Below, one piece after another: positions 1 through 52,540 of a stretch of DNA of 52,540 nucleotides; position 1 is the first letter of the stretch; the number at the start of each line of letters is the position of its first letter. Source of the stretch: Bacteroidota bacterium (GTDB lineage: Bacteria > Bacteroidota > Bacteroidia > JABDFU01); the NCBI GenBank assembly GCA_013286385.1, contig JABDFU010000012.1, positions 1 to 52,540 of the forward strand, read 5' to 3'. The notes beneath the pieces are model-generated. The model worked only from the letters and a program-made list of their open reading frames with translations. It searched no databases and was not told where the DNA came from. A program made the position numbers and the translations under genes.

Positions 1-860
1 TAAAGCAAATGGAGCAAATTGAATTCGCCAACTCCCAGAAATCCGAATTTGAAGGTCTCAATTATACTTGTAACCGGATTAGCGAGTACGATCCATCTGT
101 ATTGCTGTGGAACGAAAGAGATTGGATATACTATCGGAGTGGCATACATGGAAATTTGGACTCCAAATGCAATTAAAAATTTCAAATCCCTGTATTTGGT
201 GGTTATTGATGAAATCAGAATGCCGAAACCAAAGCCCAAAATTCCCATTAACAAAATCAAAAATGGAAGGAATAGCAAAACAGTGTTTGGATGGATAGCG
301 TGAATGCCGAGAAAATAAGTCCAAATGGCGAGGAATAACAACAACTGGATTGCGAATTTAATCAGGTTTGAAATAACGATGGAAAGCGGTACGACGATTC
401 GAGGGAAATAAACTTTGCCGAATATATTTGCATTTGCGGTAAAGGTTTCAGAAGTTTTAATAAGTGTGTCAGCGAAATAATTCCAAAGGGTAACTCCGGC
501 CAGATAAAAGAGCAGTTTTGGTGACCCGTCCGTGGAAACATGGGCAAGTCTTCCGAATACAAGCGTAAAAGTAATTGTTGTAATAAGGGGTTGAATGAAA
601 AACCAGATCGGGCCAAGAATGGTTTGTTTGTAAACCGAAACAAAATCCCTGTAAACAAAAAGAAATATTAAATCCTTGAAACGAAGAATTGAGGCAAGGT
701 TTAATTTGTACCAGCGGGTCGAAGGTTCAATTTCTCTGTCCCAAACTTCTGCCATGTGCGTATTGTGTTCCAAATGCTTTGCAAATATATCCTTTTGCCA
801 GTCAGCAGGCATTGGCTTTGTATTTTTTCTTAAATTGCAGTTCGAAGTGTCAACTAACAT
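1..860 (-). CDS. ABC-2 type polysaccharide exporter permease (Wzm/TagG-like), partial
   Basis: An open frame runs from an ATG at 860 to the left edge without a stop (286 codons), so the C-terminus is missing. The product is an inner-membrane permease that, with a separate ATPase, exports O-antigen, teichoic-acid-like or capsular polymer. Family signatures are visible: YKQTILGPIWF (residues 77-87), FYLAGVTLWNYF (118-129) and VYFPRIVVPLS (150-160), followed by alternating hydrophobic segments. The first 35-50 residues are soluble and poorly conserved in appearance. M36, followed by AEVWDREIEP, matches the usual family start better than M1, so the true start may lie near 755. The gene diverges from the adhesin gene at 879 with only 18 bp between them. 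The ATPase partner is not in the window and would be expected to the left. Family assignment is secure; the transported polymer is unknown. Confidence 0.88.
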   Translation of the reverse strand, partial: MLVDTSNCNLRKNTKPMPADWQKDIFAKHLEHNTHMAEVWDREIEPSTRWYKLNLASILRFKDLIFLFVYRDFVSVYKQTILGPIWFFIQPLITTITFTLVFGRLAHVSTDGSPKLLFYLAGVTLWNYFADTLIKTSETFTANANIFGKVYFPRIVVPLSIVISNLIKFAIQLLLFLAIWTYFLGIHAIHPNTVLLFLPFLILLMGILGFGFGILISSITTKYRDLKFLIAFGVQISMYATPIVYPISFVPQQYRWIVLANPVTSIIETFKFGFLGVGEFNLLHLL

Positions 861-878
861 GATAAATCTTACTCGGGA

Positions 879-1367
879 ATGAATAAGTTGTGTTTATGGC
901 ATTGTTTTGTTTTTTCGTTTTTATTTGTTACCTCCGTTTCCTATTCTCAGTTCTCTCCCGATTCGGTGGCTCACCTGAGTTTTTGGATAAATTCAGATAG
1001 CGTTCATTTCTCCACCGGAAATCAGGTTGCCTATTGCTACGATTTGAGCGGCCATAAGGATACTGCAATTCAGAGGAATGTAAGCGATCAGCCGTCCCTT
1101 GTATCTAATGCTCTGTGTAACAGGAATGGCTTATATTTTGACGGGGTGCAGGACTTTTTGTCGGTTTCTGACACGCTAAAGGTCTGCACAACTTTTTTAG
1201 TAGCGCAATGGACTGGGGGGGGGGGACTGTTTTTCCTAATTGGACAGGAATTATGTCAAATGCCAACGGCGCCACACAACCCCAATATGTTTTTTTGCTT
1301 TATACAGGAAAATCCATTTTTTACCAGGATCCAAAGTATACAGCATTTAATACCAGCATCTATTTAA
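879..1367 (+). CDS. T9SS PKD-repeat adhesin, N-terminal part (frameshifted at G11)
   Basis: This frame encodes a signal peptide (hydrophobic stretch ending near SVSYSQ, residues 1-23) and the first half of a LamG/concanavalin-like domain (WINSDSVHF, FDGVQDFLSV). It then runs into eleven consecutive G at 1215-1225, reads Gly-Gly-Gly-Gly and stops at 1367 in unrelated sequence. The natural continuation (TVFPNWTGIM onward) is in the frame of the 1208-4168 ORF. Nine or twelve G would join the two frames; ten G would stop almost at once at a TAA. The parts are therefore one gene of about 1,095 codons, shown here in an OFF or miscalled state. No clear ribosome-binding site or TANNTTTG box was seen upstream. 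Confidence 0.8.
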   Translation: MNKLCLWHCFVFSFLFVTSVSYSQFSPDSVAHLSFWINSDSVHFSTGNQVAYCYDLSGHKDTAIQRNVSDQPSLVSNALCNRNGLYFDGVQDFLSVSDTLKVCTTFLVAQWTGGGGLFFLIGQELCQMPTAPHNPNMFFCFIQENPFFTRIQSIQHLIPASI

Positions 1368-4168
1368 ATGACTCATTAAATTTGAATTTTTCACCTATAA
1401 ATGCACCAAAAATAATAACAGGCGAATCACCTACTTCCAAGACCATCCCCAATTTAATCATTGGAAATGATCCTATGGATGCCGGAAATTGCCATTGGAA
1501 TGGCTATATCTTTGAAGTGATCAATTATGACACGGTATTGAATAAAGCTCAGATAAACCAGGTTGAAAACTATCTGCACAGCAAATATGCGCCCAAAGTC
1601 AATTTAGGTCCCGATATTTCTATAAATTCCGGATTCTGTGATACAACAATCAGAGCAGGAAGCTGCTATTTGAAGTACAGTTGGTCCAAATTTGACAGCG
1701 TCAATAATTCCTGGTCTGTAATCGATTCATTGCATGACAGTCTTTCCGTAAGCAATACGGGAAAATTTGCCGTTCATACCCTTGATGTGTTTGGGGCCTG
1801 GTCTTCAGATACTATAAGTGTAAAATTCCCGACCATCAGCTATCCTCCAAAAGTATTGCCTCTTTGCAAAGGAGGGACGGTAACCTGGAATACCCGTTTG
1901 GTCAATAGTCAATACACTTTTTTATGGCAGGATAGCATCGTTTCGGATTCGGCCTATTCCATTTCGAGTAGTGGAAACTATTTCGTAAAAATATCGGATC
2001 ATAGAAATTGTTCTCTTCAATCAGACACCATTTCTGTTATTCTTGATGCTTTCAAAGATTCCACCTCGCTTGGACCTAAAGTAAGCATTTGTAAAGGAGC
2101 ACGGATTAAATTAGTTCAGGGAGCAGCATTGGTTCAAGCGTATTCCTGGTCCCCGGGTGGCTCGACTCAGTCAAGTATAGCTATTCTGGATTCGGGCATG
2201 TATTATTTAACAGTAACGGATATAAACAGTTGCATGGCACTTGATTCAATAGACATTGCCATTAAGGGAGTTGCACCGATTGTCGGTTTTTCAATTACCA
2301 ATACAAAATACTGTCAATCAGATTCTGTGAAATTCATAAATCTTTCAAAGGATACAGTCCCCGGTGATTCTATAAAAAGCTGGTTTTGGAATTTCGGTGA
2401 TCTGACAACTGATACAACAAAGAATCCGAGCCATCTTTACAAGTCAAAATCGGATACCGGTACCTTCTCTGTTTATTTGATGATAACTTCCAGTTCAGGA
2501 TGCAGCAATACAAGTCCGGACAGCATTATTCATGTTTACCCAAAACCATATGTCGATTTTTCTTCCCCATTCCTTTTGTGTACAGGTTATGCCACTAAGT
2601 TCACCCCCATAGACAGCCTGTTTGGCTATTCAGTTCAAAGTTATTACTGGAATTTTGGTTCTGGAAAGGGAGATACCAGCCAGCTTCCGGTTTCCCAGAA
2701 AATATTTTCGACTCCCGGTACTTTCAAAGTCAAATTGGCCATAACCAGCAATCATGGATGTATCAGTGATACCGCATTTCATACATTTACGGTGAATCCA
2801 TCTCCAATCGCCAGTTTCACGACAACTCTTCCCTGCGCTGGAAGAGAAGTAATCATTACCGATAAATCTACATCTGTTTCCCCTATCCAGGATCACGAAG
2901 TCCTGTTCGGCGATAATACTTCACCGCTTTTTGTGACGAACGTTAACAATCTTACCCATACCTATACCAATTCAGGTCTTGATTCCCTTCTGATTATTGA
3001 TTCTGCCTTCAATGGCTGCGTTGACACCTTTAAAACCGTTCTAACCGTTCATAGTCTTCCGATCGATACCTTTACAGTTACCGGAACTCCTTTTTGTCTT
3101 AATTCCGGGGTAAATTTTAATTCCCTGGCCTATATTTTCCCTCCGGATACAATCGTCAACTGGAACTGGATTTTTGACGGCACTAAAAGTATTGGTGGGA
3201 AATCGTATTCAACGGTTATAAATCAGTTTTCCACTCCAGGTGTACATACAGCCTTTCTTATTGCAACTTCTTCCACCGGATGTCTGGATTCTTCGCGTAT
3301 TCAATCTTTCAGCATATTGCCATTACCCAATGCTGCTTTTACGTATTCTTCCACAGAAATCAATCCCCCTTTAACTGTTAAATTTTATCCTTCATTTGAA
3401 AGTTCGAAAAATACCTATTTATGGAATTTCGGAGCGGGCAATCACAGCAGTCTTGCAAACCCGTCCGTAAATTATTCGGCATCAGATACAGGGTTGCATA
3501 AGGTTCTGCTTACGTTAATGGATTCTGCCGGATGTTCAGATACTTCTTCACAGCATTTTGACATCAATTTCGCGCAGTATGATGTCACGCTGTGTCCGGT
3601 GACCGCTACCGTTGATGCTTATGGTTTCCTGTCCGTATATGTTACGTTTCAGAATAGGTCCAATCGTCCGCTGACAAACTTAAGTTTTGTTGTTGATGTG
3701 GATGGTGATCCGGGATTTATTGAACAGTGGAATGGTTCGTTAGGTGTTGGAAATACACTCGTTAATTATGAACTGCTTACCCAGCCCCGGCTAAGTTCTA
3801 CTTCAGAACATTCTTATGTTTGTGTAACAGCTGTTTATCCGGACGGCAGCGCAGATTCAGATCCTTCCAACAATACCTGTTGTGCTACGTTGAACAACAA
3901 TGCCTTTAGTCTGCCTAACCCAAGTCCCAATCCTGTCAGCGGAAACATCACCATACCTTTTATTATTCCTGCGGATGGATTGGTGCAGATTAACCTGTTT
4001 AATAATCTGGGACAGAAAATGATGGAAACCATTCAGTTCCCTGCGATTAAAGGTTATAACAGCGTAACCTATTATGCAGGAAATTTACCTCAGGGTGTTT
4101 ACCTGTATCAGGTCGACTACGGTACTTCCCAGGCGGTAAAGAAATTTGTAAAAACGAACATTCAGTAA
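1208..4168 (+). CDS. T9SS PKD-repeat adhesin, C-terminal part (frameshifted at G11)
   Basis: This frame carries the rest of the surface protein that starts at 879. It has the second half of a LamG-like domain ending in NQVENYLHSKYAP (near residue 130), then two Ig-like segments (about 130-350). About five PKD domains follow between 357 and 795, recognisable by WNFG or WNWIFD cores (PKD4 reads WNWIF). A CARDB-like segment (about 791-900) comes next, then a T9SS type A sorting tail in the last 85 residues (PNPSPNPVSGNI, INLFNNLGQK, GVYLYQV). Such proteins cross the outer membrane through T9SS and are tethered to the cell surface or released, commonly acting in adhesion. The ATG at 1208 lies just before the G tract and is probably not a used start, since it would give a protein without a signal peptide. 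Domain calls rest on motif reading; the number of Ig-like repeats is approximate. Confidence 0.85.
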   Translation: MDWGGGTVFPNWTGIMSNANGATQPQYVFLLYTGKSIFYQDPKYTAFNTSIYLNDSLNLNFSPINAPKIITGESPTSKTIPNLIIGNDPMDAGNCHWNGYIFEVINYDTVLNKAQINQVENYLHSKYAPKVNLGPDISINSGFCDTTIRAGSCYLKYSWSKFDSVNNSWSVIDSLHDSLSVSNTGKFAVHTLDVFGAWSSDTISVKFPTISYPPKVLPLCKGGTVTWNTRLVNSQYTFLWQDSIVSDSAYSISSSGNYFVKISDHRNCSLQSDTISVILDAFKDSTSLGPKVSICKGARIKLVQGAALVQAYSWSPGGSTQSSIAILDSGMYYLTVTDINSCMALDSIDIAIKGVAPIVGFSITNTKYCQSDSVKFINLSKDTVPGDSIKSWFWNFGDLTTDTTKNPSHLYKSKSDTGTFSVYLMITSSSGCSNTSPDSIIHVYPKPYVDFSSPFLLCTGYATKFTPIDSLFGYSVQSYYWNFGSGKGDTSQLPVSQKIFSTPGTFKVKLAITSNHGCISDTAFHTFTVNPSPIASFTTTLPCAGREVIITDKSTSVSPIQDHEVLFGDNTSPLFVTNVNNLTHTYTNSGLDSLLIIDSAFNGCVDTFKTVLTVHSLPIDTFTVTGTPFCLNSGVNFNSLAYIFPPDTIVNWNWIFDGTKSIGGKSYSTVINQFSTPGVHTAFLIATSSTGCLDSSRIQSFSILPLPNAAFTYSSTEINPPLTVKFYPSFESSKNTYLWNFGAGNHSSLANPSVNYSASDTGLHKVLLTLMDSAGCSDTSSQHFDINFAQYDVTLCPVTATVDAYGFLSVYVTFQNRSNRPLTNLSFVVDVDGDPGFIEQWNGSLGVGNTLVNYELLTQPRLSSTSEHSYVCVTAVYPDGSADSDPSNNTCCATLNNNAFSLPNPSPNPVSGNITIPFIIPADGLVQINLFNNLGQKMMETIQFPAIKGYNSVTYYAGNLPQGVYLYQVDYGTSQAVKKFVKTNIQ

Positions 4169-4192
4169 TTTCGCTGTCGTTTCTTAATCGCA

Positions 4193-5224
4193 CTATTGTT
4201 TCTGCTGCTTAATAAATGTTTTCAGATTGGATCCTGCATTCCGCCGGAATTTTTCTTCGAATAAGTCGTGTTCGGAATCATAGCGTATAAATTCCATAAA
4301 GAAGGCATTTTTGCAGAGTAGCGCTCTTTTGCTGATTTTGATGTAACGGATTTTGTTGTTAAGGGCAAGATCCTGAACCCCCAGTACGATAGCTAAAATT
4401 AATTTTTCCTTTTTGGATTTTTTCTCGTAAATGCGCTGATCAACCGTAAGCGTTTTGTAAAGACTGTCCAGTTTTTTCAGGCTTCGGAGTATGTATTGAT
4501 TATAAGTGAGTTCGTCTTGTTGCTCATTCGTGTATCGGATAAACTGCGCAGATTTTTTTCCGAATTTAAATGCGAGAAATTTTTTTGCGCCGGTTTCTCC
4601 TACAAAATTGGCGAGGTTCTCATTGTACTGAATATTGTCTTTTACGAAAACGGTGGAGTGGGTGAGTTCATGAAGAATGAGTTCGGCCAGATTTCCTTCG
4701 CTTTGATAGAGCATAGTTGAAAGTATAGGGTCTCTGAACCAGCCCAGAGTAGACCATCCGTTGGTGCTGCCAAGTTTTGTATCATATCCCTGGAGAATAA
4801 GACTGACCTGTTCAGCCTCGGCTTCTTCTTTACTGAAGAAGCCTTTGTAGGGCACTCTTCCGACTACCGGAAACCACCAGGATTTGATTTTAAGCTCAAA
4901 GGGTTCACATGCGGTAAGAACCCAAATGGCCGGCTTGTTTTTCTGGTCGTAAACGGAAGTATAGTTGGGAGAATTTTTTAGTCCAAGAGAGTCCATTGCA
5001 TACTTTCGGATATCCTCAATCAGTAAAAGTTTTTTTTTAAGCGAATCCTGAAATTGTTTATCCTTCAGGCAATCTTCAACCGGACGGGAATTCATAACAA
5101 TATACACTTGGCCTTTCCCCATTTTAAGGCCATAAATTAGCAGGGAGTTAAAACAGATCAGGAGGAGGCATGAAATCGCAAGAACTGCATCGGTCAGAAT
5201 TTTTAACGTAATTTTAGCTTTCAT
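4193..5224 (-). CDS. putative membrane-anchored zinc aminopeptidase (DUF2265/COG4324-like)
   Basis: The 343-residue protein has an N-terminal membrane anchor (about residues 9-33) and a zinc-metalloprotease motif HELTH at 185-189, followed by ENLANFVGE at about 202-210, which would supply the third ligand. This pairing and the LGWFRDPIL block are typical of the predicted aminopeptidase family PF10023. The substrate is unknown; topology places the catalytic part in the periplasm. It is transcribed away from the YdcF gene, with 14 bp between the two start codons, so the promoters must lie inside the coding sequences or face each other in the same few bases. It converges on the adhesin gene. Confidence 0.75.
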   Translation of the reverse strand: MKAKITLKILTDAVLAISCLLLICFNSLLIYGLKMGKGQVYIVMNSRPVEDCLKDKQFQDSLKKKLLLIEDIRKYAMDSLGLKNSPNYTSVYDQKNKPAIWVLTACEPFELKIKSWWFPVVGRVPYKGFFSKEEAEAEQVSLILQGYDTKLGSTNGWSTLGWFRDPILSTMLYQSEGNLAELILHELTHSTVFVKDNIQYNENLANFVGETGAKKFLAFKFGKKSAQFIRYTNEQQDELTYNQYILRSLKKLDSLYKTLTVDQRIYEKKSKKEKLILAIVLGVQDLALNNKIRYIKISKRALLCKNAFFMEFIRYDSEHDLFEEKFRRNAGSNLKTFIKQQKQ

Positions 5225-5238
5225 TTGAGACTTAAGGT

Positions 5239-6012
5239 ATGTTTTTTTTCATTTCGAAGCTGCTTTCTTTCCTGCTTAATCCAATACTCTGGATAGTAGT
5301 TCTGTTGATTTATCTTCTTACAGGAAAGGCCCCGGAGAGGAAAAAGCGTTTGATATGGATACTTTTGGCAGCTATACTGCTGTTTTCCAATCCGTTTTTA
5401 TTCGACCGGGCACTGCATTATTGGGAGGTTCCGGCTGTTTCATTGCAGAGTTCCCAAAATTATGAGGTTGCCATCGTGTTGGGAACCATTGCGCGGTATG
5501 ATAAAACAATGGATCGCCTGCAATTTTCGTATTGTGCTGACCGTATGTTTCAGGCTGTGGAGTTGTACCGGCAAGGAAAACTGAAGAAAATAATTTATTC
5601 AGGGGGCTCCGGAAGTTTGACGCGTCCTGAAGATATTGACGGTCCGTGGGTAAAGCGTTATCTGGTCACTATCGGAATCCCTGCGAATGACATTCTTTTG
5701 GAGGATATCTCCCGGAATACGCATGAAAATGCTGTCAGGGTAAAACTGCTTATAGACAGTCTGGAGGGGCCGCTGGGATTGTCCAAGAGGTATTTGCTTA
5801 TTACCTCTGCCTACCACATGAGAAGGGCGGCGGCTTGCTTTGAAAAGGCCGGCGTCCGGGTGGATCCCTATTCAACAGACCGTATAAGCGGGCCGGTCAA
5901 ATTCGATCTTGATTATCTGTTTGTTCCGAATGCCTTTACATTCGCAAGTTGGTTTCTGCTGAGTCATGAACTCTTCGGATGTTTTTTTTATAAAATAGCC
6001 GGGTATATATAA
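5239..6012 (+). CDS. YdcF/SanA-like DUF218 membrane protein
   Basis: The 257-residue protein has two N-terminal hydrophobic segments (about 5-25 and 38-50) followed by a DUF218 domain. The visible family motifs are VAIVLG, IYSGGSG, the EDISRNTHENA block and ITSAYHMRRA. Members such as SanA and YdcF are linked to envelope integrity and lipid carrier or peptidoglycan-related metabolism, but no single reaction is established for this branch. The gene is followed by convergent valS; their stop codons lie 12 bp apart within a short AT-rich inverted repeat. The start is the first ATG and leaves a 14-bp gap to the divergent aminopeptidase gene. Confidence 0.85.
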   Translation: MFFFISKLLSFLLNPILWIVVLLIYLLTGKAPERKKRLIWILLAAILLFSNPFLFDRALHYWEVPAVSLQSSQNYEVAIVLGTIARYDKTMDRLQFSYCADRMFQAVELYRQGKLKKIIYSGGSGSLTRPEDIDGPWVKRYLVTIGIPANDILLEDISRNTHENAVRVKLLIDSLEGPLGLSKRYLLITSAYHMRRAAACFEKAGVRVDPYSTDRISGPVKFDLDYLFVPNAFTFASWFLLSHELFGCFFYKIAGYI

Positions 6013-6030
6013 ATCCTCCGGAGTTTATAT
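6007..6030. terminator. inverted repeat between convergent ydcF-like gene and valS
   Basis: ATATAAA (6007-6013) pairs with TTTATAT (6024-6030) around the GC-rich palindrome CTCCGGAG. Both stop codons lie in the arms. A hairpin here could act as a weak bidirectional terminator, but there is no strong U-tract on either side, so this is tentative. Confidence 0.3.
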
Positions 6031-8664
6031 CCTTGCCAACTGCTCTTCAATTGATTTGATTTTGGCTTCCGCATCAGCCTGTTTCTGACGCTCTGTCTGA
6101 AGAATTTCGGGTTTTGCATTGGATACAAAACGCTCGTTGGCAAGTTTGGATTGTACGGTTTTTAAAAAACCTTTATTGTAGGCCAATTCTTTTTCAAGAC
6201 GATCCTTTTCGGCTTTAACGTCAATATCAACGGAGTAGGGGATGTAACATTCGAACTGCCGGATCTGAAAGGAAATGCTTTTTTCTGTTTTTTGAATGGA
6301 ATAACTGATCTTGCCAAGGTTTCCAAGTTTACTGATCAGGTCAGTCCAACTGTTACTAACGACAGGAGTGTTTGATTTTATTACCAATTCAAGTACTTCT
6401 TTGGGTGAAATATTTTTTTCTTTTCGGCTATTACGGATTCCGATAACGAGCTCACTGGCGAGGGAAAAATCAGCCAGAATTGCTGAAGAGGTAGCTGTGG
6501 TTTCAGGCCAATCGGCAGTTATAATGCAATTCTTTTCGTCACGAACAGCAATCAAATGCCACAGTTCCTCCGTTATGAAAGGCATAAATGGATGCAGGAT
6601 TTTTAAGATTTTTTCGAAAAATAAAACGGTGGATTCGAAAGTTGATTTGTCTATTGGTCTGCTTATTCCTTCGACAAATTCAGGCTTTACCATTTCAAGG
6701 TACCAGGAGCAAAAGTCGTCCCAGATGAGTTTGTAAACAGTCATCAGCACTTCGCTCATGCGGTATTTGCTGTAATGTTCATTGATGATACCGAGTTGTT
6801 CGTTAAAGCGTGAATTGAACCACTCAACGGCTGTTCTGCAGGCTTCCGGCTGAACGGAAGCCGGATCAACGGACCAACCCTTAATCAGCCGGAATGCATT
6901 CCAGATTTTGTTTGAAAAATTACGACCCTGCTCGCAAAGTGATTCGTCAAAAGGAAGATCGTTTCCGGCAGGGGAGGCCAGAAGCATTCCGACCCTGACT
7001 CCGTCGGCACCGAATTTCTCAATCAACTCAAGCGGGTCAGGGGAATTGCCGAGGGATTTAGACATTTTCCGGCCCAGTTTATCCCGCACAATACCTGTTA
7101 AGTAAACAGTTGAAAAAGGTTTTATTCCTCTGTACTCATAGCCTGCAATGATCATACGTGCAACCCAGAAGAAAAGAATTTCAGGCGCCGTTACCAGATC
7201 GTTGGTAGGGTAGTAATAGTTTATATCGGGATTCCCCGGATTTTTGAAGCCATCAAAAACACTGATGGGCCATAGCCAGGATGAAAACCAGGTGTCCAGC
7301 ACGTCTTCGTCCTGGCGCAAGTCAGACGGCATGTTTGCGCCGGTCTGACTAAGAACTTTAAATTTTTCAACTGCTTCTTCTTTGGTTTTTGCCACAACAA
7401 AATTTCCCTTTTCGTCGTACCAGGCCGGAATCCGTTGTCCCCACCAGAGCTGTCTTGAAATGCACCAGTCGTGAACAGTTGACATCCAGTGCTTATAAGT
7501 GTTTACGAATTTGTCCGGAATCAGTTTGATTTGCCCGTTCAAAACATTTTCAAGCGCAGGTTTTGAAAGCTTGTCCATTTTTACAAACCATTGCATGGAC
7601 AGACGCGGTTCAATTACAGCGTCTGTCCGTTCGCTGTATCCTACCTTGTTTTTAATTTCTTCAACCTTTACCAATCTTCCCAGTTCTTCCAGTTCTTTGG
7701 CAATTTTTTTACGGACAACAAATCGATCCTCGCCAACATAAAATCCGGCAGCCGGACTTATTTTACCCTCAGCTGTAAGCGTATCAATAATTTCTAATTT
7801 GTGTTTTTGTCCAAGATTGTAATCGTTTATGTCGTGTGCCGGTGTAACTTTTAACGCTCCTGTTCCAAAATTCCTGTCAATGTATTCATCAAAAATGACC
7901 GGAACAGACCGGTTTACAATTGGCACTATAATTTTTTTTCCTTTCAGATGCCGGTATCGTTCGTCCTCAGGATGAACGCAAATAGCTGTATCACCCAAAA
8001 TGGTTTCGGGTCTTGTGGTTGCAATGGTTATCCACTCATTGGCTGCTCCTTCGATCTGGTACTTAAAATAATACAGTCTTGAATTCACCTCTTTGTGAAT
8101 GACCTCCTCATCTGAAACAGCGGTGAGCCCCTGGGGATCCCAGTTTACCATTCGTACTCCCCTGTAAATCAAGCCCTTGTTATAGAGGTCGATAAAGACA
8201 TCAATTACGGCTTCACTCAGATTTTCGTCCATTGTAAACCGGGTTCTGTCCCAATCACAGGAGGCGCCGAGTTTCTTAAGCTGTTCGAGGATAATTCCAC
8301 CGTATTTTTCTTTCCATTGCCAGGCGTATTTCAAAAACTCTTCTCTGCTCAGGTCTGTTTTTTTTATGCCTTTTTCCCTGAGCATTGCCACTACTCTGGC
8401 TTCGGTAGCTATTGAAGCATGGTCGGTTCCCGGTACCCAGCAGGCGTTTTTACCCATCATCCTGGCCCTGCGGATCAAAACATCCTGTATCGTGTTGTTA
8501 AGCATATGTCCCATATGCAACACGCCGGTTACATTTGGAGGGGGAATTACAATGGTATAGGGTTCCCGTCCGTCCGGAACACTTTTAAAAAATTTGTTTT
8601 CCAGCCAATACTTGTACCACTTGTCTTCTATGCCCTTTGGGCTGTATGTCTTGGGAATTTCCAT
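6025..8664 (-). CDS. valS: valyl-tRNA synthetase
   Basis: This 879-residue class Ia synthetase attaches valine to tRNA-Val in the cytoplasm. It has the HIGH-type motif HMGH at residues 50-53 after PPPNVTGV, the WCISRQLWWGQRIP core block, the KMSKS loop near residue 532, and an editing domain containing TTRPETI. A C-terminal coiled coil rich in Lys and Glu (last about 70 residues) is the usual ValRS arm. Length is normal and the frame is intact. It lies 31 bp downstream of tRNA-Gly on the same strand and is probably co-transcribed with it, since no promoter box was found in the gap. Confidence 0.98.
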   Translation of the reverse strand: MEIPKTYSPKGIEDKWYKYWLENKFFKSVPDGREPYTIVIPPPNVTGVLHMGHMLNNTIQDVLIRRARMMGKNACWVPGTDHASIATEARVVAMLREKGIKKTDLSREEFLKYAWQWKEKYGGIILEQLKKLGASCDWDRTRFTMDENLSEAVIDVFIDLYNKGLIYRGVRMVNWDPQGLTAVSDEEVIHKEVNSRLYYFKYQIEGAANEWITIATTRPETILGDTAICVHPEDERYRHLKGKKIIVPIVNRSVPVIFDEYIDRNFGTGALKVTPAHDINDYNLGQKHKLEIIDTLTAEGKISPAAGFYVGEDRFVVRKKIAKELEELGRLVKVEEIKNKVGYSERTDAVIEPRLSMQWFVKMDKLSKPALENVLNGQIKLIPDKFVNTYKHWMSTVHDWCISRQLWWGQRIPAWYDEKGNFVVAKTKEEAVEKFKVLSQTGANMPSDLRQDEDVLDTWFSSWLWPISVFDGFKNPGNPDINYYYPTNDLVTAPEILFFWVARMIIAGYEYRGIKPFSTVYLTGIVRDKLGRKMSKSLGNSPDPLELIEKFGADGVRVGMLLASPAGNDLPFDESLCEQGRNFSNKIWNAFRLIKGWSVDPASVQPEACRTAVEWFNSRFNEQLGIINEHYSKYRMSEVLMTVYKLIWDDFCSWYLEMVKPEFVEGISRPIDKSTFESTVLFFEKILKILHPFMPFITEELWHLIAVRDEKNCIITADWPETTATSSAILADFSLASELVIGIRNSRKEKNISPKEVLELVIKSNTPVVSNSWTDLISKLGNLGKISYSIQKTEKSISFQIRQFECYIPYSVDIDVKAEKDRLEKELAYNKGFLKTVQSKLANERFVSNAKPEILQTERQKQADAEAKIKSIEEQLARI

Positions 8665-8695
8665 GGCTTGTATTTACGACTTGAGTTTAAGTAAG

Positions 8696-8768
8696 AGCGG
8701 AAAACCGGGTTCGAACCGGCGACCCTCAGCTTGGGAAGCTGATGCTCTGCCAACTGAGCTACTTCCGC
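8696..8768 (-). tRNA. tRNA-Gly (anticodon CCC)
   Basis: Read on the minus strand, the 73-nt sequence starts GCGGAAG and ends TTTCCGC plus a U discriminator, forming a seven-pair acceptor stem with one G-U. A D-arm with AGCTCAG..GGCAGAGC, a T-arm with GGTTCGAACC, and an anticodon loop TTCCCAA closed by CAGC/GCTG are visible. Loop positions 34-36 read CCC, giving glycine. CCA is not encoded. A perfect TANNTTTG box lies 11 bp upstream (8780-8787). Confidence 0.95.
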
Positions 8769-8779
8769 CAATAAAAATG

Positions 8780-8787
8780 CAAAACTA
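8780..8787 (-). promoter_or_regulatory. -7 promoter box for tRNA-Gly/valS
   Basis: The minus strand reads TAGTTTTG, a perfect match to the Bacteroidota -7 consensus TANNTTTG, ending 11 bp before the tRNA 5' end. No clear TTTG -33 element is present at the usual spacing, so the call rests on the -7 box and position. Confidence 0.5.
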
Positions 8788-8838
8788 CTAAAAGATGAAT
8801 AATTTTTGTTATTTTCGTGAGCTTAAAAAAATCAGATA

Positions 8839-9303
8839 ATGAAGTCTGTTGTATTATCAATCGTTTTGCTCACTGCGTGTTGGTCTAAAAGCAACGCACA
8901 GGATGCGGCAACTCCTCCTGATCCCAACGCTCCTGAGATCGTTTTTGAGTCAGAAACGCATGATTTTGGAACGTTAAAACAAGGCGCTGATTGTTTCACG
9001 GAGTTCAAGTTTAAAAACACAGGGAAAGAACCTCTTGTCATAAGTAAGGCACAGGCTTCCTGCGGATGCACGGTACCTTCTCCTCCCAAGGATCCCATAA
9101 AACCAGGAGAAACGGGAGTCATCAAAGTAAAATACGATTCAAACCGCGTGGGCCCTTTTGAAAAGACCATAACCGTTACTTCAAATGCGAAGACGCAGCA
9201 GAAAATATTACGAATTAAAGGGCGGATAGAGGCAAAGCCCGTGGAAGAAACGTTTCCGGATAATGGAATGAATAAAAATGGCATACCTTTTGAGGGTAAA
9301 TAG
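8839..9303 (+). CDS. DUF1573 secreted protein, copy 1
   Basis: The 154-residue protein has a signal peptide (residues 1-20, ending SNAQ) and one DUF1573 domain, an immunoglobulin-like fold common in Bacteroidota exported proteins. Family marks are HDFGTLKQG, EFKFKNTGKEPLVI, the SCGCTVP motif and TVTSNA. The biochemical role of the family is not established. It is followed after 27 bp by a clear paralogue at 9331, so the pair is a tandem duplication and very likely one transcript ending at the hairpin at 9832. An imperfect -7 box (TATTTTCG) lies upstream. Confidence 0.9.
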   Translation: MKSVVLSIVLLTACWSKSNAQDAATPPDPNAPEIVFESETHDFGTLKQGADCFTEFKFKNTGKEPLVISKAQASCGCTVPSPPKDPIKPGETGVIKVKYDSNRVGPFEKTITVTSNAKTQQKILRIKGRIEAKPVEETFPDNGMNKNGIPFEGK

Positions 9304-9330
9304 GCAGTTATAAACCAAAAAAACACAAAA

Positions 9331-9813
9331 ATGAAAAAAGTTATTTTATCAATGGGATTTCTGATTGGTATGGCGCTGGTTGGAAGATTGTATGCTCAGC
9401 AACCCACCGTAACTCCTGATCCTACAAACCCGAATGCGGCTGATATCGTGTTTGAAACTGAACTGATTGATTACGGAACAATTGAACATAATGCAGATGG
9501 CAACAGGGAGTTTAAATTTAAAAATACCGGTAAAGAACCCCTGATTATTTCCAACTGTACCGGTTCCTGCGGATGTACTGTTCCGACATGGCCCAAAGAG
9601 CCCATTAAACCAGGTCAAACCTCTTCTATTAAGGTTCACTATGCAACAGACCGGATAGGCGCTTTTGAGAAGACTGTTACTGTAACTTCAAACGCTAAAT
9701 CTGCATCGAAAGTTTTGAAGATTAAAGGTAATGTAAAGCCCGATCCAACGCCTGCAACTCCTGGTACACCTGCTGTTACTGCGCCCGTTGCCCCAACCGG
9801 TGCTAAAAAATAA
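9331..9813 (+). CDS. DUF1573 secreted protein, copy 2
   Basis: The 160-residue paralogue of the preceding gene has a signal peptide (ending YAQQ near residue 24), the IDYGTIEHNADG block, EFKFKNTGKEPLII and a second SCGCTVP motif. It differs by a C-terminal Pro/Thr/Ala tail (PTPATPGTPAVTAPVAPTG), which is absent from copy 1. The two domains share much of their core, including the final TVTSNAK strand. A terminator-like hairpin follows 18 bp after the stop. Role unknown. Confidence 0.9.
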   Translation: MKKVILSMGFLIGMALVGRLYAQQPTVTPDPTNPNAADIVFETELIDYGTIEHNADGNREFKFKNTGKEPLIISNCTGSCGCTVPTWPKEPIKPGQTSSIKVHYATDRIGAFEKTVTVTSNAKSASKVLKIKGNVKPDPTPATPGTPAVTAPVAPTGAKK

Positions 9814-9831
9814 TTCAGATCTACTATAAGC

Positions 9832-9875
9832 AAGGCCTCTGATTCCGTATACGGAATGGGGGCTTTACTTTTAAA
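9832..9875 (+). terminator. terminator hairpin after the DUF1573 pair
   Basis: The exact 16-bp palindrome ATTCCGTATACGGAAT (9842-9857) is flanked by outer arms, AAGGCCTCT and GGGGGCTTT, that pair with some G-U. This gives a long stem followed by ACTTTTAA. It lies between the DUF1573 pair and the aminotransferase gene and fits an intrinsic terminator for the upstream unit. Confidence 0.6.
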
Positions 9876-9886
9876 CGCCTCCGCAA

Positions 9887-11104
9887 ATGCCTGAAATTTC
9901 GAACAAAGGAAAATCAATGCCAGCTTCACCAATCCGAAAATTGGTGCCCTATGCTGAAAAAGCAAAAAAAGAGGGGAGGACGGTATACCACCTTAATATA
10001 GGTCAGCCGGATATTGAAACTCCTGAAATTATGCTTAGTGCAATCAAGAATGCGGATATCAAGACTATAGAGTACAGTCATTCGGCCGGAAACGAATCGT
10101 ACCGGAAAAAACTGGCCGGTTATTACCGGTCTTATGATATTGCTGTTAACCCTGAAAATGAATTGATCATCACCACCGGAGGCTCTGAGGCGCTTTTGAT
10201 TGCAATGATGAGTTGTTTTAATCCGGGTGATGAAGTTATTATACCTGAGCCGTTTTATGCCAATTACAATGGATTTGCCAATGCTGCAGAGGTAATCGTA
10301 AAACCTGTGAGATCCTTTATTGAAAACGGATTTGCACTGCCTTCCGTAAAGGATTTTGAAAATCAGATTACCAGGAAAACCAGGGGAATTATCCTGTGTA
10401 ATCCGGGCAATCCCACCGGAAGCCTATACAGCAGATCAGAATTGGAATCTCTCAAAGGCCTGGTTTTACAATACGATCTTTTTCTGCTTTCTGATGAAGT
10501 GTACAGGGAATTCTGTTACGATGATAAACCTTACGTTTCTGTTATGCATCTGAAGGGAATTGAAAACAATGTTGTGTTGCTGGATTCGATTTCGAAAAGA
10601 TACAGCGCCTGCGGAGCCCGGATCGGAGCGTTGATTTCTAAAAACAAGGAATTGATGAATGTTGCTCTGAAATTTGCCCAGGCCAGGCTTAGTCCTCCGA
10701 CTTACGGTCAGATTGGTGCGGAGGCTGCCATCGGCACACCGGCAGCGTATTTCAAAAAAGTAAAAAAAGAATATACCGAAAGAAGGGATTTTGTCGTTCA
10801 GGCGCTAAACGAAATGGAAGGTGTTCTTTGTCCCAAGCCGAGCGGAGCGTTTTATTGCATCGCCCGTCTTCCCATTGACAATTCAGATACGTTCTGTCAA
10901 TGGCTGCTTGAAAAATTCAACCATAATAATCAGACCGTTATGCTGGCTCCGGCGACCGGTTTTTATTCAAGTCCGGGTGCCGGTATAGATGAGGTGAGGA
11001 TTGCTTATGTTTTAAAAAAAGAGGATCTTAAAAAGGCGATGGAATGCCTGGATGCCGCATTAAAGGTATATCCGGGCAGAACAGTTTCTTTGGTACAGGT
11101 TTAA
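9887..11104 (+). CDS. class I PLP-dependent aminotransferase (aspartate aminotransferase family)
   Basis: The 405-residue cytoplasmic enzyme transfers an amino group from an amino acid to a 2-oxoacid using pyridoxal phosphate. Visible features are LNIGQPDIETP near the N-terminus, the TGGSEAL phosphate-cup region, CNPGNPTG, the LSDEVYREF aspartate block, and the Schiff-base lysine in DSISKRYSACGARIG. Length is normal. The start is the first ATG, just past the upstream hairpin. The fabG gene follows after 17 bp in the same direction, so the two are probably co-transcribed. Substrate specificity cannot be read from sequence. Confidence 0.92.
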   Translation: MPEISNKGKSMPASPIRKLVPYAEKAKKEGRTVYHLNIGQPDIETPEIMLSAIKNADIKTIEYSHSAGNESYRKKLAGYYRSYDIAVNPENELIITTGGSEALLIAMMSCFNPGDEVIIPEPFYANYNGFANAAEVIVKPVRSFIENGFALPSVKDFENQITRKTRGIILCNPGNPTGSLYSRSELESLKGLVLQYDLFLLSDEVYREFCYDDKPYVSVMHLKGIENNVVLLDSISKRYSACGARIGALISKNKELMNVALKFAQARLSPPTYGQIGAEAAIGTPAAYFKKVKKEYTERRDFVVQALNEMEGVLCPKPSGAFYCIARLPIDNSDTFCQWLLEKFNHNNQTVMLAPATGFYSSPGAGIDEVRIAYVLKKEDLKKAMECLDAALKVYPGRTVSLVQV

Positions 11105-11121
11105 TAAATTAAAACTAAATA

Positions 11122-11868
11122 ATGAAATTACTGGAAGGAAAAACAGCGCTTGTAACAGGCGCAACCCGTGGAATCGGAAAGGGAATCGCACTTAAACTTG
11201 CTTCACAGGGTGCCCATATCGCCTTTACGTATCTTTCCTCTGTTGAGAAGGGACTGGCCCTTGAAAAAGAACTGGGCGCAATGGGGATAAAAGCAAAAGG
11301 TTATCAGAGTGATGCAGGTAATTTTAAAGCAGCAGAAGAACTCGTTGCTGCAACTGTTACTGAATTTGCAACTGTTGATATTTTGGTTAATAATGCCGGA
11401 ATTACCAGGGATACGCTTCTTATGAGAATGAGCGAAAGTCAATGGGATGAGGTTATTCATGCCAATCTGAAATCGGTCTTTAATATGACCAGAGCGGTTC
11501 AGAAGCCCATGCTAAAGCAACGCAAAGGCAGCATTATCAATATGAGTTCGGTAGTCGGAGTAAAGGGAAATGCCGGGCAAACCAATTATGCCGCTTCAAA
11601 AGCCGGAATCATCGGATTTACCAAATCGGTCGCTCTTGAATTGGGATCCAGAAATATCCGTTGCAATGCCGTTGCTCCTGGTTTTATCGAGACCGAAATG
11701 ACAGCAGCGTTGGATCCGAAGGTTGTAGAGCAATGGCGGGAAGGAATCCCGCTTAAACGGGGTGGTACGGCAGAGGATGTGGCCAACCTTGTCTTGTTCC
11801 TGGCTTCAGATCTGTCTTCCTACATTACAGGGCAGACCATCAATGTTTGCGGCGGGATGCTGACTTAG
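11122..11868 (+). CDS. fabG: 3-oxoacyl-[acyl-carrier-protein] reductase
   Basis: This 248-residue short-chain dehydrogenase reduces 3-oxoacyl-ACP with NADPH in fatty-acid elongation. It has the TGATRGIG cofactor loop, NNAGITRD, the catalytic serine in INMSSVVG, the YAASKAG Tyr-Lys pair, and APGFIETEM. Length and spacing match FabG. Its stop codon overlaps the stop of convergent mazG by four bases (TTAG, 11865-11868). Confidence 0.95.
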   Translation: MKLLEGKTALVTGATRGIGKGIALKLASQGAHIAFTYLSSVEKGLALEKELGAMGIKAKGYQSDAGNFKAAEELVAATVTEFATVDILVNNAGITRDTLLMRMSESQWDEVIHANLKSVFNMTRAVQKPMLKQRKGSIINMSSVVGVKGNAGQTNYAASKAGIIGFTKSVALELGSRNIRCNAVAPGFIETEMTAALDPKVVEQWREGIPLKRGGTAEDVANLVLFLASDLSSYITGQTINVCGGMLT

Positions 11869-12641
11869 GTCCTGGTCTTGGCATCATTCCAGTACTTATC
11901 CATTTCCTCCAGAGACATTTTGTCAAGTTGTTTGCCTTCTTTGGCCGTTTCCTTTTCTAAATACTGAAATCGTTTAATGAATTTTTTATTTGTCTTTTCG
12001 AGCGCATCTTCCGGATTGATATCGATAAACCTGGCGTAGTTAATGAGTGAAAAAAAGACATCTCCCAATTCAGATTCCTTTGCTTCATGGGAACCGTTCG
12101 AATCCACTTCTTTTTTAAATTCCAGAATTTCCTCCTTCACTTTGTCCCATACCTGATCTGAATTTTCCCAGTCAAATCCTACCGCTTTTGCCTTTTCCTG
12201 AATTCTTGAAGCCTTAACCATAGCAGGAAGTGAAACGGGAACTCCCGCCAGCACGGATTTGCTTCCTTCCCTGAGTTTTATTTTTTCCCAGTTTTCTTTA
12301 ACCTGAGTCTCCGTTTCTGCTTTGACATCTCCGTATATATGTGGATGCCGTGTAATCAGTTTTTCACAAAGGGAATTAATCACGTCTTTAATTGCAAAGG
12401 CATTGGTTTCCGAAGCAATTCTTGAATAAAACACAATGTGCAACAAGATATCGCCAAGTTCCTTTTTGATATTGGGCAAGTCCTTTTCCAGAATAGCATC
12501 CGTCAATTCATAGGTTTCTTCAATGGTCAGATAGCGCAGGCTTTCCATAGTCTGCTTCTTATCCCAGGGACATTTTTCGCGCAATTCGTCCATGATTTTC
12601 AATAACCGCCCGAAGGCTTTCAGCGTTTCTTCCATAAACAC
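11865..12641 (-). CDS. mazG: nucleoside triphosphate pyrophosphohydrolase MazG
   Basis: The 258-residue protein hydrolyses NTPs, preferentially non-canonical ones, to NMP and pyrophosphate. It contains the two MazG repeats: LREKCPWDKKQT with EETYELTDAI and ELGDILLHI in the first, and ESELGDVFFSLINYAR in the second. GVPVSLPAMVKASRIQEKA lies between them. The likely start is Met-1 or Met-3 (MEETLKAF). It is tail-to-tail with fabG and diverges from the T9SS plug gene, 38 bp away. Confidence 0.95.
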   Translation of the reverse strand: MFMEETLKAFGRLLKIMDELREKCPWDKKQTMESLRYLTIEETYELTDAILEKDLPNIKKELGDILLHIVFYSRIASETNAFAIKDVINSLCEKLITRHPHIYGDVKAETETQVKENWEKIKLREGSKSVLAGVPVSLPAMVKASRIQEKAKAVGFDWENSDQVWDKVKEEILEFKKEVDSNGSHEAKESELGDVFFSLINYARFIDINPEDALEKTNKKFIKRFQYLEKETAKEGKQLDKMSLEEMDKYWNDAKTRT

Positions 12642-12679
12642 GAAGGTAAATCATTATCTTTAAATACTAATTTATTTAC

Positions 12680-14032
12680 ATGTTCCGGATTTTTCGCAGA
12701 CTGATTTTTGTAATTTTTTCTTTTTCTCCTGCGGTTCAGCTCAATGCCCAGTCGGGCTTCAGGAAATTTTTATCCACTTTGACGGATACAGCAGGAGGAA
12801 AGTCCGCCTATAAAGGAGAGAGCAGACTGGTTTACGAAGATCATATTTATCTGAATTCGATTAAAACGGTTCAGTTGTACGACTCTTCCTTTCAGCTTTC
12901 ATCTCCGATCATTCAGTTGGGAACAAAACAGCAGCTAAAGCTGAGTTTTGATGATCTGGAGGGGGGATCAAAAAGTTTCACGTATACGCTTATTCATTGC
13001 AGCGCTGACTGGGAGCCTTCTGATCTTTCGATTATGGAATATATTACGGGTTTTCAAACGGATAATATCACTGAATACGGCTCTTCCATAAATACACTGC
13101 AGCCCTATACGCACTACAATCTTCAGTTTCCGAATGATAACATGACGATAACCAAATCCGGCAATTATATCATAGAAGTTTTTCAGGACAACAATCCTGA
13201 TCATCCTGTTTTAACAAAACGATTTAGGATTGTGGATCAGCGGGTCAGTATTGACGCTTCGGTAAAACCTCCCTCAGAACCAATGGACAGGACCTTTAAG
13301 CAGCAAATTAACTTCACTATTGACCATTCCTCGTTTGAAATTGAAAATCCGTTCGGTGATCTGAAGGTGATTGTTTTTCAAAATGGAAGACTCGACAATG
13401 CCATATCCGGATTAAAGCCGTCTTTCGTTAAGGACGGTTTGCTTACCTATAATTACGACGTTGAAAACGTATTTACAGGCGGAAATGAATTCCGGAATTT
13501 TGATATCAAAACGCTGAAGACACAAACCGAACACATTCAAAAAATAAAAAGCGATTCGATCAACACAGTTGTTCTGATGCCCGAGGAAAAAAGAACATTT
13601 AAGCGGTACACTACTGCCCAGGATATAAACGGGCGATATCTGATTAAGATGCAGGAGGCCTCAAACAGTGAAAGGGAAGCCGATTACGCTTATGTTTACT
13701 TTTTTTTGCCGTATGAACCGGTAACAGATGGTAAACTTTATCTGTTGGGTGCTTTGACCGACTGGCAGTTTAGGAAAGAAGCTGAAATGGTTTACAATCC
13801 CAAAAGGATGGCGTATGAGGCCTGTCTGTATTTAAAGCAGGGCTATTACAATTACGAATATGTATTCCTTAAGGATGGTCAAAAGGCTGCTGATGAAACG
13901 TTGATTGAAGGAATGCATTTCGAGACAGAGAACGATTACAGCATACTGGTTTATTTTCATGCACCGGGGACATCCTATGATCAGCTGATCGGTATCGGGC
14001 AATTTAACTCCGCTACTGCCAAACGAAACTAA
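12680..14032 (+). CDS. type IX secretion system plug protein (DUF5103)
   Basis: The 450-residue protein has a signal peptide (about 1-24, ending QLNAQ) and the DUF5103 fold: IKTVQLYDSS, LKLSFDDLEGG, ADWEPSDLSIMEYI, YTHYNLQFPNDNM and SGNYIIEVF in the N-terminal domain, and a second beta domain around LYLLGALTDWQF. In characterised Bacteroidota this protein seals the periplasmic side of the SprA translocon of T9SS. It therefore supports an active T9SS, in keeping with the cargo proteins at 879-4168 and 16177-16965. The stop overlaps that of the convergent WG-repeat gene by four bases (CTAA). Confidence 0.88.
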   Translation: MFRIFRRLIFVIFSFSPAVQLNAQSGFRKFLSTLTDTAGGKSAYKGESRLVYEDHIYLNSIKTVQLYDSSFQLSSPIIQLGTKQQLKLSFDDLEGGSKSFTYTLIHCSADWEPSDLSIMEYITGFQTDNITEYGSSINTLQPYTHYNLQFPNDNMTITKSGNYIIEVFQDNNPDHPVLTKRFRIVDQRVSIDASVKPPSEPMDRTFKQQINFTIDHSSFEIENPFGDLKVIVFQNGRLDNAISGLKPSFVKDGLLTYNYDVENVFTGGNEFRNFDIKTLKTQTEHIQKIKSDSINTVVLMPEEKRTFKRYTTAQDINGRYLIKMQEASNSEREADYAYVYFFLPYEPVTDGKLYLLGALTDWQFRKEAEMVYNPKRMAYEACLYLKQGYYNYEYVFLKDGQKAADETLIEGMHFETENDYSILVYFHAPGTSYDQLIGIGQFNSATAKRN

Positions 14033-15879
14033 TACCCCTGCTCTTTCCAGATGTAATTTTTTATGCTTACTCTGAAGTAGGCTAGTTTGTCCTGTTTGCT
14101 CAGTTGCAGGACGTCATCTTCCAGAGGTTTGATCTCATCCAATTCAGCCGGAACAATAAAATTGTTCTCCGGGTCAATAATGCCGTATTTCCCTTCGAAC
14201 AGCACTACGGAGCACCCCTTCCTGAACGGTTCAGCCTCCTGATAATCAAAAGGGATAACCGTTTTCCCTGACTTATCAATGAATCCATATTTCCCTCCTT
14301 TTTTAACTCTTGCAAGGCCTTCGTGAAAATCAGTATTGATCCATTTCCCTTTTTTCAGAACAGGTCTGAGGTCTTCAGAAAACGCAGGGTTAATTTTTTC
14401 TGATTCCGTCGCACTAACCGAATCTCCGTTGGCACGAATTAATCCGTAACGCTGACCGATTTTTATTCTTGCCACGCCGGCCTGGAAATTATCGGCCCAA
14501 TCGAATTTGCAAGGAATGACAATAGTTCCTGTCTTGTTGATATACCCCCATTTGTCACCGATTTCAACAAAGGAGAGACCTTCGATAAAATCTCCTGCCT
14601 TGTTAAACTTCAGGGGAATCACTGTTGACCCTTTCTGATCCACATAGCCGTACTTTCCGTTTTTGAGTACGGATGCCAGTCCTTCCGAGAAATTAAAGAC
14701 TTCATCATACTCGAATGCAAGAATCAGTTTTCCGGCTTTATTTACCATGCTGCTTTTTCCGTTTTGCTTTACAACAGCAAAACCGTTTTGGTAAGAATCG
14801 GCCTCATCGTAGAGAATCGGAACAATGGTTTTTCCTGATTTATTGATGAACCCCGCCTTCCCATTCAATCCTACGGCAGCAAGTCCTTCTGAGAAATTCT
14901 CAACCCACTCATAAATGGCCGGAATCCGTACTGTTCCGGTTGAATCGATAAATCCGAACCGGTTGTTTTCCCGGAATTTTAAAAACGGTAATGCCGATAG
15001 TTCCAGTTCCTTATTTACAGTATCTAAAAAAGGGTAGTCCGGATAGTCGGTTCTGAACTGAGCAATTCTTTTCGGGCTGTAATCGCTGGTGTACAATGCG
15101 TATAAGTTGCGCCAGGCACTTTGTACGTTGTGATTTTCAGGGTATTTTCGTATAAACGACGCGTAAGCATCAACGTTACCTTTCTCCGTACTAAGTGCGT
15201 AAATAGAATTTTCAGCATCAATCCGGAAGGGGCTGTCCGGGAAGTGAAGAATGAAATCTTCATAGCTTTTCAGACTTTTGTCTTTTGTTAATTCCCTGAA
15301 GCGTCGATCCTCTAATCTTTCCCTTGCTTCTTTGACTTGCTCAGCATTCGGATAGTGTTCGGTAAAACCGGCATATGCAGCGTAATCATTCTTGTCGGTC
15401 GCCTGTTTATAAGCCAATCGGTTTCTAAGTTGCAGGACTTCCTTAACCTGAGGAGCCTGGGAATAAAAAGAGAGGTATTTTTCACAGGACTCCAGGCTGT
15501 TCTTTTTTTGGCAGATTTCAAATGCGTGCTGCTGAATTTCAGACAGCAGCAACACAAGGGCAGAATCATTGAGGTTAAAATTTCTGTATAATTTCTTTTC
15601 TTTTGCCGAAGCCCGCAAATAACAGGTTTGAGATTTTAAAACGTAAACATAAGCCGAATCGAGGTTGAAAAAAGGATTGTCGTTTTTTGAAAGGATGCTG
15701 CTCAGACCGTAGAATGCTCCTGCGGGATAGGATTTTTCGCATTTTTCAAACAGGTGCTTCGCCTTGAAGTAATCGTATATCCGCAAGGCTTCAAACCCTT
15801 TTTCCAGTTTGCCTGTCCATAGCGTTCCGATTGTCAATCCGGCTGCTACAACGAAACTAAAACTACTGCGCTTATCCAT
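14029..15879 (-). CDS. WG-repeat protein with N-terminal membrane anchor and TPR-like helices
   Basis: The 616-residue protein starts with a short hydrophobic segment (about 7-22), then a helical TPR-like part (to about residue 295). After that come seven or eight WG beta repeats, seen as recurrent YGFIDxxGKTVIP-type units, for example RFGFIDSTGTVRIP, KYGYVDQKGSTVIP and KWGYINKTGTIVIP. WG repeats are thought to form extended or toroidal binding surfaces; no enzymatic function is known. Expression probably starts from the divergent promoter box at 15908-15915. One repeat near residues 490-520 is degenerate (NGDSVSATESEK). Confidence 0.85.
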   Translation of the reverse strand: MDKRSSFSFVVAAGLTIGTLWTGKLEKGFEALRIYDYFKAKHLFEKCEKSYPAGAFYGLSSILSKNDNPFFNLDSAYVYVLKSQTCYLRASAKEKKLYRNFNLNDSALVLLLSEIQQHAFEICQKKNSLESCEKYLSFYSQAPQVKEVLQLRNRLAYKQATDKNDYAAYAGFTEHYPNAEQVKEARERLEDRRFRELTKDKSLKSYEDFILHFPDSPFRIDAENSIYALSTEKGNVDAYASFIRKYPENHNVQSAWRNLYALYTSDYSPKRIAQFRTDYPDYPFLDTVNKELELSALPFLKFRENNRFGFIDSTGTVRIPAIYEWVENFSEGLAAVGLNGKAGFINKSGKTIVPILYDEADSYQNGFAVVKQNGKSSMVNKAGKLILAFEYDEVFNFSEGLASVLKNGKYGYVDQKGSTVIPLKFNKAGDFIEGLSFVEIGDKWGYINKTGTIVIPCKFDWADNFQAGVARIKIGQRYGLIRANGDSVSATESEKINPAFSEDLRPVLKKGKWINTDFHEGLARVKKGGKYGFIDKSGKTVIPFDYQEAEPFRKGCSVVLFEGKYGIIDPENNFIVPAELDEIKPLEDDVLQLSKQDKLAYFRVSIKNYIWKEQGY

Positions 15880-15895
15880 ATCCAGAAAGCCGTCT

Positions 15896-15915
15896 TATAT
15901 TTGTCTGCAAAAATA
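15896..15915. promoter_or_regulatory. overlapping divergent -7 boxes
   Basis: The plus strand carries TATATTTG (15896-15903), a perfect TANNTTTG, 19 bp before the 63-aa gene. The minus strand carries TATTTTTG (complement of 15908-15915), also perfect, 28 bp before the WG-repeat gene. The -7 boxes are four bases apart, so the two promoters probably compete for polymerase. No good -33 TTTG element was seen for either. Confidence 0.55.
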
Positions 15916-15922
15916 CTCAATA

Positions 15923-16114
15923 ATGAATGTAGGGAAAGGACATTGGATATTTGCAGCTGTTTTTTTTAGTGTCTTCCTGGTTGGTATGATTTGGGCCTAC
16001 ACAAAGGAAAAGCCGTTGTATAAATTAAATTTCAAGGGCGTTTACCGCATAATCATTTACATGATCCTTGTTTTGGGTGTCCTTTATCTTTTTGTCAGAA
16101 TGAATTCAAAATAA
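15923..16114 (+). CDS. small two-span membrane protein, 63 aa
   Basis: ATG 15923 gives MNVGKGHWIF, followed by a hydrophobic span (about 8-26), a charged turn (TKEKPLYK) and a second span (about 41-58). The start was chosen over the longer frame from 15809 because 15923 lies just after a perfect -7 box and the upstream extension overlaps the WG-repeat gene. Similar tiny inner-membrane proteins occur widely in Bacteroidota but I do not recognise a named family or function. Confidence 0.75.
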   Translation: MNVGKGHWIFAAVFFSVFLVGMIWAYTKEKPLYKLNFKGVYRIIIYMILVLGVLYLFVRMNSK

Positions 16115-16115
16115 A

Positions 16116-16147
16116 TTTGACAAATTCTATAATTTATTGTACATTAG
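16116..16147 (+). promoter_or_regulatory. promoter of the T9SS cargo gene
   Basis: TTTG at 16116-16119 and TACATTAG at 16140-16147 are separated by 20 bp, the spacing of Bacteroidota -33/-7 promoters. The -7 box matches TANNTTTG at all fixed positions except one. The predicted transcription start is near 16154, about 23 bases before the ATG at 16177. Confidence 0.5.
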
Positions 16148-16176
16148 TACGTTGTGAGTTAATACGAATTGAAAAG

Positions 16177-16965
16177 ATGAAAAAATACATTTTGGTGCTT
16201 TTGGGGGCCCTTGGTATTGGAGGTCAGTTGTTTTCAAAAGTAGTCGTTGTTGAAGGCAAGTACCAAAACAAAAATCTGTTTGTTCAGAATGGATTTGCAG
16301 CTTCGGGGGTTGGTTTTTGCACCTATGAGGTAATTGTAAACGGAAGGGTTGCAACAGATGAAATCAACGCAAGTTCTTTTGAAATTGATCTGGCTCAGTT
16401 CCAGTTAAAATACGGAGATAAAGTTACCATTGAAATTAAGCACCGGGATGATTGCAGCCCCCGGATTCTGAATCCCGAGGCTTTAAAACCCAAGGCTACG
16501 TTTGATGCAACCTATCTTTCCGTTTCTAACGGAGGATTGCTGACCTGGACGACAGCCAATGAAAACGGGTCCTTGCCCTTCATCATCGAGCAGTTTAAAT
16601 GGAACAAGTGGATTCAGGTAGGTGAGGTTCAGGGGGTGGGCACACAGACTGAAAATTCATATTCTTTCCAGGCTGAATTAAACTCCGGCGAAAACCGGTT
16701 CAGGATTAAGCAGGTGGGATATGGCGCATTGCCCAAATACTCCCGAACTGTGACTTGCGTGTCGGTTGTTCCGCCTCTTACATTCAGCACCAATAAAAGT
16801 TCGGATGATATTGTGTTTTCCGGTCAGACCATGTTTGAAGTATATGATATATATGGCCAGATCGTCAAAAAGGGATTCGGAAAACAAATAAGTATCTCGA
16901 ACCTTCAGAAAGGCCATTATTTCCTCTGTTACGACAACAGCGTAACAGAATTCAAGAAAAAATAA
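16177..16965 (+). CDS. secreted protein with T9SS C-terminal sorting tail
   Basis: From ATG 16177 the protein has 262 residues. It has a signal peptide (MKKYILVLLGALGIGGQLFSK), a small beta-rich region with paired cysteines (GVGFCTYEV, RDDCSPRI), a fibronectin-like stretch (LLTWTTANENG..PFIIEQ) and a short T9SS tail (MFEVYDIYGQIVKKGFG, ISNLQKGHYFLCY). The longer frame from 16117 was rejected because it would put 20 non-signal residues before the signal peptide and overlaps the promoter. Function unknown; likely surface-displayed. Confidence 0.8.
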   Translation: MKKYILVLLGALGIGGQLFSKVVVVEGKYQNKNLFVQNGFAASGVGFCTYEVIVNGRVATDEINASSFEIDLAQFQLKYGDKVTIEIKHRDDCSPRILNPEALKPKATFDATYLSVSNGGLLTWTTANENGSLPFIIEQFKWNKWIQVGEVQGVGTQTENSYSFQAELNSGENRFRIKQVGYGALPKYSRTVTCVSVVPPLTFSTNKSSDDIVFSGQTMFEVYDIYGQIVKKGFGKQISISNLQKGHYFLCYDNSVTEFKKK

Positions 16966-17057
16966 TACTCCACAAACAGCCTATTTACCCTGCTTTTTTG
17001 CAACTCTTGCCTTCCTGATTTCGTAGAATAGTACGGAGATTGATAGAAGGAGGGGTC

Positions 17058-18551
17058 ATGTTTTTCAAACTACTTAAAATCAGGTATGTTCTCATGCTTT
17101 CAGGGCTTTTTCTGATTGTGCAGGCCCGGGAGTGCATGGTGGGAATAAAGAAATTAAGCCGGCAAAAGGACACTTCTGTATTCTCAGGATTTGCCGATCT
17201 GGATGCCATCAGGCATAGGGGCAAGCTCATTGTCCTGGCTGAAAACAATTCCACCAGTTATTTTGTTTACAAAGGGGAACCAATGGGTTATGATTATGAA
17301 TTGCTGAATGCCTTTGCCAATCATCTTGGCGTGGAACTTGAGATGGTAGTGATTGAAGACATGAATACCATACTGGATGAGTTAAATGCCGGTAAAGCCG
17401 ATCTGGCAGCTGCAAATCTTACTGTTACCAATGACAGGACTAAACTTGTTGACTTTACGGATCCTCTCATGCAGACCAGGCAGGTATTGGTACAACGAAA
17501 GCCAAAAGGCTGGAAAAAGATGCCAGGCAGTGCAATTGAAAAAAAATTAGTAAGGAATCTGAATGAACTTGCAGGGAAAACCATTCATGTAAGAAAGGGT
17601 TCCTCCTTTTATTCAAGGCTTGTCAGTTTGTCCCAGGAGATCGGAGCTGAAATTGATATTACAGAAGCGGCGGGAAACCAGGATACGGAAGAACTTATCG
17701 GATATGTAGCCAAGGGATATATTCAGTATACAGTTGCCGATGAAAACATTGCTTTGGTAAATCAAACCTATTTTGACAATATCGATATAAAAACGGCCAT
17801 CAGTTTTCCTCAGAAAATAGCATGGGCTGTCCGCAAAAGATCTCCTGACCTTCTGAAGGAAATTAACGGTTGGCTTGCGGATGCCAATTCTAAAGGATTG
17901 CAGGCTGCCGTATACAGCAAATATTTTGTGAATCAGCGGGAAGCCAGTGAGCGTATGGAAAGCGAATTTTTCTGTCTGAACGGAGGCTCCATTTCTCCAT
18001 ATGATCATGCCATTCAAAAATACAGCAAACAATTGGGATGGGATTGGAGATTGCTGGCCTCCATGATTTATCAGGAGTCGCATTTTAATCCGGAGGCTCA
18101 GTCCTGGGCAGGAGCATTCGGTTTAATGCAGCTGATTCCCGCAACATCAAAGCGATTTGGGGCCGATAGCCTGATCGCTTCACCCATACAGAATATTGAG
18201 GCCGGAACTAATTTTTTGATGCATCTGGACAGGTATTGGGCAGCTTTTATAAGCGATTCTTCAGAACGGATAAAATTCGTTCTGGCCTCTTATAACGTGG
18301 GCCTTGGACATGTTATTGATGCCCGGAATCTGGCCCGTAAATATGGCAAAGACCCTGATTTATGGGAAAATAATGTAGATTTCTATCTTTTAAACAAATC
18401 AAAACCAAAGTATTACAATGATGAAGTCGTCAAGTATGGCTATTGCAGGGGAGAAGAGCCCTATTATTATGTAAAAAAAATATTAACAAGATTGGAACAT
18501 TATCGTAACGTAATGCGTATACAAGAACAAACCGCAACAATCGAGCTATGA
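17058..18551 (+). CDS. mltF: MltF-like lytic transglycosylase with solute-binding domain
   Basis: The enzyme cleaves peptidoglycan glycan strands between MurNAc and GlcNAc in the periplasm. From ATG 17058 (497 residues) it has an N-terminal hydrophobic segment, an SBP_bac_3-like domain (about 45-280: GKLIVLAENN, YDYELLNAFANHLG, DLAAANLTVT) and an SLT domain with catalytic Glu340 in IYQESHFNP plus AFGLMQLIPAT and LASYNVG. The TTG start at 17040 was rejected: ATG 17058 is preceded by an unusually strong AGGAGG (17048-17053). The 58-aa gene overlaps its stop by ATGA. In MltF the binding-protein domain is regulatory. Confidence 0.9.
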   Translation: MFFKLLKIRYVLMLSGLFLIVQARECMVGIKKLSRQKDTSVFSGFADLDAIRHRGKLIVLAENNSTSYFVYKGEPMGYDYELLNAFANHLGVELEMVVIEDMNTILDELNAGKADLAAANLTVTNDRTKLVDFTDPLMQTRQVLVQRKPKGWKKMPGSAIEKKLVRNLNELAGKTIHVRKGSSFYSRLVSLSQEIGAEIDITEAAGNQDTEELIGYVAKGYIQYTVADENIALVNQTYFDNIDIKTAISFPQKIAWAVRKRSPDLLKEINGWLADANSKGLQAAVYSKYFVNQREASERMESEFFCLNGGSISPYDHAIQKYSKQLGWDWRLLASMIYQESHFNPEAQSWAGAFGLMQLIPATSKRFGADSLIASPIQNIEAGTNFLMHLDRYWAAFISDSSERIKFVLASYNVGLGHVIDARNLARKYGKDPDLWENNVDFYLLNKSKPKYYNDEVVKYGYCRGEEPYYYVKKILTRLEHYRNVMRIQEQTATIEL

Positions 18552-18724
18552 ACAGGGAACAAATACAAGAGGTACTCAAATGGTTAAATGACCAGATTGA
18601 GTATGCGAATGAATCGATTCACGAAGCTCATCAGTCTCGTAACTATGGCCGGGAATCCCAGTACGAAGGTGTCAGAGATGCCTTCATGAGGTGTCTGAAC
18701 AAACTTAAAGAAGAACATGTCTGA
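18548..18724 (+). CDS. small acidic-basic helical protein, 58 aa, coupled to mltF
   Basis: ATG 18548 overlaps the mltF stop (ATGA), the classic arrangement for translational coupling. The product starts MNREQIQEVLKWLND and ends KLKEEHV; it is predicted helical, with no membrane span or signal. It stops one base before the end of the convergent M23 gene. The reading is intact and codon use looks like its neighbours. I do not recognise the family; a cytoplasmic partner role is a guess. Confidence 0.65.
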   Translation: MNREQIQEVLKWLNDQIEYANESIHEAHQSRNYGRESQYEGVRDAFMRCLNKLKEEHV

Positions 18725-18725
18725 A

Positions 18726-19493
18726 TCAGGTTGGCAGAACCGACCAGCCTTTATGCGAGTAGTTAAACAAAAATTTTTCCCTTATCAGTTTCTTCTCCCC
18801 GAATTCAATCAGGTATTTCGGATTAATAGGCTTGCTTAAAAGCCGCACCTCAAAATGAAGATGATTCCCGGTGGCATTTCCTGTGGCTCCACCAAGCCCG
18901 ACAGTCTCTCCTGAATTTACAACTTGTCCAACCTTCACCTTAATTTTGGACAAATGTGCATAAAGTGTTTCCAGCCCGTTTTCGTGCCGGACTACTACCA
19001 CATATCCATAACCGTTTTGCCAGTTTGCGAAACGAACAATTCCGTCGAAAGCAGCGTAAACCGGAGTGCCTTTGCGAAGGTCAATGTCAATACCGTTGTG
19101 ATTGTAGGTTTTATGCCAGCCGTAATTGCAGGTAATTACTCCTTCAGCGGGTAAGGTGAAACATGGATGCTGCTCGTCCACAATATTAATCAGACAGTTG
19201 GTATCCAGGCGGGAATTCATTTCGGTCCAGGAAAAAACATTTTTTTCATCCCAGATTTCTCTTTTTTCAATTACGGCAATGTTGATTTCCCTGATCATGT
19301 CCGATGGAATGGAATCCATTTCAAACAAATAATCAATCAGGGTTTCAAGCTGACCGAGATTCATGGTCCTTATGAAGCTTTGGGTAGTATCCGGAGAGGG
19401 AGGACTCTTTTTTTCAGCGTGTGGATTTTCTGAAAATGAAATAACAGGTACCAGTAGTCCTATTGCTAAAAACCGAAAGAAAAATAAAGACAT
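18726..19493 (-). CDS. M23 family (LytM-like) metallopeptidase
   Basis: The 255-residue protein has a signal peptide (1-21) and a C-terminal LytM domain with the zinc ligands in HNGIDID and HLHFEV and the GGATGNATG segment between. Such enzymes are peptidoglycan endopeptidases or their inactive activators; all usual ligand residues appear present here. The N-terminal 100 residues are of unknown type. It lies three bases downstream of sucD on the same strand, an odd pairing with no evident functional link, so probably just co-transcribed. It converges on the mltF unit, another wall-hydrolase gene. Confidence 0.9.
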   Translation of the reverse strand: MSLFFFRFLAIGLLVPVISFSENPHAEKKSPPSPDTTQSFIRTMNLGQLETLIDYLFEMDSIPSDMIREINIAVIEKREIWDEKNVFSWTEMNSRLDTNCLINIVDEQHPCFTLPAEGVITCNYGWHKTYNHNGIDIDLRKGTPVYAAFDGIVRFANWQNGYGYVVVVRHENGLETLYAHLSKIKVKVGQVVNSGETVGLGGATGNATGNHLHFEVRLLSKPINPKYLIEFGEKKLIREKFLFNYSHKGWSVLPT

Positions 19494-19496
19494 GTG

Positions 19497-20381
19497 TCAG
19501 GATACTACAGCTTTTTTAAGTGCCTGTGCCATGGTTTTCCCAATTACAGCGGGCGATTCGACCACGTGTACTCCACAGGAACGCAATATTTTCATTTTTG
19601 CAGCAGCGGTATCATCAGCTCCACCAACAATAGCACCGGCATGACCCATTGTTCTTCCTGCCGGGGCTGTCTGACCTGCAATAAATCCTACGACAGGTTT
19701 AGTCCCATTTAGCTTTATCCAGTTAGCGGCTTCGGCTTCCATGCCTCCGCCGATTTCTCCGATCATAACTATGCCTTCTGTTTCGGGGTCTTTCATTAGT
19801 AATTCGACCGCATCCTTAGTTGAAGTGCCGATAATCGGGTCACCACCTATACCTATTGCTGTTGTGATACCCAAACCGGCCTTAACAACCTGATCAGCTG
19901 CCTCATAGGTCAATGTTCCGGATTTCGAAACAATGCCTATTTTTCCCTTTTTAAATACAAAACCAGGCATAATGCCCACTTTTGCCTCCCCGGCGGTAAT
20001 AATACCAGGGCAGTTTGGTCCTATAAGACGGCAATTGCGGCCTTTCAGGTATTCCTTTGCAGCAATCATATCCCTTGTCGGGATTCCTTCTGTAATACAC
20101 ACGATTACTCTGATTCCGGCCTCTGCAGCTTCCATTATTGCATCTGCGGCGAAAGCCGGTGGAACGAAGATTATGGATACATCTGCACCTGTTGATTTTA
20201 CTGCATTTTCAACCGTGTTGAATACGGGTCGGTCCAGATGGCTTGATCCGCCTTTGCCAGGAGTAACACCACCAACCACAGTTGTGCCGTATTCAATCAT
20301 CTGAGTGGCGTGAAAGGTGCCTTCTGTACCTGTAAAGCCCTGTACAATCACTTTTGAATTTTTGTTTACAAGTACGCTCAT
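19497..20381 (-). CDS. sucD: succinyl-CoA ligase, alpha subunit
   Basis: The 294-residue alpha subunit of the TCA-cycle enzyme converts succinyl-CoA to succinate with NTP formation. It has the CoA-binding block [40 protein letters not shown], the phospho-histidine in GHAGAIVGG, and GGDPIIGTS. Length is normal. The beta subunit (sucC) is not in the window, which is common in Bacteroidota. It leads a short unit with the M23 peptidase and diverges from mnmE. Confidence 0.97.
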
Positions 20382-20500
20382 TTTTATCGGATTTTGAATA
20401 AAGTTTTAACAGTCCGTGAAGATAAATAAAATGTAGGTATATTTAAAATTGAATAATCCATTAGTTTATCAGATACGATCCTCTAAATAGCGATACGATT

Positions 20501-21871
20501 TTGGCTCTGGCCACTCCTGATGGAGTGGGCGCAATTGGAATAATCAGAGTCTCAGGCAAAAATGCTTTTCAAATTTGCAGCACGCTTTTTTTCAGGAAAT
20601 CGGGATTGCCTGTAGATATCAGCAAACTCAATTCTCACAGCATTCACCTTGGCGTCCTGAAGGAGAACGATCTGGTACTGGATGAGGTTCTGCTGAGCGT
20701 GTTTAAGGGCCCCAATTCCTATACTTCTGAGGACATTGTGGAATTTTCCTGTCACGGATCCCGGTACATTCAGCAACAACTGATTCAATTGCTGATTCGT
20801 CGCGGAGCCCGTCTGGCGGAGGCCGGAGAATTTACATTCAGGGCATTTTTCAATCAAAAGTTAGATCTTGTCCAGGCAGAAGCCGTTGCCGATCTCATCG
20901 CTTCAACCTCCGCTACTTCTCATCAGGTGGCGATGCAGCAGATGAGAGGAGGATTCTCCAGTAAAATAAAAATACTGAGAGAAAACCTTGTGAATTTCGC
21001 TTCTTTAATTGAGTTGGAACTGGACTTTAGTGAGGAAGATGTTGAGTTTGCCGATCGTAAGGATTTAAAGCAATTGGTATTATCTATACAAAAGGTGATT
21101 CAAAGACTTGTGGATTCCTTTGAATTGGGTAATGTGATAAAAAACGGGATTCCGGTTGCCATTGTTGGAAAGCCGAATGCCGGAAAGTCAACATTGCTGA
21201 ATGTATTGCTGGAAGAAGACAGGGCCATCGTTTCGGACATTCCGGGTACTACACGCGATACCATTGAAGATGAAATGAGTATTGAAGGCATTCTTTTTCG
21301 TTTTATTGACACGGCCGGAATTCGTCAGACGTCTGAATTAATTGAGCAAATCGGGGTTTCACGCACTTTTGAGAAAATCCAGAAATCGTCCATTGTTGTT
21401 TACCTGTTCGATGTTCATGAACTCACAAAGACCGGCCTGAATTCTGAAATTCAGGAAATCAAGGAGCATCTGAATGAAAATTCACAGTTGGTTATTGTTG
21501 GAAACAAAATCGACAGGGAAGACCTGAGCTATACAGAAAAAGAATTCGCTTCCTTTAAGGACATTCTGTTCATTTCTGCCAAAGAGCGTCGTAATATCGA
21601 CGCGTTGCGCAAGCGATTCGTTGACTTATTTGACAGCCGTACTATTAACGTTACGGAAACCGTAGTGACCAATGCCCGTCACGTTCAGGCCCTTCAGAAT
21701 GCAAGTTTTGCGCTCGAAAAAGTGTACGAGGGGCTGAACCGTAATATTTCGGGGGAATTGATTTCTGTTGACATTAAAAATGCGCTGCATCACCTGGGAC
21801 TGATTACCGGGGAGGTTACCAGCGAAGATCTGCTTTCCAATATTTTCAGTAAGTTCTGTATCGGAAAGTGA
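20501..21871 (+). CDS. mnmE: tRNA modification GTPase MnmE
   Basis: MnmE, with MnmG, makes the cmnm5 modification at U34 of certain tRNAs. The N-terminal domain (ALATPDGVGAIGIIRVSG), the helical domain, the G domain (GKPNAGKSTLLN, DTAG, NKID) and the C-terminal FCIGK are all present; total 456 codons from a TTG at 20501. The start is doubtful: the conserved S-D-T-I preceding ALATP is encoded just upstream, in frame, but no ATG, GTG or TTG precedes it before a stop at 20462. Removing one A from AAA at 20485-20487 would join it to LNNPLVYQIRSS from a TTG at 20450. So the 5' end may carry a one-base error. Confidence 0.93.
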   Translation: MALATPDGVGAIGIIRVSGKNAFQICSTLFFRKSGLPVDISKLNSHSIHLGVLKENDLVLDEVLLSVFKGPNSYTSEDIVEFSCHGSRYIQQQLIQLLIRRGARLAEAGEFTFRAFFNQKLDLVQAEAVADLIASTSATSHQVAMQQMRGGFSSKIKILRENLVNFASLIELELDFSEEDVEFADRKDLKQLVLSIQKVIQRLVDSFELGNVIKNGIPVAIVGKPNAGKSTLLNVLLEEDRAIVSDIPGTTRDTIEDEMSIEGILFRFIDTAGIRQTSELIEQIGVSRTFEKIQKSSIVVYLFDVHELTKTGLNSEIQEIKEHLNENSQLVIVGNKIDREDLSYTEKEFASFKDILFISAKERRNIDALRKRFVDLFDSRTINVTETVVTNARHVQALQNASFALEKVYEGLNRNISGELISVDIKNALHHLGLITGEVTSEDLLSNIFSKFCIGK

Positions 21872-22259
21872 AGTCCTTTTACTCCGTTAAAACTCTCAGT
21901 TTTGAAATGTACATGAATTTTAGATTTTAGTTTCTGAGACCAAAGTAGTTTATTTTACAATCGGGCAGAGGAGGAAAGCCGTAATTAATTGCCTCAAAAT
22001 CGGGCGACTTTCCGGTAGGGCAATTAATATGTTTTGCTTTCGAAGAAAACTTGGTGTTTACACGGATACTGGTACATCCTTACTGCAAAAGTGAATATCT
22101 GACCGAGCGTTTTTGGTATTTCCCGGATCACAGCTTCTAAATATTTTGAGAGAGTTAGAAAAAATTAAGGAGTTACAATCAAAACAGGTTTGGAAAGAAA
22201 CGCTTTAAATAAATACTGACCTGTTTGATTTACTGAAAAGGTACTATTTTTTTTACACT
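21872..22259. other. gene-poor 388-bp spacer with inverted repeats and a possible gene remnant
   Basis: No intact gene was found. Two inverted repeats are visible: ATTAATTGCC (21984-21993) with GGCAATTAAT (22019-22028), and AAACAGGT (22182-22189) with ACCTGTTT (22219-22226). On the minus strand a protein-like frame without a start runs from 22079 to a stop at 21927 (50 codons, containing GKSPDFEAINYGFPPLPDC). It may be the tail of a decayed gene. The spacer lies between core mnmE and the glycan island. Confidence 0.5.
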
Positions 22260-23258
22260 TTACTTTTTATATGAAATGGATTCAATCCTAAAGCCTATTG
22301 GCAAAATCATATATTTAGAGATGTAGTGGTATAATCGAATAGATACCCTATTCAGTAAAACGGATTGAATTCTTGCCACAGTTCCTTTCGAATCAATTTG
22401 TAAGTACTCTTCACTGTACTTTTTATAGGAGATTAAATCCTTTTGTTCAAATAATTTTAAATGAAGTTCCCGGTAAAAGAATCTAAATTGCTTCAATAGC
22501 ATTGCATTATTTATTTTCTTGTTTCCGATCAGTTGTTTTAATGCCGTCACTTTTCCAATCGACTGTGAAATGATATCGTGGTGAACATTGCTGCCATGTA
22601 TACGATAATAAACTGTTCTGTCGGGAAGACCTAAGACATTGAATCCCGAATCGGCAATTCTTAACCAAAGGTCAAAGTCTTCCGTCCCCCTGAGAATCTG
22701 ATTTTCATTAAAAAAGCCAATTTTTTCAAAAATGTTTTTTTTTAATAAAACGGTTCCGGTATTGGTTGTATTGGAAGTAAGTAAAATATTCAGAAACATT
22801 TCCCCGCTAAAACTACCCGTTACCCATTTGTAAGGAACAATGGATTTTGAATCTCCATTTTCGTTAAGGTAGAATCCCAGGGTATAAACCATATCGACCG
22901 AAGAAAAATCCCAATTTAAAAATTGAATTTCCAATTTAGTATTAATCCAGATATCGTCAGAATCCAGAAATGCAATTATTTCACCTTGGGCGCTTTTAAT
23001 CCCTAAATTTCTTGCAGAGGCTTGCCCTCCATTTTCTTTGTATAAATACTTAATACGGCTGTCATTGGCAGCATGTTTGGAAACGATACTCTGTGTGCCA
23101 TCCGTTGACCCATCATCAATTATGATTAATTCCAAAGTGGGATAAGTTTGGGTCAAAACCGAATTGATTGCTTCCGAAATATATGCTTCTCTGTTATAAG
23201 TAGGCATTATTACAGAAACCAGAAGGCTTTGGTTTATTAACTTATTTTGCATAGTCAA
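22260..23258 (-). CDS. glycosyltransferase family 2
   Basis: The 332-residue cytoplasmic or membrane-associated enzyme has a GT-A fold: VSVIMPTYNRE, IIIDDGSTDGTQ, GGQASARNLGI and the metal-binding DSDD (FLDSDDIW), followed by the acceptor-side motif TEDFDLWLRI. It would add a nucleotide-activated sugar to a growing surface glycan. It is the first gene of the AT-richer island and is transcribed toward mnmE. Donor and acceptor are not predictable. Three tandem AACAAGCTT units lie just upstream of its start. Confidence 0.93.
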   Translation of the reverse strand: MTMQNKLINQSLLVSVIMPTYNREAYISEAINSVLTQTYPTLELIIIDDGSTDGTQSIVSKHAANDSRIKYLYKENGGQASARNLGIKSAQGEIIAFLDSDDIWINTKLEIQFLNWDFSSVDMVYTLGFYLNENGDSKSIVPYKWVTGSFSGEMFLNILLTSNTTNTGTVLLKKNIFEKIGFFNENQILRGTEDFDLWLRIADSGFNVLGLPDRTVYYRIHGSNVHHDIISQSIGKVTALKQLIGNKKINNAMLLKQFRFFYRELHLKLFEQKDLISYKKYSEEYLQIDSKGTVARIQSVLLNRVSIRLYHYISKYMILPIGFRIESISYKK

Positions 23259-23271
23259 TCAGTCCCTTAAC

Positions 23272-23298
23272 AACAAGCTTAACAAGCTTAACAAGCTT
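23272..23298. repeat. three tandem copies of a 9-bp unit (AACAAGCTT)
   Basis: Exact triplication of AACAAGCTT lies 14 bp upstream of the GT2 start codon, in the divergent GT2/FkbM intergenic region (205 bp). It could change spacing of the GT2 promoter by slippage, but no promoter box was assigned. Confidence 0.8.
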
Positions 23299-23463
23299 AA
23301 CGGGCTGGCTGCGAAAATACAACATAGAAACGGTTTCTCAGAAGAAACTAAAGAAGAATAAATTCAAGACATATTGGTTTTTTCCGATATTTGTTTTAAT
23401 TAGAAAAATAAAGCACTGGATTGTCAGGATAAGCTACCTGAAAAACTAAGACAAGTTGGAATT

Positions 23464-24318
23464 ATGCTGTTTCTGCTGAAAATTTTAAACAGGCTTGGTT
23501 GCATTAAATTTTTTAATTTCAACACCCAACTTGTGATAAATGGCAAGAAATTTAATTTGCCTATTTCCGGGGGTATAGGGTTTGGAAATATTCCAATGTC
23601 CGAAATCTGGATGGTAAAATGCCTTGATCTTCTATTGCAAATTAAAAAGGGGACGTTTATAGATATTGGAGCGAACATTGGACAATCCTTGCTGAAAGTT
23701 AAATCGGTGGACAGCCAAATCAATTACATTGGATTTGAACCAAACCCTAAATGTGTCAGCTATATCGAAGAAATCATTAAAGAAAACAATTTTTTAAGCA
23801 CTCAAATTGTTCCCACTGGGGTATCAAATGAAAATGGGATTTTGAAATTAAATTTATTTCATAATAATGCTACTGACATAAGTGCAAGTCTTATCGATAA
23901 TTTCCAAAATGACAATACGGTATACCAAAAATATATAGTTGTTTCAGATCAAGCTTCAATAAGCAGGATATTGCCTGATGATATTTGCATAGTCAAAATT
24001 GATGTGGAGGGTTATGAATGGTTTGTTGTTCAGGCACTGAATGAAGTATTGCTCAAACAACGACCTTTTGTATTAATTGAAATTTTACCGGTCTATTCAG
24101 AATCTAACCGTAAACGTTACGAACCTCAGATGAAACTTGAAAAATATTTTATTGATATGAATTACCAATTTATGAGAATTGTAAAAGATGCAGAAGATAA
24201 TTTCCTTTCCCTTGAAATTATTGAGAAAATTGATGTTCATGGGGATACAACTAAATGCGAGTACCTTATTACTCCTCATGAACATATAAAACGGATTTGC
24301 TCAATTTTCAAAACATAA
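23464..24318 (+). CDS. FkbM family methyltransferase
   Basis: The 284-residue SAM-dependent methyltransferase has the FkbM pattern: GTFIDIGANIGQS for SAM binding, IGFEPNPKCV, and IVKIDVEGYEW with the conserved Asp-Val-Glu-Gly. Family members O-methylate sugars or polyketides. In this locus a sugar of the surface glycan is the likely target. It starts a rightward trio with the acyltransferase and a group-1 glycosyltransferase (gaps 33 and 30 bp with the starts chosen here). Confidence 0.9.
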   Translation: MLFLLKILNRLGCIKFFNFNTQLVINGKKFNLPISGGIGFGNIPMSEIWMVKCLDLLLQIKKGTFIDIGANIGQSLLKVKSVDSQINYIGFEPNPKCVSYIEEIIKENNFLSTQIVPTGVSNENGILKLNLFHNNATDISASLIDNFQNDNTVYQKYIVVSDQASISRILPDDICIVKIDVEGYEWFVVQALNEVLLKQRPFVLIEILPVYSESNRKRYEPQMKLEKYFIDMNYQFMRIVKDAEDNFLSLEIIEKIDVHGDTTKCEYLITPHEHIKRICSIFKT

Positions 24319-24351
24319 TTTCACTCAGCTCCATTGGAAGAAATTGACAAG

Positions 24352-25410
24352 ATGCAAAAAGTTCATTTGCCTGGTTTGAATGGCATAAGAGCTATTGCTT
24401 CTTTAGTCGTGCTTTTTGGTCACATAGATGAATACCTGTACCTTTTTGGATTAACCTCTTTAGGTCTTGATGAGCATTGTGCTCCAAGATATGGGGTAAC
24501 TCTTTTTTTTGTTTTAAGCGGTTTTTTAATTACCTATCTGCTTTTAATTGAAAAGCATTTTTATAATAAAATTAATATAGTTCAATTTTATTTCAGAAGA
24601 ATTTTACGGATCTGGCCTTTGTATTTTTTAATTATTTTTATTTCTCCCTTTATCCTGGTTTTGTTCGGTATAAATCCGTTAACGAAGTTATCCGGTTATC
24701 TGATGTACGTTTTGTTTATTCCAAATGTTGCATTTGCACTAAATAGGATCATCCCTGGTATCCCGATTCTTTGGTCAATCGGGGTAGAGGAACAATTTTA
24801 TTTGTTCTGGCCATGGGTAATTGGCAAGTCTGAAAAACCGATCAAAGCGATCGTTTCGGTGATTCTTATATATTTTCTTGTTAAATTGATTCTGCATTTT
24901 TTTAATCACAATGAACTGATTTTGCTTACAAGAATTGATTGTATGGCAATCGGAGGAGTTGGTGCATATCTGTCAGTGGTCCATTTTGACAAATGCCGCA
25001 TTATTTTTAATAAATGGATCCAAGGAATTGCCTGGATTTCGATTGGCAGTATCCTTTTGTTTCCGATCTATAAACCGGATTTTTTTATAAACGAATTATA
25101 CTCCTGTTTGTTTACTATTGTTATTATGAACATAAGCCTTAATAACTATTCCCTGATTAAACTAAATAACGGTTTTTGGAACTTTGTAGGTAAGTTGTCT
25201 TATGGGGTTTACATCTATCACGTTCCGGTTCTCTTTATTTCATCGTATTTTCTGAAAAATAAATTTTCAAATTCCCCTGGCAGCATTTTTGGTATATTCT
25301 TAATTGTAATTACCTGCACCTATACTATTGCATACCTTTCATATAATTATTTCGAAATGAAATTTTTATTAATGAAAGGAAAATATTCTAAGGTGTTAAG
25401 TTCACCTTAG
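24352..25410 (+). CDS. acyltransferase 3 family (OafA/YrhL-like) membrane protein
   Basis: The multi-span membrane protein (352 residues from ATG 24352) shows the family signatures LNGIRAIASLVVLFGHI, FFVLSGFLITYLL, YFRRILRIWPLYF and WSIGVEEQFYLFWPW. These enzymes O-acetylate or otherwise acylate sugars on the periplasmic side. There is no C-terminal SGNH domain, so acyl transfer would rely on the membrane domain alone. A TTG at 24334 would add six residues; ATG 24352 (MQKVHLPGLNGIRA) is preferred because the domain begins right after it. Confidence 0.9.
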   Translation: MQKVHLPGLNGIRAIASLVVLFGHIDEYLYLFGLTSLGLDEHCAPRYGVTLFFVLSGFLITYLLLIEKHFYNKINIVQFYFRRILRIWPLYFLIIFISPFILVLFGINPLTKLSGYLMYVLFIPNVAFALNRIIPGIPILWSIGVEEQFYLFWPWVIGKSEKPIKAIVSVILIYFLVKLILHFFNHNELILLTRIDCMAIGGVGAYLSVVHFDKCRIIFNKWIQGIAWISIGSILLFPIYKPDFFINELYSCLFTIVIMNISLNNYSLIKLNNGFWNFVGKLSYGVYIYHVPVLFISSYFLKNKFSNSPGSIFGIFLIVITCTYTIAYLSYNYFEMKFLLMKGKYSKVLSSP

Positions 25411-25440
25411 CCGGTATACTAATTCAATTTGAAACGCTAC

Positions 25441-26571
25441 ATGCGGATATTGTATTTGCTTGACTTTTATGCTTTGGAGGAGGATATTGATGGAAGGTCA
25501 AAAATATTTTATAATATATTTAAACATACATCTGACAAAATTGAAGCTGACATTCTTTTTGTTAACGTAGATAAACGGATAGTTCCTGAAAAGTTTTTTA
25601 ATGTTAAAAATATATATTTTGAAAATAGTAAGGCAGGAGCTATACAACAAGTATATCAGAAAGGTATTTTTAAACCCGGAGCGTTGCCCCAGAGGGAAAT
25701 ATTAAAACTGGCAAAAAAGTATTCGTTTGGTAGTTATGATATTGTACATGCCTCCAGATTTTCATTTTTTAATTTTAAGGATATTCACCCGCGGTTTTTA
25801 TTGGGCGTCGCTGATTCGGATTCCGATAATTTTCACAACGATGAATCTATTCGCAGGAAGCTTAGGTTTATCTATTGGAAGATCGTTGAATACAGGTTGT
25901 CCAGGATGAATTATTGGATGTCTTTTGTTTCTGAAAGGGATGCAAAGGCGTATAAAAATTCGAACAAGAGCTTTGTAATGCATAATGGGGTTGATTTTTT
26001 CAAATACAAACCTTTGCAATATGAAGCAGAAAAGGTTCTGAATTCATTTGTATTTCACGGCGTATTGGACTATCAGCCCAACATTGATGCAATTTTTTAT
26101 ATGTCTGAAACACTTCGTTTCATTTCTCCTGAAATCAAATTGCATTTGGTGGGCAGGGTAAATAGAAGGAGCATGTCCGAAATGGAAAGGATTTTCAAAG
26201 AGTTGGAAAACTGTGAACTGGTTGGTCCGGTCGATGATATATCCAAAGAAATATCAAAGTATCAGTTTTATATAGTTTTAATGAAATCGGGCTCGGGCAT
26301 AAAAAACAAATTGATTGAAGCCCTGAGTACGGGGTGTATCGTATTTGCAAATGAGAGGGCAATAAATGGACTGGTAAAAACAGAAGAATTGCTCGAATGT
26401 ATTTATCTGGTGAATTCTCCCAAAGACATAGAAATCGGATTGGCTGACGGGAAAAACTGGAGAACGAAATCGGAGAAGGCCATCACGTACATAAAGAAAT
26501 ATTATTCCTGGGAATTGTACGGGGAGAGGCTACTGTCTGTTTATAATTCAATTTTAACTTCGGGTCTGTAA
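25441..26571 (+). CDS. group 1 glycosyltransferase (GT-B, GT4-like)
   Basis: The GT-B enzyme (376 residues from ATG 25441) has an N-terminal half starting MRILYLLDFY and a C-terminal nucleotide-sugar half with FHGVLDYQPNIDAIFYM, LHLVGRVNRR, ELVGPVDDI and GSGIKNKLIEALSTG. This resembles sugar transferases of the Stp1/EpsH-associated type. A TTG at 25429 would add four residues and was not chosen. It ends the rightward glycan trio and converges on the GT4 gene at 26619. Confidence 0.85.
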   Translation: MRILYLLDFYALEEDIDGRSKIFYNIFKHTSDKIEADILFVNVDKRIVPEKFFNVKNIYFENSKAGAIQQVYQKGIFKPGALPQREILKLAKKYSFGSYDIVHASRFSFFNFKDIHPRFLLGVADSDSDNFHNDESIRRKLRFIYWKIVEYRLSRMNYWMSFVSERDAKAYKNSNKSFVMHNGVDFFKYKPLQYEAEKVLNSFVFHGVLDYQPNIDAIFYMSETLRFISPEIKLHLVGRVNRRSMSEMERIFKELENCELVGPVDDISKEISKYQFYIVLMKSGSGIKNKLIEALSTGCIVFANERAINGLVKTEELLECIYLVNSPKDIEIGLADGKNWRTKSEKAITYIKKYYSWELYGERLLSVYNSILTSGL

Positions 26572-26618
26572 CACAATTTCAGCTTCCCGCGTTTTTTGAA
26601 TACTGTTCAGTTTTTCTG

Positions 26619-27908
26619 TCAGGTTTTGTCCGTGACCTGTAAATTCCGGCTGGATTTTAATCTATTGTATAGTTTCATGTAGGCCTCCACCTGAATACGT
26701 TCACTAAAATGTATTTCAGCATATTCCCTGATTTTAGAACTTTCATAGGAATTTTTCGTTTCAATAAATTCTTTAATTGCATTGGCGAGAGACAGTGATG
26801 ATATGTTTTCTGCAAGGATCCCCGTATGTTTGTTTAATACATGTTCCTTAATTCCTCCAATAGGAAATCCGATAATAGGAGTGCCACATGAAAAGGATTC
26901 TAAAATAACATTGGGCAGATTGTCTTCTCTGCTTGGTAAAATGACGGCATCCGCAGATGAATAATACTTTGCAAGTATGGCATCATTTGTTATCAGGCCT
27001 GTGGAAGTAACTGTCACGCCAGGTATGGAGAATTGTGCGGAAGTGCCAACTAATACTATGGAAATAGTATGTTCCGGTAAAAATTTAGCAGCTTCGAGAA
27101 CTAAATCAAGACCTTTTCTATTGCTTATTTTCATTTGGGAAACAAACAGTAATAGAATCTTGCCGTCATCCGGGATATTTAACTCTTTCCGATATTCCAT
27201 TTTTGGATGAACAGGAAAATGGTTGAAATCAATGCAATAGGGAATTACTTCCGATTGAAACTTTCCCAGAATAGGGCTTTTTGAGGCTTTATCCTGAAGC
27301 CAGTGGGATGGAGTGACAATTTGAAGCGTATTTCTGAAAGATTTCAGGGAGTCAATCTTAATTTTTACAAATTGTTTATTCAGATCCCCGGTCAACGTTT
27401 CATTTATTTTTTCATCGTCTTCGTAGTGAAATATACCTTTAACAGGATTCAAATCATGTAAGGTCCAAACGACCGGTTTGTTTATATTTTTAAAGAATGT
27501 AGGATAGTCCAGTACTTTTGAAACCCAATGCAAATTGACAATATCGACCTTTTTTACAATGGGATATTCGTCAATGCGAAAATTACTGAAAGGTAAGGAA
27601 GTAATTTCTGCATTGATTTTTGAATGTAAGCCATTGTATTCGCTTACCAATTTAATGTGCCTTTTGGCACTGGAAACCCGGAAAATTCGTTGTATTTTAT
27701 TTACTATTCTAAATAAAATGTTTGAAGGTCCGTTGTTTAACGCGATAAAATTTAATTTTTCATTTTTGGTTAGGGAGGACTCATCATATAAACTCATAAA
27801 GTAGGATTCCACTCCATTCTTTAACAATGATTCGTGAAGTCTAAAAGCTGCACGTCCCGCTCCGCCATTCGGACTGGTACATATGTGTAATATTTTTAAA
27901 GCCGACAT
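26619..27908 (-). CDS. glycosyltransferase family 4
   Basis: The 429-residue GT-B enzyme starts LKILHICTSPNGGAGRAAFRLHE, with the glycine-rich acceptor loop. It has the nucleotide-binding C-terminal segment SREDNLPNVILESFSCGTPIIGF, which carries the GT4 EX7E-type pattern. The WTLHDLNPVKG block and the overall length match the WcaC/PimB-like branch common in Bacteroidota polysaccharide loci. It is co-oriented with the MptE-like gene upstream (92-bp gap). Confidence 0.9.
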   Translation of the reverse strand: MSALKILHICTSPNGGAGRAAFRLHESLLKNGVESYFMSLYDESSLTKNEKLNFIALNNGPSNILFRIVNKIQRIFRVSSAKRHIKLVSEYNGLHSKINAEITSLPFSNFRIDEYPIVKKVDIVNLHWVSKVLDYPTFFKNINKPVVWTLHDLNPVKGIFHYEDDEKINETLTGDLNKQFVKIKIDSLKSFRNTLQIVTPSHWLQDKASKSPILGKFQSEVIPYCIDFNHFPVHPKMEYRKELNIPDDGKILLLFVSQMKISNRKGLDLVLEAAKFLPEHTISIVLVGTSAQFSIPGVTVTSTGLITNDAILAKYYSSADAVILPSREDNLPNVILESFSCGTPIIGFPIGGIKEHVLNKHTGILAENISSLSLANAIKEFIETKNSYESSKIREYAEIHFSERIQVEAYMKLYNRLKSSRNLQVTDKT

Positions 27909-28000
27909 TTGAAAAAAAGGTTTACATCCGGTTGGTTATCGGAGTTGGTGCAATACACCCTGGCTGCACAGTTTAACACTTTTTGATCAGGATGGCTTAT

Positions 28001-28840
28001 TTATTGGAATAATTCATCAAAATCAACCTTTGGAAAAACATCTACATATGTTTTTTTATTAGCATTGGCATTAAATATATTCCTCTTTAGACTATATAAA
28101 TATTTGTAATTTTTAAAAACAGAAGCGAATACCCGCATTTGGTGTTCAGAGTCGAATTTATTCTGACTCGCCGTACGGGGTTTCATTTTATGCTCTTTGT
28201 TTAAGTCATAAAAATAACCATAATCACTAAACCAATCGTGATCAAATCCTATTAGATAGATACTCTCAAAACCAAGATGAAGCGCGACTATTATGGCTAA
28301 CTCAGAAACTGTCCAGAGATTGGGAACTTTCCCAAGGTCAATCGGATAGTTAAAATCCTCTGACCGTTTTATATAATCTACCCAATTAATTTTTCGGTTT
28401 AAAAGAAGGTTATTGGCTTCCACCATCTCCATATCTCCGATATGCAGAAAGATTTCAGCATCAAAGATGTTTTTGTCGATTTCTTCCAGCCATTCAACAA
28501 ACTTGTCTTTTGTAAAAAAACTGCTATGGCCCATTATAAGTGATGGCAAAATATGGTATTGAGGCCTGAACTCCGGAAAATCTTTATGGACAAAGGTGTT
28601 ACTGACGCTCAATACATATTCTCCTTTAAGTTTTCTCAGATCCTGCTGTTTTACAGAAGATCCGGCAGCCAATATAAAACATCGCTTACCAAGATGCCGG
28701 TCTTTTAATTGTTTGTTTCTTTCAAGTAATTCATTAAAGGTCTCATGCTTATGGGATACTATTTTTTTAATCCCCGACTTATTAATTGCATTAAATATTG
28801 CAGGTGGGAAAATCCAGTTCTTAATAAAAGAGTTAAACAT
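28001..28840 (-). CDS. MptE-like / DUF115-type protein in a glycan locus
   Basis: The 279-residue soluble protein has a Rossmann-like opening (KRCFILAAGSSVKQQDL), SVSNTFVHKDFPEFRPQYHI, and a later block with ELAIIVALHLGFESIYLIGFDHDW. This order resembles the 6-hydroxymethylpterin diphosphokinase MptE-like and DUF115 proteins, and more loosely GT42-type sialyltransferases. In bacteria such proteins accompany glycan or flagellin-glycosylation genes. Which reaction it performs here is unclear; a sugar or nucleotide-sugar transfer is an inference from context. The start (MFNSFIKNWIF) is the first ATG. Confidence 0.6.
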   Translation of the reverse strand: MFNSFIKNWIFPPAIFNAINKSGIKKIVSHKHETFNELLERNKQLKDRHLGKRCFILAAGSSVKQQDLRKLKGEYVLSVSNTFVHKDFPEFRPQYHILPSLIMGHSSFFTKDKFVEWLEEIDKNIFDAEIFLHIGDMEMVEANNLLLNRKINWVDYIKRSEDFNYPIDLGKVPNLWTVSELAIIVALHLGFESIYLIGFDHDWFSDYGYFYDLNKEHKMKPRTASQNKFDSEHQMRVFASVFKNYKYLYSLKRNIFNANANKKTYVDVFPKVDFDELFQ

Positions 28841-28901
28841 TTTAAATTCTTTGTTTACTAATGTAGGGATAAACTCAACACATTTAATAAACTTTTTTAA
28901 C

Positions 28902-29006
28902 TTTTACAGGCATCTGCCTGTTGCTCTGTTGCGCTATTTGGAGAATGACATGCCGAAATCGGTAAAAGCTGGTTTTACCTATCTTTACTTATTCGGTCGG
29001 CCCTAA
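28902..29006 (+). pseudogene. possible C-terminal remnant of a decayed gene
   Basis: A 34-codon stretch reads FYRHLPVALLRYLENDMPKS followed by VKAGFTYLYLFGRP and a stop, six bases before the GT39 remnant. It looks like the basic-amphipathic tail of a glycosyltransferase. No start or upstream homologous coding is visible, because the upstream part is antisense to the MptE-like gene. Low confidence. Confidence 0.25.
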
Positions 29007-29012
29007 GCAGCA

Positions 29013-29723
29013 ATGAAAAACTGGAAACGTTGGATCAGTCTTGCATTTATTGTTAAAACAGGAATGTTTTGCTTCACCATTTCACAATTTACCATCCACT
29101 CAGAGAGTTACGGTGGGGCATTCCTGTTGGCCAGTGGAGATTCATTTTCCTATTTTGATCCTGTAGAAAATCTTATCAGCAACGGGCACTATGCGGATGA
29201 TCACCGGATGCCTGGAATCGGGTGGATTTATTTTCTCCTGAGGTTGTTTTTAAATCCGTTTCATGCCTCTGGTTAAATCAGAAGCGTACAGCTCAGAATT
29301 CAATACGTATACAATTAACAGAAAATATTTTTGTATGGCTTTTTCAGGGTACGAAGGTGGTCTTAACATCAATTGCGATATTCCCGAGGATAGGGCAGAG
29401 GGTGTAATAAATGAATTGGCTATTCCTTCTTACGTTTACATCTCAAAATTTACGATTGACAGCATACGTTTGCTGCAGAATTTAATTTTAAAACTCAAAG
29501 ATTCCTGCCTGACTGAATCCGCTAAGAATTCAATCAATCGGGCACTCGCAGAAATAATTATTCTTTGTTTTTTGTTGCTTTTACGGGTGTTTACCTGTCC
29601 ATGGTTTACCCATTGGTACTTAAGCTTGATGAGCAGAGGTATTTTGTTACAGCCTATCCTTTGTTTGTTTTGGGGACTGTATTTGTGATTGATTATTTTG
29701 TGGGTAGAAGGAAATTTATTTAA
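29013..29723 (+). pseudogene. GT39 (ArnT/mannosyltransferase-like) membrane glycosyltransferase, decayed
   Basis: Three pieces of one family are left in two frames. The N-terminus (29013-29276) has a membrane span and DSFSYFDPVENLISNGHY..RMPGIGWIYF, typical of GT39 proteins. The middle (about 29280-29565) is one frame off and includes DIPEDRAEGVINELAIPSYV. The last piece (about 29571-29723) is back in the first frame with LDEQRYFVTAYPLFVLGTVF. A functional GT39 protein has about 450-550 residues and many spans; only about 235 codons remain, so most of the central membrane region is deleted. The second shift is at a T-rich run near 29567-29573. Its end overlaps the cdaA end by eight bases. Confidence 0.75.
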
Positions 29724-30504
29724 GCTCCTTTTCCAGATATTCCCTCAGCCTATCTGAAGTTAGATTTCCTATCAACTGTCCGTCTTTGGATACGGCAATC
29801 TCACCGGTCTGTTCACTGACCACAATTGCAATGGCATCCGAATTTTCGGTTATGCCAACCGCTGCCCGGTGACGCATACCCAGGTCGGCAGGGAATTCAC
29901 TGCTTTCTGTTACAGGCAGAACACAACGTGCCGAACGTATCAGGTTGTTGCTGATTACTATTGCACCGTCATGGAGAGGGCTGTTCTTGTAGAAAATGCT
30001 TTCCAGCAGCTTTACAGAGACTTTTGCATCCAGAGCCTCTCCCGTATTGGCATAAAAGTTAAGCTCGGCATTTCTGGTGATAACGATTATTGCGCCTGTT
30101 TTGGTTTCGGCCATGTTCCTGCAGGCTTTGACAATGGAAGGAATGTCCAGATCGAAAGACCGTCCCGCCTGCCACCTGAAGTCGAAAATTCCCTTTGCCA
30201 CGCCTTTGAAGTTAGCGGTGCCCAGAAACAGCAAAAATCTGCGGATTTCAGGCTGGAACACAACGATCAGGGCGATAAAACCAACATCGATGAATTTTTC
30301 CAGGATGCTTCCGAACAGCCTCATGTCCATGTATTTGACAATCAGCCAAAGCAGGTAAACAAAAAGTATTCCGATAAAAATGTTGACAGCAACAGTACCC
30401 TTGACCAGATAATACATCCGGTACATAAGAAGAGCAACCAGAACAATGTCTATGACATCTGTAAGACTGAAATTGAAAAAGGCAAAGGCCAAATCAGTGT
30501 GCAT
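29716..30504 (-). CDS. cdaA: diadenylate cyclase CdaA (c-di-AMP synthase)
   Basis: The 262-residue membrane enzyme makes cyclic di-AMP from two ATP. It has three N-terminal membrane spans (about 10-30, 38-56, 65-83) and a DAC domain with the catalytic LHDGAIVI and the GMRHRAAVGIT substrate motif. Cyclic di-AMP controls turgor, potassium and wall homeostasis. It follows folP by 44 bp on the same strand, a linkage seen widely in Bacteroidota. Confidence 0.95.
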   Translation of the reverse strand: MHTDLAFAFFNFSLTDVIDIVLVALLMYRMYYLVKGTVAVNIFIGILFVYLLWLIVKYMDMRLFGSILEKFIDVGFIALIVVFQPEIRRFLLFLGTANFKGVAKGIFDFRWQAGRSFDLDIPSIVKACRNMAETKTGAIIVITRNAELNFYANTGEALDAKVSVKLLESIFYKNSPLHDGAIVISNNLIRSARCVLPVTESSEFPADLGMRHRAAVGITENSDAIAIVVSEQTGEIAVSKDGQLIGNLTSDRLREYLEKELK

Positions 30505-30548
30505 ACTGCAATATTAGGAAATAGAACGGTTATCTGCCATATAAATGA

Positions 30549-31394
30549 TTATCTGCCGTATAGCTGAATCAATTGGATGCACTCCATGGCTTCTTTCACA
30601 TCGTGCACCCGGAGGATGTCTGCTCCGTTTAAAAGGGCAAGACTATGCAGGGCTGTTGTACCGTTCAGTGCCTCATCGGCGGTTATACCCAGGGATTTAC
30701 TGATCATTGATTTTCTTGAAAGTCCAACCAAAAGCGGGAGTCCGAAATGTTTGAAATGCGCAAGCGATTTCAACAGCTGAAAATTATGCTCAATTGTTTT
30801 GCCAAAGCCAAAGCCCGGATCAAGAAATACCTGAACATTTTCTTGGGGTTTGAGTTTTGCCAATTGAGCTGTGAAAAAGTTACCCACTTCTTCTACTACA
30901 TTCTTATAGGAAGGCTTCTCCTGCATCGTCGAAGGATGCCCCTTAATATGAGTCAGGATATAGCCGGCTTTCAAATCCGTTACCCTATCAAACATCAGGG
31001 CATCTATAGTTCCACCTGATATATCATTAACGATATCGGCGCCTTCTTCTACGGCGCATTTGGCTACAAAAGATCTGAAGGAATCGATGGAAATAAGCGT
31101 ATCCGGATAGTTTTTTCGCAAGGCTTTCAGCGCAGGAATCAATCGATTAAGCTCTTCTGCCTCGCTGATATCTGTGGCGCCCGGACGGGTGGAGTAGGCC
31201 CCAATGTCAATAATATCTGCTCCCTCCAAAAGCATTTTTTCTGTTCTGGATAGCATCCCTTCCTCATCCGAATACCGGCCTCCGTCAAAAAAAGAATCCG
31301 GACTTACATTCAGAATTCCCATTACCCTGGGTCTGTCGAAGGAGAGGTTTTTGCCTGAAAAATTATAAGTATAATTCGTATCTTGTAGGCTCAT
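30549..31394 (-). CDS. folP: dihydropteroate synthase
   Basis: The 281-residue cytoplasmic enzyme joins 6-hydroxymethyl-dihydropterin diphosphate and p-aminobenzoate in folate synthesis. Signatures are GILNVSPDSFFDGGRY, DIIDIGAYSTRPGA, SIDSFRSFVAKCAVEEGADIVNDISGG read in separate blocks, DPGFGFGKT and GLSRKSM. Length is normal. It leads the folP-cdaA unit and diverges from the DUF1599 gene with 12 bp between start codons. Confidence 0.97.
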   Translation of the reverse strand: MSLQDTNYTYNFSGKNLSFDRPRVMGILNVSPDSFFDGGRYSDEEGMLSRTEKMLLEGADIIDIGAYSTRPGATDISEAEELNRLIPALKALRKNYPDTLISIDSFRSFVAKCAVEEGADIVNDISGGTIDALMFDRVTDLKAGYILTHIKGHPSTMQEKPSYKNVVEEVGNFFTAQLAKLKPQENVQVFLDPGFGFGKTIEHNFQLLKSLAHFKHFGLPLLVGLSRKSMISKSLGITADEALNGTTALHSLALLNGADILRVHDVKEAMECIQLIQLYGR

Positions 31395-31406
31395 TTTGAG
31401 TGAATA

Positions 31407-31958
31407 ATGAATGAAACGGTTTCACAATACGATTCAATTATAAAGATTTGTAAGGACATTTTTACCAAAAAGGCTAAAGATTATGGAACGGCCTGGAGAA
31501 TATTGCGGGCAAGTTCAATTACAGATCAGCTTTTTATTAAGGCCCAGCGAATACGAACCATAGAAGAAACGGGAAAACAGAAAATTGAGGAAGGGATTCG
31601 GTCAGAATACATTGGAATAGTCAATTATTCGATTATAGGGCTAATGCAACTGGATCTTGCAACCGATGCCCGTATGGAGCTCCCCATTGATGAAGTTGGC
31701 CTGCTTTTTGAGCGGTTTGCCGGGATGGCAAAAAAATTGATGCTGGACAAAAATCACGATTACGGAGAGGCCTGGAGGGATATGCGGGTGAGTTCGATTA
31801 CGGATTTAGTCTTGATGAAAATTTTGAGAATCAAGCAAATTGAGGACAATAAGGGTAAGACTATTATTTCAGAAGGCATTGATGCCAATTACCTGGATAT
31901 GGTGAATTACGCTGTTTTTGCACTGATTCGTATGGAGGAACAAAGGGTATTAAATTAA
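31407..31958 (+). CDS. DUF1599 protein with internal duplication
   Basis: The 183-residue cytoplasmic protein contains two related halves. Residues about 10-85 have KDYGTAWRILRASSITDQL and SEYIGIVNYSIIGLMQL; residues about 100-180 have HDYGEAWRDMRVSSITDLV and ANYLDMVNYAVFALIRM. This is the DUF1599 family, which has been linked to nucleotide modification in phage-related contexts but has no proven role in this conserved chromosomal setting. It diverges from folP and is followed after 9 bp by the BT_3928 gene. Confidence 0.88.
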   Translation: MNETVSQYDSIIKICKDIFTKKAKDYGTAWRILRASSITDQLFIKAQRIRTIEETGKQKIEEGIRSEYIGIVNYSIIGLMQLDLATDARMELPIDEVGLLFERFAGMAKKLMLDKNHDYGEAWRDMRVSSITDLVLMKILRIKQIEDNKGKTIISEGIDANYLDMVNYAVFALIRMEEQRVLN

Positions 31959-31967
31959 ACAGGAACA

Positions 31968-33092
31968 ATGAAAGGAATCACTTCAATAGCCCGTTTTCTT
32001 GTCGGAGCGCTGTTCATTTTTTCAGGCTTTGTAAAAGCCAATGACCCTCTTGGTTTTTCTTATAAACTTCATGAATATTTTGAGGTGTTCAATATGAACT
32101 GGATGGCCCCCTTGTCTTTATTTCTGGCCATTTTCATATGCATTTTCGAAATCGTAGTGGGTTTTTCCCTTCTTCTTGGAACCCGTTTGAAACTAACACT
32201 TTGGATGTTGTCCCTGATGATGTTGTTTTTCACCTTCCTGACTTTTTATTCGGCCTATTACAACAAGGTTACTTCCTGCGGTTGTTTTGGGGATGCCATA
32301 CCATTGACGCCCTGGCAATCTTTCATCAAGGATATTGTTTTGAGTGTATTAACGCTAATTTTAATAGTTGGAAGGTCGAATATCAACCCTCTTTTCGGAC
32401 CAGGAATTGGACAATTCTTACTGCTGGTTTTCACCTTCGCTTCAATTGTATTTCCTGTTTACACCTATACGCATCTGCCTGTAATTGATTTCAGACCTTA
32501 TAAAATAGGAACCAACCTGTACAATGCCTCACCAGAACATGTAAAGGTTAAGTTTTATTATACCTATAAAAATAAAGCAAGTGGGAAAGTGGAAGAGTTT
32601 GATCATTTTCCTTCGGATTTGTCGAACTGGGATTATGTCTCTGACAGGACAGAACCATTAAACAATAAAGTTAAGCCCATTGAACATTTTGAAATGCAGA
32701 GTCAGAACGGAGATGATCATCGGGATGATTTTCTTACACTAAAAGGTTATTCTTTTATTCTTGTTGAATACGACCTGGATCGTGCAGACCGTAAGGTTCA
32801 AGGCACAATCAGTGATTTTGCACAACTGTGTCGGAAGGACTCTGTTTCATTTGTTGCGCTCAGCAACTCGGCATTTGAGAAAATTACTGCGTTTAAAAAA
32901 GAGGTTGATGCTTCTTATGATTTTTATCTTTCTCCGGATGATGTACCTTTAAAGGCAATGATACGCTCGAACCCTGGACTTGTGATGCTGAAAGACTGCG
33001 TAGTAACAGCCATGTGGCCTTACAGGGAATTCCCATCTTACAATGATGTAAAAGAAAAGTATTTCAGGCAGGGTGACAAAATTCATAATTAA
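31968..33092 (+). CDS. BT_3928 family DoxX-like membrane protein
   Basis: The 374-residue protein has a four-span DoxX/MauE-like N-terminal membrane domain (ARFLVGALFIFSGFVKANDP, FEIVVGFSLLLG, and the CGCFGD motif after span three). A soluble C-terminal part of about 220 residues is thioredoxin-like in character. It contains no CxxC, but has VEYDLDRADRK and a C-terminal VVTAMWPYREFP. Such proteins may handle disulfide or redox steps in the envelope; the exact role is unknown. The last 20 bases overlap the start of the next gene. Confidence 0.85.
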   Translation: MKGITSIARFLVGALFIFSGFVKANDPLGFSYKLHEYFEVFNMNWMAPLSLFLAIFICIFEIVVGFSLLLGTRLKLTLWMLSLMMLFFTFLTFYSAYYNKVTSCGCFGDAIPLTPWQSFIKDIVLSVLTLILIVGRSNINPLFGPGIGQFLLLVFTFASIVFPVYTYTHLPVIDFRPYKIGTNLYNASPEHVKVKFYYTYKNKASGKVEEFDHFPSDLSNWDYVSDRTEPLNNKVKPIEHFEMQSQNGDDHRDDFLTLKGYSFILVEYDLDRADRKVQGTISDFAQLCRKDSVSFVALSNSAFEKITAFKKEVDASYDFYLSPDDVPLKAMIRSNPGLVMLKDCVVTAMWPYREFPSYNDVKEKYFRQGDKIHN

Positions 33093-34152
33093 AAGACTGG
33101 TTTACGGAATACTGGTGTTGCTGGGGACGGCAACTGTGGTGTTTTTGCTGTTCAACGTCCTCCCCGGAGACCCAGCCCGGATGATGATGGGTCAGAGGGC
33201 CGACGCCCAATCCATTGCTATTATTAACAAAGATCTTGGCCGGGACAAATCATTACCGGTGCAATACTTTATGTACATGAATGATCTTTCCCCAATTTCT
33301 GTTCATACTAAATCGGATGTTAAGTCGGTATTGTACCTGAGTAGTGAAAAATACTCCTATTTCGAGCTGTTCTCTCTGGGAAAGGAGATTGTTTTTGTTG
33401 TAAAATATCCCTACTTGCGCCGATCCTATCAGAACAAGGTCAAGGTGGCTGATATAATCAAAGAGACACTTCCGGAAACGGCTGTTCTGGCGCTTGCTTC
33501 CATATTTATTGCTTCTGTTTTGGGAATAGTTGTGGGTGTTTTTTCTGCTATTTACAAAGATTCCTGGTTCGATAAATCATCCCTTGTATTTGCTATTCTT
33601 TGGATGTCAGGGCCCTCTTTTTATATTGGTTTGATTCTTGCTTACGTTTTTGGCCATGTTCTGAGTGCTTACACGCACCTTAATTTTGTGGGAAGCCTTT
33701 TCGTAATGGATGATTATGGAAACGGGGAATACCTCGAGCTTAAGAATCTGATTCTTCCTGCGATAACTCTTGGACTTCGGCCTCTTGCGATTATCATTCA
33801 GCTTACACGCAGTTCGATGCTGGAGGTCCTTTCACAGGACTATATCCGCACTGCTACTGCCAAAGGTCTTGGCTTTTATGTGGTAGTATTCAGGCATGCC
33901 TTAAAAAATGCCCTGAGTCCTGTCATGACTGCCATATCAGGATGGTTTGCCAGCCTTATGGCCGGTTCGGTATTTGTAGAAGAGGTTTTTGACTGGAAAG
34001 GAATCGGTAAGGAAACCGTTTATGCACTTCAGAAGTATGATTTACCGGTTGTTATGGGAGCAGTGTTGGTCGTTGCTGTAATTTTTGTAATTATTAATAC
34101 GGCAGTTGATATTTTATACGGAATATTGGATCCCCGGGTAAGAGTGAGGTAA
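33073..34152 (+). CDS. DppB/OppB-type ABC transporter permease
   Basis: The 359-residue inner-membrane permease starts at GTG 33073, overlapping the previous gene by 20 bp. The first span with FNVLPGDPARMMMGQ, the DLGRDKSLPVQY block and the later EAA-type loop RTATAKGLGFYVVVFRHALKNALSPV identify the oligopeptide/dipeptide permease family. Relative to DppB there is an extra loop of about 80 residues after the first span (about 75-130). Neither the partner permease, ATPases nor a binding protein is adjacent. Confidence 0.9.
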   Translation: MTKFIIKRLVYGILVLLGTATVVFLLFNVLPGDPARMMMGQRADAQSIAIINKDLGRDKSLPVQYFMYMNDLSPISVHTKSDVKSVLYLSSEKYSYFELFSLGKEIVFVVKYPYLRRSYQNKVKVADIIKETLPETAVLALASIFIASVLGIVVGVFSAIYKDSWFDKSSLVFAILWMSGPSFYIGLILAYVFGHVLSAYTHLNFVGSLFVMDDYGNGEYLELKNLILPAITLGLRPLAIIIQLTRSSMLEVLSQDYIRTATAKGLGFYVVVFRHALKNALSPVMTAISGWFASLMAGSVFVEEVFDWKGIGKETVYALQKYDLPVVMGAVLVVAVIFVIINTAVDILYGILDPRVRVR

Positions 34153-34188
34153 AAGCTGGAAGGGGTTGGCATTTAAGTTTAAAAATTA

Positions 34189-34944
34189 ATGGACAGGCGG
34201 AAAATTGTAATAGGGAACTGGAAGATGAACAAGACCTGGGAAGAAGGGCTTGAGCTTTTTAATGCCATTGATGACCTTTTGAAGATTAAACCTGCAAAAG
34301 ATATAGTCGTCGCGGTTGCTCCTTCCTATCTGTTTATTCAGGAATTTACACGACGCGGCGGGCGTATTAAAATTGCTGCTCAGAATTGCAGTCAGGAAGC
34401 TTCAGGGGCTTTTACCGGAGAGGTATCGGCTGTGCTGATAAAATCAGCAGGAGCCTCTCATGTCATCATCGGGCACTCGGAAAGAAGAACGTATTTTAAA
34501 GAAACCAACGAAGTGCTTTTCAAAAAAACCGAACAGGCCCTTGCCTGCGGTTTGATTCCCGTTTTCTGCCTGGGAGAAACCTCCTCGCAACGAGCCAATT
34601 CGCAGCATTTTGAAACTATTCAGAATCAACTGGAAGAGGGATTGTATAAATTGCCTTCTGGTTCATTTTCCCAACTTGCAATCGCCTATGAGCCGGTTTG
34701 GGCAATTGGAACCGGAGTCACAGCTACATCATCGCAGGCTCAGGAAATGCATCTGTTTATACGCAACTCTATTAAAGAAAAGTATTCGCCGGCTATTTCA
34801 GAGGCTTGCTCTATAATTTATGGGGGAAGCTGCACAGCTCAGAATGCAAATGAATTGTTTGGCTGTCAGGATGTTGATGGGGGATTAATTGGCGGCGCTT
34901 CTTTAAAAGCGCCTGATTTTATGCAGATCATTCATTCTTTTTAA
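34189..34944 (+). CDS. tpiA: triose-phosphate isomerase
   Basis: The 251-residue glycolytic enzyme interconverts dihydroxyacetone phosphate and glyceraldehyde-3-phosphate. Catalytic residues are visible: Lys in GNWKMN, His in IIGHSERR and Glu in AYEPVWAIGTG, with the phosphate loop YGGSC and GGLIGGASL. Length is normal. It is followed after 3 bp by prmA, and the chain tpiA-prmA-large secreted protein-plsY is probably one transcript. Confidence 0.98.
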   Translation: MDRRKIVIGNWKMNKTWEEGLELFNAIDDLLKIKPAKDIVVAVAPSYLFIQEFTRRGGRIKIAAQNCSQEASGAFTGEVSAVLIKSAGASHVIIGHSERRTYFKETNEVLFKKTEQALACGLIPVFCLGETSSQRANSQHFETIQNQLEEGLYKLPSGSFSQLAIAYEPVWAIGTGVTATSSQAQEMHLFIRNSIKEKYSPAISEACSIIYGGSCTAQNANELFGCQDVDGGLIGGASLKAPDFMQIIHSF

Positions 34945-34947
34945 TTT

Positions 34948-35778
34948 ATGAACTATTTTGAATTGGACTGCATACCTTCGATTAAGGAGCATTCTGAAAT
35001 TCTGATTGTAAAATTGGGGGAATTGGGTTTTGAAAGTTTTCTGGAAACAGAGCTGGGGTTTAAAGGCTACGTGCAGCAGGAATTGTTTACCGAAACAGTA
35101 AAAGGTCAACTACTTGATTTACATCGGCAGTTTCAGTTCAAGGAGCATCTGAAATTGATTCCTGACGAGAACTGGAATCAGGAATGGGAAAAAAACTTTT
35201 CTCCGATAAATGTGGACAATCTTTGCTATATCTGTGCTTCTTTTCATCCGCCTGTTTCCGGTTTTCGCTATACGGTTGTTGTCAACCCGAAAATGTCCTT
35301 CGGTACCGGGCATCACGAAACCACAGCGTTGGTGGTTTCGCAATTGCTGAAACTCGATCTGAAGGGCAAAAGAGTATGTGACATGGGCTGCGGTACGGGT
35401 ATTCTTGGTATTCTTTCTTCCAAAATGGACGCTCAGAGTGTTCTGGCTATAGATACGGATCAATGGGCAGTGGAAAACTCCCTTGAAAATATAGATACTA
35501 ACAAAGTAACAGGTATAGTTGTTAAAAAAGGGGATGTTCAACAGTTGGCAGGCAATTCATTTCATGTTATTTTAGCGAACATTAACCGCAACGTGCTGTT
35601 AAGTGATATGGAGCAGTATGTCCGATCCTTAACAAAGGAGGGAATACTTATCGTTAGCGGATTTTTTGATATGGATGCCCCCCGGATTAAGGCAAAGGCG
35701 GAAGATCTGGGTTTGGAAATGCTGGAGGATTCCTATAAAAACAAATGGGCTATGCTCTGTTTGGTAAAGAAAATATAA
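34948..35778 (+). CDS. prmA: ribosomal protein L11 methyltransferase
   Basis: The 276-residue SAM-dependent enzyme methylates ribosomal protein L11. It has the N-terminal recognition domain, NPKMSFGTGHHETT, the SAM motif VCDMGCGTGILGI, and LANINRNVL, the PrmA equivalent of the NPPY-type motif. The stop TAA overlaps the next ATG (TAATG at 35776-35780), indicating translational coupling. Confidence 0.96.
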   Translation: MNYFELDCIPSIKEHSEILIVKLGELGFESFLETELGFKGYVQQELFTETVKGQLLDLHRQFQFKEHLKLIPDENWNQEWEKNFSPINVDNLCYICASFHPPVSGFRYTVVVNPKMSFGTGHHETTALVVSQLLKLDLKGKRVCDMGCGTGILGILSSKMDAQSVLAIDTDQWAVENSLENIDTNKVTGIVVKKGDVQQLAGNSFHVILANINRNVLLSDMEQYVRSLTKEGILIVSGFFDMDAPRIKAKAEDLGLEMLEDSYKNKWAMLCLVKKI

Positions 35779-37610
35779 TGCTCAAAAGAAAAGGAATTTC
35801 TTCCCTTCTGATTGGTTGTGTGTTTGCCCTTTATTCCCTGCCTCTGGATGCTCAGGTAAAATCATTTACAGATGACCCTGTCAAATTCATTGAAGAGCTG
35901 AAGAGCTTTTTTGATGCAGGAACCACAAATAAAGATGCAGCCCGGGATTTTCTGCGAAAATTTGAAAATGAATACTGGTCGATCGGGAAAACACATGATT
36001 CAAAATTCAATGAATCCCAGAAGCAAATGTGTTACGAAGTGTGCAACCTGATGCTTAAAAAACGGCTTCACCTTCCTGATTTTACCAGTTATCTTTCTTC
36101 CATGATGAATTTTGTGGATACCAAACAGCCCGACAAGAATTTTTTATCCTGGCAGGATTGCATAAATAAAATTCTGAACGGTAAATCAATCCGAAGCTAT
36201 TCGGAGTTTCTGGCCATGAGTGAAAACCTCTTTGCAAACAATGTATTTTATAAGTCGCCGACCTATGAGTGGAGTTCGAATACGAATAATTTTGAATTTC
36301 AGTACGACAGTGTTCCAAAAGTTATTTTCAGTTCACTGAATCTGGTTTGTCATAACAATCAAAAAGACAGTGTTGTCATTTTAAACACCAAAGGAATTTA
36401 TTATCCGGCAACCGGAAAGTTTTCCGGCCATGGCGGAAAAATAACCTGGCTGAAAGCCGGATTGGAAGAAAATACGGTATATGCCGAGATAAAAAAATAC
36501 GATATCTCGGTAAAATCGGGAGGATATAGTGCCGATTCCGTGGTGTTTTTCAATAAGACTTATTTTGACAAACCGCTCCTGGGTCAATTGACGGATAAGG
36601 CTTTGCCCGAAGCGGGAGGCATGTTATCCTATCCCAGATTCGAATCGTATAGCAAACGGCTTGGAATAAAAAATTTAAGTGATCGGGTGGATTTTGAAGG
36701 AGGATTTTCCATGCGAGGATCAAAATTTATAGGATCAGGAAATGCAAATGAAGATGCAAAGCTGGTCTTTAAACGAAATGATAAAAAGTTTCTGGTTGTG
36801 GGAACCAAACAATTCTTTATAACCAATGAAAAAATTATGGCTGACAATGCCAATATCAGGATCTATCTGGACAACGATTCGATATACCACCCCAGCCTGT
36901 CGTTTAAATACATATTAAAAGATAAACAGGTATCTCTTATTCGTTCAGATGAGGGTGTTGCGAGAACTGCTTTTCTGAATTCGTATCACATGCTGGATAT
37001 GTATTTTGAAGAACTGACCTGGAAAACGGATGACCCTCAGATTCAGCTAAAAATGCTTTTTGGAAACACACAGGGAGAGGCCGATTTCGAATCCTCCAAT
37101 TTTTTCAAATTGGGAAGGTATGAACAGATACAGGGTATAGACGGCTCCAATCCGCTGCTGCAGATTAAAAATTATGTCAAATCGCTCCAGGGCCTGCGGG
37201 AGTTTTACGCAACAGACCTTGCCAGGTACATGCGAATTACGGCTGATGAGTTGCGTCCGTTGCTGGTCAGAATGGCCACTATGGGTTTCCTGAATTACGA
37301 TACGGAAAAGGACTGGTTGCAGATAAAAGACCGCTTATTCGTTTACCTGACTGATCGTGCCGGTAAATCAGATTATGATGTAATTAATTTTCATTCGGTA
37401 TTGCCCAATCAATCCAATGGACTTATCAATTTATTGAATTATGAACTTACACTCAGGGGCGTTTCTTCTATCATATTGAGCGATTCTCAGAATGTGGAGA
37501 TCTTTCCAAAAGAGCAAAAAGTAATTGTTCGTAAAAACCGCGACTTCACCTTTTCAGGCCGTATTCATGCCGGCCGGTTCGATTTTTTACGGGAAAACCT
37601 TTGCGTTTAA
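35778..37610 (+). CDS. very large secreted protein, N-terminal part (frameshifted at T6)
   Basis: From ATG 35778 the frame encodes a signal peptide (MLKRKGISSLLIGCVFALYS) followed by about 590 residues rich in beta-strand-like patterns. It then runs off at FLRENLCV. The downstream frame continues with YGKTFAFNYDAF directly after GRIHAGRFDF, so one extra T in the six-T run (37583-37588) breaks one gene of about 1,495 codons. The start at 35745 was rejected because 35778 overlaps the prmA stop and begins the signal peptide. I do not recognise the family; it looks like a conserved envelope protein of Bacteroidota. Confidence 0.75.
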   Translation: MLKRKGISSLLIGCVFALYSLPLDAQVKSFTDDPVKFIEELKSFFDAGTTNKDAARDFLRKFENEYWSIGKTHDSKFNESQKQMCYEVCNLMLKKRLHLPDFTSYLSSMMNFVDTKQPDKNFLSWQDCINKILNGKSIRSYSEFLAMSENLFANNVFYKSPTYEWSSNTNNFEFQYDSVPKVIFSSLNLVCHNNQKDSVVILNTKGIYYPATGKFSGHGGKITWLKAGLEENTVYAEIKKYDISVKSGGYSADSVVFFNKTYFDKPLLGQLTDKALPEAGGMLSYPRFESYSKRLGIKNLSDRVDFEGGFSMRGSKFIGSGNANEDAKLVFKRNDKKFLVVGTKQFFITNEKIMADNANIRIYLDNDSIYHPSLSFKYILKDKQVSLIRSDEGVARTAFLNSYHMLDMYFEELTWKTDDPQIQLKMLFGNTQGEADFESSNFFKLGRYEQIQGIDGSNPLLQIKNYVKSLQGLREFYATDLARYMRITADELRPLLVRMATMGFLNYDTEKDWLQIKDRLFVYLTDRAGKSDYDVINFHSVLPNQSNGLINLLNYELTLRGVSSIILSDSQNVEIFPKEQKVIVRKNRDFTFSGRIHAGRFDFLRENLCV

Positions 37611-40266
37611 TTACGACGCTTTTAAAATTGATATTACCGATGCTGATTCACTGAGAATGGCCGTTCGCTCGCGTGAACCCAATGAGCGCGGTGAGTATCC
37701 GCTTGTGAAAGTCAAATCGGTTATTGAACACATTAACGGAGACTTACTGATAGACGAGCCGAAAAACAAATCGGGGTACAAGAATTTTTCTGAATATCCG
37801 ATATTTCACAGTGCAAAAGATTCCTATGTTTATTACCAGAAAAGAGGAATACAGGGTGGCGTATACAATAAAGACAAGTTCTATTTCCATCTGGAACCAT
37901 TTACCCTGGACAGTCTGGATAATTTTTCAAATGCCGGTTTGAATTTTACAGGAGATTTTGTTTCGGCCGGTATTTTTCCCCAGTTCAAGGAAAATATAAA
38001 GCTCCAAAAAGACTATTCGCTTGGTTTTCAAAGACCGACACCTCCCGAAGGATTTGCCTTATATGGCGGGAAGGCCAAGTTTAATGATACCATTATGCTG
38101 AGTAATGAAGGATTAAAAGGAAATGGAGCTATTCAATATGTTACTTCAACCTCCAAATCAAAGGACTTCATCTTCTTTCCCGATTCAATGAACGGGATAG
38201 CGCAAAGTTTCGACGTGAAGGAAAGCAAACAAGGTAAGGTTGAATTCCCGCAGGTTAAAGGGGACGGCGTTTATATACATTGGAGGCCCTATAAGGATGT
38301 CATGCACATCCGATCCAGAGAGCAGCCCTTCTCCACCTACAACGGACAGGCCGTATTTGCGGGATCTATGTACCTGACCCCAACCTTGCTGTCCGGAAGG
38401 GGTAAGGCCAGTTTTCAAAAAGCAGAGCTTGAAGCAAATCTGATCCGGTTCAAAATAAACTCATTTGATTCGGATACCGCCGACTTTCGTCTCCAAACGA
38501 TGGAAGCCTCTTCTCTTGCATTTTCCACTAATAATGTCAATGCCCATATTGATTTCAGTAAAAGAGAAGGACAGTTTAAGACAAACGGAAAAGGTTCTAT
38601 TGTTAAATTTCCAGCCAACCAATACATCTGTTTTATGGAAAGCTTCAAATGGTTCATGGACAGAAGTGATATTGAACTGGGGGGCGCAGATAAAAGCAAA
38701 ACAGGTGCAACAGATATTGACCTTCAGGGTACTGAATTTATCTCTATACATCCCAAACAGGATTCCCTGCGGTTTAATGCCCCCAGGGCAAGATTTGATC
38801 TGAAAAATAACGTTATTACAGCGATGGATGTGCGCTTTATCAATGTTGCAGATGCCCGGGTTTCTCCGGATTCGGGACGGGTAGTTATCCGCAAGGGAGC
38901 CGCCATGGAAACCTTGAAAAATGCCAAAATACTTGCCAATACAGTTACAAAATACCATACCGTTTACAATGCAAACGTTACTATTTTTGCCCGTAAAAAT
39001 TATTCAGGATCGGGCTATTACGATTATATTGATGAACTCAAGAAATCCCAACCGATATACTTCAGTAACATTACTGTGGATACTACATTTCAGACTTATG
39101 CCGAAACCCAAATCGAGGATTCATCCAAGTTTATGTTAAGTCCTAATTTTGAATACAAAGGCAAGGTTAAGCTTCAGGCCACCAATCATTTTCTGACATT
39201 TACCGGAGCAACACGTATTCAGCATTCCTGTGAAATGCTGAAAAAGAGCTGGTTTAAGTTTTCTGCAGAAATTGATCCGAACAAAATATTAATTCCGGTC
39301 AGTAAGGATGTGACCGACGAAAAGGGCAGTAAACTTGGTGTAGGTGTATTGTTAAGCAACGATTCTACACACATTTATTCGGCTTTTTTGTCCGGAAAAT
39401 TCGGAAGGGGCGATTCTTCGGTTTTACGATCAGAAGGCTTTTTATTTTATGATAAAATCTCCAAAGAGTACCGCATTGCGGAAAAGGAAAAGTTGACCGA
39501 ACGCAACCTGACCGGAAATTATGTAAGTCTTAACATTGACAAATGTCTTATTTATGGGGAAGGGAAAGTAAATATGGGAACCGACTTTGGTCAGGTCAAA
39601 ACGGAAGCAGTGGGTAATGCAAAGCATTTTCTGATTCCTGATTCTACTGCTTTTGACCTGATGATGACGGTCGATTTCTTTTTTGATGATGGGGCGATTG
39701 AAAAGATGGGGGAGACGTTTAATTCAATTGCCGATTTGAAACCTGTCGATTTTTCAAGGCCGACTTACGAAAAGGGACTTCGGGAAATACTTGGAAAGGA
39801 AAAGGCCGACAAGCTGATTTCCCAGATAAATCTATATGGGTCCTTCCGGAAATTTCCAGATGAGTTGAAAAAATCGATTTTCTTTACAGACCTGAAAATG
39901 CGGTGGAATTCAAGGACGAGATCCTATGTTTCGACTGGTAAGATCGGAATTGGAAATGTTGACAAGGTGCAGATAAATAAATATGTAAACGGCAGAGTAG
40001 AGCTGGTAAAGAAAAAAGGAGGGGATATTCTGAACATCTATCTGGAGGGCGACAATAATAACTGGTATTACTTTAATTATACCAGGGGTCTGATGCAGGC
40101 CATATCTTCAAACGAGGCTTTTAATACGGTAATTAAAGAGATGAAGCCGGACAAGCGTCAATCAAAAGCAGAAAAAGGAATAAGTCCTTATGTTTACAAC
40201 CTTTCTACTACACGAAAAAAAGATGATTTTCTTAAAAAATCGGCTGTAACTACTGAAGAAGAATAA
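37525..40266 (+). CDS. very large secreted protein, C-terminal part (frameshifted at T6)
   Basis: This frame continues the protein that starts at 35778. True homologous sequence begins near 37586 (FYGKTFAFNYDAFKIDITD); the first 20 codons of the ORF are out-of-frame sequence. About 890 residues follow with repeated beta-rich motifs (HINGDLLIDEPKNKSG, GKASFQKAELEANLIRF, LGGADKSKTGATDI, GKVNMGTDFGQVK), suggesting a long beta-helix or solenoid. No T9SS tail, no OmpA domain and no transmembrane barrel signature was recognised. The last 100 residues are Lys-rich. It ends one base before plsY. Function unknown. Confidence 0.75.
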   Translation: MFVKTATSPFQAVFMPAGSIFYGKTFAFNYDAFKIDITDADSLRMAVRSREPNERGEYPLVKVKSVIEHINGDLLIDEPKNKSGYKNFSEYPIFHSAKDSYVYYQKRGIQGGVYNKDKFYFHLEPFTLDSLDNFSNAGLNFTGDFVSAGIFPQFKENIKLQKDYSLGFQRPTPPEGFALYGGKAKFNDTIMLSNEGLKGNGAIQYVTSTSKSKDFIFFPDSMNGIAQSFDVKESKQGKVEFPQVKGDGVYIHWRPYKDVMHIRSREQPFSTYNGQAVFAGSMYLTPTLLSGRGKASFQKAELEANLIRFKINSFDSDTADFRLQTMEASSLAFSTNNVNAHIDFSKREGQFKTNGKGSIVKFPANQYICFMESFKWFMDRSDIELGGADKSKTGATDIDLQGTEFISIHPKQDSLRFNAPRARFDLKNNVITAMDVRFINVADARVSPDSGRVVIRKGAAMETLKNAKILANTVTKYHTVYNANVTIFARKNYSGSGYYDYIDELKKSQPIYFSNITVDTTFQTYAETQIEDSSKFMLSPNFEYKGKVKLQATNHFLTFTGATRIQHSCEMLKKSWFKFSAEIDPNKILIPVSKDVTDEKGSKLGVGVLLSNDSTHIYSAFLSGKFGRGDSSVLRSEGFLFYDKISKEYRIAEKEKLTERNLTGNYVSLNIDKCLIYGEGKVNMGTDFGQVKTEAVGNAKHFLIPDSTAFDLMMTVDFFFDDGAIEKMGETFNSIADLKPVDFSRPTYEKGLREILGKEKADKLISQINLYGSFRKFPDELKKSIFFTDLKMRWNSRTRSYVSTGKIGIGNVDKVQINKYVNGRVELVKKKGGDILNIYLEGDNNNWYYFNYTRGLMQAISSNEAFNTVIKEMKPDKRQSKAEKGISPYVYNLSTTRKKDDFLKKSAVTTEEE

Positions 40267-40267
40267 C

Positions 40268-40897
40268 ATGTCTCTGAATTTACAGCTTATTGATCTGATT
40301 GTTGCCTACCTTATGGGATCTATACCTTCTGCTGTCTGGATAGGCAGGATTTTTTACCATACGGACATTCGGGAATACGGCAGCGGAAATGCCGGCGCTA
40401 CAAATACATTCAGAGTGCTGGGAAAAAAGGCAGGCATCCCGGTTCTGCTAATTGATATTCTGAAAGGCCTGGCTGCGGTTCAGTTGCCTTATTTGTCAGA
40501 GTTGATTCCGGGATCGGTGCCGTTTGTAAATCTTCAGCTGGTATTGGGCGTTGCTGCCCTATTCGGGCATATATTCCCGATTTTTGCCTCCTTTAAAGGA
40601 GGCAAGGGGATTGCAACACTTGTAGGTATTATTCTTGCAGTTCACCCTTGTGCTGCATTGGTTTCAATAGCTTTTTTTTTTGTTGTTTTTCTGATTTCAC
40701 ATTACGTTTCATTAAGCTCAATAACTGCTGCAATTACTTTTCCGATTGTTGTTATCGTTGTATTTAAAACGCAGATTCCTTCATTGGTCATTTTTTCGAT
40801 GGTAATAGCTGTTCTTGTCTTAATTACCCACCAGAAAAACATAGAACGATTGATCAGAAATGAAGAATCGAAATCGCACCTTGTTAAAAAGAAGTAA
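40268..40897 (+). CDS. plsY: glycerol-3-phosphate acyltransferase PlsY
   Basis: The 209-residue inner-membrane enzyme transfers acyl groups from acyl-phosphate to glycerol-3-phosphate, the first step of phospholipid synthesis. Family motifs are GSIPSAVWIGR, GSGNAGATNTFRVLG, FGHIFPIFASFKGGKG and the late TH(Q)K segment. Multiple membrane spans and length fit. It follows the large secreted protein by one base. Confidence 0.95.
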   Translation: MSLNLQLIDLIVAYLMGSIPSAVWIGRIFYHTDIREYGSGNAGATNTFRVLGKKAGIPVLLIDILKGLAAVQLPYLSELIPGSVPFVNLQLVLGVAALFGHIFPIFASFKGGKGIATLVGIILAVHPCAALVSIAFFFVVFLISHYVSLSSITAAITFPIVVIVVFKTQIPSLVIFSMVIAVLVLITHQKNIERLIRNEESKSHLVKKK

Positions 40898-40905
40898 TAC
40901 CTTTG
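40898..40905 (+). promoter_or_regulatory. -7 promoter box of the PorE-like gene
   Basis: TACCTTTG is a perfect TANNTTTG, directly after the plsY stop. It implies transcription starting near 40912, which excludes the TTG at 40903 as a start codon and favours the TTG at 40921. A -33 element at normal spacing was not seen. Confidence 0.5.
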
Positions 40906-40920
40906 CATGTAAAGACCAAT

Positions 40921-43900
40921 TTGTATTACAGAGCATTAAATAGGCCATTTTTTTGTTTCTTTCTGGCGGTATTCTGCATTGTTAATGCTGCAATTGGACA
41001 GAAAACCTTTACTTCTGAAGAAGATCTGAAAAAGGAAGCAAGGAAACTGTTTGATAATGAGCAATATACTGAAGCGTACCCGCTTTATTCCCAGTTACTT
41101 AGCGTATATCCCAAAGATCCGAATTACAATTACCGTTTCGGTATCTGCATGTTATATACCAGTGAAAATAAAGAAAAGCCTATAAGTTATCTCGAATACG
41201 CTTCAAAACAGCCTGACGTTGATAAGGATGTGTTTTATTTTCTTGGGAAAGCCTATCACCTGAATTACAGATTTGATGATGCAATTGTGGCATTTAACAG
41301 ATTTAAAAAGGACGCATCTTCTTATCAGATCAAAAAATTTCAGGTTGATAAACAAATTGACATGTGCAGAAACGGGAAAACCCTTCTGAAAAACATTACT
41401 GATCTTGAAGTTCTCGAAAAAAAACAAATCAGCGACAAGGAGTTTTATAAATCCTATGATCTGAGTACTATCGGAGGGAAACTGCTGGTAAAGCCGGATG
41501 ATTTTCAGTCTTCTCTGGATAAAAAAGCAAAAGAACAAACCATTATTTATCTTTCGAAAAATAACAATCAGATTTATTATTCAAGTTACGGAACGGACGG
41601 GAAAAACGGCAAGGATATCTACATGGTTAAAAAACTGGCCAATGGAGAATGGAGTACCCCTCAAAATCTCGGTTCGAATATAAATACAGAGTCGGATGAA
41701 GATTATCCTTTTTTGCACCCAAACGGCAAGGTACTTTATTTCTGCTCAAAGGGCCACAATAGCATGGGAGGGTATGATATTTTTAAATCCAACTGGAACG
41801 AGCAGACAGCTTCCTGGGGTCCTGCTGAAAACATGGATTTTTCAATTAATACTCCCGACGACGATATCTTATATGTAACCGATTCGCTTGAAAAAACCGC
41901 CTATTTTTCATCCAGGCGATACAGCCCGGGAGGAATGATTGATGTGTATAAAATTAATACGGATCGCAAGCCGGTTGATCTTGCACTTATTAATGGGATG
42001 GTTGGAAAAGATCCGGATGGTAAATTTATAAAGGCGAAAATTACAGTTAAGAATGCGAGTTCAGGTGAACTGATAGGCATTTTCAACAGCGATCCCCAGA
42101 CTGGTCAGTACAGTCTGAATACACCCGGGGGAGCCAAATTGGTCTTAACTGTAGAAAGCGAAGGATACAAAACCCAGTCTGAGGTAGTAGTCCTTCCGCA
42201 GCAGCAGGTATTTAAGCCCTTCAGGCAGGAAATCAGTTATACGGACAAAACAGAGGTTCTTACCGTTAAAAACTTCTTTGACGAAGCCATCGATGACAAC
42301 AACTATTTGCTGGCACTCAATTTTATTAAGGAAAAGGCTAAAATGGAAATTAGCGCTAATGAAAGCGCGTCAAAAGAATCAGGAACAGTCAAAGTATCGG
42401 TAACCAAACCTGATAGCACTCTAAATTTACAGAATTCCCTTACAAATTCAGCGACTCCAAAGCCGGACGGAAGTATTTCAAATTCTGATTTGGTGAAAAT
42501 TGCCTACGATGATGCGGCGGAAGTTCAAAAGGAGGCTGCGGAGTTAAAAAATCAGGCTGATCAGGCGCTTGGTTATGCCAATCAAAAAAATCAGGAGGCC
42601 CAGGCCAAATACACGGATGCCGATGCCGCATCAAGACAGGGAGACCAGGAAAGCGCAGCAGAGTTGAGGAAGGAAGGCGACCGGATTTCTCATGAAACTG
42701 TGGCATCGTTTAACCTTGCCAAGAGATTGGAGACTGATGCGTCAAACAAGCGGGACGAAGCTGACCTGTCCGTAAATTATGCCAAGGAACTTGAAACGGC
42801 ATCAAAGTCAAATTCCAACGAAGCGCTAAAACAACTGGAGGAGCAAAAAAAGCGTATCGAAGAACTTAATCAGCAACCCAAAGGCACTGCTAACGCTTAC
42901 AACAGCATGAAAATGGACGCAGACCTTAAGCAGAAGGAGCTTGACCGAACCAAAGAAGAATCTACTTCCTTGAAAAAGGAGATTAACGGGTTACTGGAAC
43001 AAATTGTAAAAATCAATCAGGACATTAACGGAGAAAGCAATGATCAGCTGAAAGAAGGATTGAAGGCCCAGGAAAAAGATCTTGAAATTGAAAAAACGAA
43101 AAAGGAATCTGATCTGGTTGTTAATGATGCAAAAATAGGACCACTTGAAAAGGAAGCCGGGAATCTGAAGACGGAGGCGGAGCTTGTAAATGCTGTTATC
43201 GGTCAGATCAAGCCTGGAACCGAACCGTCTGTAAGCATTTCAGCAGTAGATAAGCAAAAACTGCAGGAGCAGGTGAATGGTTATAAGATGAAAGACGCGC
43301 CTGTTGTAACCGGATATGAAAACAACTACAACGGAAAATTAAAGGAAGCAGATGCCATTTCAGATGTTTATACGCGTGAAACGACCAAGTCGGCCTATTA
43401 CAAAAACTGGTCAGATTCAATAAATGCCGACGTTACTGCTAAAAAGGCTCAACTGAATGCTATTTCAGATGAAGGAAAGAAAAAGGAACTGGAGCAAAAA
43501 ATCCTTCTTTTATTGAACGAATCCTCACAAAAGAAAAAACTGGGCGAAGAAGCTGAATCCCGTGCCAAAGCGGTCAATTCGGGTGTAGCCACTGCTCCTC
43601 CTATAGCAACTACTAACTCTGCAGTAAGTACTAACCCTGCGGTGTCTACTACACCGGCTGTCTCCGCAACATCTACTCCGGCAATTTCCATACAGGCCGT
43701 AGATACCCTTGCAAAACCTGCCACTCCAATTGTTTCCGCAACAAACACAGCTCCGGTAACAAACACAACTCCGGTAGCAACGAATACTACTCCCGTTGCG
43801 AATACCCCTTCAGTTTCGATACAGTCGGTTGATACCCTTGGTAAAACTAAAACTACCACTCCGGCAGTGTCGGCAACATCTAACCCCGCAATTTCGATAC

Positions 43901-46623
43901 AGTCGGTTGATACTCTTGGTAAAACTAAAACTACCTCTCCAACTGTTTCTGCTACAAGCACAACTCCGGTAACAACAACTCCGGTAACAACAACTCCGGT
44001 AACAACAACTACTGTAGTGACTACCGGTACTACTCCCGTTGCTTCTTTAAGCAACCCAATTCCTTTTCATTCCCTGCAGGTAAAAGACACAGCTAAAGTA
44101 ATTGAAGATAAAAAAGAGGCTGAAGACCTGAATGCTCAGGCCATTTCTGACAGGAGTGAAGCCTATGGAAAAACCGATTCAGCGGAAGTTGGCCAGATTT
44201 TGCAAAAGGCGAGGGAAATTGAGGTTTTGGCTATGAAGAAGCAACAATCCGTTTCAGATGAGCAGCAAAAAAGCGAAATGGATAATTACAATTCGAATTT
44301 CAGTCAGCTTTCCGTTTACGCCAAAGCTTATGAAAACAGTACTTCAGATGATGTTTCCAGAGCTGAAATGATGAAAGATGAATCAAAATATTATTTTGAT
44401 CTGGCAGAGAAATCACGGGAATCAGCAAGGTCGGCAACCACCTATTCCTCCTGCCAGGAATTGCTTGATAAGGCCGATGAAAACATAGCCATCGCTTCTG
44501 CAAAACAGGCAAAGGCTATGCAGATTTATACGAATTATAAACCTGCTCCCGGAGATCTGGTTAAGCCAGTTCAATCTTCTAAACCTCAGCCAACAGTAAC
44601 TCAACCAACAGCAACTCAACCAACAGTAACTCAACCAACAGCAACTCAACCAACAGTAACTCAACCAACAGCAACTCAGCCAACAGCAACTCAGCCAACA
44701 GCAACTCAACCAACAGCAACTCAACCAACAGCAACTCAGCCAACTGCAACTCAACCAACAGTAACTCAACCAACAGTAACTCAGCCAAGAGCTACCCAAC
44801 CAACAGCTACTACTCAGCCAACGCCGGCTAAACCTTCTTCTACCCAGGCAAATGCAAATCAGCCTGCTCCAATGCAGGCAAACGGTGCATTAAGCCCCCA
44901 GCAATTGCATCAGGTTCAAAAAACCCAGGAGTATGAGGATTATGTCGCATTGATGTTTCAGTCTGATTCTGTGTTGCAAATTGCTCATTTCGAATTCAGC
45001 GTTTCAGTGGCTTATCATAAGCAAGCAGAGGAAAGCAACAAAAAAGCAGATTTGGTTTCGAAGCAAATCGATGCGATTCCTGAAGGTCAGATTGTTCCGG
45101 ACTCCCTTACCAGTTTGGCTTCCAGCTATAAAGAAGAGGCAAGGTCGTATCAGCAAAAATCGGATTCGATCCATAAACTGGGTGAAAAAGCAGAGGATGC
45201 ATCAAAGTCAAAGTATGCAGAATCTGAACTCTATATTCATTCACTGGATAAAAACACCTCAACTAATATTTTATTGGCCTATAATGGTAAGGTGAGTACA
45301 ACTCCTCAAAAGCCGACCAAGCCGGTTGCTAATCAGAATAACGCTGTAGCTTCAGCCAAGCCAGCAGTAAAACCCTCAATCAAACCGACAACAAAACCTG
45401 TAATCAAACCAATAACAAAGCCAACGGCGAAACCAACTGAGAATACAGCTGCGAATACTGTTGCATCTAAAACGGAAGGTATAACCTTAAATGGTAATGT
45501 GGCCTATTCGAAAAATCATCCAATACCGATTGACGCCAAATTGCCGGATGAGTTGCATTTCAGAGTTCAGGTTGGAGCATTTAAAAATCCGATCAAGCAA
45601 AGTTTATTTAACGGGATTACTCCGTTAACAGGCGAATCGACTCCTTCGGGGGTTATACGTTATACTGCGGGATTGTTCTACGATTTGAATCCTGCTATAG
45701 CTGCCAGGGATAAAATCCGGAATATGGGATACAGGGATGCATTCGTGGTTGCCTTTTACAAAGGCAAGCGAATATCATATGACGATGCGATGGAATTATT
45801 GAAGAATGGGAAGGGGAATACTATAAGTACTTCTACTAAAGAACCTGATCATATTGTGAACGGTGAGCAAGTAGCTGGCAACCCTGTGGCTTCAGGTCAG
45901 GTCGTTGCTCCAAAACAACCGGATCAGGTGGAAAAACCTTCTGTTACCCAAGCAGAAAAACCAGTTGTTAAACCTGTGCAAAATACAGGAACAGTTCAAA
46001 CCACAGATATTGCTTCTGTAAGCGGTGTGGTTTATACGGTTCAGGTTGGGGTGTATTCAAAACCGGTAAGTCCTGCCCAATTATTTAATCTTGAATCCAT
46101 CTACACCGAAACGATGGACAACGGACTTAAGCGCTATACTTCTGGAAATTACACGACTGTTGACGAGGCTATTAAGGCAAAGGACAGGATTGTGGCAAAG
46201 GGAATTAAGGATGCCTTTATAATTGTTTACAAAGATGGAAAAAGAATGACAGGTAAGGGCGTCGCAGGAAATTCTGCCGTTGTATCAACTGCACCGACCG
46301 GGTCGACGTCCGTCAATAAGCCTCAGGCTAATGATGTAAAAGCCAAAGATGTCGTATTCAGAATTCAGATCGGATCCTATAGCGGAGAAGTGCCGATCGC
46401 CGTGGCTAATAAATTTATTTCCGTTGCTTCCAAAGGAGTGAACATAAGTAAGGATGAGAACGGAATGACGGTCTATTCTGTTGGCACGCTTAAAACGTAC
46501 GATGAGGCGGTAAAGCTGAAAGATGAACTGGTAGGTTCGGGATTAACAGATGCCTTTATTGTTGCCTACAACAAAAACAAGAAGATGGATCTTGAGGAGG
46601 CCAAACAGCTTCTTAATAAATAA
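40921..46623 (+). CDS. PorE-like TPR/PD40/CRD protein with three C-terminal SPOR-like modules
   Basis: About 1,900 residues. A signal peptide (hydrophobic to about residue 27, ending AAIGQ) precedes TPR helices (about 30-150), PD40 beta-propeller repeats (about 190-350: LHPNGKVLYFCSKG, YDIFKS) and a carboxypeptidase-regulatory-like domain (about 360-430). Then come long Ala/Lys/Glu coiled coils, a Ser/Thr/Pro linker, a TQPT repeat, a second helical region and three SPOR-like modules (starts about 1540, 1700 and 1806: RVQVGAF, TVQVGVY, RIQIGSY). TPR-PD40-CRD matches PorE of T9SS, where an OmpA domain binds peptidoglycan. Here SPOR modules, which bind denuded glycan, take its place. Start TTG 40921 is chosen because a -7 box covers the upstream TTG; no ATG is available. 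Confidence 0.8.
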   Translation: MYYRALNRPFFCFFLAVFCIVNAAIGQKTFTSEEDLKKEARKLFDNEQYTEAYPLYSQLLSVYPKDPNYNYRFGICMLYTSENKEKPISYLEYASKQPDVDKDVFYFLGKAYHLNYRFDDAIVAFNRFKKDASSYQIKKFQVDKQIDMCRNGKTLLKNITDLEVLEKKQISDKEFYKSYDLSTIGGKLLVKPDDFQSSLDKKAKEQTIIYLSKNNNQIYYSSYGTDGKNGKDIYMVKKLANGEWSTPQNLGSNINTESDEDYPFLHPNGKVLYFCSKGHNSMGGYDIFKSNWNEQTASWGPAENMDFSINTPDDDILYVTDSLEKTAYFSSRRYSPGGMIDVYKINTDRKPVDLALINGMVGKDPDGKFIKAKITVKNASSGELIGIFNSDPQTGQYSLNTPGGAKLVLTVESEGYKTQSEVVVLPQQQVFKPFRQEISYTDKTEVLTVKNFFDEAIDDNNYLLALNFIKEKAKMEISANESASKESGTVKVSVTKPDSTLNLQNSLTNSATPKPDGSISNSDLVKIAYDDAAEVQKEAAELKNQADQALGYANQKNQEAQAKYTDADAASRQGDQESAAELRKEGDRISHETVASFNLAKRLETDASNKRDEADLSVNYAKELETASKSNSNEALKQLEEQKKRIEELNQQPKGTANAYNSMKMDADLKQKELDRTKEESTSLKKEINGLLEQIVKINQDINGESNDQLKEGLKAQEKDLEIEKTKKESDLVVNDAKIGPLEKEAGNLKTEAELVNAVIGQIKPGTEPSVSISAVDKQKLQEQVNGYKMKDAPVVTGYENNYNGKLKEADAISDVYTRETTKSAYYKNWSDSINADVTAKKAQLNAISDEGKKKELEQKILLLLNESSQKKKLGEEAESRAKAVNSGVATAPPIATTNSAVSTNPAVSTTPAVSATSTPAISIQAVDTLAKPATPIVSATNTAPVTNTTPVATNTTPVANTPSVSIQSVDTLGKTKTTTPAVSATSNPAISIQSVDTLGKTKTTSPTVSATSTTPVTTTPVTTTPVTTTTVVTTGTTPVASLSNPIPFHSLQVKDTAKVIEDKKEAEDLNAQAISDRSEAYGKTDSAEVGQILQKAREIEVLAMKKQQSVSDEQQKSEMDNYNSNFSQLSVYAKAYENSTSDDVSRAEMMKDESKYYFDLAEKSRESARSATTYSSCQELLDKADENIAIASAKQAKAMQIYTNYKPAPGDLVKPVQSSKPQPTVTQPTATQPTVTQPTATQPTVTQPTATQPTATQPTATQPTATQPTATQPTATQPTVTQPTVTQPRATQPTATTQPTPAKPSSTQANANQPAPMQANGALSPQQLHQVQKTQEYEDYVALMFQSDSVLQIAHFEFSVSVAYHKQAEESNKKADLVSKQIDAIPEGQIVPDSLTSLASSYKEEARSYQQKSDSIHKLGEKAEDASKSKYAESELYIHSLDKNTSTNILLAYNGKVSTTPQKPTKPVANQNNAVASAKPAVKPSIKPTTKPVIKPITKPTAKPTENTAANTVASKTEGITLNGNVAYSKNHPIPIDAKLPDELHFRVQVGAFKNPIKQSLFNGITPLTGESTPSGVIRYTAGLFYDLNPAIAARDKIRNMGYRDAFVVAFYKGKRISYDDAMELLKNGKGNTISTSTKEPDHIVNGEQVAGNPVASGQVVAPKQPDQVEKPSVTQAEKPVVKPVQNTGTVQTTDIASVSGVVYTVQVGVYSKPVSPAQLFNLESIYTETMDNGLKRYTSGNYTTVDEAIKAKDRIVAKGIKDAFIIVYKDGKRMTGKGVAGNSAVVSTAPTGSTSVNKPQANDVKAKDVVFRIQIGSYSGEVPIAVANKFISVASKGVNISKDENGMTVYSVGTLKTYDEAVKLKDELVGSGLTDAFIVAYNKNKKMDLEEAKQLLNK
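44590..44799 (+). repeat. 14 tandem 15-bp units encoding PT(A/V)TQ
   Basis: Fourteen 15-bp units encode PTVTQ or PTATQ (the last PRATQ) inside the PorE-like gene, about codons 1,224-1,293. Units differ only at the Ala/Val codon and Gln wobble bases, so length can change by whole units without breaking frame. A smaller set of ACTCCGGTAACAACA units occurs near 43970-44015. Confidence 0.95.
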
Positions 46624-46703
46624 TACCAGAAAAGAGGCACCCGAATTGACTATTGCATCTTCTGTGTCAACTTTTTCCAGGATAAGTCACTGGCTTTGAA
46701 TCA

Positions 46704-47183
46704 ATGAGCGCCACTAAAATAATATATTGCACCTTTATTGTCACTGTTATGAGTACGAGCCATCTATTTGCACAAAGCAAATATCATTCTGAATTAATCT
46801 GTAAAGCCTGGATGTTAGAACCCGGGCAGTATTTTCCGGATTCGTTAATTAATTTAAGGGCTGTGTTAAAGGAGGAAATGGATAGTGGCTTTTATTATGG
46901 GATTCTTGGTGGACAGAAAATTAAATTATATGGAGAACTTTATATTTTTATGAATACCGGAAGATGGGGGTACTTTTTACAGAATGGAGGAACAGCCTGT
47001 ATCGAAGCCTGTATGACTGGACGAGGTGGAAAGTGGGAATTCAAAAAAAGTGAGTTGACAGTTCAATATTCAGATAAGGTTTTTGCCTTTAATGCCAGCT
47101 ATACCATACTATCACTAAGTCAGGCATCAATGTGCTTGCGTTTGAGAACAAAAAAAATCAATGGAAAAGATAATTGCAGGTAG
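46704..47183 (+). CDS. hypothetical secreted protein, 159 aa
   Basis: The protein has a signal peptide (about 1-23, ending HLFAQ) and a mature domain of about 136 residues. Visible features are WMLEPGQYFPDSL, LYIFMNTGRWGYFLQNGG, and cysteines in GTACIEACMTG and SQASMCLRL. I do not recognise the family; the pattern recalls small lipocalin-like beta proteins, but that is a guess. It ends 14 bp before convergent kdsB. Confidence 0.65.
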   Translation: MSATKIIYCTFIVTVMSTSHLFAQSKYHSELICKAWMLEPGQYFPDSLINLRAVLKEEMDSGFYYGILGGQKIKLYGELYIFMNTGRWGYFLQNGGTACIEACMTGRGGKWEFKKSELTVQYSDKVFAFNASYTILSLSQASMCLRLRTKKINGKDNCR

Positions 47184-47197
47184 GAAATAAAATAAAA

Positions 47198-47953
47198 TTA
47201 AATGCTGAGAAGTTTCAATATTTTCTGGATATCCTCGGGCGTATCAATACAGTGGCTTTCATGGTCAGTTACCGCCACTTTAATTTTAAAACCATTCTCC
47301 AGCCATCTTAACTGTTCCAGGGATTCTGCATTTTCAAGGGGGGAAGGCGTTAAAGCTGATATTTTTTCAAGCACATCTGAGCGATAGGCATACATTCCCA
47401 CATGGCGGTAATAGACAAAGTTTTTGTGCCAGTCTTTTGGCTCAATTCCTTTCAGATGCGGAATTACCGAACGGCTGAAATAAAGCGCCTCCATATTCTT
47501 GTTTACAACCACTTTTACTTCCCCTTCATTAAACAGTAAATCCGAAGAAGAGACCGGAATCACGAGGGTAGCCAGTTCGGTATCCCGCTCTGAGATAACC
47601 TCCGCCAACAGGTCAATCTGAGTGGGATCAATGAAGGGCTCGTCCCCCTGGATGTTGATCAGATGACTGAATTTTCCGTTCAGCTTATTCTCTTTCAGAT
47701 TATTCAAGGCTTCAAAGCAACGGTCTGTTCCGCTCTGATGGTCCGATCGGGTCATCACAACCTCCGCACCAAATTTTTTTACATGTTCATAAATTCTTGG
47801 ATCGTCCGTGGCCACAATTACTTTAGAGAGACGGGTTGCATGCATGGCCTGTTCATACACACGCTGAATCATGCTTTTCCCTTTTATTTCAACAAGAGGC
47901 TTTCCCGGAAAACGGGAAGATGCATACCTGGATGGAATAACTCCTAAAATCAT
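47198..47953 (-). CDS. kdsB: 3-deoxy-manno-octulosonate cytidylyltransferase
   Basis: The 251-residue cytoplasmic enzyme activates Kdo (or 8-amino-Kdo) with CTP to CMP-Kdo for transfer to lipid A. It has IPSRYASSRFPGKPL, the VATDD motif, NIQGDEPFI and SLEQLRWLENG. It is the last gene of the leftward Kdo operon. In Shewanella the operon-linked KdsB prefers Kdo8N, so the same preference is plausible here given kdnA and kdnB upstream. Confidence 0.95.
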   Translation of the reverse strand: MILGVIPSRYASSRFPGKPLVEIKGKSMIQRVYEQAMHATRLSKVIVATDDPRIYEHVKKFGAEVVMTRSDHQSGTDRCFEALNNLKENKLNGKFSHLINIQGDEPFIDPTQIDLLAEVISERDTELATLVIPVSSSDLLFNEGEVKVVVNKNMEALYFSRSVIPHLKGIEPKDWHKNFVYYRHVGMYAYRSDVLEKISALTPSPLENAESLEQLRWLENGFKIKVAVTDHESHCIDTPEDIQKILKLLSI

Positions 47954-47966
47954 GAGGTCTGCGAAA

Positions 47967-48683
47967 TCATGGGGTATCCGTTTCTACTATGTTTTCGTGA
48001 TCAAGGGTATAAAAGCCTGTTGAGATCAGATTTCGCAGATCAATGTATTTTTCATAGGCAGGGGAATAGCTCACCCGTTCGTTTAGCACCCTGTCGTAAA
48101 TTCCCTGAAGTCCGATCATCAGTTCGCAGGCTTCACGGAGCGCAAAATTTCCTGATTCACCGGAAGTGATGTAATCCGCAAGTTTGTTTTTTTTAACATA
48201 TCGGTTTAAAAGCGGATTTGATTTGCGTTTGACGAAAATCCGTAATCCGGCTGTTTTTGCGACCGGTAAATCCAGAACATCATCAAATACGAACGCAATT
48301 TCAGAAGGCTTTACAGCGTATCGGTTGCAAAAATGTTCAATGGCTTTGGATTTATCGGCTACTTTAAAATAGCAGGACGTAAAATGTTCCCGTTGGCTGA
48401 GATAAAAAGACGCCCTGTTTTTTTCCCCTGAAAGAACGGCCGTAACGGGTAACTTATTTGTGTTTAGCCAATAGGCAAATCGAAGGAGGTTGGTTCCCAT
48501 TGCGTCTACTTCACTGCAGACGCTGGATCCTTTTTCGTCTTTTTCACCGGTATTAAAAACACCATCCCAGTCAAAAATGAAAGCCTTTATCGTTTTAAGC
48601 CGCAGGGAAATTTTGGGCACCGGGGTAAGAAAGGTACCGCCAATCCCGGTGAACACAGTTTTGATATCGTCCGGTTTAGCCAA
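47967..48683 (-). CDS. HAD-family phosphatase, KdsC-like
   Basis: The 238-residue protein has HAD motifs: FIFDWDGVF (nucleophile Asp and +2 Asp), TAVLSGEKN (motif II Ser), a Lys in DKSKAIEHF, and FVFDDVLDL (motif IV). KdsC removes phosphate from Kdo-8-phosphate, and the position between kdsB and kdsA fits that role exactly. It is longer than KdsC (about 170-190) by an N-terminal stretch of about 30 residues and a C-terminal extension of about 50 residues. Divergence from classical KdsC is clear, so a modified substrate cannot be excluded. Confidence 0.75.
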   Translation of the reverse strand: MAKPDDIKTVFTGIGGTFLTPVPKISLRLKTIKAFIFDWDGVFNTGEKDEKGSSVCSEVDAMGTNLLRFAYWLNTNKLPVTAVLSGEKNRASFYLSQREHFTSCYFKVADKSKAIEHFCNRYAVKPSEIAFVFDDVLDLPVAKTAGLRIFVKRKSNPLLNRYVKKNKLADYITSGESGNFALREACELMIGLQGIYDRVLNERVSYSPAYEKYIDLRNLISTGFYTLDHENIVETDTP

Positions 48684-48690
48684 GAGCGAA

Positions 48691-49701
48691 TTAGCCTTTC
48701 AGGTCCTGAATATCCAGCATTCCAACCGGTTTGCCTTTGCTGCAGACCAGAATGGTATCCACATTGGTCTTTTTGAAGAGTGCGGCGGCTTCATTCAGAA
48801 GCATGTCGGCATCAATTGAAACAGGAGCAGAGTAGTTAAAATCCCCCATTTTTTTATTCAGAAAATCCTTTCCTCCTTTGGGAAGGGCCCTTCGAAGGTC
48901 GCCGTCTGTGAAAATGCCCTTGAGCGTGCCATCTTTGTTCACTATCGTTATACAACCGAACCCATATTCGGTCATTTTAATAATGGCATCTACAAGTTTG
49001 GTTTCAGCTTTTACAATCGGATTGACACCGTTGATGGCCTCCCTGACTTTGACGGTCATTAGTCGCGTGTCTGTGATAAACTGTTCGGTTCCCAGTGTTG
49101 TGAAATGATTCTCTGTCAGGGCCTTTAGAATTTTTAGAGGAACAGTAATCGTATGAACCCCTATATTGATTGCATTTCGAACATGTTCAACACTGCGAAC
49201 AGATGAAAACATTATTTTGGTAGCATATCCGTAATATTCAACGGCGTCCACACATTGTTCAACCAGAGAGAGTGCGTCATGACCCTGATCCTGCAGGCGG
49301 CCTACCAGCGGACAGACGTAGCTGGCTCCTGCCTGCATTGCCATGTAGGCTTGCTGAAGGGTATAAACCAAATGAACATTAACCAGATATCCTTTGTTTC
49401 TTAGCATTTTGCAGGCGCGAACGCCTTCCAGGGAAACGGGGATCTTAAATACGGTTTTTTTGTGATCCAGTCCCAGTTTCAACTGGCGCTCTGCTTCTTT
49501 GAGTATTTCTTCGGCTGTGTTTCCCAGTGCTTCAATCTGCAAAACAGGAACAATTTTTGAAAGCTTGACTATTGTTGCATCGATGTCATTGATGCCTTCC
49601 CTTTGCATAAAGGTTGGAGTGGTGGTGAGGCCGTTCAGAAAGCCCAGTTTAAAGCCTTCTTCTATTTCTTTTAAGTTGGCCGAATCGAGGTATAGTTCCA
49701 T
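48691..49701 (-). CDS. transaldolase/fructose-6-phosphate-aldolase-like domain fused to tandem CBS domains
   Basis: Residues 1-212 form an FSA/TalC-like aldolase: LYLD with Asp6 and Schiff-base Lys86 (TVFKIPVSLEG). The usual TTNPS is TTTPT here (Asn28 replaced by Thr). NVHLVYTLQQA, AGASYVCPLVGR and FSSVR follow. Residues 218-336 are two CBS domains closely resembling those of KdsD, including GIFTDGDLRR (262-271) and PVGMLDIQDL near the end. The fusion lies between kdsA and the KdsC-like gene, where kdsD is usual. The sugar-isomerase (SIS) domain of KdsD is absent. It may supply arabinose-5-phosphate by an aldol route or control the pathway; neither is shown. Confidence 0.85.
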   Translation of the reverse strand: MELYLDSANLKEIEEGFKLGFLNGLTTTPTFMQREGINDIDATIVKLSKIVPVLQIEALGNTAEEILKEAERQLKLGLDHKKTVFKIPVSLEGVRACKMLRNKGYLVNVHLVYTLQQAYMAMQAGASYVCPLVGRLQDQGHDALSLVEQCVDAVEYYGYATKIMFSSVRSVEHVRNAINIGVHTITVPLKILKALTENHFTTLGTEQFITDTRLMTVKVREAINGVNPIVKAETKLVDAIIKMTEYGFGCITIVNKDGTLKGIFTDGDLRRALPKGGKDFLNKKMGDFNYSAPVSIDADMLLNEAAALFKKTNVDTILVCSKGKPVGMLDIQDLKG

Positions 49702-49742
49702 AAAGTCGAATTGGTTCAGTTAATTTTATTAAAAGTAAGAAA

Positions 49743-50573
49743 TTATTTTCTGTAGCGGACTTCTGTCTGATGCAATTCAATCAGCGGTTTCAAAAATTCC
49801 TCCAGATCGTAAACGCAGAGCTGGCTGGCAGCATCGCAAAGCGCTTTTGAAGGGTCGGGATGTGTTTCCACAAACAGGCCATCCACGCCCGATGCCACAC
49901 CGGCTCTGGAAAGTACGGGCAGAAATTCACGCGCGCCTCCTTTTGCGTCAGCGCTCGGGATTCCGTATTTGCGGATGCAATGGGTTACATCAAAAACAAC
50001 CGGATAACCCAGGTTGTTCAGGTGAAAAAATGCCCTGGGGTCAACAACCAGATCATTGTATCCGAAGGTATAACCGCGTTCAGTGAGAATGACCTGATCA
50101 TTTCCCGCTTCAATGCATTTTTGAAGCGGATGTTTCATGTTTTCGGGAGCCAGAAACTGTCCGTGTTTAATATTGATGACCTTTCCAGTTTTTGCTGCAG
50201 CAACCAATAAGGTGGATTGCATGCACAGATAGGCCGGAATCTGAAGCACATCACAAACTTCGGCAGCTGCGGCAGCCTGCTGGGGATAATGAATATCGGT
50301 CAAAACCGGAAAGCCGAACTGGGCTTTGACTTTTGCCAATACCTTAATTCCTTTCTCCAGGCCTGGTCCGTCATAGAATTGCAAACTACTTCGGTTGTCT
50401 TTCTGAAAGGAAGATTTGTATATGATCTTAATTTTCAACCGCTCAGATACCTCTTTCAGTTTTTCTGCTGTTTTCAGCATAATTGATTCTTCCTCAATCA
50501 CGCAGGGGCCTGAAATCAGAAAAAGATCGTTACTGCCGCAAACAACCGATCCCACTTTTACCGTTTTCTTCAT
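49743..50573 (-). CDS. kdsA: 3-deoxy-8-phosphooctulonate synthase
   Basis: The 276-residue enzyme condenses arabinose-5-phosphate and phosphoenolpyruvate to Kdo-8-phosphate. It has LISGPCVIEEE, YKSSFQKDNRSS, LQIPAYLCMQSTLLVAAA, IKHGQFLAPENM and FVETHPDPSKAL. Length is normal. It lies 8 bp after kdnB and 41 bp before the aldolase-CBS gene on the same strand. Confidence 0.97.
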   Translation of the reverse strand: MKKTVKVGSVVCGSNDLFLISGPCVIEEESIMLKTAEKLKEVSERLKIKIIYKSSFQKDNRSSLQFYDGPGLEKGIKVLAKVKAQFGFPVLTDIHYPQQAAAAAEVCDVLQIPAYLCMQSTLLVAAAKTGKVINIKHGQFLAPENMKHPLQKCIEAGNDQVILTERGYTFGYNDLVVDPRAFFHLNNLGYPVVFDVTHCIRKYGIPSADAKGGAREFLPVLSRAGVASGVDGLFVETHPDPSKALCDAASQLCVYDLEEFLKPLIELHQTEVRYRK

Positions 50574-50581
50574 TTCGTAGA

Positions 50582-51661
50582 TTATAAACGTTTAAACAGA
50601 TTTTTAATGCTTTCGTGGCTGATCTTATCTTTCCAGTCGGGACCGATGGCGTGCAACCACATGTGCGTAAGATTGTACGCAACCGAAGCCATCTGAGAAA
50701 TCTGATCTTCGGTCCAGGTACGGGAAAGATGTTGTGGCAGGACGATCTTGTGTTTTACAAGCATTTGCCTGAATTCCCTGACTCCCTCAGGGTAATAGTC
50801 TTCCAGGTGATTAAAGGCAAGGCAATTGGCATAACAATGACGTGTGCCAAGGATTTTGGAAAGTCCGTAAGACAAAGCATGACACACACCTACCTCAGAG
50901 TAGGTAAGGCTTAATCCTCCCATCATCGAGGCAATCATCAGTTTTTCATCGTTGGCTGCGTTTTGTCCGCAGCCCGGATTTATGAACACATCACGGCAAA
51001 GTTTCAGGGATTGCTCGGCATAGGCATGACTGAAAGCGTTGTTCAGTTTTCCATTTTCAGATTCTACGCAGTGAATAAACGTATCCATACCGGTGTAAAA
51101 CCACCAGTCAGTCGGAACGCTTGAAATAAGATCGGGATCCAGAATAACCTGATTAAATACGGTCCAGTCACATTTTAATCCCAGTTTTTTTTCGGGACCA
51201 GTCAGCACCGCCGTCATTGAACATTCGGCTCCTGTACCTGAAATCGTGGGAACACCAAGATGGTAGATTCCCGGCTTTTTAATCAGGTTCAATCCCTGGT
51301 ATTTTGAGGAAGAGCCTTCATTGGTAAACATCAGTGAACAGGCTTTTGCAATATCCATAACAGATCCTCCGCCAATGCCAACAATACCAGAAGGAAGACC
51401 TTTTTTTTTAAGAATGCAGTCCCTGATTTGATCAACCTGATCAGTAGTAGGTTCTTCGGGGTTTACATCTATAAAAAGCAGAACGTCTTCGGGCTTAACC
51501 GGAAGCCGTTTTTCGAGCTCTTTTCCTTTAAAATAATGGTCTACGATGAAAAGAAAAAAACGGTTATGTTCAGCACGTTTTTCGGATAGCAGAACATCCA
51601 ACTGATTAAAGCTACCACGGCCATAAATGACCTTATCAATATTCTTGAAGTTTTTGTGCAA
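50582..51661 (-). CDS. kdnB: 3-deoxy-alpha-D-manno-octulosonate 8-oxidase (iron-containing alcohol dehydrogenase)
   Basis: The 359-residue group III metal-dependent alcohol dehydrogenase has GIGGGSVMDIAKA for the cofactor, PTISGTGAECS, the metal-ligand region MDTFIHCVESENGKLNN, and VCHALSYGLSK..GTRHCYANC. This matches KdnB, which oxidises the C8 hydroxyl of Kdo to an aldehyde. The adjacent kdnA aminotransferase (2 bp upstream) then aminates it to 8-amino-3,8-dideoxy-octulosonate. The pairing with kdnA and kdsA makes this reading much more likely than a general alcohol dehydrogenase. Confidence 0.88.
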   Translation of the reverse strand: MHKNFKNIDKVIYGRGSFNQLDVLLSEKRAEHNRFFLFIVDHYFKGKELEKRLPVKPEDVLLFIDVNPEEPTTDQVDQIRDCILKKKGLPSGIVGIGGGSVMDIAKACSLMFTNEGSSSKYQGLNLIKKPGIYHLGVPTISGTGAECSMTAVLTGPEKKLGLKCDWTVFNQVILDPDLISSVPTDWWFYTGMDTFIHCVESENGKLNNAFSHAYAEQSLKLCRDVFINPGCGQNAANDEKLMIASMMGGLSLTYSEVGVCHALSYGLSKILGTRHCYANCLAFNHLEDYYPEGVREFRQMLVKHKIVLPQHLSRTWTEDQISQMASVAYNLTHMWLHAIGPDWKDKISHESIKNLFKRL

Positions 51662-51663
51662 GT

Positions 51664-52540
51664 TCAGGCAGTAACCGGTTTCAACGCTTTAGCAACGCAA
51701 TCTGAAATTTTTGAAGCAAGTTCCTTCACTTCCTTTTCTGTCCAGGTGCAGCGGATTCCAAAGGAAATCAGTTTGCCGATAACTTCCTGGGTTTTGGGAA
51801 GCTGAAGACTTGAATAATCCTGGCGATCAGGAGCCAGCTGAGCCGTAAATTTAGCGGCTGAGCGCATTCCCTTCAGGTGATCCCATTGGTTAATGAAATG
51901 ATACATATTCAGAAACCAGTAGTTAAATCCTCCGATAGCAGCTTTGTTCAATTCATTCACGGTGCGTTGCGCTGAGGCCGTGTCGGGTAAAAAAATATTC
52001 AGAAAGGTTGCTGAGTCGCCGGCAGGATCAGGCAACCGGCTGAAACCTATTTCAGGATTTTTGGAGAGTTCAGAAACAAGCAGTTGTTTATTGTGTCTGT
52101 TCTTTTCCAGAATAAAAGGAACCCGTCGGGTTTGAGCAACGGCAACAGCTGCATTGAGTTCGCTGATCCGGTAATTGAAACCAAGAATGGGATGTTTTTC
52201 CATACCCCTGTTGCTTCCGATATGGTCGTGTCCGTGGTCGGTATAGGTTTCTATAAGCTCATACGTTTTTTTGTCGTCGGTAACGATAACTCCGCCTTCT
52301 CCGGCAGTGGCAATTTTGAAAAAGTCGAAGGAATAACTGCCTGATTTTCCGAATAAGCCGACATGCTTGCCTTTATAAGAGGCGGCAAAGGCCTGTCCGG
52401 CATCCTCAATCAGAATCAGATTGTGTTTTTTGCAGGTAGCAAGAATGCTCTCCATTTCTGCCATTCCTCCGCACATGTGCACAAGGCAAACGGCCTTGGT
52501 TTTAGCCGTAATTGCTTTTGCTATTCCGTCGGCACTAAGA
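51664..52540 (-). CDS. kdnA: 8-amino-3,8-dideoxy-octulosonate transaminase (DegT/DnrJ family), partial
   Basis: The open frame enters from the right edge without a start codon; about 291 codons are visible and roughly 100-140 N-terminal residues lie outside. It has LIEDAGQAFAASYKGKHVG, the Schiff-base Lys in SFDFFKIATAGEGG, and the NYRISELNAAVA block of sugar aminotransferases. Paired with kdnB it should aminate C8-aldehyde Kdo with glutamate as donor and PLP as cofactor. The GTG at 52482 is only an internal codon and not a start. Final gene of the window; the operon promoter lies beyond 52540. Confidence 0.88.
   Translation of the reverse strand, partial: LSADGIAKAITAKTKAVCLVHMCGGMAEMESILATCKKHNLILIEDAGQAFAASYKGKHVGLFGKSGSYSFDFFKIATAGEGGVIVTDDKKTYELIETYTDHGHDHIGSNRGMEKHPILGFNYRISELNAAVAVAQTRRVPFILEKNRHNKQLLVSELSKNPEIGFSRLPDPAGDSATFLNIFLPDTASAQRTVNELNKAAIGGFNYWFLNMYHFINQWDHLKGMRSAAKFTAQLAPDRQDYSSLQLPKTQEVIGKLISFGIRCTWTEKEVKELASKISDCVAKALKPVTA

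Follow-up and report, generated by a model that had tools for sequence, protein, structure and literature searches.

Organization of the adhesin locus

The window, which is the whole stretch of 52,540 nucleotides analyzed here, is contig C12 of a metagenome-type assembly of a Bacteroidota bacterium (2.37 Mb, 94 contigs, 65.7% complete). Near its start lies a gene that is divided by a run of G residues. The gene is flanked by a divergently transcribed gene for a permease of the surface-polysaccharide export type, and downstream by a gene for a putative aminopeptidase. The features of the locus are listed in Table 1.

Table 1 Features of the adhesin locus and its neighbors in the window.
Feature	Coordinates	Strand	Description
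ABC-2 type transporter permease	3..860	-	Divergent neighbor; PF01061, 3.8e-17; cut by the contig end
Adhesin gene, 5' part	879..1214	+	Start codon ATG; signal peptide of the Sec type, recognized by eye (MNKLCLWHCFVFSFLFVTSVSYSQ); LamG/ConA-like domain, first half, by alignment to homologs
Internal ATG	1208..1210	+	In the downstream frame, 7 bases before the run
Run of 11 G	1215..1225	+	Divides two frames; falls in a loop of the LamG-like domain whose length varies
Out-of-frame extension	1226..1367	+	Translated when the run has the printed 11 G; ends at TAA, 1365-1367
980-codon open frame	1226..4168	+	Encodes the second part of the LamG-like domain, the PKD repeats, and the T9SS C-terminal sorting domain
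Putative aminopeptidase	4193..5224	-	Downstream neighbor; PF10023, 4.9e-73

Pfam searches of the frame downstream of the run matched PKD_4 (5.9e-38, in four stretches) and PKD (1.4e-16), and a C-terminal sorting domain was present (Por_Secre_tail, PF18962, E=1.3e-8, 35.4 bits against a cut-off of 27). The 5' part of the gene, searched alone, gave no Pfam match, and a Laminin_G_3 match of the downstream half alone remained below the gathering score (16.7 versus 27.6 bits). The LamG/ConA-like domain was assigned from the alignment to homologs, which spans both parts of the gene. From these domains, the gene is predicted to encode a large LamG-PKD-T9SS-tail protein that is probably surface-exposed. 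The initial annotation had described it as a PKD-repeat T9SS surface protein, and this description was supported by the signal peptide recognized by eye, the four PKD_4 stretches, the Por_Secre_tail domain, and intact homologs at the same locus in the genus.

The G run is the only run of G or C longer than 6 in the window, as the initial annotation had indicated for runs of its length, and in dinucleotide shuffles of the window (n = 100) no 11-G run appeared. The frame before the run is open for 119 codons, or 112 when counted from the ATG at 879, and the run lies in the first 10% of the protein. After the run the frame is open for 980 codons if the run has 9 or 12 G, for 46 codons with the printed 11 G, and for 3 codons with 10 G. 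The frame arithmetic given earlier was therefore correct: 9 or 12 G would join the two frames into a protein of 1,095 or 1,096 aa, respectively, and 11 G leads to the stop at 1367. As printed, the gene is read as one ORF of 162 aa (879-1367) and one of 986 aa (1208-4168), and the Sec signal-like N-terminus shares a frame with the sorting domain only at 9 or 12 G. The 980 codons 3' of the run carry no further damage. A long mononucleotide run inside an ORF with open frames on both flanks is one criterion for a contingency locus, and this arrangement is found here. A search of the assembly for a second contig carrying another allele found none.

Orthologs of the adhesin gene in the genus

The PF10023 aminopeptidase gene served as a marker for locating the orthologous locus in other genomes of the genus. 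The aminopeptidase gene and a PKD gene lie close together in three of them (G003, G004, and G005). The divergent ABC-2 permease gene is also present in G003 and G005, and a different gene occupies that place in G004. In all three genomes the PKD gene has an uninterrupted frame that covers the signal peptide and the LamG-like region, and these orthologs are full length and syntenic. At the aligned position of the run, homologs carry zero to three residues that differ among them, indicating a loop of variable length. Comparison of tract length in orthologs had been proposed by the initial annotation as a check on its reading; the three related genes were intact, and no G run at the site reached a length of 7 in any of them. 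Among the genes at this locus, the frame is broken by a G run in the present assembly only.

The G003 ortholog contains an in-frame G8 in a neighboring, different loop, and in G005 that loop is encoded by mixed Gly codons. The G8 occurs in both of two tandem copies of the LamG-PKD region, which lie about 1.8 kb apart (G003:C37:8269-10554) and are identical in stretches around the G8. The two copies represent either a duplication or an assembly repeat.

Long G/C runs and reading frames in the assembly

All G/C runs of at least 9 were examined in the present assembly and in five other genomes of the genus, with one assembly per species, and were classified by frame length and by eye. In the present assembly, 4 of the 6 genic runs of this length were out of frame. 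These were found in the adhesin gene (G11), in a YifB/ComM gene (G10 at contig C20:16671) where a protein of the Mg-chelatase family is split by the run into two halves, in an MlaF-like ABC ATPase gene (G9 at contig C29:7309), and near the C-terminus of a class-III aminotransferase gene (C9 at contig C66:3500). Of the two in-frame runs, one lies in the tail of an SDR-like gene, the other in an IPT/TIG-like gene. The corresponding sites in the other genomes hold Gly or Pro codons in which the G or C stretch is interrupted; they read GGA GGC GGT or similar for YifB, CAG GGT GGG GCA or similar for the ATPase, and GCT CCT CCA or similar for the aminotransferase, with the frame intact at each. Relative to these genomes, the runs are longer by 1 (YifB), 1 (ATPase), and 2 (aminotransferase) bases, so that all three clear cases are expansions.

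In the other genomes of the genus, about 16 genic runs of 9-14 were in frame versus 1 that was out of frame, as classified by hand. The difference between the present assembly and these genomes gave a Fisher p of about 0.008, a descriptive value that comes from a hand count of small numbers. Nearly all A/T runs of 8-10 in the sequence examined were in frame, as were nearly all G/C runs of 5-7, which indicates that only long G/C runs are affected. A general homopolymer error of the assembly was rejected on the same grounds.

Several further runs were observed in coding sequence. In the present assembly (G000), a G8 (L072:884-891, G000:C85) shifts the frame of a secreted-metalloprotease-like gene, with 294 codons before the run and 364 after it, and a homolog-like gene in G001 (L121) has a G9 that is in frame. 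In G003, a C9 (G9 on the coding strand; L112:2008-2016, G003:C52) breaks a gene for a hydrolase of the metallo-beta-lactamase fold; it was the one clear case of a break at a run in the other genomes of the genus. The longest in-frame G runs observed in the genus are those of G004, where G11, G14, and G14 (L128, L134, and L135) occur in proteins with beta-propeller repeats and in a protein of T9SS type.

Other runs lie upstream of genes. In the present assembly, a C13 (L073:4292-4304, G000:C16:40291-40303) ends 7 bases before the ATG of a gene for a Peptidase_S74 (endosialidase chaperone) protein. Its position just 3' of the ribosome-binding place makes it a better-placed candidate for length-dependent control of expression than the adhesin run. 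Similarly placed runs, a C10 in G001 (L120:1788-1797) and a C12 in G004 (L131:6374-6385), were observed upstream of genes for long proteins predicted to be secreted or at the surface. Also in the present assembly, a perfect intergenic G/C hairpin, C11-TAAATAA-G9 (L066:2500-2526, G000:C39), precedes a divergent ORF of 729 aa by 39 bases; on inspection by eye, this ORF resembles a type III glutamine synthetase.

Distribution of G/C run lengths

The assembly (2.37 Mb) contains 23 G/C runs of at least 8, 9 of at least 9, 5 of at least 10, and 3 of at least 11. Counts for lengths 8 to 13 were 14, 4, 2, 2, 0, and 1, a steady fall with no peak at 9-10. For runs of at least 11, the expected number was 0.73 under a first-order model and 0.13 by extrapolation from run lengths in the window. 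An excess was present at this length only, with descriptive Poisson values from p = 0.04 to p = 0.0003 depending on the model, and it is thus modest to clear. Long runs were not confined to surface genes, as they also occur in the YifB, ABC ATPase, and aminotransferase genes and upstream of the glutamine synthetase-like gene.

Counts of G10 and longer runs across the class were considered as a yardstick and rejected, since, in the two genomes that were inspected (G115 and G118, both Bacteroidia), the top counts came largely from low-complexity stretches. The G runs inspected there (L177, L194, L199, and L200) were of G/C/A low complexity, many of them near contig ends, and look like sequencing read-tail artifacts.

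Discussion

The break in the adhesin gene is probably a gene-blind change in the length of a G/C run rather than a dedicated surface switch. The run may be a chance product of Gly codons in a loop of the LamG-like domain that tolerates differences in length, and the change in the run would then be part of a process that acts throughout the assembly on G/C runs from a length of about 8. That the YifB, ABC ATPase, and aminotransferase genes are broken as readily as the adhesin gene argues that such a process is gene-blind. A survey of frameshifted genes (GeneTack, PMC3711429) found that a frame transition present in one genome and absent from its orthologs is usually an indel or a sequencing error. 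The adhesin gene resembles the singleton genes of that survey in having a homopolymer frame transition in one genome and not in the orthologs, and differs from them in being a surface-type gene for which phase variation is a standing alternative. The undamaged 980 codons beyond the run count against a gene-blind origin, as they are expected of a gene that is expressed at least some of the time.

A gene-blind change could take two forms. It is quite possible, if short of probable, that the run was mis-sized in the consensus of a metagenome-type assembly, in which case the gene would be in frame in most cells. The contrast with the other genomes of the genus, where comparable runs are in frame, points to mis-sizing. 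Related metagenome-type assemblies carry in-frame runs of up to 14 G, and Illumina indels are reported to occur mainly in runs over 14 bp (PMC8808543), both of which argue against a simple error of this kind. Neutral replication slippage in the sampled strain, which would make the break real and not adaptive, is rather unlikely, although the finding that the three clear cases are all expansions favors real slippage. The genome encodes intact MutS (918-codon frame) and MutL (621-codon frame), which counts against fast neutral slippage; loss of mismatch repair as a cause was rejected for the same reason.

The initial annotation had interpreted the run as a phase switch. Under this interpretation, slipped-strand mispairing would switch the adhesin between the complete protein, made with 9 or 12 G, and a secreted fragment of 162 aa, made with 11 G; we regard this as somewhat unlikely. 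The run is early in a secreted, probably surface-exposed protein, both flanks are open, and the frame beyond the run is undamaged. Further points in its favor are the in-frame G8 in both tandem copies of the orthologous G003 gene and the position of other long G/C runs of the genus within, or immediately upstream of, genes for surface or secreted proteins, including the C13 before the Peptidase_S74 gene and the G11 and G14 runs of the G004 beta-propeller proteins. The gene is similar to the phase-variable poly-G genes of Campylobacter and Neisseria (PMC6321876, PMC5084427) in that a coding-strand G run of at least 8, the length at which G runs are switch-competent in Campylobacter (PMC6321876), lies in a surface-related ORF and one of the three frames gives the full-length product. 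It differs from them in that the run is not kept in orthologs, the steady decay of run lengths lacks the peak at 9-10 seen for phase-variable runs in Campylobacter (PMC6321876), and housekeeping genes are equally affected by runs of similar length in the same assembly. For these three reasons a contingency-locus switch was not favored over a gene-blind cause. The first of them is not disqualifying by itself, because true phase-variable runs are variably conserved among homologs (PMC6321876). Those known genes are defined by variation in length, whereas the adhesin run is known from one assembly, and a text search of open-access papers found no precedent for poly-G switching in Bacteroidota. 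It is similarly doubtful that the run is polymorphic in the population and switches a T9SS-exported adhesin in this uncultured Bacteroidota genus, as one of several long G/C runs that lie within or before its surface genes. Even a neutral run that mutates fast would in effect switch the gene, although it would not be a device that evolved for this purpose.

Two other explanations accept the 11 G as printed. Transcriptional slippage or programmed frameshifting at the run could allow some full-length protein to be made although the gene has 11 G, and a long homopolymer at the junction of two well-kept frames is consistent with this. The motifs described for slippage are mainly A/T runs (PMC3711429), unrelated genes show the same break, and the lack of the run in orthologs excludes a conserved recoding site, all of which makes this explanation very improbable. 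It is barely credible that the locus holds two genes, one for a short secreted protein of 162 aa and one for a protein of 986 aa that starts at the in-frame ATG at 1208. The longer product would have a T9SS tail and no signal peptide, and its export would not be expected. In homologs both parts form one LamG-like domain, and the codons of the 162-aa frame at 1226-1367 resemble nothing.

The gene-blind change in run length would have struck a gene that otherwise resembles those of other Bacteroidota T9SS cargo adhesins (LamG-like, PKD, Por_Secre_tail) in its signal peptide, PKD repeats, and C-terminal sorting domain, and is unlike them in that a G run breaks the frame in the present assembly only. 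The telling control for a contingency locus is whether housekeeping genes of the same assembly are broken at like runs, and here they are. If the adhesin run does not vary, it shows that a single assembly is insufficient for calling a contingency locus. If the run truly varies, slipped-strand switching would join the ways in which Bacteroidota vary their T9SS surface proteins.

Follow-up and report, generated by a model that had tools for sequence, protein, structure and literature searches.

Kdo, a sugar of LPS, is regarded as the product of a single conserved pathway that begins with KdsD; both KdsD and KdsA have been studied as antibacterial targets. Here, we analyzed a Bacteroidota window (the whole stretch of DNA examined, 52,540 nucleotides) in which the gene beside kdsA encodes an aldolase–CBS fusion. 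In one of the closest described systems, the arabinose-5-phosphate isomerase KdsD/KpsF/GutQ (SIS-CBS-CBS), the CBS pair is of the same KdsD type as that of the fusion (with TDGD[LI]RR) and the gene keeps the same company (KdsA, KdsC and KdsB), but the fusion has, in place of the SIS domain, an unrelated class I aldolase barrel as its catalytic part. The fusion resembles TalC and FsaA in fold (TM ~0.9 to 3r8r and 3s0c), Asp6, Lys85/86 and the phosphate-side Arg, and differs from them by four pocket substitutions, the C-terminal CBS pair and a sub-cut-off TIGR00875 score (157 vs. 246). Close homologues of KdnB and KdnA from the Shewanella Kdo8N pathway lie in the window's operon, though here they are combined with the aldolase–CBS fusion and a variant KdsA.

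A synthetic system is also relevant. The engineered FsaA pathway for glycolaldehyde assimilation (PMC9947464, PMC6298115) would share with the fusion the aldol step from glycolaldehyde and glyceraldehyde 3-phosphate (G3P) to arabinose 5-phosphate (A5P), yet it runs away from A5P through KdsD, whereas the fusion would be a natural and biosynthetic use of that step. No description of a transaldolase–CBS fusion, or of a role for one in Kdo synthesis, was found in open-access PMC text.

Domain make-up and operon of the aldolase–CBS fusion

The genes of the operon run on the minus strand in the order KdnA-KdnB-KdsA-fusion-KdsC-like HAD-KdsB (Table 1). In Pfam, the fusion matches TAL_FSA over residues 3–201 (124 bits vs. 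a cut-off of 27) and two CBS repeats starting at residue 229 (61.8 bits vs. 24). The NCBIfam FSA/TalC model TIGR00875 covers residues 1–211 and stays below the F6P aldolase equivalog cut-off (156.9 vs. 245.95 bits), while the KpsF/KdsD model (60.5 bits) aligns residues 215–329 to its positions 153–267 of 268, i.e., over the CBS half only, so that the SIS isomerase domain is absent. An AlphaFold2 model built from 28 aligned sequences has a mean pLDDT of 89, and the best Foldseek matches of the barrel are the TalC-type transaldolases 3r8r, 3s0c and 1vpx, with target TM scores of ~0.9 over the barrel (0.92 for 3r8r); the (beta/alpha)8 fold and the passed Pfam cut-off place it in the TAL_FSA superfamily. 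A preliminary description of this locus had read a KdsD-like CBS pair without the SIS domain, and these matches bear it out. A search for other fusions of this kind returned 80 further full-length copies from independent genome records (77–90% identical, without internal stops, the record titles being Bacteroidota almost throughout), which rules out a chance or assembly artifact as the origin of the gene.

Table 1. Features of the fusion and its operon in the window (minus strand; gene order as transcribed).
Feature	Position	Strand	Basis or remark
KdnA-like aminotransferase (8-amino-Kdo), cut by window end	51664..52539	-	PDB 5k8b, 279 bits
KdnB-like iron alcohol dehydrogenase (Kdo 8-oxidase)	50582..51661	-	PDB 5k8c, 411 bits, full length
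KdsA, Kdo8P synthase, fusion-associated clade	49743..50573	-	TIGR01362, 332.5 bits vs. cut-off 314
Aldolase–CBS fusion ORF	48691-49701	-	ATG start, 336 aa
Transaldolase/FSA-type barrel of fusion, residues 1-211	49069..49701	-	Pfam and NCBIfam matches, AlphaFold2 model, fold matches
Lys86 codon	49444-49446	-	
Key barrel residues			Asp6, Thr26-Thr27-Thr28-Pro29, Glu57, Lys86, Asn108, His110, Cys130, Leu132, Arg135, Ser167, Arg169
KdsD/KpsF-type CBS pair of fusion, residues 213-336	48694..49065	-	GIFTDGDLRR, GMLDIQDL; best PDB match 4o9k, tree, motif
Diverged KdsC-like HAD phosphatase	47967..48683	-	KdsC model 52.9 bits, below cut-off 208
KdsB, CMP-Kdo synthetase	47198..47953	-	NF003952, 313.6 bits vs. 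cut-off 193

The best PDB match of the CBS pair is the equivalent pair of an A5P isomerase, 4o9k (presumably solved as a complex with CMP-Kdo). In a tree it groups with KdsD CBS pairs, with which it has the TDGD[LI]RR motif in common, and apart from those of IMPDH and others; since nodes within the KdsD part of this tree are weakly supported and very long branches carry a few of the distant CBS rows, we call the pair KdsD-type and name no exact sister group. CBS profile scores agree, with SIS-CBS KdsD at 57–85 bits (one diverged copy at 39) and IMPDH at or below 43. Tree and scores together rule out a pair of the IMPDH type and agree with the KdsD likeness that the preliminary description had read. 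By homology with KdsD, the pair would sense CMP-Kdo (or a nucleotide).

Upstream of kdsA lie two genes with matches to KdnB and KdnA, which makes this a predicted 8-amino-Kdo (Kdo8N) operon; the Kdo operon described earlier is thus confirmed and proves richer, the KdnA/KdnB pair having gone unrecognized. Across 97 fusion loci, the neighbors within five genes were the HAD (65 loci), KdsA (40), KdnB (32), KdnA (30) and KdsB (30), with a cluster assigned to the Kdo transferase WaaA equally near in 8 of the 97. The fusion is not bound to amination, since many loci lack KdnA/KdnB in their vicinity. These two genes are therefore optional, whereas the HAD and KdsA are constant companions. The HAD itself has no Pfam family at 1e-3 and scores far under the KdsC cut-offs, yet no other neighbor accompanies the fusion as constantly; it is a candidate Kdo8P phosphatase for the fusion module. 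Several fusion genomes have no TIGR01670 match of any kind; as a test of KdsC absence this model is uninformative, matching in KdsA-less genomes as well.

Distribution of the fusion, KdsD and KdsA

We searched 197 genomes of the class (all at least 95% complete except the window's own, at 65.7%) with KpsF/KdsD, the fusion and KdsA, counting SIS-only proteins of at least 149 bits as KdsD. At the threshold used, KdsA was present in 153 genomes and absent from 44. Among the 153, SIS-type KdsD occurred without the fusion in 119 and the fusion without KdsD in 33; none had both, and in the one genome with neither (G012) a contig breaks off within a fusion, leaving its CBS end and the HAD next to it. 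The corresponding Fisher value (1e-32) ignores relatedness and is not to be read as a probability; in trees, the fusion and the KdsA variant each look to be of single origin, and the count of exclusions takes no account of phylogeny. Yet both types occur within each of five GTDB families (f5, f9, f13, f31 and f33), and the exclusion is thus not one deep split. A phylum-wide sample of 297 genomes held five fusions, all from the same class, which, as the make-up of the sample is not shown, is a weak test of class restriction.

No SIS-type KdsD was found in the window's own genome, where size, motif and context mark the SIS matches as MurQ-, PgiB- and GmhA-like. Because this assembly reaches only 65.7% completeness, the search was extended to relatives and to complete genomes: judged by size and domain pattern, the fusion-bearing LGM1 chromosome (complete) and G130 (a single contig) have only GlmS, MurQ, PgiB-like and GmhA-like proteins with a SIS domain. 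A hidden KdsD is therefore rejected for LGM1 and G130, and the search for a SIS-CBS KdsD elsewhere in the genome, called for when the locus was first described, came back empty within the 65.7% complete assembly. The exact exclusion, taken with operon company like that of KdsD, argues that the fusion fills the same pathway slot; its role as the putative replacement for KdsD is well supported, and the earlier proposal of an isomerase-independent route into Kdo gains strong support from the exclusion in KdsA-bearing genomes. WaaA was present in all four of the tested genomes that have both the fusion and KdsA.

Four genomes (G044, G076, G103 and G128) have a fusion without KdsA. Here the fusion is only 37–39% identical, Lys86 has become Ser or Arg, and nearly all pocket residues are gone, while the CBS pair is intact. 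Their loss where KdsA is missing serves as a natural control and ties the catalytic site to KdsA; together with the exact exclusion, it ties the fusion to KdsA and not to central metabolism. We suggest reading these dead-site copies as repurposed regulators or relics. At the G044 locus (L101), the fusion neighbors an M61 peptidase and a phosphodiesterase gene, and similar genes stand beside the fusions of G076 (L100), G128 (L102) and G103 (L103).

Other Kdo-related genes persist in genomes without KdsA (G002, G008, G014, G017, G044, G128 and others). KdsB was found in nine of nine genomes searched, eight of which have no KdsA, and WaaA is present in G044 and G128. Several KdsA-less genomes also carry a ~340-aa gene with a weak NeuB match directly beside a KdsC-like phosphatase. 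In these genomes, a different ulosonate (KDN-like) may be made, or some other synthase may stand in for KdsA.

Active site, partner KdsA and proposed reaction

We aligned the fusion with Escherichia coli FsaA (sequence confirmed against 1l6w) and ten free TalC of the class. Asp6, Glu57, Lys86, Arg135 and Ser167 are kept, as is the phosphate-side set Arg135/Ser167/Arg169, while four positions are substituted (FsaA numbering: Asn28 to Thr, Thr109 to His, Ala/Ser129 to Cys, Tyr/Phe131 to Leu). In FSA, Asp6 and Asn28 contact the donor, Asn28, Thr109 and Ala129 are donor-pocket positions, and the catalytic water is held by Gln59-Thr109-Tyr131 (PMC13259622); neither the donor Asn nor this triad is matched in the fusion, which has Thr28, Glu57, His110 and Leu132 instead. 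Lys86, Asp6, Glu57 and the T28/H110/C130/L132 pocket are identical in 80 of 80 loci, and the same signature occurs in all fusion relatives from KdsA-bearing genomes, down to 54% identity. The earlier reading of the sequence (Asp6 and Lys86 kept, TTTPT present, an aldolase site conserved with altered donor positions) thus holds, with the proton-relay positions changed as well. The fusion would thus be a Schiff-base enzyme whose donor and proton-relay site has been rebuilt, not a copy of FSA; because its water triad is altered (Thr109 to His, Tyr131 to Leu), it should not be assumed to follow FSA chemistry.

It could be argued that the fusion is an ordinary pentose-phosphate transaldolase or F6P aldolase under CBS regulation, with A5P coming from an unrecognized isomerase, as its TAL_FSA family and fold and its retained catalytic Lys and Asp would allow. 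However, fusion-bearing genomes carry a separate, canonical free TalC that retains N28/T109/S129/F131, so that central metabolism is served separately and the fusion appears as a second, specialized enzyme. As neither Asn28 of the donor pocket nor Thr109 of the catalytic-water site survives in the fusion, where their replacements are fixed, and as the exact KdsD exclusion and the loss of Lys86 without KdsA also speak against it, we consider an ordinary transaldolase highly improbable. More improbable still is a catalytically dead scaffold through whose CBS pair the fusion would only regulate KdsA: although pocket residues have changed and the four KdsA-less copies are clearly dead, Lys86, Asp6, Glu57, Arg135 and Ser167 are invariant in all copies of KdsA-bearing genomes, a conservation for which a scaffold has no use, and there would be nothing to supply A5P.

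The domain make-up, the operon, the altered conserved site, the KdsD exclusion and the KdsA dependence can be read from the sequences directly; the reaction and the CBS ligand we infer. It seems to us quite likely that the fusion replaces KdsD and supplies the KdsA acceptor (most probably A5P) by Lys86 Schiff-base chemistry, with the CBS pair as sensor. Specifically, a Schiff base on Lys86 in the barrel would yield a phosphorylated aldose—most probably D-arabinose 5-phosphate—for the neighboring KdsA to use with PEP, and KdsA, the KdsC-like HAD and KdsB would then lead to CMP-Kdo. The CBS pair would sense a late product (CMP-Kdo or a nucleotide) and tune flux, presumably as in KdsD, and in the window's operon KdnB and KdnA would convert Kdo to 8-amino-Kdo.

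A5P corresponds to carbons 2–6 of F6P in the same configuration, so an FSA-like site with a C1 imine in place of the C2 imine would make or bind A5P. Among candidate reactions we would place aldol addition of glycolaldehyde to G3P first and C2-epimerization of R5P, via the same C1–C2 enamine, second. The aldol addition is plausible for the fusion by analogy, as FSA forms A5P from these two substrates in vitro (PMC6298115, PMC9947464).

Under the second reaction, the barrel would be an R5P 2-epimerase (or a Ru5P-to-A5P isomerase) and would still replace KdsD: C1 of R5P would be bound to Lys86 as an imine, and removal of the proton at C2 followed by its return on the other face would then release A5P. 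Such a route would dispense with free glycolaldehyde, and so fits too; R5P is abundant, whereas a glycolaldehyde source is not linked (across the 97 loci, none was found among the conserved neighbors of the fusion, which are only Kdo genes and lineage-specific ORFs). We know of no member of the TAL/FSA fold that acts as an aldose epimerase, which counts against this route, as does the fact that the aldol reaction to A5P is established for FSA. On the other hand, the altered residues T109H and Y/F131L are precisely those of the proton relay (role from PMC13259622), and the kept Arg135/Ser167/Arg169 suit a C5-phosphate. On balance we think an epimerase possible, if unlikely. On chemical grounds, we consider aldose–ketose isomerization by way of a ketone–Lys imine unlikely.

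The partner enzyme has changed as well. Fusion-associated KdsA forms one clade (100/100 support, branch 0.86) apart from the KdsA of KdsD genomes, with fixed changes A59D, F115Y, R118M, K137H, Q201R and S246C (Asp59, Tyr115, Met118, His137, Arg201 and Cys246 in the window) and a single additional residue near 205, in the loop that follows the catalytic His. At positions 59/118/137/201/246, 30–31 of 31 fusion-clade sequences have D, M, H, R and C, and all 30 other sequences have A, R, K/R, Q and S; the clade retains Lys136, His198, Asp247 and the NRSS phosphate motif. Presumably, the positions of Q201 and M118 correspond to Gln188 and Arg106 of Aquifex KdsA, near the A5P site. Besides the KdsA of the window, the clade was seen at loci L087–L099, L105, L106 and L202–L210. 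As a separate clade with fixed pocket changes, this KdsA suggests that the whole module co-evolved.

Given these altered A5P-pocket residues, the acceptor may not be A5P, or may not be bound as usual. The fusion and the variant KdsA might then use another aldose phosphate or a direct hand-over, a reading that would account for the separate clade, the fixed changes at otherwise invariant positions and the extra loop residue, and for Tyr115 at the place of the Phe (of the PAFL stretch) that belongs to the A5P pocket (PMC6650799). It is nonetheless improbable in our view: the KdsA core residues (K136, NRSS, H198 and D247) are retained, the CMP-Kdo synthetase KdsB is of the normal kind, and WaaA occurs as well. 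Moreover, two genomes (G101 and G132; loci L200 and L201) have a canonical KdsA besides the variant KdsA and the fusion. Neither genome yielded a KdsD, so that no A5P source other than the fusion can be seen for the canonical KdsA there.

Implications for Kdo synthesis in Bacteroidota

About one in five of the KdsA-bearing genomes sampled in the class (34 of 153) is without KdsD and has an unrelated catalytic domain instead. The fusion accounts for what would otherwise appear as a gap, i.e., Kdo genes without an A5P isomerase, and it would be the natural counterpart of the engineered reaction from glycolaldehyde to A5P. The regulatory CBS domain was kept, seemingly with the same sensor control, while the catalytic domain was exchanged. 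We think it reasonably likely that a large part of the Bacteroidota has a second natural route to Kdo, in which an aldolase (or an epimerase using a Schiff base), joined to a sensor derived from KdsD, would feed a co-adapted KdsA clade with no A5P isomerase involved, possibly through an acceptor other than free A5P.
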